Positions 1-47,745 of a stretch of DNA of 47,745 nucleotides are shown here, one piece after another. Each line of letters begins with the position of its first letter. The first letter of the stretch is position 1. The notes beneath the pieces were generated by a model. It had not been told where the DNA came from. It worked only from the letters and a program-made list of their open reading frames with translations, and did no database searches. The translations under genes and the position numbers were made by a program. Source of the DNA: Phormidesmis priestleyi ULC007 (GTDB lineage: Bacteria; Cyanobacteriota; Cyanobacteriia; Leptolyngbyales; Leptolyngbyaceae); NCBI RefSeq assembly GCF_001895925.1, contig NZ_MPPI01000039.1:1-47745 (forward strand). Direction: 5' to 3'.

Positions 1-468
1 GGTAGAGATATTGATCCATCCGCGTGATCTCGCTCGGCATCTCTGCTTGAGCCAGCGTCTGTTGGGCAGACAGGGCGTAAGCGGTTTTGGTTTCCACATC
101 CACCACCCCCACTAACGAGATCTCTAAGCCTTTCTCTACCCGGCTAGCACAACCATTCCAATACCAGTCGATGCCCTCCGTCGCCTTGCCGCTCTTGGGA
201 ATAAACGAGCTATCCATCACCAACAGCAACGCCTGTTCTGTCCTAGCTCCAAGGTTGACCAGTTCGACATTGAACGAGGTGAAGTCAAACTCCGCCCCGA
301 AGTGCCGTCGGTACGTCTTCTCATGCAACTCACTATAGCGGCTCAAATTCGTGAAGTTGACCTTGCCGCAGACAATCAGAATCGTTGAAAACAGCGTCAC
401 GAAAAAGGTCACTTGCGGTTTGCGAAAACGCCCACTTTGGTCAGTAGGCTCTGTACAATGGCTTCCAT
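1..468 (-). pseudogene. DDE-type transposase, 5' part, frameshifted and cut by window edge
   Basis: Read on the minus strand from the ATG at 468, the first codons give MEAIVQSLLTKVG, then hit a stop. Moving to the neighbouring frame near 430-433 restores a long open frame beginning RFRKPQVTFFV and running to the left edge. It includes VNFTNLSRYSELHEKTYRR and VMDSSFIPKSG, where the Asp is the likely first DDE residue, followed by GLEISLVGVVD. This resembles IS4-like transposases that are common in cyanobacteria. One missing base would explain the shift, so the copy is inactive, uses programmed frameshifting, or carries a sequencing error. The C-terminal half lies outside the window. The family call rests on motif memory; the transposase identity is fairly secure. 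Confidence 0.7.
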
Positions 469-523
469 AGCTATCTATCCGGTGCGCTTGATTTAGTAGT
501 TGCACCCTATCCGATGGATAGCT
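469..523. repeat. probable IS end or junction with imperfect inverted repeat
   Basis: Between the transposase start and the next gene are two related, partly inverted motifs: AGCTATCTATCC near 469-480 and CTATCCGATGGATAG at 507-521. The second is itself a near-perfect palindrome (CTATCC/GGATAG around GAT). This is where the right terminal repeat of the insertion element would be expected, but the other end is outside the window, so the exact boundary cannot be fixed. Confidence 0.35.
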
Positions 524-1470
524 TTTCTGTCAAAAATTGTCCGAACTATTGTGTTAATGACAATATTAAAAATCCAGTTCAAGAAGTCGGTCAGATAGAT
601 TTTGCAGTTTATAATCTATCTGATAAAGATTTTGATAAAGTTCAGATATCTATTGAATTTAAACAAAAGGGGAAGAGCAAACCTTTGAGAATAATATCTC
701 AAGAAATTCCCACTGAATACAAGGATAGTACTAAATTATCTGCATCACAGTCCCTAGCGAGTAATTCAACTAGGAAATATTTTTACAATATAGATATTCT
801 AAATCGCTCTAGTTTTGAAGAATCATCTAAGCCTAATCATGAGTCCTCGGAATTTACTGCTGCTTTTGGAACTCCAGTAAAGCCCGTATTCAAAGCAACT
901 TACACAATCGTAGGTGAGAGGATATCTAACATTGAGGTCGTTCCAAGTGTAAGACTGAAAGAGGTCAACCTTCGCGAAATTTCATACGATTCTGTCAGAG
1001 AGTATGAGATTACTTCTGAAGCAAACTGGTGGAATCTTCTAATGTTGAGATTCCCCATCTTACAGCTCCTTCCTTTTTTGGCACTGTTGTTTTTCTTTTT
1101 TTATGCCTACCACTTTATTTTATGTTTGTTCCTAAGAGTTAGAATTTATCGACAAGAAAAGGAACTTGGTAGCCAGTTCACAGAATTCTTTAAGAAATCA
1201 AACACCTTGAATCAACTACGTTTAATGTCAGATCCAAAAGACATTGCTCAAGAGTTGACAAAAATTAATAGGCAAATACGAAACCAGGAAATTGATACGG
1301 AAATTTTTACAGTTCTAATTGCAGAACTTTCTGAGCCTGAAGCAATAAATAAATTTCAGCAATCTACGGTTTCTGAAATTATTGAGATCTTGCTGAAAAT
1401 TGATCCTAACCCAATGAAATATCAGCTAAATTTTTGGGAGTGGCTCCGTATGGGGATGCGATTCTACTAG
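514..1470 (+). CDS. hypothetical membrane-anchored protein, possibly 5'-truncated
   Basis: The protein is 318 aa and no family is recognised. Residues 20-160 are polar and beta-rich, with runs such as IDFAVYNLSDKDFDKVQISIEF that suggest an Ig-like or adhesion-like fold. A strongly hydrophobic, Phe-rich segment at about 174-207 is one long or two short membrane helices. A charged helical tail (210-318) follows. Codon use is markedly more AT-rich than in neighbours, consistent with recent transfer. The ATG at 514 sits inside the putative IS end and has no clear ribosome binding site. The reading frame is open further upstream, so the native start may have been lost or lies upstream in IS-derived sequence. 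Confidence 0.6.
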   Translation: MDSFSVKNCPNYCVNDNIKNPVQEVGQIDFAVYNLSDKDFDKVQISIEFKQKGKSKPLRIISQEIPTEYKDSTKLSASQSLASNSTRKYFYNIDILNRSSFEESSKPNHESSEFTAAFGTPVKPVFKATYTIVGERISNIEVVPSVRLKEVNLREISYDSVREYEITSEANWWNLLMLRFPILQLLPFLALLFFFFYAYHFILCLFLRVRIYRQEKELGSQFTEFFKKSNTLNQLRLMSDPKDIAQELTKINRQIRNQEIDTEIFTVLIAELSEPEAINKFQQSTVSEIIEILLKIDPNPMKYQLNFWEWLRMGMRFY

Positions 1471-1583
1471 AATGATCCAAAGGAGCAGGAGTTTAATAAA
1501 CGCACCACAACAATCAGTCATCAAAATTCAGATTTTCACAGAAACAAATTGCTCATGCAGGGCGTACAATTTTACTATTTCTT

Positions 1584-2360
1584 ATGTACGACGATACCTG
1601 CCGATTTCTTGCCGAACACTTCTCCTCAGACTTTGCCAGTTGGCTTTTGGGAGAACCTGTCGAAATGACAGAACTCAAGCCCTCTGAACTTTCTCTCGAT
1701 CCGATTCGCACCGATGCCCTGATTCTGCTGCAGTCAGTTGCTTCTTTTTTACATCTAGAGTTTCAAACCCTGCCTAAAGATAATGTTCCATTCCGAATGC
1801 TGGACTACCGTGTGCGTGGGTATCGTAAAGATCCAAGCAAACCGATGCGGCAGGTTGTGATTTACCTGAAGCAAACTGCATCTGAGCGCGTGTATCAAAC
1901 CAGCTTTGAGATGGAGAACACACGCCACGAGTTCGAGGTGGTGAGAATCTGGGAGCAACCCGCAGCCCTGTTCCTGCAATATTCAGGGCTGATCCCCTTT
2001 GCGTCTCTTGGTCAAAGCGCAGACGCAGAGGAAACGTTGCGGCAAGCGGCACAACGGATTAATCAAATTGCAGACTCTGAAGCGCAAGCAAATTTGATAG
2101 CAGCATCAGGGATTTTAGCTGGGTTACGATTAGAGGATGAGGTCGTTTATCAAATCCTACGGAGAGACATCATGCAAGAATCTACCGTTTATCGTTCGAT
2201 TCAGAGAGAGACTCAAGCAGAGAATTCACGAGCGATCGCACTCAATCTTCTGCAAGAAGGTGTACCAATTGAAATTATTGTTCGTAGTACTGGTTTATCG
2301 ATCCAAGAAGTGCAACAACTTCAGCAACAACTCAACGGTTCCTCACAAGGCGGAAGTTGA
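1584..2360 (+). CDS. Rpn-family (PD-(D/E)XK) recombination-promoting nuclease / putative transposase
   Basis: The 258-aa product begins MYDDTCRFLAEHFSSDFASW, a typical start for the cyanobacterial Rpn/YhgA-like family. The nuclease core is visible: Asp44 in RTDALILLQ and the Glu59-x-Gln61 motif in LHLEFQT, followed by MLDYRVRGY. The family's central block (FEVVRIWEQPAALFLQYSGLIPFA) is present. The C-terminus ends in a short helix-turn-helix-like segment (IIVRSTGLSIQEVQQLQQQL) instead of the DUF4351 tail seen in many relatives. Family members are DNA endonucleases linked to RecA-independent recombination in E. coli; the role here is unknown. It lies next to a truncated paralogue and close to an insertion element. 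Confidence 0.85.
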   Translation: MYDDTCRFLAEHFSSDFASWLLGEPVEMTELKPSELSLDPIRTDALILLQSVASFLHLEFQTLPKDNVPFRMLDYRVRGYRKDPSKPMRQVVIYLKQTASERVYQTSFEMENTRHEFEVVRIWEQPAALFLQYSGLIPFASLGQSADAEETLRQAAQRINQIADSEAQANLIAASGILAGLRLEDEVVYQILRRDIMQESTVYRSIQRETQAENSRAIALNLLQEGVPIEIIVRSTGLSIQEVQQLQQQLNGSSQGGS

Positions 2361-2515
2361 TCGATGTACGGAGAGTTGATCGTAAGAAACGGCATAACAA
2401 TCTGCTTGCACCCGACCGTTTAGAGTCTTTTCATTGAGTTCGAGAGGCTATTTGCGGCGGGTGAAGCGAAACGTTATGCACACTTAAAGTCACAGAATGT
2501 TCTCGATCGTTTATT

Positions 2516-2971
2516 TTGGCAGTGCTGCGATCGCATCTAGAAGGGGAATTACGTTACGACTTTGATGTGGTTCGTTTATGGGAGCAACCTGCTTCACTCT
2601 TCCTGCAATATCCTGGACTGCTGCCCTTTGCGGCACTGGGACAGAGTGCAGATCCAGCAGAGATGTTGCGCCAAGTGACTCAAGTTGGGGATCAGATTGA
2701 AGAACCAACGACGCAAGCTAATCTAATGGCAGCCTCAGCGATTTTGGCTGGGTTAAGATTGGAGGAGGACGTGATTTATCGTTTAGTGCAGAGGGACGTT
2801 ATGCAAGAATCTGTGATTTACCGTTCAATTCAGAGAGACGAGAAGCAGGCGATCGCACGCAATCTTTTACGAGGAGGCGTGAACATCAATCTCTTTGCGT
2901 CTTCAACGGGTTTATCGATCGAGGAAGTTCAACAGCTTCAACAGCAAATGAACGAGTCTGCACAAAGTTAA
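2516..2971 (+). pseudogene. truncated second copy of Rpn-family nuclease
   Basis: The 151-aa frame opens with a TTG and aligns with residues of about 112 onward in the preceding gene: YDFDVVRLWEQPASLFLQYPGLLPFA, ANLMAASAILAGLRLEEDV, MQESVIYRSIQRD and STGLSIEEVQQLQQQ. The N-terminal half with the catalytic Asp and ExQ residues is missing, and 2361-2515 contains no recognisable remnant of it. The copy is clearly related to the upstream gene but diverged, so this is an old tandem duplication or a recombination product. It is probably a pseudogene, unless the C-terminal domain is kept as a free regulator. Confidence 0.75.
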
Positions 2972-2993
2972 GCTTTGCCAATCAAACCATTCG

Positions 2994-3518
2994 TTAATTT
3001 GTTGATAACTGAGTGCCGCAGTGAGAGCAGAAGCGATCGCTAACTCTCACAGATTCTCCACACTGAGAACAAAAGCGCTGACCGCTCTGGGGCGTGCCCA
3101 TCTGCATCTGCATATTGCCCATTTTCATTTCCATCGGCTTCATCGGCTGCATGGGCTGCATGGGCTGCATCGGCTCCATCGGCTTGAATGATGAAGCGAT
3201 CGCTTCGGTAGGCTGAAGCGACAGCACCTCTGCGCCTGTCATGTCGGGTAAGTGGCTTAACGTGCCGATGCGTTGAGCTTGCAAACTGACAAATGATTGC
3301 TTTTGGGCTGACTCGATTTGCAAAATGATTCCGGTGCCCGTGCGAAACACTTTGGGCAAGGTTTGCCATTCTCCCGTTTCAAAGTTGCTCTGCTGACTCT
3401 GCTGCTGTCGGGCACTGCCACTCGTCAGCCTGACGATCGTCTGCGTGCCTCGGTTTTCGAGATACAGCCGTTGTCCGGTTCCTAAATCACACTGATAAGC
3501 CATAGTCTGATCCTGCAT
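2994..3518 (-). CDS. C-terminal zinc-ribbon protein with Met/Pro-rich linker
   Basis: The 174-aa product starts at MQDQTMAYQCDLGTGQRLYLENRG; an internal Met at residue 6 is an alternative start. The N-terminal 100 residues look like a compact beta domain. A low-complexity linker at about 113-140 is built from repeated MQPM/MKPM units. The C-terminus carries a double zinc ribbon: CSQC followed 13 residues later by CSHC. Such ribbons bind one zinc ion and usually mediate protein or nucleic acid contact. It is transcribed divergently from the ATP-grasp operon and convergently with the truncated nuclease gene. The function is not known; similar proteins occur in other cyanobacteria. Confidence 0.75.
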   Translation of the reverse strand: MQDQTMAYQCDLGTGQRLYLENRGTQTIVRLTSGSARQQQSQQSNFETGEWQTLPKVFRTGTGIILQIESAQKQSFVSLQAQRIGTLSHLPDMTGAEVLSLQPTEAIASSFKPMEPMQPMQPMQPMKPMEMKMGNMQMQMGTPQSGQRFCSQCGESVRVSDRFCSHCGTQLSTN

Positions 3519-3697
3519 CCTCTCCCTTTTGTTCTATCAATGACTTGGGATGAATGATCGGTCAGCGACTCGATCGCTATATTTCTTCACATGGTTGATC
3601 GCGCTGAAGACAAGATTAAGTATTCACGGCTACAGTTTGAAGTCGTGGTCAACTCTATTCATTAAGAAGTTAACGGTCAAACTTTGGGCGCACGGCT

Positions 3698-5131
3698 GTG
3701 AATTTGCATGATTATGAACCCGGAGATTTCTATGATGAACTGTTTATTGAGCAGGGACAGCCTCGCCTAGATGCGATTCCTCTGGTCGATCGGATCAATT
3801 CGCTGTCGATGGAAGAGTTGCAGCGACGGCAGCAGTCGGCTCAAATTGCGCTGTTTAAAATGGGTGTCACTTTTAACGTTTATGGCGATACGCAAGGCAC
3901 CGAGCGCATCTTTCCGTTTGACATCATTCCTCGCATTGTCTCAGCCAACGAATGGGCAAAGCTAGAAAAAGGTTTAAAGCAGCGCATTTATGCCCTCAAT
4001 CTATTTTTGGCTGACATTTACGACGAGCAAAAAATCATTCGCGATAGTGTAATTCCGGCAGAGCTGATTTATTCGGCAACGGGATTTTTTAAGCAATGTA
4101 TGGGAGTCAAGCCGCCAGAAGGCATCTGGTGCCATATTACCGGGACGGATTTGGTGCGCGATCGTGCAGGTGAATGGTACGTGCTAGAAGACAATCTGCG
4201 CTGCCCGTCAGGAGTCTCTTATGTGCTAGAAAGTCGGCGCGTGATGAAAAGCACTCTGCCGCTCGTCTTTGAGACGATGAATATTCAGCCCGTCGAAGAA
4301 TACCCCAGCCACTTGCTCGAAACGCTGTTGAATTTGGCTCCTCACCATTTGCCCGACCCTACTGTCGTGCTGCTGACTCCTGGAATCTATAACTCGGCTT
4401 ATTTTGAGCAGTCGTTTCTTGCCCAGCAAATGGGAGTCGAACTGGTCGAAGGGCGAGATCTGGTGGTGTCAGATGGCTATTTGCAAATGCGAACGACCAA
4501 GGGTCTCAAGCGGGTTGATGTGGTCTATCGCCGCATTGATGACGACTTTATCGATCCGTTAGCGTTTCGTGCTGATTCTCTCTTAGGCATTCCTGGGCTG
4601 ATGGAAGTCTATCGTGCCGGAAGAGTCGGACTGGCTAATGCTCTGGGTACTGGCGTTGCAGACGACAAAGTGATTTATTCTTTTGTCCCGGCGATGATTC
4701 GCTACTATTTGGGCGAAGAGCCAATTCTGGCCAATGTGCCCACTTATCTCTGCTGGGAGCCGCAGCAACAGAGCCACGTTTTAGCCAACTTAGATAAGCT
4801 GGTGGTCAAATGCGCCAACGAGTCTGGCGGCTATGGAATGTTGATCGGTCCTCACTCAACTCAGGCACAGCGAGACGAATTTGCCGAAAAAATCAAGGCG
4901 CAACCCCGCAATTACATTGCTCAACCAACGCTTTCACTGTCTCGCGTGCCTTCGCTGATCGGCGACCAGTTTGAGGGCTGTCACGTCGATTTGCGTCCTT
5001 ATGTGCTCTACGGTAAAGAGATTTACGTTAATCCGGGTGGGTTGACTCGTGTGGCGCTTAAAAAAGGTTCTCTAGTGGTCAACTCCTCTCAAGGGGGCGG
5101 CAGCAAAGATACGTGGGTCATTTGTCAATAA
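3698..5131 (+). CDS. circularly permuted ATP-grasp protein (DUF404/DUF407 type)
   Basis: The 477-aa protein uses a GTG start. Diagnostic motifs of the circularly permuted ATP-grasp family are present: [20 protein letters not shown] near 160, [15 protein letters not shown] near 370, and [15 protein letters not shown] near 430. The family is predicted to form amide bonds between a carboxylate and an amine at the cost of ATP; the substrate is unknown. It lies 10 bp upstream of the alpha-E gene and close to a transglutaminase, the standard gene set across bacteria, so a shared peptide-modifying pathway is inferred. Length and motifs match the family, with no sign of damage. Confidence 0.93.
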
Positions 5132-5141
5132 GAAATTCTCT

Positions 5142-6098
5142 ATGCTGAGTCGTGTTGCTGATTCGATTTACTGGCTAAACCGCTACATTGAGCGGGCAGA
5201 AAATATTGCTCGATTTATTGATGTCAATTTGAACTTGTTGTTGGATTCTCCGATCGGAGTCACTCAACAATGGGAGCCGCTGGTGCTAACCACCGGAGAT
5301 TTGCCGCTGTTTAAAGAACGCTATGGCGAGGCGACGGCTGAGAATGTGATCCGATTTCTCACGTTTGACAGCAATTATTCCAATTCGATTTTGTCGTGTT
5401 TGAATTCGGCGAGAAACAATGCCCGATCGGTGCGAGAAATCATCTCGTCAGAAATGTGGCAACAGGTAAACGCCTTCTATTTCATGGTCAAAGAAGCCGC
5501 TCAAGCAGACTCGCCCGGTCAGTTGCCCGAATTTTTTAGTGAAGTGAAACTCGCGAGTCACTTGTTTGCTGGCATCACTAACGCGACCATGACCCACAAT
5601 GAAGGATGGCATTTTGGGCAAATTGGCAGACTTTTAGAACGCGCCGACAAAACCAGCCGGATTCTCGACGTGAAATATTTTATTTTGCTGCCATCAGTGA
5701 AAGATGTCGGCACCACGCTAGATGACTTGCAGTGGATAGCGTTGTTGAGGTCTGCCAGTGCCTACGAGATGTATCGCAAACAAGGTCTGCATCGCATCAC
5801 GCCGATGTCGGTCGCCAAGTTTTTAGTCTTAGAGCGAGAATTTCCGCGATCGATGCGGTTTTGCATTCAGCAAGCCGAGCGATCGCTACATGAGATCACG
5901 GGCACTCCGATCGGCACTTGGTGTAATCCTGCCGAGCGCACGTTGGGGCGGCTGCGATCGGACTTGGATTATCTGACGATCGATGAGATCGTTCACGTCG
6001 GACTGCACGAGTTTCTAGACAGCTTACAGCAGCGGATGAACGAAGTTGGCAAAAATGTTTTCGAGACTTTTTTTGCGTTAGAACCTGCCAATCGATGA
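5142..6098 (+). CDS. alpha-E domain-containing protein (DUF403)
   Basis: The 318-aa all-helical protein begins MLSRVADSIYWLNRYIERAE, the diagnostic N-terminus of the alpha-E family. Conserved internal segments include NARSVREIISSEMWQQVN and HFGQIGRLLERADKTSRILD. The biochemical role is unknown, but it nearly always accompanies the circularly permuted ATP-grasp protein and is sometimes fused to it, so a stable complex or consecutive step is likely. The start lies only 10 bp after the ATP-grasp stop codon, indicating co-transcription and probably translational coupling. Confidence 0.93.
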   Translation: MLSRVADSIYWLNRYIERAENIARFIDVNLNLLLDSPIGVTQQWEPLVLTTGDLPLFKERYGEATAENVIRFLTFDSNYSNSILSCLNSARNNARSVREIISSEMWQQVNAFYFMVKEAAQADSPGQLPEFFSEVKLASHLFAGITNATMTHNEGWHFGQIGRLLERADKTSRILDVKYFILLPSVKDVGTTLDDLQWIALLRSASAYEMYRKQGLHRITPMSVAKFLVLEREFPRSMRFCIQQAERSLHEITGTPIGTWCNPAERTLGRLRSDLDYLTIDEIVHVGLHEFLDSLQQRMNEVGKNVFETFFALEPANR

Positions 6099-6143
6099 TT
6101 AACTGCGAAGTTTGACGTTGCACAATGAGGAATGAAATCGGCT

Positions 6144-6205
6144 GTAGGGGTAGCGCCCCCGTGCCTACCCATGACGGAGGGCAACCACGGGGGGATTGCC
6201 CCTAC
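6144..6205. repeat. interspersed palindromic repeat, GTAGGGG...CCCCTAC hairpin
   Basis: Two arms, GTAGGGGTAGCGCCCCCGTG (6144-6163) and CACGGGGGGATTGCCCCTAC (6186-6205), are inverted repeats matching at 17 of 20 positions, with a short GC-rich loop. GC-rich palindromes of this kind are dispersed in many copies in filamentous cyanobacterial genomes. It lies between the alpha-E and transglutaminase genes and may affect expression of the latter. Confidence 0.7.
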
Positions 6206-6276
6206 CCCAATTATTCCGCTATTCAGCAGTGCCGAATTTTGGATTCTGGTTGTCTGTCAAGATTCAAAATCGCCCA

Positions 6277-7146
6277 ATGTTTTACCAAATCTCACACACC
6301 ACCACTTACAAATACAGTCAGCCTGTGACGTTGCAGCCGCATCTGGTGCGATTGCGACCCCGATCGAACGGCTGGCAAACCCTCAAATTGTTTTCGCTGC
6401 AAGTCACGCCACAGCCGACCGCGCGATCGCAAATCGTGGATCTCGATGGCAACTCGCTGATCAAGCTGTGGTTTGCGCCGCAAAAAACCGAGCAACTGCA
6501 AATTCAAGCTCAGTCTCAGGTTGAAACTCACGAATCGAATCCGTTTAACTATTTGATGGAGCCTTGGGCAGCGCGACTGGCGATCGATTATCCCACTTCA
6601 CTTTTGCTGCAACTTCAGCCTTATCTAACGGGGCAAAACGCCAACTATGCCACCTCGGTTGACCCGATCGCGCTACAACTCGCTCAAGAAATCAGTCACG
6701 AAGTTTCAGGCGACACGGTGAACTTTTTAGCAACCCTCAATCAACGCATTTACGAAAGCTGTAAATATCTGGTTCGCGAAACCGGGAAGCCGCTATCACC
6801 AGGCATCACCTGGACAGAAAAATTGGGATCTTGTCGAGATCTAACGGTGCTGTTTATCGAAGTGTGTCGCTCGATCGGACTCGCGGCACGGTTTGTCAGT
6901 GGCTATCAAGAAGGCGATTTAGATCGAGACGATCGTCATCTTCACGCTTGGGCTGAGGTTTATTTACCGGGCGCGGGGTGGCGAGGCTATGATCCGACGC
7001 ATGGATTAGCGGTCAGCGATCGTCACGTTGCCCTGGTTGCGAGTGCGGTGTCTGATTATGCGGCTCCTGTCTCCGGCAATTTTAGTCGAGTCGGAGACGT
7101 GCAATCCACTATTGACTATCAGATTCAGATTCAAGGACTGTCTTGA
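6277..7146 (+). CDS. transglutaminase-like family protein
   Basis: The start is placed at MFYQISHTTTYKYSQPV (290 aa), because this is the usual N-terminus of the bacterial transglutaminase N-domain; earlier in-frame codons run into the repeat. The transglutaminase core contains the Cys-His-Asp triad: Cys in LGSCRDLTVLFIEVCR, His in RHLHAWAEVYLP, and Asp in GWRGYDPTHG. These enzymes act as cysteine proteases or amide-bond exchangers. Together with the upstream ATP-grasp and alpha-E genes it completes a conserved cluster. The last 16 bp overlap the 3' end of the convergent proteasome-type protease gene. Confidence 0.92.
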   Translation: MFYQISHTTTYKYSQPVTLQPHLVRLRPRSNGWQTLKLFSLQVTPQPTARSQIVDLDGNSLIKLWFAPQKTEQLQIQAQSQVETHESNPFNYLMEPWAARLAIDYPTSLLLQLQPYLTGQNANYATSVDPIALQLAQEISHEVSGDTVNFLATLNQRIYESCKYLVRETGKPLSPGITWTEKLGSCRDLTVLFIEVCRSIGLAARFVSGYQEGDLDRDDRHLHAWAEVYLPGAGWRGYDPTHGLAVSDRHVALVASAVSDYAAPVSGNFSRVGDVQSTIDYQIQIQGLS

Positions 7147-7877
7147 GACTGATCCCAATCGATGTTGGGCATCCGTTCAAACGCCTCATTCAGATAGCCC
7201 TCCCAAAACTTGCGAATCTGAGCGAGATAAGGCGCACCCCGATCGAGCCGCAATTCATAGCGAATTTTAAAACTATCCGCTTCATACATCACCAGATTAA
7301 TCGGCGGGCCGACTGAAATATTAGACTTCATGGTTGAATCGATCGACAGCAGCGCACACTTCGCCGCCGCCTCTAATGACGTGTCGAAATTGAGGACACG
7401 ATCGAGAATCGGCTTGCCATATTTCGCTTCGCCAATCTGCAAAAACGTCGTTTCTTTAGACGCTTGAATGCAGTTGCCCTGACTGTAGAGCATATACAGT
7501 TCCGGTTCTTCACCTTGAATCTGTCCGCCCAGCAAAAACGTGCATTTAAAGTCGATGCGATCTTTTTCGAGCCACGATCGATCCCGTTCTTGAATTTGCC
7601 GCGTTTTGTCGCCGATGTATTGGGCAACTTCATAGAGACTGGGCAAGGTGTGCAAATTAACCGCTTCCTGAGCTTTAATGTCTCGTTTTAACAGCGTCAC
7701 AATTGATTGAGTCACCGCCAAATTGCCCGACGTGCAGAGAAGAATGACGCGATCGCCCGGCAGCGAAAAATCAAACAGTTTTTGGTGAGTCGAAACATAA
7801 TCAACCCCGGCATTTGTGCGCGAGTCGGCAGCCATCACCAAGCCAGCACTAGTTAAAATTCCGAGGCAATAAGTCAT
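7131..7877 (-). CDS. proteasome-type protease (Ntn hydrolase, COG3484 type)
   Basis: The start is chosen at 7877 (248 aa), because the protein then begins MTYCLGILTSAGLVMAADS, placing Thr2 as the N-terminal nucleophile expected once Met is removed. The motif DSRTNAGVDYVSTHQKLF is typical of this proteasome-beta-like bacterial family. It commonly accompanies the ATP-grasp / alpha-E / transglutaminase genes, and here it is convergent with the transglutaminase gene, their ends overlapping by 16 bp. An open frame extends 26 codons upstream but would bury the Thr, so it is rejected. A function in cutting or recycling peptides made by the cluster is an inference. Confidence 0.9.
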   Translation of the reverse strand: MTYCLGILTSAGLVMAADSRTNAGVDYVSTHQKLFDFSLPGDRVILLCTSGNLAVTQSIVTLLKRDIKAQEAVNLHTLPSLYEVAQYIGDKTRQIQERDRSWLEKDRIDFKCTFLLGGQIQGEEPELYMLYSQGNCIQASKETTFLQIGEAKYGKPILDRVLNFDTSLEAAAKCALLSIDSTMKSNISVGPPINLVMYEADSFKIRYELRLDRGAPYLAQIRKFWEGYLNEAFERMPNIDWDQSQDSP

Positions 7878-7931
7878 AAATAAACTGGGAAACCTACAGC
7901 GGTTAGCTATCAAGCAAATCGGGCATTGCAG

Positions 7932-8051
7932 AATCAAGGTAAAGATAAGCTGCAAGCATTAGCAAACTCCTTGCAAAACCAGCATCAGATTCAGGCTTAC
8001 GTCATTCCTCAAGACTTAACCGAGCCTGGCTTGTTGAGTGGCGGTAAATGA
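7932..8051 (+). pseudogene. remnant of a short-chain dehydrogenase/reductase gene
   Basis: The plus-strand frame reads KDKLQALANSLQNQHQIQAY followed by VIPQDLTEPG, then stops with TGA at 8049-8051. This matches the segment after the Rossmann glycine motif in many cyanobacterial SDR proteins (usually R..KL.ALA..L...+.I...VI..DL). The N-terminal cofactor motif and all catalytic residues are missing. The fragment ends exactly where the STAND-like gene begins on the other strand, suggesting that the island was inserted into, or replaced, an SDR gene. It is only about 40 codons long, so the call is tentative. Confidence 0.4.
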
Positions 8052-10628
8052 TTACTTCCTTGAAGTTGATGATGAAGACTCGGACAGTCGCTTTTGCAGT
8101 TCTGCTTTGTATTCCTGAAGTTGTTTTACATCGGTGGGAGAAGCGTTCTTAATCATTCTATCCACGATTTCAATAGCACTGCTCCAGTCTTTCTTGTCTG
8201 TTGCTATTTTTAGGGCAAATCGAAGCTCTTCTTGGTTAGGAATGGATGAGATAGGCGGTAATTCTGTTATTCGCTTTAATGGTTCAACCTGCGGTGTTGG
8301 TTTTACTAATTCACTCGGATTTGAATTCGTGTTTCCGTTAGGATTCCGATTATTTCCTGGAGGTAGGTTTTTGGGAGGATTTTTCTGCCCAGATTTGAGC
8401 ATCCATTGTGGTAGCTGCTCTAAATTCACCTCATTTCCAGCTTTGGGAATCTTAAGTGTCCAGATATTAGCACCTTGTGCAGATAGAGTCATTCTGAACG
8501 TACCTGTTGCCCCACTCGTTTTGTCTGTTTTAATTTTGCTTCTCTTGCCATCCAATAGCACTTCGTCTGCACTTGCTCCACCCACTATCAAACCATCTGA
8601 CATCTTTTCTCCATCAAGTCTGATGAAGCAGCTTCCAGGAGTAGGGTTTTGTGTTTCCATATAAAACCAACCACTCCTTGTATTGAGAGTTCCCAACAGA
8701 GTTGCTTTTGCTGGTTTTCCATTCAGTTGATAAGAAATTTCTTCACCTCTGAAAGAGTTGCCATTTTGGGTAATTTGGGCAGATGAACCTCCAGTAATAA
8801 TGCAAGCGGCTGGAGGTAAAGGATTCGGTTTAGAAATTGGGACAGAATACCCTTGATAGTTATAATCAGGTGTTTTCCACAAACTTAAGAAAATTGCCCC
8901 TACTGTACCTATAAGAATTGGGGGAATTAGATGGGATTCTGGGCGCTTCAAACCCAAGAGCAGACCTAAATTATGGCGAGTGACAGCAGCACCATTGCGA
9001 TCGTCTAACTCTTCCCGTAAAGCAAGTGCCTGAGTCAGGCAAGTATAGGCTATGTCGGTATCACCCAAACAGAGTGCCCGACTGCCCTTTTGATGAAGTG
9101 CCCAAGCCTCAGATGCCCGATCCTTTAGGTTTTTTGCAGCCTCTAACTCCCAATTCAAGACCTCTTCCCAGGCACCCCATTGTCCATTCAAGGCAAGCGC
9201 CCCCTCTAGTCCGCGACCCATTTGTACAACTTCTTCCCAACGCCCCCCATCAACAGCCGATTCCAAAAGGTTAAAAACTGCATCAGATTCTTTCAGCACA
9301 ACATCAGGCTGCATTTGATTCTGTTGCATCCAGTCATTGAAATATGTAGTGGCTTTGTCTCGCCAGGGAACTAAGTCCCACTCGGAGCCAAGTGTTTCGC
9401 TGTTTTTGAAAACTGCTTTGAGAGGTTCATCTAAACTGTAGCGAGAACCGTCAGATTGAATAAGACCATTTTGGAGCAAGGAGTCTAAGTGATATTTCAC
9501 CTCAGTAGCTGACAGATCCATTGATGAATTGCCTTTTGGTACAGATGTTGTAGCATCTGATTTAACTTGGGCGACGAGAAGAGTTAAACCTGTTATTCCT
9601 AAAACGGCTAAGACTTTCAAAATTCGTCGTGCTGGTTTCGGTAAAGAATTCAGCATTTTTAAGACTGAAGAAGGATCAGAGAATTCTGAGCTTGGTGCAT
9701 TTGCAATTTCCTCGGCAATCTCTTCCAGTCTTTTGTCATCCTTCCTAGCTTTTCTCACAGCTTCGCGGATTTTTCCAGGATTTCCTTTCAGAAGAATACG
9801 CAGTTTTTCAACTGCAAGACGATCCTGATCGCTATCTAAAGGATCTTCTTCGGCAGAGAATTTTCCTGTATTCCATTCTTGTCTTGCTAGTTCCAAAGCT
9901 TCATCAGCAGGCATTCCTTCTAAAGGAATGCTTTTGTCACCATCTTTTTCTAAGCAGCGTTTGGGAGAGGCGAGAACAAATTTAGAACCTCTCATATGAT
10001 CACGTAGAAACAATATGCTCTCTCGTGAAAGTCGAACATCATCCAGTAAAACAAGAGCCTTTTTGCCACCTAATCGGGTTCTGATTTCGGCGTTGGTAAA
10101 GTAAGTATGAGATTTGACTCTATAAAAAATGAAAAGAATTGCTTGAAGCAAGTCAGATACAGTTCGATATTTCCCTGCGTCACGAAATACCACCCCATCA
10201 GAAAAACTAGTCGTAAGCTCACTGTGATTGGCTAAATGGCGTAGAAGAGTTTCTCTGTCGATTTTAGCTTCTCCATAAAATTCAAGAATTTTTTTGGACT
10301 GAAGTTCAGTGATCACTCCCTCAACTTCTTTTCTGCGTCCTACCAAATTGAGGGGAGCTGGCAGGAATCTTTCACGCTCAGTACGAGGGCGATTTCTTAG
10401 TCGTTCCTTACTCCAGGCAAGAATTTTAAGTACTTTGCCTCCGTAAGTGATATTGAACTGTATTATAAATTTACCAACAGCTATCTGACCGCTATTGTTG
10501 CCCTGATTATTGAGGGTAGTGGAAGACGAAGGAACTTGAGATCGAGGAGATGTTCCTGCTGCTTTAGTAGATTCAGAATTAGCTGATTCAACCTGTCCTT
10601 CAGTGTTTGGCTGAGATTCTTGAGTCAT
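8052..10628 (-). CDS. STAND/NB-ARC-like protein with degenerate P-loop and C-terminal extracytoplasmic region
   Basis: The product is 858 aa. Residues 1-60 are disordered and contain NNSGQIAVG, a motif shared with the divergent neighbour. Residues 95-260 resemble an NB-ARC/STAND ATPase: LVGRRKEVEGVI, a P-loop-like site FYGEAKIDRETLLRHLA in which the usual Gly-Lys-Thr has become Arg-Glu-Thr, then DGVVF and an intact Walker B KKALVLLDDV (189-198). A winged-helix-like region (330-410) and a TPR-like region (450-560) follow. One transmembrane helix is predicted at 566-584, then a beta-rich domain and a Pro/Asn-rich linker, ending in a helical hairpin (800-850). STAND proteins act as switch-like sensors in conflict or signalling. 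Losing the P-loop lysine suggests little ATP hydrolysis or a pseudo-ATPase. Confidence 0.7.
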   Translation of the reverse strand: MTQESQPNTEGQVESANSESTKAAGTSPRSQVPSSSTTLNNQGNNSGQIAVGKFIIQFNITYGGKVLKILAWSKERLRNRPRTERERFLPAPLNLVGRRKEVEGVITELQSKKILEFYGEAKIDRETLLRHLANHSELTTSFSDGVVFRDAGKYRTVSDLLQAILFIFYRVKSHTYFTNAEIRTRLGGKKALVLLDDVRLSRESILFLRDHMRGSKFVLASPKRCLEKDGDKSIPLEGMPADEALELARQEWNTGKFSAEEDPLDSDQDRLAVEKLRILLKGNPGKIREAVRKARKDDKRLEEIAEEIANAPSSEFSDPSSVLKMLNSLPKPARRILKVLAVLGITGLTLLVAQVKSDATTSVPKGNSSMDLSATEVKYHLDSLLQNGLIQSDGSRYSLDEPLKAVFKNSETLGSEWDLVPWRDKATTYFNDWMQQNQMQPDVVLKESDAVFNLLESAVDGGRWEEVVQMGRGLEGALALNGQWGAWEEVLNWELEAAKNLKDRASEAWALHQKGSRALCLGDTDIAYTCLTQALALREELDDRNGAAVTRHNLGLLLGLKRPESHLIPPILIGTVGAIFLSLWKTPDYNYQGYSVPISKPNPLPPAACIITGGSSAQITQNGNSFRGEEISYQLNGKPAKATLLGTLNTRSGWFYMETQNPTPGSCFIRLDGEKMSDGLIVGGASADEVLLDGKRSKIKTDKTSGATGTFRMTLSAQGANIWTLKIPKAGNEVNLEQLPQWMLKSGQKNPPKNLPPGNNRNPNGNTNSNPSELVKPTPQVEPLKRITELPPISSIPNQEELRFALKIATDKKDWSSAIEIVDRMIKNASPTDVKQLQEYKAELQKRLSESSSSTSRK

Positions 10629-10840
10629 AACAACCCTAAGTTTTCTATTCTAGGCAGCAGGATCTCCTCGCATTAGTAACTTTGGATGCACTAGTGAATA
10701 TCCAAACTTGGGAGGAAACTAATGCTTCACTGGTATCATATCCTAAGCTCTGACGCAAGTAAATTCTTTCATAGTTCATGTGTATTTCTCTAAAGCCAAC
10801 ACTGGCGTTTATTCTGAAAGGTAACTGTTGAGGTTATGTC
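10629..10840. promoter_or_regulatory. divergent intergenic region of the STAND-like pair
   Basis: This 212-bp region separates two genes transcribed away from each other whose products share an N-terminal motif. It should contain both promoters and could give coordinated control. I see no clear operator palindrome or strong consensus promoter. Confidence 0.4.
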
Positions 10841-11269
10841 ATGAGTGAGCAAAACCAGTCTGGTAATTCCATCCAAGCTGATATTAAAGGAGATACAAGT
10901 GGTCAGATTGCTGTTGGCAGGGGGATAAGTCAAACACAAATCAACTCTACGGCTTCTGTAGACAAGCAATTAACCCAGTCAGATGTCGTCACAGTTCTTG
11001 GTGAACTTGATCGAATGATTCGTGACGCTGAGTTACCATCGGATGTTAAAGAGGAATTGACACTTTACCTGGGTGCTGCGAAGAAGGCAGTTGAAAAAGA
11101 AGAACCTAAAAAGGTATTAGCCGCAGACAACTTGAAAACTATGGCTGAGACGCTTGAAAACGCTGGCAAGACTGTTGAAGCAGGTAAAAGTCTCTGGGAT
11201 AAAGTCAAGCCATTTTTGGGGCAAATTTCCGGTTGGTTGGGCGTAGCTAAGGGTTTCTTTTGGTTTTGA
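10841..11269 (+). CDS. small SGQIAVG-motif protein, putative partner of the STAND-like protein
   Basis: This 142-aa protein is divergent from the STAND-like gene. Residues 1-35 contain GDTSGQIAVGRGISQTQI, closely matching NNSGQIAVGKFIIQFNI in the neighbour. Residues 45-115 are amphipathic helices rich in Lys and Glu (VVTVLGELDRMIRDAELPSD, AAKKAVEKEEPKKVLAADNL). The C-terminus (about 120-142) is hydrophobic and aromatic, FLGQISGWLGVAKGFFWF, and may be membrane-active or an oligomerisation helix. Such SGQ-AVG segments occur at the N-termini of bacterial conflict-associated proteins. An adaptor or effector role is inferred from the shared motif and gene order, not shown. Confidence 0.65.
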   Translation: MSEQNQSGNSIQADIKGDTSGQIAVGRGISQTQINSTASVDKQLTQSDVVTVLGELDRMIRDAELPSDVKEELTLYLGAAKKAVEKEEPKKVLAADNLKTMAETLENAGKTVEAGKSLWDKVKPFLGQISGWLGVAKGFFWF

Positions 11270-11397
11270 CCGGGAGAATGTGTTGCTTTATTGCTGACTT
11301 GGACAAGCTATCTAGAAGTTGACCCCAGAGAAGTGAACGTTGCTAAATAGCAGAATGATTTGAGTAGGAGTAATCTCCCTGTGGTTTACGGGTAGAC

Positions 11398-11419
11398 ACG
11401 GGCTGCCCTTGCAGTCCGT
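11398..11419. terminator. hairpin between convergent genes
   Basis: ACGGGCTGC and GCAGTCCGT pair over nine positions with one G-T wobble around the loop CCTT. It lies between the 3' ends of the SGQIAVG gene and murE. No clear T-run follows on either strand, so this may be a factor-independent pause site or just a stable stem. Confidence 0.35.
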
Positions 11420-11467
11420 TCATCGTTCTGCAACGCCGACTTTTCAAACATTCTTTTAGGGAGGTGC

Positions 11468-12973
11468 TTAATCAGGCGCAACACGCTTTGTTAGGGCAGA
11501 TCTGGCTTGTTCTCGATCGTCAAAATGAATTTTTTCAGTGCCCAAAATCTGATAATCTTCGTGTCCTTTGCCTGCAATCAGCACCCCGTCTCCAGGGTTG
11601 GCTTGCAAAATTGCGGTGCGAATTGCGGTTGCCCGATCGCTCAACACGATCGGCTGCACAGAGGCAGGAATTCCCGCCACGACATCTTCTAAGATTCTCA
11701 CTGGGTCTTCAGTTCGAGGGTTATCAGAAGTCACGATCACTCGATCTGCCAGCGTTGCGGCGATGTTGCCCATTAAAGGACGCTTGGTACGATCGCGATC
11801 GCCGCCACACCCAAACACACAGATCATTTGCCCTGCAATAAACGGTCTCGCCGCCTTGAGCATATTCTCTAAACTATCGGGAGTATGGGCATAATCTACA
11901 ATCACGCTGATGTCTTGCCGGGAATTGATGTGAACTTGTTCCATGCGTCCTGGCACCCCTTTAAATTTGGGGAGGGCGTTAACCATCAATTCTAAATCCA
12001 GTTCTAAATGCAGCCCGACTGCGATCGCCGCTAGCAGATTTTCTAGATTAAATTGCCCGACCAGTGGCGATCGAAAGGACATATCTCCTTGAGGAGTGTG
12101 CAGCATTCCGCTCACGCCATCTGCCCCGTAAGTCAAATCACTCATCCATAAATCGGCTGGCTGCTGCGTGCTGTAGCTCCACACCTGCTGAACAGATTGC
12201 TCAATTAATCGCTGTCCGTAGGGATCATCGAGGTTAATTACGGCTCGACCTTTGAGATAGTCGGCGCTAAACAGCAGCGCCTTTGCCGCAAAATAATCGT
12301 CCATATCTTTATGGAAGTCGAGATGATCTTGCGTCAGGTTTGTAAACACAGACACCTCAAAGGGGCAGCCCCTCACCCGGCCCTGTGCCAGTGCGTGAGA
12401 ACTGACTTCCATCACGCCCACTTGACACCCTGCCGCGATCGCCGCCGCAAACTGACGCTGTAAATCGATCGCAAACGGGGTTGTGTGCAGAGCAATCTGC
12501 TGAAAGCCTTGCCAACGAGTGTAGAGCGTCCCAAACAGCGCGGCGGGTTGCTGACCTTTCTCTAACAAAAACTCAATTAAATGGGTCGTGGTCGTTTTGC
12601 CATTGGTGCCCGTCACTCCCACGAGTTTCAGCTTGCTCGCCGGAAAGTCGTAGAACGCCGCCGCGATCGCCGCACACGCCTGAGTCATATCAGTTGCCGA
12701 AATTACCAGCGGGGTCTGAGACTTAAACGCTGGATCGCTGATCGCTTTAGCCGCCGCTTGAGGAGAGACGATCGCCGCGATCGCGCCCGATGCGATCGCG
12801 CTTTGCCAAAAGTCTCCCCCATCTACACGAGTTCCAGGCATCCCGATAAACAAGTCTCCAGGCTGACACACGAGCGAGTTGGTCGTCAGTCCTTTAACCT
12901 CGGCGCTCAAGGCAGAATGATCGGGCAATGCCTCAATGCCAGGAACCTGTGCCAGTAGATCGATTAACTGCAT
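11468..12973 (-). CDS. murE: UDP-N-acetylmuramoyl-L-alanyl-D-glutamate--2,6-diaminopimelate ligase
   Basis: The 501-aa protein is a cytoplasmic Mur ligase that adds the third peptide residue to UDP-MurNAc-L-Ala-D-Glu during peptidoglycan synthesis. It shows the Mur N-domain (residues 20-90), the ATP-binding motif GVTGTNGKTTTTHLIE (from about 119), the central domain with EVSSHAL and NLTQDHLDFH, and the C-terminal recognition motif TSDNPRTEDP, which marks meso-diaminopimelate specificity. GKGHEDYQI near the C-terminus is also typical. Length is normal. It lies 39 bp downstream of the glutaredoxin-like gene and is probably co-transcribed with it. Confidence 0.96.
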   Translation of the reverse strand: MQLIDLLAQVPGIEALPDHSALSAEVKGLTTNSLVCQPGDLFIGMPGTRVDGGDFWQSAIASGAIAAIVSPQAAAKAISDPAFKSQTPLVISATDMTQACAAIAAAFYDFPASKLKLVGVTGTNGKTTTTHLIEFLLEKGQQPAALFGTLYTRWQGFQQIALHTTPFAIDLQRQFAAAIAAGCQVGVMEVSSHALAQGRVRGCPFEVSVFTNLTQDHLDFHKDMDDYFAAKALLFSADYLKGRAVINLDDPYGQRLIEQSVQQVWSYSTQQPADLWMSDLTYGADGVSGMLHTPQGDMSFRSPLVGQFNLENLLAAIAVGLHLELDLELMVNALPKFKGVPGRMEQVHINSRQDISVIVDYAHTPDSLENMLKAARPFIAGQMICVFGCGGDRDRTKRPLMGNIAATLADRVIVTSDNPRTEDPVRILEDVVAGIPASVQPIVLSDRATAIRTAILQANPGDGVLIAGKGHEDYQILGTEKIHFDDREQARSALTKRVAPD

Positions 12974-13012
12974 TTGTTCACTCCTTGCCCCAATAATTTG
13001 CGCTTATTTTTA

Positions 13013-13276
13013 TCAAGTTGACGACTCAAACTTCTGTAGCAAGCTTTCTAATTGTTGAACTGTAGCGCGAGGAGAAGGGCGAGGCAAGCGAACAGAATCG
13101 GTATAGAGAACTGGAATTTCATATTGATAAGCTTGAAACCAGTCATCGCGGGTCGTGATGTCGCGAATCTCAAGCTCGATCGTCACTGCCCTCACCTCTG
13201 CTAGCTTTTCTTGCAAGCCCTCACACAAATGGCATCCAGGTTTGCTATAGAGAACTAATTTCATTATTTGCTTCAC
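13013..13276 (-). CDS. glutaredoxin-like / DUF836-type thiol protein
   Basis: The 87-aa protein has the thioredoxin fold start MKLVLYSKPGCHLCEGLQEKL, with the redox pair CHLC near residue 15-18 and the cis-proline segment YEIPVLYTDSVRLPRP. Translation could start at Met1 or at the internal Met5. Small glutaredoxin-like proteins of this kind transfer electrons from thiols; the substrate is unknown. It is immediately upstream of murE on the same strand, a likely two-gene unit, which does not prove a shared function. Confidence 0.85.
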   Translation of the reverse strand: MKQIMKLVLYSKPGCHLCEGLQEKLAEVRAVTIELEIRDITTRDDWFQAYQYEIPVLYTDSVRLPRPSPRATVQQLESLLQKFESST

Positions 13277-13365
13277 CTTCTGATAGAGGAATTGCCGCTC
13301 GATCGTCTTTAACGTGTAGTGTCCACCTCACTAAAGTAGGGGAGTTCTACCCCTAATGATTGATC

Positions 13366-13800
13366 ATGCCAGAAGTTACTCCCACGAGCGGACAAATTGA
13401 ACGATCGCTCTCGCAACGCATTCAAGCAGTTTATAAAGACGAACTAGGAGTGCGCCCTGAGAAAGTAGTCTGTCAGTTTTTTGATCAGAAACTGGCGATC
13501 GCTCTCGAAAAAGTCGCGACTCCTTCTGAGCAGCTTTTATTATCAAACGAGCGAGTAGAGTCTGCAAAAGCGCTGCGATCGCATCTAGATATTGCCCTCA
13601 AACCTCGCCTGATCGAATTAATCGAAGAAGTTTCGGGTGTTGCCGTCAAAACTCTCCTCAGCGACACTGATCTCACCTACGATGTAGCGGGCATGATTGT
13701 CGTTTTAGAAGACGTGCCCCCCGTCCGCAATCTAGAATCGATTCCTAAAGTCAAGAAAGAAAAGATTGCAGAGGTCAATCAGGAAGAATCTACAAGTTAG
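13366..13800 (+). CDS. DUF2294 domain-containing protein
   Basis: The 144-aa protein starts at ATG 13366 (MPEVTPTSGQIERSLSQRIQ); an in-frame TTG lies two codons earlier. The body matches the DUF2294 family: a helical N-terminus, VYKDELGVRPEKVVCQFFDQ, then ALRSHLDIALKPRLIELIEE and VSGVAVKTLLSDTDLTYDVA. The family is common in cyanobacteria and firmicutes; its role is unknown. The stop codon overlaps the end of convergent purU by 4 bp. A six-base inverted repeat (TAGGGG/CCCCTA) lies just upstream at about 13336-13354. Confidence 0.85.
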   Translation: MPEVTPTSGQIERSLSQRIQAVYKDELGVRPEKVVCQFFDQKLAIALEKVATPSEQLLLSNERVESAKALRSHLDIALKPRLIELIEEVSGVAVKTLLSDTDLTYDVAGMIVVLEDVPPVRNLESIPKVKKEKIAEVNQEESTS

Positions 13801-14654
13801 CCAATCACAACGGTGCGATTTCCGTAGACTAAAACGCGATTTTGCAAGTGCGATCGCACCGCTCTTGCCAACACGACACGCTCTAAATCTTTGCCTTTGC
13901 GAATCAGATCATTCACGTCATCTCGATGGCTGACCTGTACTACATCCTGCTCAATAATCGGGCCTTCATCTAAATCTGCCGTCACATAATGAGCCGTTGC
14001 GCCAATGATTTTAACGCCTCGCTCATAGGCTCTTTGATAGGGGTTTGCCCCTGCAAATGCGGGTAAAAATGAGTGGTGAATGTTAATGATATTGGGAAAT
14101 TGAGACACAAATTCCGCACTCAAAACCTGCATATATTTGGCTAACACCACCAGATCAATGTTGTATTGCTGCAAGAGTTTTAGCTGTTTTGCTTCCTGTT
14201 GAGGTTTTGTCTCTTTGGTGATCGGGATGTGTCGAAACGCGATGTCAAATTGAGTCGCGATCGCGCTTAAGTTTTCGTGATTGCTAATGATTAACGGAAT
14301 TTCAGCGTTGAATTCTTTAGCTCGCTGTCGCCAAATTAAATCAAATAAACAATGATCTTGACGGCTCACCCAAACTGCAATCCGAGGCACCGTGTCAGAA
14401 AAATGAATTTGCCATTTTGCATTCAGGGGTTGCGCGATCGCGTTAAAGGCAGGCTCAATCACGTCACGGGGAAGATTAAAGCCGTCTAACTGCCACTCAA
14501 TGCGAACGAGAAACAACCCAGCCAAAAAATCGGTGTGCTGATCGGCGTGAATGATGTTGCCCCCATTTGAGTAAACAAAGTTGGCGATTTTAGCGACTAA
14601 TCCTTTTTGGTCGGGGCAAGAAAGCAGGAGCGTTGCAGTCGGGCTAGCCAGCAT
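13797..14654 (-). CDS. purU: formyltetrahydrofolate deformylase
   Basis: The 285-aa enzyme hydrolyses 10-formyl-tetrahydrofolate to formate and tetrahydrofolate. An N-terminal ACT domain (residues 5-85, ATLLLSCPDQKGLVAKIANF) is followed by the formyltransferase fold with INIHHSFLPAFAGANPYQRA and the catalytic region HYVTADLDEGPIIEQDV, where the Asp is the conserved catalytic residue. In the full enzyme this balances one-carbon units and the glycine/methionine pools. It lies 23 bp downstream of the DUF4340 gene on the same strand and overlaps the DUF2294 gene end. Confidence 0.95.
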   Translation of the reverse strand: MLASPTATLLLSCPDQKGLVAKIANFVYSNGGNIIHADQHTDFLAGLFLVRIEWQLDGFNLPRDVIEPAFNAIAQPLNAKWQIHFSDTVPRIAVWVSRQDHCLFDLIWRQRAKEFNAEIPLIISNHENLSAIATQFDIAFRHIPITKETKPQQEAKQLKLLQQYNIDLVVLAKYMQVLSAEFVSQFPNIINIHHSFLPAFAGANPYQRAYERGVKIIGATAHYVTADLDEGPIIEQDVVQVSHRDDVNDLIRKGKDLERVVLARAVRSHLQNRVLVYGNRTVVIG

Positions 14655-14677
14655 AATTTATGATTCGATGGTCGTAA

Positions 14678-15337
14678 TTATTGTGCCCCCTTCGAGGTTG
14701 CATTATTGGTATTTGGGCTACTGGGCGTAGATGACGCTTTAGGGGTTGGGTTGGCTTGTTTCCATTCAGATAGGGGACGATCGATCGCGTTTTGAAAATT
14801 GATCGGAACCTGCAACACAGCAAGATCTTGAGAAGAATTTGCGATCGGGTCAGCCAGCGCATATAAAAACTGACGGTTAAAATTCGGTTTGCCCAACAGC
14901 AGCCGATGGGTTTGCTGATTGCCGAGCTTTACCTCGATCGTGGCGATTGGGGGATTGAGTCCAAATTCTGCTTGACGGGTGATCGGGGTTAAGAGGGTGC
15001 GATCGCTTTTTGCTGTGGCGATCAAATTCAGCAGGAATGCGACAGTTGCCTGATCAGCAGTTGTTTTTTCGGGGGCGATCATTTGCCACGAAGACGTTTT
15101 GCCCAGTCCTTTTTGCCCCGCCGGAATCGACATCGGTATCTGCTCAAAACTCAGCGTTTGTTGCGCCGTTTTCACCGTAAATGCCTGAACTTCATCTTCT
15201 TTAAACGCAAAAATTGGCTTTGCTTCTGTTTGGGTTGTCTGCGGCTGTGGCTCTTTTCTCAGCTCAGAAAAATAGACATATCCACCCAAAAGCAAGGCAC
15301 TAAACAGCAAAATTAAAGGAGTTTTTTGAAACTTCAT
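14678..15337 (-). CDS. DUF4340 domain-containing membrane-anchored protein
   Basis: The 219-aa product begins MKFQKTPLILLFSALLLGGY, a single N-terminal membrane helix or uncleaved signal, followed by a Gln/Glu/Pro linker. The DUF4340 body follows: IFAFKEDEVQAFTVKTAQQT, then WQMIAPEKTTADQATVAFLL and IEVKLGNQQTHRLLLGKPNF. Pro/Ser/Thr residues make up the C-terminal tail. DUF4340 proteins face the periplasm and often lie beside ABC transporters of the gliding type; no such transporter is adjacent here. It probably forms a transcription unit with purU. Confidence 0.85.
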   Translation of the reverse strand: MKFQKTPLILLFSALLLGGYVYFSELRKEPQPQTTQTEAKPIFAFKEDEVQAFTVKTAQQTLSFEQIPMSIPAGQKGLGKTSSWQMIAPEKTTADQATVAFLLNLIATAKSDRTLLTPITRQAEFGLNPPIATIEVKLGNQQTHRLLLGKPNFNRQFLYALADPIANSSQDLAVLQVPINFQNAIDRPLSEWKQANPTPKASSTPSSPNTNNATSKGAQ

Positions 15338-15427
15338 GGAGCCAACGATCGCGATTTAACAGAGTCTGCAAGTAGATCCTAACAGGAGCGCTCGATCGTC
15401 CATCATTTAGCGGTCTCGCGATCGCGC

Positions 15428-15769
15428 TTAACCGACTAACAATTGGCTTGTCTTTTCACGGGTTAGCACCCCCACGATCAACCCTTCTAAGGTCGAATAT
15501 TCGTCAGAGTTGAGGTTGCCCTGAATATAGTTTGCATAGCAGTGCTTGAGCGCCCATCTGACTGCTTCTAAGTCTGCTCTGGTTTGGGCAGCAAACCGCG
15601 CGCTTTCTAACGTCGGATAGGTGTGACGATCGCTCACCGCTAATCGATCGCTTGGCAACCAGCACTGAAACGAGTAGCCCGTTGCTTCTGGCACCAGTTC
15701 AACGTGCCAGCCGTGATAGATTTCTTTGCTCATTCGATTAAAACGCTTGACAACTTGATTGACACCCAT
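15428..15769 (-). CDS. small conserved hypothetical protein
   Basis: The frame is 113 aa from the first ATG; the internal Met at 15733 (MSKEIYHGWHVELVPEATGY) is an equally good start, and neither has a clear ribosome binding site. The sequence has a mixed alpha/beta look: FQCWLPSDRLAVSDRHTYPT followed by a helical segment RFAAQTRADLEAVRWALKHC. I do not recognise the family, though it looks like a globular cyanobacterial protein. A structured RNA with an intrinsic terminator ends 12 bp upstream of the first ATG, so its expression may be controlled by attenuation. Confidence 0.65.
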   Translation of the reverse strand: MGVNQVVKRFNRMSKEIYHGWHVELVPEATGYSFQCWLPSDRLAVSDRHTYPTLESARFAAQTRADLEAVRWALKHCYANYIQGNLNSDEYSTLEGLIVGVLTREKTSQLLVG

Positions 15770-15780
15770 AAGCAGTGAGC

Positions 15781-15916
15781 AAAAAAGATGCCTGGGACTA
15801 GCTGTCTCTGCAACACCTAGCCCCAGACAGGCGATAACTTCGGTGATTAGCCATTCAGCCCAAAACGAGGGGTTGTCTGAGGCTGAATGGTTTCCCCTTT
15901 CCCAGCGACCGAAGCT
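15781..15916 (-). ncRNA. putative small RNA or attenuator with terminator
   Basis: Three helices fit the minus strand. Bases 15908-15916 pair with 15836-15844 (AGCTTCGGT with ACCGAAGTT), enclosing a perfect 10-bp hairpin 15881-15890/15851-15860 (CCATTCAGCC). A final stem CTGGGGCTAG/CTAGTCCCAG (15826-15817 with 15801-15792) is followed by six U residues (15786-15781), forming an intrinsic terminator. The two imperfect pairs are G-U on the minus strand but A-C on the plus strand, which points to a minus-strand RNA. It lies just upstream of the 113-aa gene. No Rfam family is recognised with certainty. Confidence 0.6.
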
Positions 15917-16022
15917 TTAAATTTGTTGCTCTGACAGTGCCTGATCACAAAGTGTTAGCAAGACAGCCAGACTTCCCAAACTCCTCTAGAAAAAAATGGT
16001 AAAGCCCTAATGGGGGAGTTGA

Positions 16023-16053
16023 CGGGGAGAAATCGGGGAGAAATCGGGGAGAT
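16023..16053. repeat. 11-bp tandem repeat
   Basis: The unit CGGGGAGAAAT occurs twice in full plus a partial third copy, immediately downstream of the response regulator gene. It is short and may be a variable spacer or protein-binding array. Confidence 0.7.
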
Positions 16054-16077
16054 CGAGAAACTTTGCCTACTGATTGA

Positions 16078-16761
16078 TTAGCCTGCCTCGGTCTTTTTGA
16101 GTCGATAGCCCAATCCGTGAACGGTTTCGATGAAGTCGTCTGGGGCACCAGCGGCTTTAAGCTTTTGGCGCAGGCTTTTAATGTGTGACTTGACCGTCTC
16201 CTCGGTTGGCGGGTCTTGCAGCGTCCAGATACGCTCAATGATCCCGGCGCGGCTTAACACTCGCCGCCCATTTGCGACCAAAAGTTCTAGCAGCGCATAT
16301 TCTTTCGGCGTAAGCTGAATCAACTCAGTCTTGTAAGTGACTTCGTAAGTGCTGGAATCGAGGCGCAAACTGCCCCAGACAAACCCAGTTACGGTGGCAC
16401 TGCTGCCTCGACGCAAGAGCGCCCGAATTCTTGCCATTAGCTCTTGCAGGTCAAAGGGTTTGACCATATAGTCGTCTGCGCCTGCATCTAACCCGATAAT
16501 TTTGTCGGCGATCGTGTCACGAGCGGTCAGCATCATCACTGGAGCCGTGAAGTTACGATTTCGCAGGCGCTGACAGAAGCTTACCCCATCGAGTTTAGGC
16601 AGGGTCAGGTCTAGCACGATCAGATCATAGTGAAGCGAGTTAAACCAATCCCAGGCGACTTCTCCGTCTTGCACTACGTCTACGGCATACTGGCGATCGG
16701 TCAGTGCCTCAGCAAGCACTTCGGCTAGTTGAACATCATCTTCAACCACTAAAATTCGCAT
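16078..16761 (-). CDS. OmpR-family response regulator transcription factor
   Basis: The 227-aa protein has a receiver domain (residues 1-115) starting MRILVVEDDVQLAEVLAEAL, with acidic pocket Glu-Asp-Asp, phospho-acceptor Asp51 in LIVLDLTLPKLDG, and Lys in the VKPFDL loop. The C-terminal winged helix (about 130-222) carries LTPKEYALLELL and HGLGYRLKK. This is a DNA-binding regulator activated by a histidine kinase. It is 38 bp downstream of the 355-aa gene, probably co-transcribed with it. A CHASE3 kinase gene lies about 1.4 kb from its start on the other strand and is a possible partner. It resembles cyanobacterial ManR/RppA types, but I cannot assign one. Confidence 0.93.
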   Translation of the reverse strand: MRILVVEDDVQLAEVLAEALTDRQYAVDVVQDGEVAWDWFNSLHYDLIVLDLTLPKLDGVSFCQRLRNRNFTAPVMMLTARDTIADKIIGLDAGADDYMVKPFDLQELMARIRALLRRGSSATVTGFVWGSLRLDSSTYEVTYKTELIQLTPKEYALLELLVANGRRVLSRAGIIERIWTLQDPPTEETVKSHIKSLRQKLKAAGAPDDFIETVHGLGYRLKKTEAG

Positions 16762-16799
16762 GAAGCAGTCTCAATAATTTTCAACTCGACTGCAAAATT

Positions 16800-17867
16800 C
16801 TAACTCTCCTGAAACACGTCTGTTGAAAACATCTCTGTCAACGCCTGCAAATAGGGGATCAAAACCGTCATGTCTGTCGGTGATAATTGCCCGTATAGCT
16901 CCCAGCCCATCACCTGCAACATCTCCTGCACCATCTGCCACTTTACCTTCAATCGAGGATAGAGCATCACACAAAGCGGGAACAACTGACGCTGCACCGA
17001 TGACACATTTCCCTCTAGGGTACACAGACAGAGGTAAACCTGAAACATTTCAACATCGCGAATGCTGGAAGTTCTCACCTCTGAGGAGTTGAGGCTGCCG
17101 CTGTAGGTTTGATAGCCCGGATTTAGACGATGAATTTGATCACAGACGCGATGGGCAACCCGGCTGCTGACTGGCAACAAATTCTGCACGGCAATCAACT
17201 CAGGAGAATCAGGATCGTGGGCTGCGGCAGCTTGGTACGCATCTTGCAACGGCATGTACATGTGATCGTCCATGACTTTGAGATAGGGCGAAAATAGCCC
17301 CTGCTCGGCTGGAGAAAGCTGATCTAAGAGAATTTTGCCCGTGTGATGAAACTGCATGCTGACAAAGCCGATCGCACGCGGATCTGGGTCTGTATATTTT
17401 TGGCGCAACCGCCCGCAGTCATCGCCAATCACTACCGAGAGACGCTGGGCTGTAAGCTCGTCGCCATAGGCTAACAGCGCTTTCTCAAACAACTGATGAG
17501 AATCTGCGGCAATTTGCCAGGGGTCAAGCAAACTTGAATCAATTCCATGACGCAAAACTTCTGCCGCTAGGAGATCTTCGGTCATCGACCAGGCTTGGGC
17601 GCTCGCTAGATTCAGTCTTTGCATCAGCTTCTCAGTGGTGTATTGTCGCCCTTCTGAGGAAGCGTAATTTGCGAGGCGATCGATCTTTTTGATCTGCGCT
17701 TCGTCATAGTCTGAAGTCACTGAGACAATATATTTTCGGGCCCAAGTCGCAGCCAAAGTGTGCAGATTTGATTTTGGTTTGTCCGTCGGAGGGCGATCAT
17801 CAGAGGGGGTTTCGGAGGGGTGAGAAGTCGATGCAGTCTGAGGCGGGGTAGATGCTGATCGAGTCAT
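16800..17867 (-). CDS. conserved helical protein of unknown function upstream of response regulator
   Basis: The 355-aa protein has a low-complexity Ser/Thr/Pro-rich N-terminus (residues 1-35), then a globular, mostly helical body: LHTLAATWARKYIVSVTSDY, RLANYASSEGRQYTTEKLMQ, and FVSMQFHHTGKILLDQLSPA. There is no signal peptide or membrane helix. I do not recognise the family. It shares a strand with, and lies 38 bp before, the OmpR-type regulator, so it may act in the same response, for example as an input or modulating protein. The intact frame and neutral composition suggest a conserved gene. Confidence 0.7.
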   Translation of the reverse strand: MTRSASTPPQTASTSHPSETPSDDRPPTDKPKSNLHTLAATWARKYIVSVTSDYDEAQIKKIDRLANYASSEGRQYTTEKLMQRLNLASAQAWSMTEDLLAAEVLRHGIDSSLLDPWQIAADSHQLFEKALLAYGDELTAQRLSVVIGDDCGRLRQKYTDPDPRAIGFVSMQFHHTGKILLDQLSPAEQGLFSPYLKVMDDHMYMPLQDAYQAAAAHDPDSPELIAVQNLLPVSSRVAHRVCDQIHRLNPGYQTYSGSLNSSEVRTSSIRDVEMFQVYLCLCTLEGNVSSVQRQLFPLCVMLYPRLKVKWQMVQEMLQVMGWELYGQLSPTDMTVLIPYLQALTEMFSTDVFQES

Positions 17868-18210
17868 TGTTTAGCCCAAACTTATCAAAAAGATCAAATA
17901 TAGACATGTGACTGAACGTACAGCACAAACTGTCGGCGTTCAAGAGGCTTCTGGAACTCATTGCGACAAGTCAGCAGCCGGGGACAATCTAGACTTCAGA
18001 TTACTCACGATCGCTGATATGTATAAATGCTGAAAAAGGTTCAATTAAAGCTTCAATTGATGAGGCTAAATATACCGTAATGTCAGGTTGAACACAACCA
18101 ATCTATGAAGTTAAAAATCTTTCGTCACGGAATACTTATTATTTCTTAAAATACAAAGACTTCATAATTTTAAACACAGAATTCTGCATCTAACCTTAGA
18201 AAATAAAGGA
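17868..18210. promoter_or_regulatory. 343-bp divergent region
   Basis: No gene is seen. It separates the 355-aa gene (minus) from the CHASE3 kinase gene (plus) and should hold both promoters. The only pattern noted is a repeated TTCAATTRA near 18037-18060. An AAAGGA ribosome binding site lies just before the kinase start. Confidence 0.4.
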
Positions 18211-19596
18211 ATGGCTTTTTTGAAATGGTCGTCTGAAGGAAAGTGGTTAGCAACAGGATTTTTGCTATTGATTCTGCTGATGGGAAGCGGAAGTTTTGTA
18301 TCTTATCAGAATGCGACTGAGCTAATCGAGAGCAGCAGAAAATCGCAACAGACCTATGAAGTGATCAAAACGTTGGGTAATGTCTTCTCGACCATGACGG
18401 TTGCTGAGTCAGGGCGACGAGGATATATCTACTACGGCGATCGTAAAGAGCTGACCCGCTATCAAGTCGCGATCGACCAGTTTGAACCTGAGTTGACAGA
18501 ACTAAGATTGCTGTTATCAAATCACCCCAATCAGGCACCGCGCCTTGTCAAGTTAGAGGCTTTAATTAAGCAGAGATTAGCGCTCTTAGCGCAGTCGATT
18601 GATTTGCGTCAAAAAGATCGAGCCACGATTATTCAGCAGACTAAAATTACCGATCGGAGTGTTCAACTTCGAGAGCAAATTCAGGCTGTAATAGCTGAGA
18701 TGCAATCTGAGGAACAACAGGAGTTAAAGCAATCGATTATTCAATCTCAGACAAGCATTTATGGAAGAAGACTGATCGAGATTTGGTTGAACCTTTTAGG
18801 ATTCTCGATCTTATTTTTGGGCTTTTTTGCCTTCTACTCACAGTTAATTAAACGCCAAAATGCAGAAACAATTCAACATAAGTTAGCTCAACAACAAGAA
18901 CTGAGTGAGCTTAAACTCCGCTTTTTCTCGATGGTTTCTCACGAGTTTAGGACTCCGTTGAGCGTGATTTTAGGATCAGCGCAATTGCTGTTAGAAAGTC
19001 ATCAGCCGTGGACAGCAGACCGAACCGAGAAAAATCTGCGGCGAATTCAATCTTCTGCAAAGTTAATGATTCAACTGCTAACAGATATTTTGACGTTGAC
19101 TAGAGCAGAAGCAGGAAAGCTAGAGTGCAACCTAGAACTAGTCGATTTAGAAGCATTTTGTTTAAATTTGATTGAAGATTTTGAGTGTTATAGCTTGGCA
19201 ACTCATTCATTTCAACTGGTTAGCCAGTGTGGATATAGCCACGCTCAGTTAGATGAAAAACTACTCTATTCGACCCTCAGCAACTTATTATCAAATGCAG
19301 TGAAATATTCGCCCAAAGGAGAAACGATTCGGTTAATTTTAAGCTGCGATCGAGACACGATCGTGTTTCAAGTTCACGATCAGGGCATTGGCATCTCATC
19401 AACCGATCAAGAGAGTTTGTTTGAGCCGTTTTATCGAGGACAAAAAGCCACCACGATCGCCGGAACCGGGCTTGGTTTAGCAGTGGTGAAAAAGTGTGTC
19501 GATCTTCAGAATGGCAAGATTTTAGTCGATAGCCAGGAAGGAGTCGGCACCACATTTACGGTCAAAATTCCGCATCTTGATGACGGCAATCTGTGA
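18211..19596 (+). CDS. CHASE3-domain sensor histidine kinase
   Basis: The 461-aa protein has a first membrane helix at about 13-32, a CHASE3-type extracytoplasmic helical domain (40-185, with SGRRGYIYYGDR), and a second helix at about 190-210. HisKA follows with phospho-acceptor His244 in SMVSHEFRTPL, then an HATPase domain with N box NLLSNAVKYSPKG, G1 VHDQGIGIS and G2 GTGLGLAVVKKC. CHASE3 domains sense extracellular or membrane cues, but the ligand is unknown. The ATG follows an AAAGGA site. Its end is 2 bp from the convergent phnE-like gene. The nearby OmpR-type regulator is the obvious candidate partner. Confidence 0.93.
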   Translation: MAFLKWSSEGKWLATGFLLLILLMGSGSFVSYQNATELIESSRKSQQTYEVIKTLGNVFSTMTVAESGRRGYIYYGDRKELTRYQVAIDQFEPELTELRLLLSNHPNQAPRLVKLEALIKQRLALLAQSIDLRQKDRATIIQQTKITDRSVQLREQIQAVIAEMQSEEQQELKQSIIQSQTSIYGRRLIEIWLNLLGFSILFLGFFAFYSQLIKRQNAETIQHKLAQQQELSELKLRFFSMVSHEFRTPLSVILGSAQLLLESHQPWTADRTEKNLRRIQSSAKLMIQLLTDILTLTRAEAGKLECNLELVDLEAFCLNLIEDFECYSLATHSFQLVSQCGYSHAQLDEKLLYSTLSNLLSNAVKYSPKGETIRLILSCDRDTIVFQVHDQGIGISSTDQESLFEPFYRGQKATTIAGTGLGLAVVKKCVDLQNGKILVDSQEGVGTTFTVKIPHLDDGNL

Positions 19597-19598
19597 GG

Positions 19599-21233
19599 TC
19601 ATCGCAGCGATCGCCGTGCATTTGCGCTCACCCAATCGACCAGAAATGTCAGCATCAGAAAGCCTCCGAGCGTAACAATTAACGCTTGATAATCAAAGCT
19701 ACTTAACTGCTCAGTTAGCGATCGTCCGAGTCCCCCAGCACCGACCAGCCCGACGATTACGGTCTCTCGCATACAGACCTCCCATCGGTAGAGCGAATAG
19801 GCTAAAAATCTGGGCATCGTCAGCGGCAACACGCCGTAAAGAAAGATCAGTGAGTTTGGCGCTCCCTGTGCCTTGAGCGCTGCGAGGGGGCGCTGATCTT
19901 GGTTTTCGATCACCTCTGCCATCAAGCGTCCCAAAATGCCTAAATTGTGTAGACCGAGGGCGATCGCGCCGGGCAAAATTCCTGGAAACATCACAAACAG
20001 CACGACTAACGCCCAAATCGGTGCCGGAATCGCGCGGCAGATCAGCAAGACGGCTCGTGACAATAGAAACATGATTTGCGGTAAGCTGCCATTGCCTTGC
20101 TGATTAAGCAGACCGCCCGGAAGAAAGAAATTATTTGCCGCTGGAAATGCGAGTAGCAACCCTCCAAACGCAGAGAACGCGATCGCCAGCACTGACATCG
20201 AAACCGTCTCGATCGCTTGGGGAATTAGCTGCGGCACTCCACTAAAGTCAGGTGGCAAGGCGGATCGAACAAATTGCCCAAATAACTGCTGAGTGCGAGG
20301 TGCCCAGAATTTGCTGAAATCAGGATTGATATACCAAAAACAAAGCGTTAGCAGAAACAGCGCGATCGGAATCAGAATAAAATAATTTTGAGCAGCTTTT
20401 TGAGGCGTTTTGCTTTTGTTTTGCTGGAGGTTCAAATCGATACGGCTAGAGCATCCCAATCGCCGCCGCAACCAGGCACTACTCAGATCAACCAATCCGT
20501 TAAGAATAAACAGCGCGTAGAAAAATGTCCAGAGTTGCTCATAGCGCAGCGATTGCAAGCTGAGAAAGATTTCATATCCCAATCCACCCGCGCCGATGAT
20601 GCCTAACACGGCTGCCGATCGAATCGAACATTCAAATCGATAGAACACATAAGATAATAGATTGAGAAATGCTTGCGGTAATAGACTGTAAAAAAATGCA
20701 GTCAGGGGAGAAACGCCGCTATTCAGCAAGATTAATAAGGGTGTCCGGGGCGTTTCATCTAAAATTTCAGAAAAAACTTTCGCGGTGATTGCACCAAAAG
20801 GAATCGCGATCGCTACGATCGCCGTCAGTGGATCAAGTCCCCAAATGTTGACAAAAAACAGTCCCCAGATCAGTTCATGAATGGCACGAGGAACTGCGAT
20901 CGCGGCTCGAATCAACAACCAGCAACGCGAAGGTTGACCAAATGATAACCACCAAACCTCAGAGGCTAAAACGCCGCCGATCATTCCTAAAATAACGCTA
21001 AAGAATGTTCCGCATACCGCATAAGCTAATGTGGTGACAGTCGCACTGAATGTCGTTTGTAGCAACTCAGTGCTTAAATCTGGATGAACGCTAGCGACTA
21101 TAAATCGCCACAAGAGCGGTACACCATTTAGATTGAATAAATCTTGTCTAAAAAGTCCGGCTTGCAGAAGCGAGAGGACGATCGCGGCGAGTCCAATCAA
21201 GCCCCATTTGAGAGCGGGAGTGATGACAGTCAT
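19599..21233 (-). CDS. phnE: PhnE-type ABC transporter permease, fused double domain
   Basis: The 544-aa integral membrane protein contains two PhnE-like permease domains in tandem. The first (1-265) carries AAVLGIIGAGGLGYEIFLSL and the second (285-544) carries ETVIVGLVGAGGLGRSLTEQ; both match the EAA-like loop that contacts the ATPase. Usual PhnE proteins have one domain of about 260 aa, so a single chain here makes the whole pore. Its start codon overlaps the phnC stop by one base (TGATG). It works with the PhnC-type ATPase and the PhnD-type lipoprotein encoded just upstream. Confidence 0.92.
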   Translation of the reverse strand: MTVITPALKWGLIGLAAIVLSLLQAGLFRQDLFNLNGVPLLWRFIVASVHPDLSTELLQTTFSATVTTLAYAVCGTFFSVILGMIGGVLASEVWWLSFGQPSRCWLLIRAAIAVPRAIHELIWGLFFVNIWGLDPLTAIVAIAIPFGAITAKVFSEILDETPRTPLLILLNSGVSPLTAFFYSLLPQAFLNLLSYVFYRFECSIRSAAVLGIIGAGGLGYEIFLSLQSLRYEQLWTFFYALFILNGLVDLSSAWLRRRLGCSSRIDLNLQQNKSKTPQKAAQNYFILIPIALFLLTLCFWYINPDFSKFWAPRTQQLFGQFVRSALPPDFSGVPQLIPQAIETVSMSVLAIAFSAFGGLLLAFPAANNFFLPGGLLNQQGNGSLPQIMFLLSRAVLLICRAIPAPIWALVVLFVMFPGILPGAIALGLHNLGILGRLMAEVIENQDQRPLAALKAQGAPNSLIFLYGVLPLTMPRFLAYSLYRWEVCMRETVIVGLVGAGGLGRSLTEQLSSFDYQALIVTLGGFLMLTFLVDWVSANARRSLR

Positions 21234-21991
21234 CAGTGAGATTCCAATCGATATAAGTCTGCAATTAAATCAGGTGAGACTTGGTGAGGAGCCGCATCGA
21301 AGAGAATTTGCCCTTGGCGTAACCCAATCATGCGATCGCAGTGACTCCGCGCAAAATCGACATCATGCAGACTAACGACTAGCGTGCGATCGGCTTGTTC
21401 AGCGAGATTTTGTAACAGATCCATAATTTCTCGGCTGAGTTCGGGATCGAGGCTGGCGATCGGTTCGTCTGCCAAAATCACGAGCGGATTTTGAACGAGA
21501 ACTCTGGCGATCGCGACTCGTTGCTGTTGTCCGCCTGAGAGTCGATCGGTGCGCTCATAGAGCTTTTCGGCGATGCCAACTTGACTCAGAGCCTTAACCG
21601 CCGTTTCAACTTCTAGCGGCACCATCAGAGATGCCAATGCTTTAAAGAATGACCATCGCCCCAAATGTCCGGCGTTGACGTTGTGAATGACTCGCAGATT
21701 ATCGACTAAATTCAACTGTTGATAAATCGTGCCAATTTGCTGCTGAATTTGACGCAGACGCTTTGAGTTGAGTTGGCTCAAATTTCGTCCCATTGCCCAG
21801 ACTTCGCCGCGCGTCGATCGCACACTACCATTCAGCAATCGCAACAGCGTACTCTTTCCAGCCCCGCTTGACCCCACCAGCGCCACCCGTTCACCGGGAT
21901 AAATTTGTAGACTAATATTCCTCAGCGCAGAGAACTGACCGAACTGCTGAGAAACCTGTTTGAGTTCAAAAACGGGGACTGAAAACGCCAT
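21233..21991 (-). CDS. phnC: PhnC-type ABC transporter ATP-binding protein
   Basis: The 252-aa ATPase shows Walker A GSSGAGKS (residues 40-47), the signature LSGGQQQRVAIARVLVQNP, Walker B VILADEPIASLDPE and the switch His in LVVSLHDVDFARSHCDRM. It energises uptake through the fused PhnE-type permease. It overlaps phnD and phnE by one base each, so the three genes form a tightly coupled operon. Similarity is to the phosphonate importer group, but the real substrate depends on the binding protein. Confidence 0.94.
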   Translation of the reverse strand: MAFSVPVFELKQVSQQFGQFSALRNISLQIYPGERVALVGSSGAGKSTLLRLLNGSVRSTRGEVWAMGRNLSQLNSKRLRQIQQQIGTIYQQLNLVDNLRVIHNVNAGHLGRWSFFKALASLMVPLEVETAVKALSQVGIAEKLYERTDRLSGGQQQRVAIARVLVQNPLVILADEPIASLDPELSREIMDLLQNLAEQADRTLVVSLHDVDFARSHCDRMIGLRQGQILFDAAPHQVSPDLIADLYRLESH

Positions 21992-22908
21992 TATTTGATT
22001 TTGCCGATCGCGCGTCCGACTTGCTCGATCGTCGCATAGTTCTCGTTTTTAGTTGGCACAAACTTAGCTGCTCCAAACAATTCCAAAATCTCTTTTTGGT
22101 CGGGCACATTCGGATCAAGTTTCATCAACGTGGCTTGAACTCTTTGCGGAAAGTCGGCTCCAAATCGCTCCTTCACACTCGGATTCATCACCCAGTGATA
22201 ATCAAAAAAAGCGGGCGATCGCCAAATTACCTCAACCTGATTGAGATCGATTTTGCCTTCTTTAAGGCGCTTTTGCCAAACTTGCTCGTTCACGACACCT
22301 GCATCGTAAGTGCCTGCGGTGACTAGCTCGATCGTCGCATCGTGATTTTTAGAAAAGCCTGCCTGTCCTTTAAAATCGCCTTCCAATTTCACGCCTGCTT
22401 GCTGAAGAAAATATTGCGGCATTAACCGCCCAGAAGTCGAAGACTCGCTGCCAAAGGTGAAACTGTGTCCTTTAAGCGTGGTGAGATCTTTAAGATTTTG
22501 AATCGGCTGAATGCCACTTTTTTTATTAGCGATAAACAGACTATGAAACTGAGAATCGATATCCCGTTGAGCGATCGCCTCAGCACCCGGCACCTGCAAA
22601 CGCGCCTGCACACCCGTCAAGCCGCCAAACCACACCATATCCAAGTCACCAACCTTGAATGCAGTCACCGCCGCCGTATAGTCAGTCACAGGCTTATAAG
22701 CAACGGGCACCTTTAACTCAGCTTCTAGATATTTTGAGAGCTTGCTGTAGAGCCGCTGTAGCTTTTCGGGATCTTGGTCAGGAATCGCCCCTGTGGTAAA
22801 GGTTTTTTGTGTAACTGGTTTCGCCGCATCAGGTGAAGTTGTAGATGAACAAGCTCCCAGCGACAGTAAAGACAAGAACAAGAACCCGGAAAACAGAATT
22901 TTTTTCAT
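21991..22908 (-). CDS. PhnD-like / putative selenate ABC transporter binding lipoprotein
   Basis: The 305-aa protein has a lipoprotein signal with lipobox LGAC (Cys20). The body matches the PhnD superfamily and specifically the subgroup annotated as putative selenate transporter binding proteins: AIPDQDPEKLQRLYSKLSKY, VTDYTAAVTAFKVGDLDMVW, FGGLTGVQARLQVPGAEAIA and TFGSESSTSGRLMPQYF. The selenate assignment is by family resemblance and I have not confirmed it; phosphonate, phosphite or another oxyanion remains possible. It is the first gene of the operon and diverges from folC. Confidence 0.88.
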   Translation of the reverse strand: MKKILFSGFLFLSLLSLGACSSTTSPDAAKPVTQKTFTTGAIPDQDPEKLQRLYSKLSKYLEAELKVPVAYKPVTDYTAAVTAFKVGDLDMVWFGGLTGVQARLQVPGAEAIAQRDIDSQFHSLFIANKKSGIQPIQNLKDLTTLKGHSFTFGSESSTSGRLMPQYFLQQAGVKLEGDFKGQAGFSKNHDATIELVTAGTYDAGVVNEQVWQKRLKEGKIDLNQVEVIWRSPAFFDYHWVMNPSVKERFGADFPQRVQATLMKLDPNVPDQKEILELFGAAKFVPTKNENYATIEQVGRAIGKIK

Positions 22909-23017
22909 GGAACATTAGAAATGGATCAAACAAGAATCGCAGAATATCATAAGCGTTAGGATGATTCTGAAATCGATCGCTTTGATTTTGATTCCATTTA
23001 GCGACTTAGAATGCTTA

Positions 23018-24337
23018 ATGACTAATTCCTCGATCGAGACCTTCCTTAAAAAATTTGAGCGATTTGGAGTCAATCTCGGCTTAGAAGCGATTCAAAACCT
23101 TTTAGCCGAGTTGGGCAACCCGCACGATCGAGTTCCGATCATTCACGTTGCCGGAAGCAATGGCAAAGGGTCAGTGTGTGCCTATTTATCAACAGTGCTG
23201 ACCGAAGCGGGCTATCGAGTCGGGCGCTACACATCACCACATTTGGTGAATTGGTGTGAGCGTATTTGTATTCGTGACCAGCCGATCTCACCCGCAGATC
23301 TCCAGCAAGTATTGCAGCAAGTTGAAGCAGCTATTCGTTTCGATCGCCCATCTCCCACTCAATTTGAAGTGATCACGGCGGCAATGTGGCTCTATTTTGC
23401 TCAACAAAAAGTAGATATTGCGGTAGTCGAAGTTGGTTTAGGTGGGCGGTTAGACGCGACCAACGTCTGCGATCAGCCTCTAGTCACAGTGATCACTTCC
23501 CTCAGCTTGGAACACTGGCAGCGACTTGGGCCGACCCTCGCAGACATCGCACGAGAAAAAGCGGGCATTCTCAAACCTGGCTGTCTAGCGGTGATTGGTC
23601 AAATTCCTAGCGAAGCGGCGACGATCGTCAATCGTCGCGCTTTGGAATTAAATTGCCCCACGATCTACCCAAAGTCCGCCAAAAATCTCGGCAACGGTTG
23701 GGCAGAATATCAAGGCATAGAAGAATATGAGTTGAGGCTTGAGACGGGCGAAGAAGGCTCGATCGAGCTAATCAAAACCTTTCAATATCAGTTGCCATTG
23801 CAAGGGGCGATTCAACTGCACAATTCAGCCTTAGCGATCGCGGCGCTGCAATTTCTCAGACAAGAAGGCTGGGAGTTTTCTGACGAAGCGATCACGAATG
23901 GAATCGCGAAAACCCAATGGGCGGGGCGGCTGCAATGGTTTACTTATTGCGATCGCCAGATTCTCATTGATGGTGCTCACAATCCGGCTAGCGCTGAGGT
24001 GCTGCGTCAATTTGTAGACACGTTAGAAAAATCTCCCATTCATTGGGTGATGGGAATGCTATCGACTAAAGATCACGCTGATGTGTTTAAGGAATTGCTG
24101 AGAAGCGGCGATCGGCTTGATCTCGTTCCCGTTCCTGGTCACAGTTCTGCAAATCCTCAAGAGTTAGCCATTCTAGCGAAACAAATCTGCCCTGATTTAG
24201 CGGATTGTCGCGTTTACGAAAACGTGTTTTTAGCATTAGAGTTAGCGATGCAGAAATCGGATCAAAATCTAATCGTCTTGTGTGGATCTTTGTATTTGAT
24301 TGGTGATTTCTTTGAGAAGACCCGATCACCGATTTGA
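23018..24337 (+). CDS. folC: bifunctional folylpolyglutamate synthase / dihydrofolate synthase
   Basis: The start is placed at ATG 23018 (MTNSSIETFLKKFERFGVNL, 439 aa), matching usual FolC N-termini; 19 upstream in-frame codons are unlikely to be translated. The Mur-ligase-like fold is shown by IIHVAGSNGKGSVCAYLSTV (ATP site), SLEHWQRLGPTLADIAREKA, and ILIDGAHNPASAEVL. The enzyme adds glutamate to dihydropteroate and folates in the cytoplasm, retaining folate in the cell. It diverges from phnD, with 109 bp between starts. Confidence 0.95.
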   Translation: MTNSSIETFLKKFERFGVNLGLEAIQNLLAELGNPHDRVPIIHVAGSNGKGSVCAYLSTVLTEAGYRVGRYTSPHLVNWCERICIRDQPISPADLQQVLQQVEAAIRFDRPSPTQFEVITAAMWLYFAQQKVDIAVVEVGLGGRLDATNVCDQPLVTVITSLSLEHWQRLGPTLADIAREKAGILKPGCLAVIGQIPSEAATIVNRRALELNCPTIYPKSAKNLGNGWAEYQGIEEYELRLETGEEGSIELIKTFQYQLPLQGAIQLHNSALAIAALQFLRQEGWEFSDEAITNGIAKTQWAGRLQWFTYCDRQILIDGAHNPASAEVLRQFVDTLEKSPIHWVMGMLSTKDHADVFKELLRSGDRLDLVPVPGHSSANPQELAILAKQICPDLADCRVYENVFLALELAMQKSDQNLIVLCGSLYLIGDFFEKTRSPI

Positions 24338-24362
24338 AGTACGATCGATCTTCTGAGAGCTT

Positions 24363-24386
24363 CTTACTTACTTACTTACTTACTTA
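24363..24386. repeat. CTTA tetranucleotide microsatellite, six copies
   Basis: Six perfect copies of CTTA lie about 40 bp upstream of the next start codon. Tetranucleotide tracts can slip during replication, so length variation could alter promoter or leader spacing of the downstream module. Confidence 0.9.
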
Positions 24387-24427
24387 GTCAGGCTGTGATT
24401 AGGTGTGATCTGCCTTGAGGAGCAAAC

Positions 24428-24777
24428 TTGTCCGATTTTACAAATGGTATTAACCGTGAGATTTTTCTAGATCCAAGACACATTGCGAAACACCTACCCA
24501 ATACGGCATCAGTGCAGCGATCGTTGAGACGAGGAAGATCAGCGCACGTTTTCAATGACAAAGTGACGATGGATCGAGTTGCTCAAACCATCATTGAAAG
24601 GGGAGAATATACAGGTATCGTTCGAGAATATGAGCGTTACGGTTTACTCTTTACTGAACCGATCGCTATCGAATTGATCCGAATGGTTCAACGATTCTTT
24701 TGTTCTACGGCGAGGTGAAGATTGATGCAGAAAACCGATATCACGTCATTCCCCGTACCCGATCGAGTGCAGGATGA
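24428..24777 (+). pseudogene. conserved small cyanobacterial protein (toxin-like), frameshifted near 24664
   Basis: From TTG 24428 the first frame reads FLDPRHIAKHLPNTASVQRS, RRGRSAHVFNDKV, and ERGEYTGIVREYERYGLLFTEPI, then drifts into unrelated sequence and stops at 24718. One extra base near 24664 restores a frame reading YRIDPNGSTILLFYGEVKID then ENRYHVIPRTRSSAG, stopping at 24777. The restored protein of about 116 aa looks like a family widespread in cyanobacteria (a DUF whose number I do not recall securely). The His-rich HIAKH motif recalls RNase-like toxins, but that is only a suggestion. The gene is either a pseudogene or contains a sequencing error. Confidence 0.65.
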
Positions 24778-24994
24778 TTGGCAGTTTGCCGAGGTGTGGA
24801 TTGAGCCAATGCTGTCGCCGCCCTACATTTTGCTGCTGTTAGGTGAAGAGTCGGGAAGTTGTCGTATCTTCGATCCTGCAAAAAACTATACAGTCATTTT
24901 TGCAAGTTCCACATACGACGAAGCGCAACACTGGCTATTGGAAGATGAATATGAACCCTTGGAAGGGCGACTTTCTGCATCTGAATTGCAGTGA
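24725..24994 (+). CDS. small acidic protein, possible partner or immunity protein
   Basis: The ATG at 24725 gives an 89-aa product (MQKTDITSFPVPDRVQDDWQ) rich in Asp and Glu, including ending in LLEDEYEPLEGRLSASELQ. No known domain is recognised. It overlaps the restored 3' end of the preceding gene by about 53 bp in another frame, implying translational coupling. A small acidic protein directly downstream of a basic toxin-like one is a typical immunity or antitoxin arrangement, but no function is proven. Confidence 0.6.
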   Translation: MQKTDITSFPVPDRVQDDWQFAEVWIEPMLSPPYILLLLGEESGSCRIFDPAKNYTVIFASSTYDEAQHWLLEDEYEPLEGRLSASELQ

Positions 24995-25088
24995 GGGCAA
25001 ATCCGAGCCTTATTTAATTCATGACTCTAAGAGGATGGTTGATTGGCTCGATCGCTCAACCACCTACTCAAAGATTTGTAGTCAATAA

Positions 25089-26387
25089 TTACGATCGCCC
25101 GTTCCAACCTTGAGCCGCATCATTAATCGCTTGATCGATCGTCTTTTGCCCCAACATTGCCGCTTGCAGATTTTGATAAATCACTTTCTGCAACTCTTTA
25201 ACGTTCTTCATCGCCGGAATCAAAACTTCTGCACTTTTGAGCTGACTCGCACTCACAATTCTGGCTTTGTCTACCGCAGTTGCATTGGCAGGAAGCGTGG
25301 TGAAATAGCTATCTTGTGACGCTTTAATCGTCGAGGGCAAAACGTTTGCAGCTTTGGCAAACGCCAGTTGATTTTCATTGTTGGTGACAAACAGCGCAAA
25401 CTTAAGTGCGGCATCGGGCTGATCGGTGTCTTTAGGAATCAACAAATCCATCACTGCGATATTCTTTTTGCCTGTGTCACCTGTGATTTGAGGAGCCGAT
25501 GCCGAGACTTGAGCGATCGATGGCGCATTTTTCTCGATCGTCTTCAAAAACTCTGCACCCGATGCCAAAATTGCGGTTTGTCCTTGTTGATAAAGGTCGA
25601 TCGCGTGACGGTGCCCCTCGGTCAGCACTTCTTTGGGCATCAACCCATTTTTATACATCTCCACCCAATATTGAAAGGCGGCTTTGCCTTGCGGAGTATT
25701 GAATGCCGCTTTGCCTTGACCATCGATTAACTGCACCCCCATTTGCACAAACGATTCGAGAATCTCGCCCGAATCTTCAGGAACTGCCGTCGCAAAAAAG
25801 GCGTATTTTCCCGTTTTATCTTTAATTTGCTTTGCAGCTTGAGCCAGCTCTACATAGGTTGCGGGAGGTTTGCTCACGCCCGATCGCTTCAGCAAATCTG
25901 TGTTGTAAATCGCCACTCTAGTCGTCAGATACCACGGAATTCCGAAGCTCTTGCCGTTGAGTGTGCTCGACTGCCAAATATTTGGGAGATATTGCTGACG
26001 CACCTCGGCAGGAATCTTAGCATCGAGATCTAACCAGGCATTGCGCTCGGCTAGCTGGGTGGCAAAATTTGGGTTGAGATTCACTACATCGGGCGCACTC
26101 TTTGCCACCACTGCCGTGAGAATCTTGCGTTCCATCTCTGCCCAGGGCACATCGACCCACCGAATTTTCACCCCCGGATTTTGGGTCTCAAAGTTTGTGA
26201 TCAGTTGATTGAAATAATCGGTGTATTGCGGCTTGAGCTGCATCGTCCAAAATTCTACTTCTGGCTGACCCGATGCCTGGTTGCTGCCCGAAGGCGCACT
26301 GCCTGTGCCACAACTCACCAGCCAACTCAGTACACATCCCAACAGGGCAAACAGTCCAAACGTTTTCCAGGTTCTAATCTGACGCAT
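25089..26387 (-). CDS. sugar-type ABC transporter substrate-binding lipoprotein
   Basis: The 432-aa protein has a lipoprotein signal with lipobox LVSC (Cys26), followed by a Ser/Gly-rich linker. The solute-binding fold of the sugar group is evident: VEFWTMQLKPQYTDYFNQLI, INLNPNFATQLAERNAWLDL-like region with VVNLNPNFATQLAERN, and FGIPWYLTTRVAIYNTDLLK. It would capture an oligosaccharide or related solute at the cytoplasmic membrane. No permease or ATPase gene is adjacent, so it must pair with components encoded elsewhere. The gene is divergent from the repeat-rich protein at 26560. Confidence 0.9.
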   Translation of the reverse strand: MRQIRTWKTFGLFALLGCVLSWLVSCGTGSAPSGSNQASGQPEVEFWTMQLKPQYTDYFNQLITNFETQNPGVKIRWVDVPWAEMERKILTAVVAKSAPDVVNLNPNFATQLAERNAWLDLDAKIPAEVRQQYLPNIWQSSTLNGKSFGIPWYLTTRVAIYNTDLLKRSGVSKPPATYVELAQAAKQIKDKTGKYAFFATAVPEDSGEILESFVQMGVQLIDGQGKAAFNTPQGKAAFQYWVEMYKNGLMPKEVLTEGHRHAIDLYQQGQTAILASGAEFLKTIEKNAPSIAQVSASAPQITGDTGKKNIAVMDLLIPKDTDQPDAALKFALFVTNNENQLAFAKAANVLPSTIKASQDSYFTTLPANATAVDKARIVSASQLKSAEVLIPAMKNVKELQKVIYQNLQAAMLGQKTIDQAINDAAQGWNGRS

Positions 26388-26559
26388 CTTCTCTATTTAA
26401 ATGGCGATCGCGTAGCTTAGTCTACCTGATCACCAGAGTCCTAAAATCTGAGTTTTGAGTTGAGTCTACTCACTCAACGCTTTCCTCTCTTCAGATAGAT
26501 GTGATGGGTTATTAGGTACTCCAATATTTCTGAATTAACAATCACCTAAAAGGACAAGC

Positions 26560-27381
26560 ATGATAATCAGGGGTTCACGAATTGGAGCGATCGCATCGTT
26601 CACCTTAATATCTCTATCGTCTGGAATCTGGCTCAATCGAGCGATCGCGCAAGTTGGGTCAGATCAACCCGTCAAAAATCCAGGCGTTTCAGGAATTAGC
26701 AGTCCCACTCCATCGGGGAATGGCGGCGCAACGATCGATCAGCCCGTAACCAATCCTGGCGTTTCAGGAATTAGCAGTCCCGCTTCGTCTGAGAATAATG
26801 GAGCGACGATCGATCAGCCCGTGACTAATCCTGGCGTTTCAGGAGGGAGTTTTCCGACTCCTGCTTTGGGTCAGCCAAATCCTACCTTTGACGGCTCTCA
26901 ACCTGTCACCAACCCAGGCACTTCTGGAATCAATACTCCCAGCTTGACCCAGCCTAGTCAGCCTGCAAACCCAGACACGATTCGCACGATCGTGCTGCCC
27001 AGCGATATTCCGAGTGCGATCGTTCAGCCCCGCACTAATCGAACTCCTCCGACCAGAACGCCTCAAGTCACTCAGCCAGTGACCCCGCAAGCCACACCCA
27101 CCCAAATAGACAACGGCAGAGCCACGACCGGGTTTATTAAAACAGCAGTCCCTACTCAGCTAGCCAATAACCCCAACACCCAGAGATTAGACGCTCAACT
27201 GCTGCAAGCCACCTGCTCACAAAATTGGCAAGGTGCGATCGCCATTGTTGATCGAGCGTTAGAGAGTGCCCCTAATCAAACGTATCGATCGCAACTCAGA
27301 ACCTACCGCAATCGCCTCGAATCTTTGTCAAGCGCGAGAACTACGATTCCTAACTGGTCACAAAAGTGCACCGGAGGATGA
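26560..27381 (+). CDS. secreted repeat-rich protein with C-terminal helical hairpin
   Basis: The 273-aa product has a signal peptide (MIIRGSRIGAIASFTLISLS..., cleavage near Ala30). Residues 35-140 contain four imperfect repeats around DQPVTNPGVSGISSP, also visible in the DNA. A Pro/Thr-rich linker (140-195) precedes a conserved C-terminal domain (about 205-270), RLDAQLLQATCSQNWQGAIA followed by IVDRALESAPNQTYRSQLRT, with two Cys. That domain resembles a TPR-like hairpin and the last 50 residues of the STAND-like protein. It is probably a periplasmic or outer-surface protein with disordered repeats. No specific function can be given. Confidence 0.75.
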   Translation: MIIRGSRIGAIASFTLISLSSGIWLNRAIAQVGSDQPVKNPGVSGISSPTPSGNGGATIDQPVTNPGVSGISSPASSENNGATIDQPVTNPGVSGGSFPTPALGQPNPTFDGSQPVTNPGTSGINTPSLTQPSQPANPDTIRTIVLPSDIPSAIVQPRTNRTPPTRTPQVTQPVTPQATPTQIDNGRATTGFIKTAVPTQLANNPNTQRLDAQLLQATCSQNWQGAIAIVDRALESAPNQTYRSQLRTYRNRLESLSSARTTIPNWSQKCTGG

Positions 27382-27958
27382 AAGACTGAAGGATGAAACC
27401 TGAAAAAGTTGAAGCCTGTGTTGCAATTGTGACACGGGCTTTCTGTATTTAGCGAGAGGCTTTTCTTTTGATACTTAATTCCACCTAGCAATTTGTCGTC
27501 GAACTTTTAAGGCTTGCGCCTGATCTCTCTTGAGCCGCTATCACAAACTTTATTTTTCGATCGTCATTTTCTGAAAATGCGTGTACTATTCACAAATGAG
27601 TTCCCGATCAAGCGCTTAGAGGAGAATTTTTTAGCCACAAGTTGATTGCAGATTCCAGCACCTAACCAGTCGATCAAACTAGTTTATCTGAGTCAAAATG
27701 ATTTTTGTTTGAGAAGAAATCACCGAAATTGACTCAGCAGATTGGTCGATCATTTCGGGGTAGTCTGAATTCGTCAAGCAAAATTATTTGCTGATTATTC
27801 AGTCGATATTGCAGAATGAACCCCAAATCTTTGTATCTTTGTGTGCAAACGAGTCATTCTGAATTAAATTGTGTACTATGCTCTTGAACCCGACCGTTTT
27901 ACGGTTATTCCTTCCCCAGCTTCGGTTCCAAATTATCTCTTAGTGGGCTAACAAATCT
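27382..27958. promoter_or_regulatory. 577-bp gap before the pil operon
   Basis: No gene is seen. It starts with a terminator (27412-27450) and contains two copies of GTGTACTAT (27583-27591 and 27872-27880), which could be -10 elements, and ACCGTTTTACGGT near 27891-27903 as a small inverted repeat close to pilM. The pilus operon promoter is expected in the second half of this stretch. Confidence 0.45.
27412..27450 (+). terminator. intrinsic terminator after the repeat-rich gene
   Basis: AAGCCTGTGT (27412-27421) pairs with ACACGGGCTT (27432-27441) over ten positions with one G-T wobble and a 10-base loop, followed by TCTGTATTT. Confidence 0.65.
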
Positions 27959-29074
27959 GTGGTTAACGGTCTAAAAGGTCTCTTTTCTAAAAAGTCTAAA
28001 GGGGTTGGCATAGAGTTAGCCCCCGATCGGATCAATATTGCCCAGTTACGTAAGCAAGGTTCAGGGTTTCGGCTCGCTAGCTACGTGACTGTTCCCGTGC
28101 CTGACGGGGTATTTCAAGAAGGGCAAATTGTCGATCCTCCCGCCATGTCTGAGCTAATTCAAACCGCGTTATCAGACAACAAAATTAAAGTTAAACAAGC
28201 GGCAACCGCCGTCCCAGGGGGGCGCGATACGGTGACTCGAATTATTCCGGTTCCCGCAGAGCTTGACGATCGGGAACTGCGAGAAATGGTGTTAAACCAG
28301 GAAGCCGGGTTATATCTGCCGTTCCCTCGCGAAGAAGCCGACGTAGACTATCAAAAACTCGGTCTATTTATTGACGAAGACGGCATTGAGAAAGTTCAGG
28401 TTTTGCTGGTAGCAACGCGCAAAGAAATTACAGACACCTATATTAATACTTTCCAACAAGCAGGGCTGCAAGTTGATGTTTTGGAGATTAGCAGCTTTTC
28501 ACTGATTCGCACCATTCGCGAACAATTGAGACAGTTTGCGCCTCAAGAAGCTGTAGCTTTAGTGGATATCGAGTTTGAAAGCACCGAGATCTCAATTACC
28601 GTCGATGGCGTGCCGCAATTTTCGCGCACGGTGCCGATCGGCAGTTTCCAAATTCAAAGTGCTTTGTCACGAGCAATGAATTTGCCTCCTTCTCGCAGCA
28701 TCGATTTGCTGCAAGGCATGACCATTCCGGCCAACCCAATGGATACGATGGGCAGTCCGAGAATGAGTCCGGGCACCAATCCCGGAACGGCGGCAATGCT
28801 GAGAGTTTTGGGCGAACTGTCTGACGAACTGCGGCGATCGATTGATTTCTATCTCAATCAAGGCGAAAACCTGGAAGTGGCTCAACTCCTGCTGGCCGGC
28901 CCAGGTGCCTCGATCGGGCAACTCGACGAATTCTTAACGCAACGCTTAAGTCTGCCCTGCAACTCGGTTGATCCTGTGGCGGCGCTCTCGATCGAAACGC
29001 CTCAAGAGATTCCGTTAGCGGCTAGACCAGGGTTAGGCGTTGTGTTGGGGTTAGGATTGCGGGAGGCATGGTGA
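27959..29074 (+). CDS. pilM: type IV pilus assembly protein PilM
   Basis: The 371-aa protein uses a GTG start. It is an actin-like cytoplasmic ATPase that binds the N-terminus of PilN and links the pilus alignment complex to the inner membrane. Conserved elements include the nucleotide-binding start GVGIELAPDRINIAQLRKQG, EMVLNQEAGLYLPFPREEAD, VALVDIEFESTEISITVDG and LLLAGPGASIGQL. It is the first gene of pilMNOQ; pilN starts 1 bp after its stop codon. Cyanobacterial pili serve motility and DNA uptake. Confidence 0.95.
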   Translation: MVNGLKGLFSKKSKGVGIELAPDRINIAQLRKQGSGFRLASYVTVPVPDGVFQEGQIVDPPAMSELIQTALSDNKIKVKQAATAVPGGRDTVTRIIPVPAELDDRELREMVLNQEAGLYLPFPREEADVDYQKLGLFIDEDGIEKVQVLLVATRKEITDTYINTFQQAGLQVDVLEISSFSLIRTIREQLRQFAPQEAVALVDIEFESTEISITVDGVPQFSRTVPIGSFQIQSALSRAMNLPPSRSIDLLQGMTIPANPMDTMGSPRMSPGTNPGTAAMLRVLGELSDELRRSIDFYLNQGENLEVAQLLLAGPGASIGQLDEFLTQRLSLPCNSVDPVAALSIETPQEIPLAARPGLGVVLGLGLREAW

Positions 29075-29075
29075 G

Positions 29076-29894
29076 ATGTATAGCTTAGACATTAATTTTC
29101 TCAACGATCGACCAGAATACAAAACCGATGGTGCTAGACGAGCCGGACGAAAAACCTCGACCTATGTGAGCGACGATCGTCGCCCCCTCTATTGGGGGTT
29201 AGCGGCTGGGGTTTTCTTTCCGATCGCGCTGTTAGCGTTGTGGGGCTTTCTGCAAGTCAGAAACGCCGACCTAGAGCGACAGCAAGTAGAGTTAGACGCT
29301 CAACTGGGCAACCTCGAAGCTCAGAAACGAGACCTCGCATTGATCAACGCTCAAATCAAGCAAAGCACTGACGAAACTCAAGCGCTGGCAACGGTGTTTA
29401 ACCAAATTAAACCCTGGTCAGCGATGGCGCAAGATATTCGCGATCGCTTGCCGCCCAACGTGCAAATTGCTGGCATCACGCAGGTTGACCCCGCTAAAAC
29501 TCCAGCAAAACCTGCGGTGGCGGGTCAAGCGCCAGCCCCTGTGTCGGGGCTGATCCAGATCGATGGCGTGGCAAATTCGTTTAACGATGTCAACGACTTT
29601 CTTTTAACCTTGCAACAATCTAACTTTTTGCAGAGCGCTCAAACCAAGCTCATTAGTGCAGAACTCACAGATTCTCAAGCATTGCAAAGTTTAGATTTAG
29701 CTGGCTCTAAGGCTGGCGGCTCAAGCGCCAACTATGAGACCCCCAAACTGCCGCCACGAGTTAAGTTTTCGCTCCAAACTGCCTTGAGCGAAGTGCCTGC
29801 CTCTGAGCTGATTCGCGAACTCGATCGTAAAGGAGCCGTTGGACTCGTGACCCGTATTGAAGCCCTCAAAGAAAAGGGAGTGATTAAACCATGA
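29076..29894 (+). CDS. pilN: type IV pilus assembly protein PilN
   Basis: The 272-aa protein has a short cytoplasmic N-terminus (MYSLDINFLNDRPEYKTDGA) that includes the NxLND-type PilM-binding segment, one membrane helix at about 45-62, then a coiled-coil rich region (68-110) and a periplasmic domain. It forms a PilM/N/O scaffold in the inner membrane. Its start follows pilM closely, and its end overlaps the pilO start (ATGA), consistent with translational coupling. The family is weakly conserved; identity rests on both features and gene order. Confidence 0.92.
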   Translation: MYSLDINFLNDRPEYKTDGARRAGRKTSTYVSDDRRPLYWGLAAGVFFPIALLALWGFLQVRNADLERQQVELDAQLGNLEAQKRDLALINAQIKQSTDETQALATVFNQIKPWSAMAQDIRDRLPPNVQIAGITQVDPAKTPAKPAVAGQAPAPVSGLIQIDGVANSFNDVNDFLLTLQQSNFLQSAQTKLISAELTDSQALQSLDLAGSKAGGSSANYETPKLPPRVKFSLQTALSEVPASELIRELDRKGAVGLVTRIEALKEKGVIKP

Positions 29895-30790
29895 CGGCAG
29901 GTGGAGATTTTATTCCTCAAGATTCAGACTTTGATCCGGGTCCCAACTATCCGGTTGTATTTGGCATTACGCTCACGCCTGTCATCTCCGGCATCGCTCT
30001 AGCAGCCGCAGGGCTGATCAGCGCTGGCTTGCTCTGGAATTATGTGGTCAGCCCTACCTGGGAAGCGTATCAATCGCTAGATGCCAAAGTTAAAGAAAAG
30101 AATGAGCAACTTAAGGAACAGGCATCGATCAAACAACAGATTCAGGATGCCAAGACAAAGCTCACGCAAGTGAATCAGCAACGCGATCAGGTTTTAGCTT
30201 TATTTGCAACCGACAAGACGTTAGATACGTTGTTGCTAGACATCAATCAGTTGATTGATAAAAACAACTCAGGTCGCATTGCGGCAACTAAGGCAAAGCT
30301 TAACAGTTGCCCTGCTTGGGTACGCGATCAATATTCTGATATTGTCACCTACCAAAAATTTGAAGACAAAGTAGGCGCTTTGGTCGCTGATGCCAAGCTA
30401 AAGAAATTTACGCCTAATGTCAAAGGCACCGAGGTGATTGCCGATGGTTCGCTCGGTGCGCCGATCGACAACAAGCTCAAGCGTCAATCGATTGACGTGC
30501 AGTTTGAGGGCAACTTTAACCAAACTCAATCCATTTTTAGAACGATCGAGCGTCTTCAGCCGTTGCTGCTGATCAAAAATCTCAAGATTGAGGTCGGCGA
30601 TAAAAACCGCGCACTGGTTCCAGGCGGTCTCTATGAAATTGCGCCGGGGGGCATCGTGCGCTTTTTAACCAACTGCCAGCCCGATGCCAAAATCACGACT
30701 TCCTTTCAAATGGAGGCGTTGATACCTCTCAATGCGGCGGATAAGAAGGCACTCGTGCCCACTCCTAGCCCAACCGCTTCACCCAAATAG
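29891..30790 (+). CDS. pilO: type IV pilus assembly protein PilO
   Basis: The 299-aa protein has one membrane helix at about 28-50 (ITLTPVISGIALAAAGLISA) and a coiled coil (60-105) with the pattern YQSLDAKVKEKNEQLKEQAS, followed by a periplasmic ferredoxin-like domain. It pairs with PilN to connect the inner membrane scaffold to PilQ. The C-terminal end is Pro/Ser/Thr-rich. Coupled to pilN by ATGA overlap. No separate pilP gene is seen, as is usual in cyanobacteria. Confidence 0.92.
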   Translation: MTAGGDFIPQDSDFDPGPNYPVVFGITLTPVISGIALAAAGLISAGLLWNYVVSPTWEAYQSLDAKVKEKNEQLKEQASIKQQIQDAKTKLTQVNQQRDQVLALFATDKTLDTLLLDINQLIDKNNSGRIAATKAKLNSCPAWVRDQYSDIVTYQKFEDKVGALVADAKLKKFTPNVKGTEVIADGSLGAPIDNKLKRQSIDVQFEGNFNQTQSIFRTIERLQPLLLIKNLKIEVGDKNRALVPGGLYEIAPGGIVRFLTNCQPDAKITTSFQMEALIPLNAADKKALVPTPSPTASPK

Positions 30791-30862
30791 TCAGAGCGGC
30801 GGCAAGACCGCTCGATTTACGTTTTAATCCCATCGTTTTTAAGTTGAGAGAGGAGTGAACCC

Positions 30863-33094
30863 GTGAAGGAGTTTTATGGAATCGGTGCAGCCACTGCCGC
30901 GATCGTGCTGGCGGCAACTCAGGCAGCAAGTGCAGCCCCAACTCAAGTCACCAATGTGCGCTTAAATCCCAGTCGATCGGGGGTCGATGTGGTGTTAGAA
31001 ACTCAGGCGGGCGATCGCGCTCCGCAAGTGTTTAACGTCAACCGCGGCAACACTTGGACGGCTTATATTTTCAATACGCAGCTACGCGGCGGCCAGTCTT
31101 TTCAGCAAAATAACCCAGCACCAGGCATCGCCTCGATCGCGGTCACACCCGTCGGTGGCAATGGCATTCAGGTGACCGTAGTGGGGCAGGGCAATACCGC
31201 TCCGACTGGGCAAATTGCCAGCCGCAATGCAAAAGGCGTGATTTTGAGCGTCAGTGGTGCTGGCGGAGGGGGAGCGCCCGTTGCTCAGGCTCCTGCATCA
31301 ACGCCTGCTGCACCGTCTGCAACGCCTGCTCCACCGCTTGGGGTGCCGATCGCGCCTCTGGTGCCCAACCCAACGATTACGACTACTCCGCCTACGGTGC
31401 CAGTGGCTCCAGTGCCGCCCTTTTTGCCGAGAGCCGTAGCTCCACCCGTTGGAGATATTACAGTCGCGCCGATCGACGTGTCGCCTTCCTCGATCGATTT
31501 GGGTTCCGCAGAACGCATTCCTCGGCTCGTGCTGCGCGATGCTCCAGTGCGAGAGGTTTTGTCTCTACTTGCCAGAGCCGCCGGACTCAACTTAGCCTTT
31601 AGCGAATCTCCGGGCGGACAAACTGGCACAGCCGCCGGACAAGCGACTCGATCGGGCGGCCCGACAATCTCGCTTGATATTGAAAATGAGTCAGTGCAAG
31701 ATGTCTTCAACTATGTGTTACGGCTGGCTTGCGTCCCTGTTGCAACAACCGGGCAGGGTGGGGGCGGTCAATGTGGCAGCCTAGAAGCAACGCGCTCAGG
31801 GCGAACCATTATTGTTGGCACCCGGTTACCTAACTCGGCTCGTGGGGCATTGGCTCGGAGTCTGCGCCTCAATCAAATATCTGTGAGCAGTGCCGTCAAC
31901 TTTTTGGTGGGCTTGGGGGCAGAAAGCGCGGTGACCAGAGAGCGGCAAGTCAGAACGGTGATCGCTCAGTCGGCATCTCAGCTAGAAGGTGCTCAACAAA
32001 CTACGGCAAACCAGCCAGCCACTACCGAGACCACGACAGAAACCAGAGTCGAGGTTCAGCGCGCTGAGTTTAGAGATTCTACGCCATTTCTGCGAGGCAT
32101 GCAGGTATCAGGCGATGAGCGCACAAACTCCATCACGCTGATCGGCACCGCTAAACAAATTGAACTGGCAACCAGCCAACTGATTCAGCTTGATTCAAGA
32201 CGGCGGATGGTAGCAGTCAACGTCAAAGTGATTGACGTAAACCTGCTGGCACTGCGGCGATTTGGCACGACGTTCTCGTTTGGGGTCGGGGATTCGCAGA
32301 TCCTTAACCAAGGCGGCATTGCGGTGCTTAACTTTGGTCGAAACACCCCTGGGTCAAGTTCGGCGACCTCGGATGGTACCGGAAGCACGATCGGCACAGT
32401 TGTGAACATCGCTGGTGGTGCTTCACCCGTTGATTTTATTCGTAGCTTTTTTGCCCAGCTACAGGCTTCAGTGGTGAGCGGCAACGCTAAGATCTTGACC
32501 GACCCGACGCTAGTTGTGCAAGAAGGGCAAACCGCAACGGTTAACTTGACACAAGAAGTGATCACAAACTTTGTTCAGAATGTGACTGGGGGGAGGAATG
32601 ATGTGCAAACTGTAACCCTGACGGCTGAGAAGAGATCTGCTGGGTTGATTTTGCCCGTTAAGGTCGATCGCATTGATGACAACGGCTTCATTTCTCTATC
32701 GGTTGCTCCGTCGATCTCTCAGCCTGAGAGCACTCAATCTATCAACATTGCTGGCATCAATGGCTCACCTGGCTCAAGTAATATCATCACGCTGTTGTCT
32801 GAACGAAAACTAGAGTCAGGTCAAATCCGGCTAAGGGATGGTCAGACGTTAGTGCTTTCCGGGATTATTCAAGAGCAAGACCGCGCTACGGTAACGAAGG
32901 TGCCGATTTTAGGAGATATTCCAATTTTGGGTGCTTTATTTCGCCGCACCGAGCGCAATAACCAACGCCGAGAAGTGATTGTGCTGCTGACTCCGCAGAT
33001 TATTGACGACTCCGATCGCTCAACCTACGGCTATGGCTACACGCCAGGGCCGGAAGTGCGGCAGGTCTTGCAGCAAAATCCAGGCAGTCGCTAA
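30863..33094 (+). CDS. pilQ: type IV pilus secretin PilQ
   Basis: The 743-aa outer-membrane secretin uses GTG with a GAGAGGAG ribosome binding site. It has a signal peptide (residues 1-25), an AMIN domain (about 30-125, VRLNPSRSGVDVVLETQAGD), and a Pro-rich linker (140-200). Secretin N domains follow (about 215-430, ERIPRLVLRDAPVREVLSLL), then the secretin core (about 450-725) with VVQEGQTATV, LLSERKLESGQIRLRDGQTL and VPILGDIPILGALFRRTERN. It forms the multimeric channel for pilus passage. It is the last gene of the operon and is followed by a strong terminator. Confidence 0.95.
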   Translation: MKEFYGIGAATAAIVLAATQAASAAPTQVTNVRLNPSRSGVDVVLETQAGDRAPQVFNVNRGNTWTAYIFNTQLRGGQSFQQNNPAPGIASIAVTPVGGNGIQVTVVGQGNTAPTGQIASRNAKGVILSVSGAGGGGAPVAQAPASTPAAPSATPAPPLGVPIAPLVPNPTITTTPPTVPVAPVPPFLPRAVAPPVGDITVAPIDVSPSSIDLGSAERIPRLVLRDAPVREVLSLLARAAGLNLAFSESPGGQTGTAAGQATRSGGPTISLDIENESVQDVFNYVLRLACVPVATTGQGGGGQCGSLEATRSGRTIIVGTRLPNSARGALARSLRLNQISVSSAVNFLVGLGAESAVTRERQVRTVIAQSASQLEGAQQTTANQPATTETTTETRVEVQRAEFRDSTPFLRGMQVSGDERTNSITLIGTAKQIELATSQLIQLDSRRRMVAVNVKVIDVNLLALRRFGTTFSFGVGDSQILNQGGIAVLNFGRNTPGSSSATSDGTGSTIGTVVNIAGGASPVDFIRSFFAQLQASVVSGNAKILTDPTLVVQEGQTATVNLTQEVITNFVQNVTGGRNDVQTVTLTAEKRSAGLILPVKVDRIDDNGFISLSVAPSISQPESTQSINIAGINGSPGSSNIITLLSERKLESGQIRLRDGQTLVLSGIIQEQDRATVTKVPILGDIPILGALFRRTERNNQRREVIVLLTPQIIDDSDRSTYGYGYTPGPEVRQVLQQNPGSR

Positions 33095-33137
33095 CCTCTA
33101 GATAGGCGACTTGCTAAACCATTGAAGATACGCTATG

Positions 33138-33181
33138 AGAGCCAGAATTCAGGATGTTTCTTGAATTCTGGCTCTTTGTTT
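33138..33181 (+). terminator. strong intrinsic terminator of the pil operon
   Basis: A perfect 14-bp stem, AGAGCCAGAATTCA (33138-33151) with TGAATTCTGGCTCT (33162-33175), has a 10-base loop and is followed by TTGTTTG. It overlaps the first possible TTG start of the MFS gene, which argues for the later ATG. Confidence 0.9.
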
Positions 33182-33203
33182 GAAAGAATGGTTCTCAGGC
33201 TTA

Positions 33204-34436
33204 ATGAAACTTCCCGCTTGGCTGCCCCGTTTCCGTCATGAAGTTTGGATTCTCGCCTTGGGTCGGTTGCTCTCACAAGTTGGCACCGGATTCACCCTAT
33301 TCTATGCGCCAATTTTCTTTGTCAATCAGGTTGGGCTATCGGCAACCGCTGTCGGGTTAGGGATAGGCAGTGCCTCAATTTCTGGCGTGGTTGGGCGTGC
33401 CCTCGGCGGCACCTTTGCAGACTCAAAATTTTGGGGACGTAGACGGACTTTATTACTGTCAGCGGTGGTTTCTTCGATCGCTTCATTCACCCTAGCAGGG
33501 GCCTATAATTTCCCAGCTTTTGTCGGCGGCAATCTGCTCATGGGGTTGGGAATGGGGCTTTATTGGCCGGCCACCGAAGCAGTCGTAGCCGACTTGACAA
33601 CTCCTCTTCAACGCAACGAAGCTTACTCGATCACCCGTTTGTCGGATGTGTTAGGGCTGGGCATCGGAGTCGTTCTGGGCGGGTTGCTGATCAGCTCAAC
33701 AGGCTCGTATCGATCGCTCTTTCTGATCGACGGATTTTCATTTTTAGTCTTCTTCGGGGTGATCTATTTCGCAATCGCTGAAACCAATCCATTTGTTGAG
33801 AGAACTCGTGGACAAGGATGGACGATCGCATTCGCTGATAAGCGTCTATTAGTGTATGCGCTAGTGAACACAATATTTACGACTTACATTGTGCAAATTG
33901 ATAGCACGATGCCGCTCTATTTCAGTAACTTTCTGCACTTAGATAACGCTCATCGGGGCTTTCCTCCCCCTGTGATTAGCGCTTTGTTTACAGCCTATTT
34001 GACGTTATCGGTGATTTGCCAATTGCCGATCGCGCGTGCTTTCAATCGATTCAGCCGTTCCAAAGTGTTGATGCTATCAGCGTCGCTGTGGGGAGTTGGG
34101 TTCGCTCTGATCGGCATTACCGGAATCGTCTCGCAAGGGCACCTCGTTTGGGCAATCTTAGGCATGGGTGTCTTGTCATTCGCAACGATCACCTATACGC
34201 CTGTGGCATCTGCGCTAGTCGTCGATCTAGCGCCCGAATCGCTGCGAGGAGTTTATCTAGCCGTCAACTCTCAGTGCTGGGCCGCAGGTTATTTTATTGG
34301 CCCTCCCTTAGGTGGATGGGCATTAGATCAATCCACGACGATCGCTCATGGTTTGTGGCTATTTCTCACCTTGAGCGTTGTGGTCGCGATCGCCATTTTG
34401 CGACGGCTTGACCAAATGATCAAAGCAGAACTATAA
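33204..34436 (+). CDS. MFS transporter
   Basis: The start is placed at ATG 33204 (MKLPAWLPRFRHEVWILALG, 410 aa) because the earlier TTG lies at the pil terminator. The protein has about twelve membrane helices. The A-like motif between helices 2 and 3 reads GRALGGTFADSKFWGRRRTL, and the second half includes VLMLSASLWGVGFALIGI. It belongs to the drug-efflux-like major facilitator group and acts in the cytoplasmic membrane. The substrate is unknown. It is separated from pilQ by a terminator and is probably its own unit. Confidence 0.9.
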   Translation: MKLPAWLPRFRHEVWILALGRLLSQVGTGFTLFYAPIFFVNQVGLSATAVGLGIGSASISGVVGRALGGTFADSKFWGRRRTLLLSAVVSSIASFTLAGAYNFPAFVGGNLLMGLGMGLYWPATEAVVADLTTPLQRNEAYSITRLSDVLGLGIGVVLGGLLISSTGSYRSLFLIDGFSFLVFFGVIYFAIAETNPFVERTRGQGWTIAFADKRLLVYALVNTIFTTYIVQIDSTMPLYFSNFLHLDNAHRGFPPPVISALFTAYLTLSVICQLPIARAFNRFSRSKVLMLSASLWGVGFALIGITGIVSQGHLVWAILGMGVLSFATITYTPVASALVVDLAPESLRGVYLAVNSQCWAAGYFIGPPLGGWALDQSTTIAHGLWLFLTLSVVVAIAILRRLDQMIKAEL

Positions 34437-34538
34437 CGTCCAAACTGTCTCGATCCAAATTGCGATTACGCCGTCTAGAGCGCGTACACTTTATTACGGT
34501 CGATTCTTTTTAATGCAAGGTTGTCGAGCACGAGCGCT

Positions 34539-35771
34539 ATGTTCAAAAGTCGCCTTCTTCTCAGTTTGGTTGCCTTTGCGGTTAGCTTTGGTGTGAGCTT
34601 TGTGACCAGCAGAGACTTTGGTCGGGCATTGCTGACAGGATTGATTACATTCTTTGCAAGCTTGGTTGGGGTTGCGGTCGCTGAACGTCGCTATCATCAG
34701 TTATTTGAGCAACGCTCCGCAGAGTTGATGGCGCACATTCGCGGGTTGCAGCGCCAGCGATCAGAGGCTTATGAGTCGCTGCTTGCTATTAGCGAAGAGC
34801 ACGATCGCATTGCCCAAGACCTCGATTCTCCCCCAAGTCAACCTATTTATAAACCTAGAGCCGCCGTTAGTTGGAACCTCGCTCACCCTTCGGCTCCAGT
34901 TCAAGCGCCGACTAGCCAGGTTCATCTGCGTCAGACCAAACTTCAGGCACTAGAGCGCCAAGAAGCAGACCTCAAAGAGTCGCTGTCGTTCACTCTTTCA
35001 GCCAAGCAGCAAGCAGAACTGAATCTAACCACAACTCAAGCGGAACTGAACCAAATCAAAGCGCAAATTCTAGAACAGAAAAACACGAAAGAAACTTTGA
35101 TTCAGGAGATCGCCGCGCTAACGGGTCAAAAACAGCGCATAGAAGCTGACTTATTGACCTTGCAGCCGCAGATCAACGAGTTAGAACGCTATCGATTGGA
35201 ACTCGATCAGTTTTTACTTTCAGCCGAACCCAAACGCCAACAAGTTGAAACTGGCTCAAAATCTCTGCAAACGGCGATCGAGCAATTGCAGCTTCAAATC
35301 TCATCTCTGCATGAAGAACTTGGTCAGTTAGAAACCCAAATTCTCGCTCGTCGTCAACAAAAAGAAACCCTCGACCACGAAATTTCAGCGTTAAAGAAAA
35401 CGTCAGTCCCCAATCAAGTCACCGACGTAACTCACAAAGTCGCAATCGTGCCAGTCAATCAACGCTCGAATGGCACGGTAATCAAATCGGCTTCTCCAGA
35501 CTTGCCAGTTGAGTGGACTCAATTTTTTACTCACCTGTCAGATTCGGAATTAAAAGCACTGCGCGCGATCGCCGAGCAAAAAAATCTCATGCCCACGCTC
35601 AAAAAAATTGCAGAAGACAATCTCACCATGCCTGAGCTTTTGATCGACGCGATTAACGAACGCGCCCTCGATACGATCGGCGACATGATTTTAGAACCCG
35701 GCTTAAGCAACACTCCCGCTGTGATTGCTGAAGAATATCGCTCGATCGTCCAAAAACTCATTCATCTCTAA
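34539..35771 (+). CDS. membrane-anchored coiled-coil protein with TerB-C-like C-terminus
   Basis: The start chosen is ATG 34539 (MFKSRLLLSLVAFAVSFGVS, 410 aa); an in-frame TTG lies six codons earlier. Two hydrophobic segments (about 5-25 and 31-50) form a membrane hairpin. Residues 60-300 are long coiled coil rich in Gln and Glu. The last 85 residues (WTQFFTHLSDSELKALRAIA, NLMPTLKKIAEDN, LIDAINERALDTIGDMILEP) resemble the TerB C-terminal domain associated with tellurite-type and phage-related membrane systems. That match is by pattern and not certain. No ter genes are nearby. Confidence 0.7.
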   Translation: MFKSRLLLSLVAFAVSFGVSFVTSRDFGRALLTGLITFFASLVGVAVAERRYHQLFEQRSAELMAHIRGLQRQRSEAYESLLAISEEHDRIAQDLDSPPSQPIYKPRAAVSWNLAHPSAPVQAPTSQVHLRQTKLQALERQEADLKESLSFTLSAKQQAELNLTTTQAELNQIKAQILEQKNTKETLIQEIAALTGQKQRIEADLLTLQPQINELERYRLELDQFLLSAEPKRQQVETGSKSLQTAIEQLQLQISSLHEELGQLETQILARRQQKETLDHEISALKKTSVPNQVTDVTHKVAIVPVNQRSNGTVIKSASPDLPVEWTQFFTHLSDSELKALRAIAEQKNLMPTLKKIAEDNLTMPELLIDAINERALDTIGDMILEPGLSNTPAVIAEEYRSIVQKLIHL

Positions 35772-35899
35772 ATTAATGCGTTACTTTTCCTCTTGATGAG
35801 TATTATAAAGAGCCTCTCGACTCTTCCTGGAATTGTCTTATTTAATACTGTTTTCTACAGAAAATAAGCTTACCCCTCACACATTCAACTGATAAAAAT

Positions 35900-38119
35900 A
35901 TGGTTCAGTCCACATCGCCTACTCTTTTCGTCAATCCCACAAGCGGCAGCGATAGCGCAGCAGGCAGTCAAGTTTCGCCCTTTAAAACGATCGCGCGCGC
36001 CCTGCAACAGATTAAATCTGGAACCAAAATTCAACTCGCCCCAGGCACCTACAGCACGGCAACGGGTGAAACCTTTCCGATCGTCATTCCTTCTGGCGTG
36101 ACCATAGTGGGCAACGAATCCAATAAAGGCAGCGGCATTCAAATCACAGGTGGCGGCATCTTTGCCAGCCCCACATTTGCCAATCAACTGGTGACGTTTA
36201 AGTTAGAAAATAACGCCCAACTGCGAGGAGTCACCGTCACCAATTCTGAAACGCGCGGCACCGGAGCTTGGATCGAATCGACCGCACCCACGATTGCCAA
36301 CTGCACCTTTGTAAATTGCAAACGAGAAGGCGTTTTTGCGACAGGCACCGCCAACCCCGTCGTCAATGACAATGTATTCTTTCAAAACGCCGCCAACGGA
36401 ATCTCGATCGTCCGCGACACAAAAGGCGAGTTTCGCCGCAACGTCTGCCAGAACACTGGGTTTGGGCTGGCGATCGGAGACAACGCCGCGCCCTTGATCG
36501 CCGACAGCCGCATCTTTGAAAACCGCTCTGGTATCGTGTTGTCAAAAGCTGCCCGTCCTGTTTTGCGCGGCAACATCGTCGAACGCAACACCGAAAGCGG
36601 GTTAATTTCGTTAGAGCGATCTGTCCCTAACTTAGGCAGCAGTCAAGATCCAGGCGGCAATATCTTTCGAGATAATGCTGAATTTGATTTTGAGAATGCG
36701 ACCAGTCCACCGATCACGATCGCATCGGCTGGCAACCAGATAACGCCAACCAAGGTAAAAGGCCCGATCGAGTTTCTTGTCAGCGAAGTTCCGACTCCTA
36801 CGCCTACGCCGACTCCCAGCCCGATTCCAACTCCTGCACCCACGCCGACTCCCAGCCCGATTCCTACACCGACTCCGACTCCCATTCCAGTTCCGACTCC
36901 GACTCCCACGCCGACCCCGACTCCCGCTCCAGTTCCGACCCCTGTGCCCGACACTGGATTAAGCGACATTCGAGGACATTGGGCAGAAGCCTTTATTCAA
37001 GGATTAGTCAGTCGAAGTCTGATTAGTGGCTTTCCCGATGGCACCTTTAAGCCCGAAGCTCCCTTGACCCGCGCTCAATATGCCGCGATCGTAGCCAAAG
37101 CCTACGATCTGCCGCTCAAACAAGCCGCGACAAATTTCTCAGATGTGCCAGAAAACTTTTGGGCACGCGATTTCATCATCAAATCCAATCGAATGGGCTT
37201 TATTGCGGGCTTCCCGGATGGCACCTTTCGCCCCGGTCAAAATCTTACCCGCGTTCAGGCGCTAGTGTCGCTCGTCAACGGGTTAGGACTCACAGGCGGA
37301 ACGCCTAGCGCGGTCGGGGCTTATAGCGATCGGGCTGAAATTCCCAGCTATGCAACCGATTTAGTGGCGACGGCAACTCAAAAGCGCCTTGTCGTCAACC
37401 ACCCTAATGTGGCGCAACTGCGGCCCGTGATGGATATCACCCGTGCTGAAGTCGCCGCTCTGGTTTATCAATCGTTAGTGGCAACCAATCGTGCCCCCGC
37501 GATCGCATCTGCGTTCATCGTCGATCCAGATACCTCAGTGGCAACGTTTTCAGATATTCAACAGCACTGGTCAAAAGATTTTGTTTTGGGTCTAGCCAGT
37601 CAAAACTTCATTAAGGGGTTTGCTGATGGCAAGTTCCAACCCGATGCCCCAATGACTCGCGCCCAATATGCCGCCATCATCGCCAAGGCCTTTAACCCGG
37701 CTCCCAAACGCAATGCCTTCAAGTTTTCTGATGTGGCGGCCGACTTTTGGGCAAAGCCAATGATCGATCAGGCCTATCGGGCTGGCTTCATCTCCGGTTT
37801 CCCTGACGGCACCTTTAAGCCTAATCAGAATGTGACGCGACTTCAGCTAGTGCTGTCACTGGCAAGCGGGTTTAACCTGCCGCCCGGAGATGTTAGCGCC
37901 TTGAATTTGTATGACGATCGCAGTGCCATCCCGCAAAATGTGCTCGATCGCGTAGCCGCCGCAACCCAAGACCGGATCATTGTCAACTATCCAAATGTGC
38001 GCCAGTTTAACCCCAACCGTGATGCCACCAGAGCTGAGGTGTCTGCAATGGTTTACCAAACGCTGGTGCGAGATGGCAGAGTGGCATCGCTAAACTCACA
38101 GTACATCGTCAACGCCTGA
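35900..38119 (+). CDS. DUF1565 / right-handed beta-helix protein with six SLH domains
   Basis: The 739-aa protein starts with a DUF1565 region (residues 5-60, [20 protein letters not shown]), continues as a parallel beta-helix (60-270), then a Pro-Thr linker of repeated PTPTP units (about 295-350). Two blocks of three S-layer homology domains follow (355-535 and 548-732), for example [17 protein letters not shown] with [20 protein letters not shown], and [23 protein letters not shown] domains bind cell wall polymers and anchor proteins at the envelope. A signal peptide is not obvious at the annotated start. It probably belongs to the surface layer or a carbohydrate-acting protein. Confidence 0.88.
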
Positions 38120-38126
38120 TTCGAGG

Positions 38127-38163
38127 GGGATCAGCCCCAAACCTGATCCCTAACCCCTTTTTT
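38127..38163 (+). terminator. intrinsic terminator after the SLH gene
   Basis: GGGATCAG (38127-38134) pairs with CTGATCCC (38143-38150), and a T-run at 38158-38163 follows. Confidence 0.8.
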
Positions 38164-38221
38164 AGGTTCCGTAAAATGGGAGAATACTAATTGAATTAAC
38201 CACGATCGCAATTTTACAGCT

Positions 38222-38560
38222 ATGGCACAAATGCAATTTTCCAGGGGTGTTGATGAAGATGTGACTCCTGATGTTCGGTTGACTCGCTCTAAAGATGGCA
38301 CGAGTGGAACCGCTACTTTCTACTTTGAGAAACCCACAGCATTGAGCAATGATGTCACCGAAGATGTCACCGGGCTATACATGATTGATGAAGAGGGCGA
38401 AATCATCACTCGCGAGGTCAATGCCAAATTTGTCAACGGCAAGCCAGAAGCACTAGAAGCCCTCTACGTCATGAAATCAGTTGAAGAGTGGGATCGCTTC
38501 ATGCGCTTTATGGAACGCTATGCCGAGCGCAACGGATTGGGCTTTTCTAAGTCATCATAG
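38222..38560 (+). CDS. psb28: photosystem II reaction center protein Psb28
   Basis: The 112-aa protein matches Psb28 along its whole length: [60 protein letters not shown] and [20 protein letters not shown]. It is an extrinsic factor that binds CP47-containing assembly intermediates of photosystem II on the cytoplasmic side and is not part of the mature complex. This gene alone fixes the organism as cyanobacterial. moaB begins 10 bp later and is likely co-transcribed. Confidence 0.97.
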
Positions 38561-38569
38561 TGGGCACTC

Positions 38570-39076
38570 ATGACCCAACATCCTCACCCTGACGCTCCCG
38601 GGGTGACTGTTTCTTGCGCTGTCATTACCGTGAGCGACACCCGCACGCGTGAAACCGATCGCAGCGGTCAACTGATCCAACAGCTTTTATCGAATGCTGG
38701 GCACTCGATCGGGTTCTACACCTTAGTAAAAGACGAACCGGATCAGATTCGTTCACAGATCCAAAATTTAAGCGAACGTTTGGATCTGAGTGTCCTCATT
38801 GTGAATGGCGGAACGGGGATCGCACCTAGAGACACGACCTACGATGCGATCGAGAGCCTTCTAGAAAAAACCTTACCAGGATTTGGAGAACTTTTTAGAT
38901 TCCTCAGTTATCCAGAAATTGGGTCAAGAGCAATCGCGTCGAGAGCGATCGCCGGAGTCTATCGCGGCAAACTCGTGTTCTCGGTTCCGGGTTCTTCAAA
39001 TGCGGTCAGACTTGCCCTAGAAAAATTGATTCTTCCAGAACTTGTGCATTTGGTGAACCAAATATCTGGAGGTTAA
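38570..39076 (+). CDS. moaB: molybdenum cofactor biosynthesis protein B
   Basis: The 168-aa protein has the MoaB/MogA fold: CAVITVSDTRTRETDRSGQL, VLIVNGGTGIAPRDTTYDAI, GFGELFRFLSYPEIGSRAIA and KLVFSVPGSSNAVRLALEKL. The family binds molybdopterin and adenylates it before molybdate insertion, serving nitrate reductase and others in cyanobacteria. It is 10 bp downstream of psb28. Confidence 0.93.
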   Translation: MTQHPHPDAPGVTVSCAVITVSDTRTRETDRSGQLIQQLLSNAGHSIGFYTLVKDEPDQIRSQIQNLSERLDLSVLIVNGGTGIAPRDTTYDAIESLLEKTLPGFGELFRFLSYPEIGSRAIASRAIAGVYRGKLVFSVPGSSNAVRLALEKLILPELVHLVNQISGG

Positions 39077-39107
39077 AATTCTTCCTTAACTTCAAAGATT
39101 GGATGTT

Positions 39108-39377
39108 CTACACGGCTTGAATCCATTCTTTCACGTCGTACTCAGTCCAGATCTGGTTTTGCCAATAGGGGTCAGCTTCAACAACTTGACGCACGGTTGC
39201 CTCGTCTTGCGCCTCATAAATAGCGAAGACTTTTGTGAGATCTTTGGTCGGACCGATCGTCACCAGCACTCCCGCCGCTTTTTGTTTTGCCAGCCCATCT
39301 AAATGTGCCTGACGATAAGGAGTCCGTTTTTCTAGAACGTCCTCGCAATAGCTTCCCCACATCACATATTTGGGCAT
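39108..39377 (-). CDS. YciI-like protein
   Basis: The 89-aa protein has the small alpha/beta YciI fold: YVMWGSYCEDVLEKRTPYRQ, AHLDGLAKQKAAGVLVTIGP and VEADPYWQNQIWTEYDVKEW. The conserved His and Asp pair typical of the family is present (RQAHLDGL and VEADPYW). The biochemical role is unknown. It starts 14 bp after the pheT stop on the same strand, suggesting co-transcription. Confidence 0.88.
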   Translation of the reverse strand: MPKYVMWGSYCEDVLEKRTPYRQAHLDGLAKQKAAGVLVTIGPTKDLTKVFAIYEAQDEATVRQVVEADPYWQNQIWTEYDVKEWIQAV

Positions 39378-39391
39378 TGCTCGCGCTCCGA

Positions 39392-41836
39392 TTAGCTTCT
39401 CAGTTCCACTCTAAACTTCTCAACGATCGCCTCTCGCACCTTTTGTTGAATGGGCGCGATGTCGTCATCAGTGAGGGTGCGATCGTCAGCTCGATAAATC
39501 AGCCGAAACGCCAAACTGCGTTGACCTTCAGGAACTCGATCGCCCCGATATTCATCAAACAATTCGACCGATTCGAGCAATTTTCCGCCAGTTTTGGTGA
39601 TCAACCGCTTTAATTCTGCCACTCCAACGGTTGTAGCGACATAAAACGCCAGATCGCGATCGGAGGATGGATAGGTCGAATAAGACTGGAAGGTAGGAAT
39701 CAAAACCTCTTCTTGTTCGAGTTGAGCGATCGCCACATTCAGATCGAGTTGAAACACGTAGATCTCATCGGGCAGATCTCGCTCTTGCCTCAGTTGGGGA
39801 TGGAGTTGTCCAAACGTGCCCAGCCGATTGCCCTGACTCCAGAGAGAAGCCGTCCGTCCGGGATGTAACCGAGAGTCGCGGCGATCGGGCTGATATTCGA
39901 TCGTCAAGCCCACTCGCTTAAACACCGCCTCTAAGATTCCTTTTGCCTCAAACCACGAGAGAGGCTGCTCTCGCCCACTTCGCACCCATTTGCCTTGTGT
40001 TGGGTCGCCTCCCATAATTCCGGCGATAAATTCGGCTTCGGTCAATCCTTCCTCTTCTCGCGAAAACACATGACCAAACTCAAAGCCGTTTAGCGCCCCA
40101 TTTCCCTGCTCTAAGTTGAACTGAAACGCATCAATTAATCCTGAAATTAGATCAGTCCGCAGGGCAGAATATTCTGTGAATAGCGGATTTGCGAGAATCA
40201 CCTGGCTCTCTGACTCTGGTTTGCCCAATGAGTAGTGAATCAACTCCGTCAACCCGGCAGCTCGCAGTGACTCTCGAAGTTTGCGGGTGATCGCTTGCTC
40301 GATCGACAAATATCCTGGCTCTGTCTTCTCTGGCAGCGTGTCGCAGAACTTGTTGTATCCATAGATTCGAGCGATCTCTTCAATCAGGTCGATTTCACGC
40401 TCTAGGTCTCGATAGCGATAGAAAGGCACCGTCACCGACCAACCATCGGGCTTGATGACGGTAAGCTCACAGCCTAATGCGGTGAGAGTCCGTTCAACCT
40501 CGCTGGACGGAAGGTCGCCAATATCATCTTCTAACTCGACCATTCCTAAGACTTGATTGACCCGCTCTAGGCGAAGCTTGATCGTTCGCGTCACTGCTTC
40601 CTTCGGGCGCGAGTCTGCGGTTTCTTGAGCGACGATCGTGCCTCCCGCCAATTCAATCATCAGCTTTAAAGCACGATGGCAAGCAGTTTCTAGTTCGGCG
40701 AGATTAACTCCTCGCTCATAGCGGGCAGACGCTTCAGTTCGCAAACCTTGAGAACGGGCAGACCGACGAATCGCCGCCGTGTCAAAGAGTGCCGCTTCTA
40801 GCATTAAGTTTTGAGTACCTTCATAAACCTCAGTCTCCTCACCACCCATCACCCCTGCCAGGGCAATCGGCTTGTCATTTGCAGTGATCAGGAGCGTTTG
40901 CTCTTGGAGAGATTTGGTTTGTCCGTCTAGCGTTTTGAGCGATTCTTCAGCACGAGCAAATCGAACTCCGATCGTCAGTGCATCACTTCCAGCAACGGTG
41001 ACGAGACGATCGCGATCGAAGGCATGGAGCGGTTGTCCCCACTCTAATAAAACGTAATTTGTGACATCCACCACATTGCTAATCGGACGGATTCCTGCCG
41101 ATTGCAGACGTTGTTGCAGCCATAGAGGAGACGGAGCGATTTTTACGCCCTCGATCGTCGTGCCAATATAGGTTGGGCAAGCCTGAGGCTCTAAAACCTT
41201 CACGGATAAACTGCCGCTCCCAGATTTTTGAACCGTTGGCTTTTCTGCCTGCGGCAATCTCAGCGTCGCCCCTGTCAGCGCCACAACCTCACGCGCCACG
41301 CCTACCATACTCAGCGCATCCGCCCGATTTGCAGTCGAGGTCAGATCTAAAATTACGTCATCCAGCCCTAATAAAGGTCGAGCATCCTGTCCCGGCTTCA
41401 GCGTTCCTAACACTGACTCGTCAAAGATGTGGATGCCCTCTGATTCTTTAGTTAACCCCACCTCAGACAAAGAGCAGATCATGCCTTCTGAAGCAACGCC
41501 CCGCAACTTAGCGGGTTTAATCTTCAGGTCAACTTTGGGCAAATAAGTTCCCAGCGTTGCCACCGGGACGAAAACTCCCGATCGCACATTTGCTGCCCCA
41601 CAGACGATCGTAGAAGGCGTGTCACCCCCAATATCAACTTTGCAGACACTTAAGCGATCGGCATTTGGGTGAGGATCGCGCTCTAGCACTTTGCCCACCA
41701 CAACCCCATCTGCCCAAGTGCGTCGGTCTTCAATGTCTTCGACCTCAAACCCTGCCATCGTCAGCATTTCAGCCAAAGCTTCTGGAGGCATTGAAATATC
41801 TACTAGTTCCCGCAGCCAGTTCAGAGAAATACGCAT
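39392..41836 (-). CDS. pheT: phenylalanine--tRNA ligase beta subunit
   Basis: The 814-aa protein starts [20 protein letters not shown]. It has an EMAP-like tRNA-binding domain (about 38-150, [20 protein letters not shown]), the B3/4 editing domain (about 210-390), B5 (about 415-490), the class II core-like domain (about 500-690, [11 protein letters not shown]), and the C-terminal FDX-ACB anticodon-binding domain (about 720-814, [12 protein letters not shown]). It works with PheS, not encoded nearby, in phenylalanyl-tRNA synthesis. Length and domain order are normal. Confidence 0.97.
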
Positions 41837-42653
41837 TGAGCTTGCTTTTGATCTACGCCAGTCTGAACTATTCTACCGCTCCCAGGCAAAGGATTGGACA
41901 GAGAGCGGTCTGATACCCATTTGATGTGTGAATGCGACAGATCCGTATGAGGGCACTGCCGTGCCATGCCCGTACAACAAGCCGTGCCCCGTCGGATTGA
42001 ACGATCAGTCGCAGTTGCTTCCGAAATTGGTTTGACTCATCCCCTCAAACTCTTGACCCTGTAGTCAAAATAGAAATAGTCTACTTTTTGCTACAGTGTT
42101 TTGGCTGCATTTCTGGCTTAACTTCGGATTTATGTCTCACAAACTTACGGAAGTTCCAGTCCGTCAGAGTATTGAGTAATAAGAGATAAATATCACCTTT
42201 GCAACGAGGCTATTTCTTGGGCACCTATTCTCAAACGGATACAATGCAATGTCAGCAAAATCTATCTAGACAAGCATGATTTTCACAGTCTACGATTATA
42301 TAAAGAGGGTTTTTCTAAAATGGGAGTAACCTTCTTTGATTTGACTCAACTCTAGTTTGCCTTTACACGATCGCCCAGCTTCCATAAAAGTTATCCATGC
42401 TGAAAGGAAAGTTCGCGCTATTGTTGTTGGCAGAGCCTGACCGTATGGGTATCCTGTATAACCAGGAGCATTCAGCAAATTAGGGGCTTGACCGCTGCTA
42501 GTTTATAGAGACTTTAAGTTCAAATGGTTCAACTTTAGACACTCTTTAAAGGATCTCTTACACCTTTGACCCTATAGTCATCGAGTCGGTGCCCAGATCA
42601 TCAGGGCAGGGTAGCAATATCCCACTACTCACAATCAACGCGGGTAATGCTGA
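41837..42653. other. 817-bp gap with no clear gene
   Basis: The only open frames are short (for example 60 codons on the minus strand at 42296-42478) and unrecognised. The region holds a GC-rich palindromic repeat near 41911-41966 and two copies of GACCCTRTAGTC (about 42054-42065 and 42569-42580), the second about 80 bp before the kinase gene. It is perhaps the site of a lost mobile element and also contains the kinase promoter. Confidence 0.5.
41911..41975. repeat. interspersed palindromic repeat
   Basis: The sequence includes TACCCATTTGATGTGTGAATG and a short palindrome GGCAC-TGCC-GTGCC (41952-41965). It resembles a dispersed palindromic element I recall from other filamentous cyanobacteria, and is related in style to the 6144-6205 repeat. 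The borders are approximate. Confidence 0.45.
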
Positions 42654-44273
42654 ATGAGCTACTGCTTGAATCCAGTCTGTCCACATCCTGAAAACCTCAT
42701 CCACACTGAAGCGTGTCAGGCTTGTGGCTCTAAGCTATTGTTGAGCGATCGCTTTCGGATTCTGCACGCGCTTGGTCAAGGGGGCTTTGGCGCAACCTTT
42801 CTAGCCCGCAACGAAAAGTTACCCGGTCAGCCCAACTGTGTGATAAAGCAATTACGTCCCACTGCCACTGCCCCTCACATTTTGCAGATGGCACGAGATT
42901 TGTTTGGGCGAGAAGCCTGCACCTTGGGAAAGATTGGCAACCATCCCCAAATTCCTCAGTTGTTGGACTATTTTGAGGCAAATCAAGAATTTTATCTAGT
43001 TCAAGAATATATCAGTGGGGCAACGCTGCAACAAGAAGTTAAGCGAGAAGGCACATTTGGCGAATTAAAAGTCAAGGTCTTTCTGAGCGAAATTTTGCCT
43101 ATTCTGCAATATATTCATAGTCATCAAGTCATTCACCGTGATATTAAGCCTGCAAACTTAATTCGGCGCTCTCACGACTGCAAATTGGTATTGATCGACT
43201 TTGGAGCGGTCAAAAATCAGGTGAGCGATTTGAACGCTAGTCTTTCAGAACAAACAGCCCTCACGTCTTATGCGATCGGCACCCCTGGTTTCGCTCCACC
43301 CGAACAGATGGCGATGCGTCCGGTATATGCCAGCGACCTCTATGCGCTAGGAGTCACCTGCATCTACTTGATAACAGGAAAATCTCCTAAAGATTTAGAC
43401 TACGACCCCGCAACGGGAGAGTTAGTCTGGCAAAAACAAGTCCAGGTGAGCGACCACTTTGCCAAAGTTCTCAGAAAAATGCTAGAAGTCTCAGTTCGTC
43501 ACCGCTACCAGTCGGCAAACGAGATTCTGCGAGATCTAGATTTGGAACCCTACTTAGAAAGTCTGGCAAGCGGTATGACTAACGTGCCATCTCAGCCAAA
43601 CACTGTTGGGCGCAAGCGAGGCGACCCTTCTGGGCCTGACTCTCAAGATTCTTCCGCTTCTCCCAATGCTCGTGCTGCAATGGCAATCAGAGCACGCCAG
43701 ACTCGCACTGAATCGACCAGCCTTCAGTCTGGGCAGACTCGCGGTCGCGTTATGGCAACTAAGCCATCAGTTTCAGGAGCTAAAAGCCGCGACTCTGGAG
43801 GGCGCACCGGAAACTCTGGAGGAGGGCAGTCGAGCAGTTCACCTAAGCTAGATTCTCAAGGGTTACAGAGCTACTACAGCAAAGGGAAACGAGATTTTGC
43901 TTCTTATGATTTGACGGAGTTGATTCTGACGAGAGTCGATTTATCGAATGCGGTTTTCCATCAGGCAAACTTGCATAAAGTCAATCTTCATGGAGCCAAC
44001 CTGATTAGCGTTAACTTTGGACGCGCCAATCTCAGTCACGCCAACTTACGTGATGCCAACTTGACAAAAGCTTATCTCAGCAACGCTGACCTAGAAGGTG
44101 CAGACTTACGCGGAGCCAACTTGAGTAGCGCTTACCTACTCAACGCAAACTTGCGAGGTGCTAACCTCTGTGGCGCAAATCTCACTGGGGCAAAGTTGAG
44201 TCAAGAGCAGTTGACGATGGCACGAACGAACTGGATGACTATCAGACCCACAGGGAAACGCGGAATTTGGTAA
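42654..44273 (+). CDS. SpkB-like serine/threonine kinase with Cys4 motif and pentapeptide repeats
   Basis: The 539-aa protein has an N-terminal Cys4 motif (C4, C9, C21, C24), then a Hanks-type kinase domain (about 34-300) with ATP loop GQGGFGATF, Lys65 in CVIKQL, HRDIKPANLI (Asp163) and DFG at 182-184. A Ser/Gly-rich linker (305-410) precedes pentapeptide repeats (about 425-525) of the A(D/N)LxxA type, such as LSNADLEGADLRGANLSSAY. This architecture is known from Synechocystis SpkB, which is linked to oxidative stress. It is followed by a terminator at 44399. Confidence 0.9.
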   Translation: MSYCLNPVCPHPENLIHTEACQACGSKLLLSDRFRILHALGQGGFGATFLARNEKLPGQPNCVIKQLRPTATAPHILQMARDLFGREACTLGKIGNHPQIPQLLDYFEANQEFYLVQEYISGATLQQEVKREGTFGELKVKVFLSEILPILQYIHSHQVIHRDIKPANLIRRSHDCKLVLIDFGAVKNQVSDLNASLSEQTALTSYAIGTPGFAPPEQMAMRPVYASDLYALGVTCIYLITGKSPKDLDYDPATGELVWQKQVQVSDHFAKVLRKMLEVSVRHRYQSANEILRDLDLEPYLESLASGMTNVPSQPNTVGRKRGDPSGPDSQDSSASPNARAAMAIRARQTRTESTSLQSGQTRGRVMATKPSVSGAKSRDSGGRTGNSGGGQSSSSPKLDSQGLQSYYSKGKRDFASYDLTELILTRVDLSNAVFHQANLHKVNLHGANLISVNFGRANLSHANLRDANLTKAYLSNADLEGADLRGANLSSAYLLNANLRGANLCGANLTGAKLSQEQLTMARTNWMTIRPTGKRGIW

Positions 44274-44398
44274 AGCTAAGGCTAGTCATCAAAGCGCTTC
44301 TGAAAATTAGAAGATCAGCAACCTTCTGTTCGCTAGTGTACTTTTTCAAGCTTAGAAGACCTGTAAATTTAAATTATCTTGTTTACCCGGAACACTGT

Positions 44399-44428
44399 CC
44401 TCTACCAGCAATGTTAGAGGATTTTTTT
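44399..44428 (+). terminator. intrinsic terminator after the kinase gene
   Basis: CCTCTA (44399-44404) pairs with TAGAGG (44415-44420) and is followed by ATTTTTTT. Confidence 0.8.
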
Positions 44429-44469
44429 GTGAAAGAAAGAGGGCGATCGCCCACCCTCAGCTACATCGG

Positions 44470-44712
44470 TCACTCGCCCGTTACCAATTCTTCTACTGCC
44501 GGATCAAACACAATCTCATAGTTTCCGATCGGGTTCAGCCGCTTCAACACCCGCAAATGTTCCGTCGCATCATTCCGCCGCCGAAACCGAGCCACCACAC
44601 GGCGCTGCATCTTTGGCAAAAGCTGAATAATGCACCAAGGAGACAAACGATCGCGGTAACTCCGCACAAAACTGTCACCAACCGTTGCTGACGGCTGCGA
44701 TGCTGATATCAT
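44470..44712 (-). CDS. small conserved cyanobacterial protein
   Basis: The start is placed at 44712 (MISASQPSATVGDSFVRSYR, 80 aa), because a strong GGGAGGT ribosome binding site lies just before that ATG. The core, DRLSPWCIIQLLPKMQRRVV followed by ARFRRRNDATEHLRVLKRLN, is a pattern I recognise from many cyanobacterial hypothetical proteins. It is positively charged in the centre, suggesting contact with nucleic acid or acidic partners. It diverges from the XRE-type gene by 125 bp. The function is unknown. Confidence 0.7.
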   Translation of the reverse strand: MISASQPSATVGDSFVRSYRDRLSPWCIIQLLPKMQRRVVARFRRRNDATEHLRVLKRLNPIGNYEIVFDPAVEELVTGE

Positions 44713-44837
44713 ATGGTTACCTCCCGTAATGGGATAAGAAGTAGCGATCGCTCTCAAGTTTTCCAGGCGAAAAGAGCGATCGCTTTTCAATGTACAACAA
44801 TTATTAAATGTCGCATACGCGTCATTGTCAAGTCTGA

Positions 44838-45047
44838 ATGGGGCTAGTTAGGCTAAAAATTCGAGAATTAGCTGACAAGCGAGGCTGGACTTTGAAAGAA
44901 GTGTCCGAACGCTCAGGCGTTAACTACAGCACAGTCAGAAGTTATGTTCAGCGTGGTGAGTTGAATACTGTTGATTTGAGTGCGGTTTATAAGATTGCGA
45001 AGGCTTTTGGGGTGACGATCGATGATTTGGTTGAGGTGGTGGAATAG
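44838..45047 (+). CDS. XRE-type helix-turn-helix regulator
   Basis: The 69-aa protein is almost entirely one HTH_3/XRE domain: LKIRELADKRGWTLKEVSER followed by SGVNYSTVRSYVQRGELNTV and KIAKAFGVTIDDLVEVVE. The recognition helix is near 27-36. Small proteins of this kind repress their own or nearby promoters. It diverges from the 80-aa gene and may control it. The reading frame after the TAG stop stays open for 28 more codons with protein-like content (see findings). Confidence 0.85.
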   Translation: MGLVRLKIRELADKRGWTLKEVSERSGVNYSTVRSYVQRGELNTVDLSAVYKIAKAFGVTIDDLVEVVE

Positions 45048-45176
45048 GGGGCGATCGAACTCTTACAAAGACCTGACGGTATCAAGTACATAGATCCTTC
45101 TAAAGGCAAAAAACACGCCGAGTCGGAACATTAATACAAGTCTTAAAAACAGGCTGAAGCTACCGGACATTACAGT

Positions 45177-47516
45177 CTACAAGTCGCAGTTTGAGAGAAG
45201 AGAGACGTGTTCCATCCAACGCCCACGCGTCAACTTTACCCCAAGCCGCGGAAGATATCCCCTCGGAGAAGAGATATCATAAACTACCTTCGTATACTTA
45301 CCCTTTTCCATCCAACCGTTAGTGTTACAGAAACTTTCCCATGCCTCCGCATGATACTGCCCGTCAACAATGCCTCCGCACTCTAGATATAATTCTTTCT
45401 GAACACTAAAGCCAAACCGACCCTCGCTATACTTTACCCACAACCGATCAATATTCAACAACTCCTCACGCGGAAAATTCAGCAAGTGCTCTGGCTCAAA
45501 CCACTCCCCCTCTTCCTTCCCCACCGTCATAATCATCAATCGATACGTTTCATTATCCGCCTCTTTCCACTGCTGGTCTTTCAGAAATTCCTCTAGCTTT
45601 TGATACCGAGAACTTAGCACCTTTTTCTTAAGTGCCTCAAACTCTTGCAACAACGGCTGCTGGTTCACTGTGAATTCCTCCAGATGTCGGTATCGATGAA
45701 TCAGCAGCTTTTCTTTGAGCGACCCTAACTCTTTCACCAAAGCCGGATCGATTCGCTTTGTCGTCTCCTGCAAGCAAACATACGCTAAATCCGCTGCCCC
45801 GCGCTCCGTCATCTCTCGGATCAGCTTTCCAGGGTTCACTAATCCCGCATACAACAAAATCACCTGCTTCCACCAATCCTCCCCCAACTTCTCATACAGC
45901 AAACTCTCCTGCCCCAACCGAGCCACCTCCTCCGCCGCCAAATACTCCTGAAAACTCAGATGAGCAAACTCATACTCATCCTCCTGCTCGATCACCAACT
46001 CACTCACCTGCACCACCTGATCGAGAAACTCCACAGCATCAATGGTTTCACCCTGCACTGTCAAATATCCTGCCAGCCGTTCCACTAGCTCTCTACGCTC
46101 CACCCGCCCCTCTTTTTTCTGCATCATCTCCAGCGCCAGCATCTGCAAAATCACCTGCGCTCCACACTCCAACAGCAGCGTCTCCAACTTTCTCGCCCCA
46201 GGGCGATCCTTCAATTGCAGCCGACAAATCTCCTGATATAGCTCCACCCGTCGCCTTGGCAACTCCGCCCCCGGAAACCGCCGATGAAACGTCACAATCA
46301 TCGTCAGCAAAAGCGGATTCTTCGCCAAATCCTTCAATTCCGATCGCGCCTCAATCTGCGCCAAAAGCTCATCTGCGGCAGATTGCGCGGCTTGTTTGAC
46401 ATCCGGCGTATCTCGTCCACTGTTCGCAAACCGCTCTTGATATCGATACCAACTCTCCACAAAATCCCGACGCTGCCCCTGATTAAAATCACGCACCCAA
46501 ATCGGAGTCGTCATCTCTAGACGATCACCTGCATCCTGCTCTCTATAAGCTTTAGGGCGCGAAGTCAGAATAAATACCGAATCTCTATATCGCCGCATCT
46601 GCTCATTTAACCACTTAGCCAGAGCAGGTCTTTTAGCTTTCTCCACCTCATCAAACCCATCCAACATCACCACCACATCGCCCCGCCGAAGGCTCTCCTG
46701 CGCCCAATTCACTGGCAGCTTCAATTCTTCATCAGTCGGCAAAGCAGGAATATGATGCAGCGTAATCAAATCCGCCAAATTGGGAGCATTCTCTTGAGTT
46801 AGCAAGTCACGATATTTCCGCAGCACCAACAGCACCGGGATTTTTTGTGACACTTGATAGCGTCCTTGTTGCTTATTCCCATAAGTATGAGCAACATGCT
46901 TAAGCAGCGTCGTTTTGCCATAGCCACCCCACGCCAAAATCACCATCTGCCGCAGCATCGGTTCCGCTTTTGTTCGCTTCAACAACTCCCAAATTCGCAG
47001 CTTGCCCGATCGAATACTTGCAGCATCGTCCGCACCCTCCATTCCCCGAAACCCTGGAGCGATCGCGCTACTGTCCAATTCGAGCGGCACAAACACCTCT
47101 TCCAAAAGCGGAGTTCCCAAATCAGACTGGCGAACTCCTTCAGGGCGATAAGCCTGACAATCCCACGCCTGACACTGAAGATACTTATCCTCACCCTGCG
47201 TTACTTTAGCGATCGTTCCCTGAGCCAGACTATCAATCCGATCGTTAATCACCTCTCCTGCTTTCGCCAATCGCTTCTCATTGCCCCGATGAATCGGTTC
47301 CAGCAATTTTGCCCCATAAGAGAAACCAAACCCGATTAGAGCGGAAGCGATCGCCTTAGCCACATTCGTTTCAAAAATCAGAGAGTAAAGCCCATAAACA
47401 CTACCAACCCCAACCCCTCCCGGCTTGATAACCCTAATCAAAAATTCTACCACCTCCTGCACAATGGAATCTTTTTCAGGCTTGGCTTCAGGTCGATCGA
47501 GTGATTCTTGCGGCAT
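45177..47516 (-). CDS. NACHT NTPase with C-terminal GUN4 domain
   Basis: The 779-aa protein has a predicted membrane hairpin near 33-70, a NACHT domain (about 185-420) with Walker A GGYGKTT (197-203) and Walker B VVVMLDGFDE (281-290), and FAHLSFQEYLAAEE (517-530). A coiled, Lys/Glu-rich stretch (595-645) leads into a GUN4 domain (about 640-779): EADNETYRLMIM, NIDRLWVKYSEGRFGFSVQK, and SSPRGYLPRL. GUN4 proteins bind porphyrins, and NACHT proteins are switch-like NTPases used in signalling and defence. The fusion suggests a membrane-bound switch with a tetrapyrrole-like sensor; the ligand and output are inference. It is 161 bp downstream of the 5S rRNA 3' end. Confidence 0.88.
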   Translation of the reverse strand: MPQESLDRPEAKPEKDSIVQEVVEFLIRVIKPGGVGVGSVYGLYSLIFETNVAKAIASALIGFGFSYGAKLLEPIHRGNEKRLAKAGEVINDRIDSLAQGTIAKVTQGEDKYLQCQAWDCQAYRPEGVRQSDLGTPLLEEVFVPLELDSSAIAPGFRGMEGADDAASIRSGKLRIWELLKRTKAEPMLRQMVILAWGGYGKTTLLKHVAHTYGNKQQGRYQVSQKIPVLLVLRKYRDLLTQENAPNLADLITLHHIPALPTDEELKLPVNWAQESLRRGDVVVMLDGFDEVEKAKRPALAKWLNEQMRRYRDSVFILTSRPKAYREQDAGDRLEMTTPIWVRDFNQGQRRDFVESWYRYQERFANSGRDTPDVKQAAQSAADELLAQIEARSELKDLAKNPLLLTMIVTFHRRFPGAELPRRRVELYQEICRLQLKDRPGARKLETLLLECGAQVILQMLALEMMQKKEGRVERRELVERLAGYLTVQGETIDAVEFLDQVVQVSELVIEQEDEYEFAHLSFQEYLAAEEVARLGQESLLYEKLGEDWWKQVILLYAGLVNPGKLIREMTERGAADLAYVCLQETTKRIDPALVKELGSLKEKLLIHRYRHLEEFTVNQQPLLQEFEALKKKVLSSRYQKLEEFLKDQQWKEADNETYRLMIMTVGKEEGEWFEPEHLLNFPREELLNIDRLWVKYSEGRFGFSVQKELYLECGGIVDGQYHAEAWESFCNTNGWMEKGKYTKVVYDISSPRGYLPRLGVKLTRGRWMEHVSLLSNCDL

Positions 47517-47629
47517 TGCAACATCTAAAGCAGAGGTCTCACCTGAATTCTACACAGATTGCATTAGAAGCTCCGGTATTTCCTAGCGACAGAAGGGCTA
47601 CCAAGATCACAAGCAAGCCAATCGAACAA

Positions 47630-47659
47630 GCCTCCTTTCAGCTAAGAAAGGAGGCTTTG
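47630..47659. terminator. bidirectional hairpin after the rRNA operon
   Basis: AAGCCTCCTTTC (47630-47641) pairs perfectly with GAAAGGAGGCTT (47648-47659) around a 6-base loop, with TGTTCTTTT following on the plus strand. On the minus strand it lies 17 bp after the 5S gene and probably ends the rRNA transcript. Confidence 0.85.
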
Positions 47660-47676
47660 TTCTTTTAATATTCAAC

Positions 47677-47745
47677 CTGGCGATGAGCTATTTTTGCGGG
47701 AGGCTACCCTCCAACTATCTTCGCCGCTGTCACGTTTCACACCTG
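47677..47745 (-). rRNA. rrf: 5S ribosomal RNA, 3' part (cut by window edge)
   Basis: The minus strand reads GTGTGAAACGTGACAGCGGC, then AGATAGTTGGAGGGTAGCCT and AAAAATAGCTCATCGCCAGG. This matches the 3' two-thirds of cyanobacterial 5S rRNA, including the conserved GUGAAAC and terminal GCCAGG. About 69 of roughly 118 bases are present. The rest of the rRNA operon should lie beyond the right edge, transcribed toward this window. Confidence 0.94.

What the first reader, a model, noticed from the sequence alone, without database searches (positions are those of the whole stretch)
45177..47516. NACHT NTPase fused to a GUN4 (porphyrin-binding) domain
A signalling/defence-type NTPase with a membrane segment carries GUN4, a domain otherwise known from tetrapyrrole synthesis control. 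It could be a switch that senses a porphyrin or a pathogen-linked change in it. It also follows directly behind an rRNA operon.
Basis: partly seen in the sequence, partly recalled or inferred. Interest (0 to 1): 0.7.

Follow-up and report, generated by a model that had tools for sequence, protein, structure and literature searches.

The report
Bacterial NLR-like protein with hypervariable tail
This cyanobacterial gene encodes an immune-receptor-like protein (NACHT plus GUN4) whose last stretch differs, seemingly at random, even between close relatives, just before a conserved DNA signal that carries stop codons in all three reading frames, which looks like an unrecognised way for bacteria to diversify receptors.

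Summary
The NACHT-GUN4 fusion is real (window 45177-47516, minus strand) and belongs to a widespread cyanobacterial family. The porphyrin-switch idea is not supported: a known porphyrin-contact Phe is Val here, and the segment with the key Arg is absent.

What replaces that segment is the main result. After the GUN4 motif G-x-L-P comes a G/T-rich DNA stretch of variable length (mostly 20-100 nt, all three frames), then a conserved 121-nt DNA element with stop codons in all three frames. Between relatives sharing 80-90% of GUN4 nucleotides, the variable stretch is no more alike than shuffled sequence, while the element stays 76% identical. The stretch is kept open in frame. The same module ends caspase-, TIR- and FGE-GUN4 proteins. 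A certain HUH (REP-associated, IS200-like) transposase gene usually lies just beyond such an element, convergent (43 of 62 strong matches, median 34 nt).

Best reading: an NLR-like receptor with a junctionally diversified C-terminal tail, possibly cut by the HUH enzyme. Hypervariability is shown between species only; mechanism and immune role are inferred. The window's own genome has no match to the HUH gene and its element is eroded, so this copy may be dormant.

The parts
45177..47516 (-). NACHT-GUN4 protein gene, 779 aa plus stop
47217..47516 (-). N-terminal 100 residues: weakly hydrophobic helices (about 18-70) and start of a long helix; presumed effector or membrane-associated part
   Evidence: (pLDDT under 50 here)
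46446..46928 (-). NACHT domain (residues 197-357)
   Evidence: Pfam PF05729; NLR folds
46902..46931 (-). Walker A, WGGYGKTTLL (residues 196-205)
   Evidence: invariant in the 9 sequences; conserved
46644..46676 (-). Walker B, VVVMLDGFDEV (residues 281-291)
   Evidence: M284 and D286-V291 invariant; conserved
45249..45611 (-). GUN4 core (residues 636-756), ends at PRGYLP
   Evidence: Pfam PF05419
45201..45248 (-). variable region (48 nt): codes RLGVKLTRGRWMEHVS
   Evidence: 52% identical to the closest relative's 61 nt, equal to shuffled (51%)
45078..45200 (-). three-frame-stop DNA element (about 121 nt); its first stop triplet (45177-45179) is this gene's stop codon
   Evidence: model R1, 46.8 bits, E 7.6e-5 in the own genome
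47675..47745 (-). probable 3' part of a 5S rRNA gene, cut by the contig end
   Evidence: Rfam 24.3 bits, below gathering score
47628..47657 (.). hairpin between 5S rRNA and the gene

Best explanation
It is a bacterial NLR-like receptor whose recognition end is a GUN4 scaffold with a hypervariable C-terminal tail. Shown by sequence: NACHT NTPase core; GUN4 core that stops before the porphyrin-binding arginine segment; then a G/T-rich variable region of changing length and frame; then a conserved 121-nt DNA element with stop codons in all three frames, so that a tail of any length ends properly. Inferred: the variable region is rewritten by a DNA-level process that adds non-templated, G/T-rich nucleotides (sometimes duplicating flanking bases) at a junction fixed by the element; the convergent HUH/REP-associated transposase found next to many copies is the best candidate for the enzyme that nicks there, acting in cis or in trans. 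Also inferred: the tail binds an invader- or stress-derived ligand, the NACHT core switches, and the N-terminal helices act. In the window's genome no match to the HUH gene was found and the element is eroded, so this copy probably no longer changes.
For: Element in 27 of 42 genomes of the GTDB family (E<=0.1) and 140 of 388 of the class (E<=1e-4). 121 of 140 pattern-found element instances have a recognisable GUN4 core upstream. Frame of the element relative to GUN4: 34/43/44 of 121. Variable region G 0.37, T 0.34, A 0.16, C 0.13, against A 0.28, C 0.19, G 0.27, T 0.27 in the GUN4 coding part, and similar at all three codon positions. 109 pairs with 80-90% GUN4 identity: variable region 0.47, shuffled 0.45, element 0.76. 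Window against closest relative: GUN4 0.82, variable 0.52 (shuffled 0.51), element 0.82. Internal stop in frame: 4 of 121, shuffles 66; among regions up to 100 nt 3 of 111 in frame, 53 and 56 of 111 in the other frames. Stops in all three frames within 60 nt: 103 of 120 elements, shuffles mean 29.6, maximum 42; kept in frames not in use (76 of 87 and 68 of 77). No second copy of one 86-nt variable region in a one-contig genome, only short matches at E 0.26 or worse. 3 of 112 regions are tandem repeats. HUH gene: of the 62 strongest matches in the class (E<=4e-90, the query itself included) 43 lie within 500 bp of an element, median 34 nt, 43 of 43 on the opposite strand, 42 of 43 downstream. 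Contrast (one pair only): GUN4 fusions L116/L118 without the element, 91% GUN4 identity, keep 85% after the same motif.
Against: No within-strain or within-species data: one genome per species. Pairs share members and are not independent. Some close pairs keep the region (L061/L068, 0.89). Instances were found with a loose pattern; the nine regions longer than 110 nt include spurious hits (L063 is counted twice). Of the 19 instances without a GUN4 core 16 were looked at: 6 do end in GUN4, the rest are cut, frame-broken or spurious. 15 of 42 family genomes have no element. 30 of 42 family genomes, the window's among them, have no match to this HUH subfamily at E<=1e-10 although many of them have elements. 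7 of the 62 strong HUH matches were tied neither to GUN4 nor to a contig end. A second type of Y1 transposase sits at the same place in L078 and L081, which fits a transposon aiming at the site. That an HUH enzyme adds non-templated bases is not known to me (recalled). Stop triplets at 22-24 exceed the independent-column expectation only modestly (109 against 101 of 120). Anti-phage function untested.
Confidence: 0.62

Rival explanations
1. Tetrapyrrole-sensing STAND switch: GUN4 binds a porphyrin and tunes NACHT signalling to photosynthetic status, as proposed in general terms for GUN4 fusions by Kaur et al. 2020. (Odds of the rivals overlap: they are not exclusive.)
For: Clear GUN4 domain; the literature proposes it for GUN4 fusions (PMC7159879, passages); 49 of 76 family sequences keep Tyr at a loop position of the own canonical GUN4.
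Against: Phe196 site is Val here and Phe in 18 of 76; the Arg214 segment is replaced by the variable tail. A fixed ligand does not explain a hypervariable tail.
Confidence: 0.12
2. Neutral decay: the tail is useless, so its sequence drifts, and the element is just a conserved 3' region or terminator.
For: Tail disordered in the model (residues 741-779, pLDDT under 50).
Against: Close relatives are randomised in the tail but 76% alike right after it; one shared G/T bias; 117 of 121 open in frame; the one element-less pair looked at does not drift so.
Confidence: 0.1
3. An IS200/REP-type transposon that targets 3' ends of GUN4 genes; the element is its end or target and the variable region is junk at the insertion junction.
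For: HUH gene precisely placed; in L059 it is bracketed by two copies of the element's 3' end; HUH remnants beside elements; a second Y1 type at the same place in L078 and L081; in G320, 4 of 5 exact end-motif matches lie outside the listed elements.
Against: In four family genomes 8 of 8 exact end-motif matches lie at elements or the bracketing repeat; elements in many genomes without this HUH gene; three-frame stops and an open frame are kept.
Confidence: 0.2
4. A diversity-generating retroelement with an unseen template and reverse transcriptase.
For: Conserved sequence right after a C-terminal variable region resembles the DGR layout; cyanobacterial DGRs diversify similar proteins (PMC7517822, passages).
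Against: Length and frame vary; no template copy in the one genome tested; no reverse transcriptase recognised among the 25 largest neighbour clusters of 70 loci (by eye, no profile run).
Confidence: 0.06

Closest known systems
Bacterial NACHT / NLR-related proteins (bNACHT, STAND)
   Same: NACHT core with Walker motifs; best structural matches NLRC4, NOD2, NLRP3; three-part architecture as described for bNACHT (PMC12169576, passages)
   Different: C-terminal part is GUN4 plus a hypervariable tail; no known N-terminal effector domain recognised
GUN4 (porphyrin-binding Mg-chelatase cofactor)
   Same: GUN4 core by Pfam and PDB sequence matches
   Different: Phe196 site changed, arginine segment absent, variable tail instead
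Diversity-generating retroelements (DGR)
   Same: C-terminal hypervariable region followed by conserved DNA, in conflict-type proteins
   Different: variable length and frame, G/T-rich, three-frame stops, no template found in the one genome tested, HUH gene nearby
REP-associated tyrosine transposases (RAYT, HUH)
   Same: Y1_Tnp domain, NHxH motif; NCBIfam REP_Tyr_transpos 69 bits, under its cutoff of 80
   Different: tied mostly to one coding-gene 3' end instead of many dispersed intergenic REPs
V(D)J junctional (N-region) diversity of vertebrates (recalled)
   Same: works like: transposase-derived site, random bases of random length, frame uncertainty
   Different: no homology claimed; bacterial; stop codons are supplied in all frames by the element

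Membership tests
NACHT/NLR-related STAND protein | NACHT domain with Walker A and B | tested here: met
NACHT/NLR-related STAND protein | NLR-like fold of the core | tested here: met
   52 PDB matches at E<=0.001, NLRs on top; model pLDDT 67 from 9 sequences
NACHT/NLR-related STAND protein | N-terminal effector domain | tested here: inconclusive
   no Pfam match before residue 174; weak hydrophobic helices
NACHT/NLR-related STAND protein | anti-phage activity | not testable with these tools
   the PADLOC match (PD-T4-6) covers residues 585-757, the GUN4 part and the stretch before it, not NACHT
Porphyrin-binding GUN4 | GUN4 domain | tested here: met
   E 3.9e-32
Porphyrin-binding GUN4 | Phe196 and Arg214 (Synechocystis numbering) | tested here: not met
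DGR | template repeat matching the variable region | tested here: not met
   one genome only, G025; not tested in the window's genome
DGR | substitution at adenines, constant length | tested here: not met
   length and frame vary
DGR | reverse transcriptase nearby | tested here: inconclusive
   none seen among the 25 largest neighbour clusters; no profile search made
Phase variation by simple repeats | tandem repeat in the variable region | tested here: not met
   window none; 3 of 112 elsewhere
RAYT/REP system | HUH Y1 transposase gene beside the element | tested here: not met
   no match in the window's genome at E<=1e-10; elsewhere 43 of 62 strong matches
RAYT/REP system | many dispersed REP copies | tested here: not met
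   end motif 0-5 exact copies per genome in 10 genomes, none in the window's; in G320 4 of 5 lie outside listed elements

The most novel reading that the evidence does not exclude
Cyanobacteria have a reverse-transcriptase-free diversity-generating system: an HUH transposase relative opens a fixed site at the 3' end of GUN4 receptor genes, random G/T-rich bases of random length are added, and a dedicated element supplies stop codons in every frame, so NLR-like, caspase- and TIR-linked receptors get an endlessly renewed antigen-recognition tail, a bacterial analogue of V(D)J junctional diversity.
Probability: 0.35. Interest if true: 0.97.

Novelty: categorically new. Interest (0 to 1): 0.87.

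Why it matters
Known bacterial protein diversifiers use reverse transcriptase (DGRs), inversion, repeat slippage or cassette exchange (recalled). A tail that is renewed in length, frame and sequence, with a conserved element that makes every frame safe, would be a different principle, and it sits on proteins built like animal NLRs, caspases and TIR proteins. It turns 'what do GUN4 fusions sense?' into a testable question about a variable recognition tail, and gives a concrete enzyme candidate to test.

Tried and rejected
Porphyrin switch: rejected as the main reading because ligand residues are lost. Structured RNA: the element has no Rfam match at gathering score (five loci; the only match there is a tRNA) and almost no consensus fold (3 pairs, none with a double change), so it is treated as DNA. 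DGR: no template copy in G025, frame and length vary. Simple-repeat slippage. Many dispersed REPs. A conserved partner other than the HUH gene: in 70 loci the Y1 transposase cluster occurs in 23, and 21 of these begin 83-215 nt after the element's start; the cluster holds at least two Y1 types (L078, L081 and L120 differ). The next clusters (ABC-type, 9 loci; a DUF559-like nuclease by eye, 7 loci) looked incidental. I made no search of the viral, phage, plasmid or E. coli collections.

Limits of my counts: the 79 aligned sequences include the window's and come from the best matches that I fetched, not from all matches; 12 of 79 had no element at the loose threshold, two of them with contigs that end before it. 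One search used the 62 HUH matches with E<=4e-90 (one is the query itself) and the listed top matches (that listing was cut), plus one element (G218:C24) taken. Its 19 unpaired HUH matches: 15 inspected (7 beside a GUN4 gene, 3 at contig ends, 5 neither), two (neither), and two (G296:C468, G355:C9) beside NACHT-GUN4 matches. The first-look filters lose weak elements.

Literature: GUN4 with NACHT gave 8 papers, GUN4 with STAND 25, 'GUN4 domain' with cyanobacteria 7, GUN4 with diversity-generating 3, and two mixed searches (149 papers, 15 listed; 3 papers). I read passages, or for PMC8967248 two sections, never a whole paper; in what I saw none described a variable tail after GUN4. No bioRxiv papers and few subscription papers are held, so prior description cannot be excluded.

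Full report
What is there. The ORF at 45177-47516 (minus) codes 779 residues with NACHT and GUN4 domains. The window is one whole contig of a 5.68-Mb genome. Canonical GUN4 is elsewhere in this genome (L001), and a NACHT-GUN4 paralogue with about 44% identity lies on contig 112. The nearest named relative found is a Leptolyngbyaceae MAG (best segment 90%). The family is broad: 79 non-redundant near-full-length sequences, the window's included, were aligned. The modelled core (pLDDT 67) matches NLRC4, NLRP3 and NOD2 best.

The rRNA remark is right in part: a probable truncated 5S gene ends about 160 nt upstream on the same strand, at the contig end, and weakly so in the closest relative. The membrane segment is doubtful. 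The porphyrin switch is not supported: the Phe196 site is Val and the region of Arg214 is missing; both residues are reported to contribute to porphyrin binding in Synechocystis and Arabidopsis (PMC8967248, two sections read).

The tail. Aligning the family's ends showed that GUN4 stops at G-x-L-P and that three different-looking endings (such as SLASRLVNC, LFSRIETCEL, LLSHRDL) are one DNA sequence read in three frames. The DNA element is about 121 nt long (121 or 122 nt in 56 of 60 matches) and was modelled as R1 from 47 copies. Before it lies the variable region. In 67 of 79 NACHT-GUN4 genes the element was found with a loose pattern, in frames 19/21/27; over all GUN4 fusions held, 34/43/44 of 121.

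Hypervariable, not decayed. Among 109 pairs with 80-90% GUN4 nucleotide identity, the variable region is 0.47 identical, shuffled 0.45, the element 0.76; among 243 pairs with 72-80%, 0.48, 0.47 and 0.70. Pairs share members and are not independent, and one pair (L061/L068) is 0.89 alike. The window copy against its closest relative gives 0.82, 0.52 (shuffled 0.51) and 0.82. The region is G/T-rich at every codon position, with dinucleotides at 0.75-1.28 of expectation, is open in frame in 117 of 121 (66 stops expected from shuffles), and encodes Gly, Val, Leu, Ser, Phe, Arg and Trp above all. A few regions contain copies of their own flank: 6 of 112 a 9-mer of the preceding 40 nt (shuffled 0) and 2 of 112 an 8-mer of the element's start. 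As a contrast, one pair of GUN4 fusions without the element (L116, with a TIR domain, and L118) keeps its tail.

Three-frame stops. Element triplet 22-24 is TGA, TAA or TAG in 110 of 121, triplet 29-31 in 110 of 121, and the third frame stops mostly at 36 or 45. Stops are kept in frames not now used (76 of 87; 68 of 77). All three frames stop within 60 nt in 103 of 120 (shuffles 29.6, maximum 42). The excess over independent columns at 22-24 is small (109 against 101), so part of this reflects DNA conservation as such.

Where else. R1 matches 27 of 42 family genomes, 17 of 26 and 14 of 26 in two other genera, and 140 of 388 in the class. Nine GUN4 proteins with such a tail that I scanned carry caspase (5), TIR/SEFIR (1), trypsin (1) or FGE-sulfatase (1) domains, one no further domain; in the trypsin one (L255) the tail is there but no element passed the pattern, though the HUH gene is beside it. 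GUN4 fusions to kinases, caspases, trypsin and TIR are already in print (PMC7159879, passages), as is GUN4 in TRADD-N and ternary systems (PMC8195603, passages); the tail is not, in what I searched.

The HUH gene. Neighbour clustering of 70 loci found one strongly recurring neighbour, in 23 loci, convergent, 21 of them directly after the element: a Y1_Tnp transposase of REP-associated type. In the family, 12 of 42 genomes have the main subfamily. In the class, 43 of the 62 strongest matches lie within 500 bp of an element; of the other 19, 9 lie beside GUN4 genes, 3 at contig ends and 7 at neither. RAYTs act on single-stranded DNA with a GT[AG]G tetranucleotide next to hairpins (PMC6006769, passages); the element's consensus holds a GTAG at 28-31, a lead only. 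No match was found in the window's genome, whose element scores 46.8 bits against up to 123 elsewhere.

Mechanism. Shown: fusion, variable region, element, open frame, three-frame stops, HUH linkage. Inferred: diversification by nicking and non-templated addition, and a receptor role. Not excluded: a site-specific transposon with a side effect on the tail.

Noticed in passing
window 42654-44273 (+): Ser/Thr protein kinase with pentapeptide repeats, about 900 bases from the 3' end of the NACHT-GUN4 gene and convergent with it.
   Followed up: partly
window 44838-45047 (+): Small Cro/C1-type HTH gene right behind the element; next to it an ORF (44470-44790, minus) without Pfam match.
   Followed up: partly
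window 8052-10628 (-): 858-aa protein with weak NB-ARC and TPR matches, both below Pfam cutoffs: a possible second STAND-type protein on the contig.
   Followed up: no
G000 contig 112, L050:7777-10188 (-): NACHT-GUN4 paralogue in the same genome with its own tail and an eroded element (34.7 bits, E 0.01).
   Followed up: partly
L059 (G033 C89:20288-21353): HUH gene bracketed by two copies of the element's 3' end in direct orientation.
   Followed up: partly
L078, L081: A different type of Y1 transposase (NHYH motif) lies directly after the element, where other loci have the NH[VI]H type.
   Followed up: no
L116 and L118: GUN4 fusions without the element (L116 has a TIR domain; L118 was not scanned) whose tails are conserved (85% nucleotide identity over 60 nt): a non-variable branch.
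   Followed up: yes
L061 and L068: Pair with nearly the same variable region (0.89) although the element is only 0.65 identical: a recently fixed or inactive tail.
   Followed up: no
P0001 residues 585-757: PADLOC model PD-T4-6 matches the GUN4 part and the stretch before it (E 1.8e-29), so that defence model seems to include a GUN4-like end.
   Followed up: no
G163, G104, G257 and other genomes of family f2: Distant relatives (mostly 46-52% identity) of the HUH protein, in several copies in some genomes; the two loci fetched (L260, L261) showed no GUN4 nearby.
   Followed up: partly
L248: One variable region is G/C-rich rather than G/T-rich.
   Followed up: no
G320 contigs 79, 117, 128, 172: Four exact copies of the element's end motif outside the listed elements; what lies there was not looked at.
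   Followed up: no
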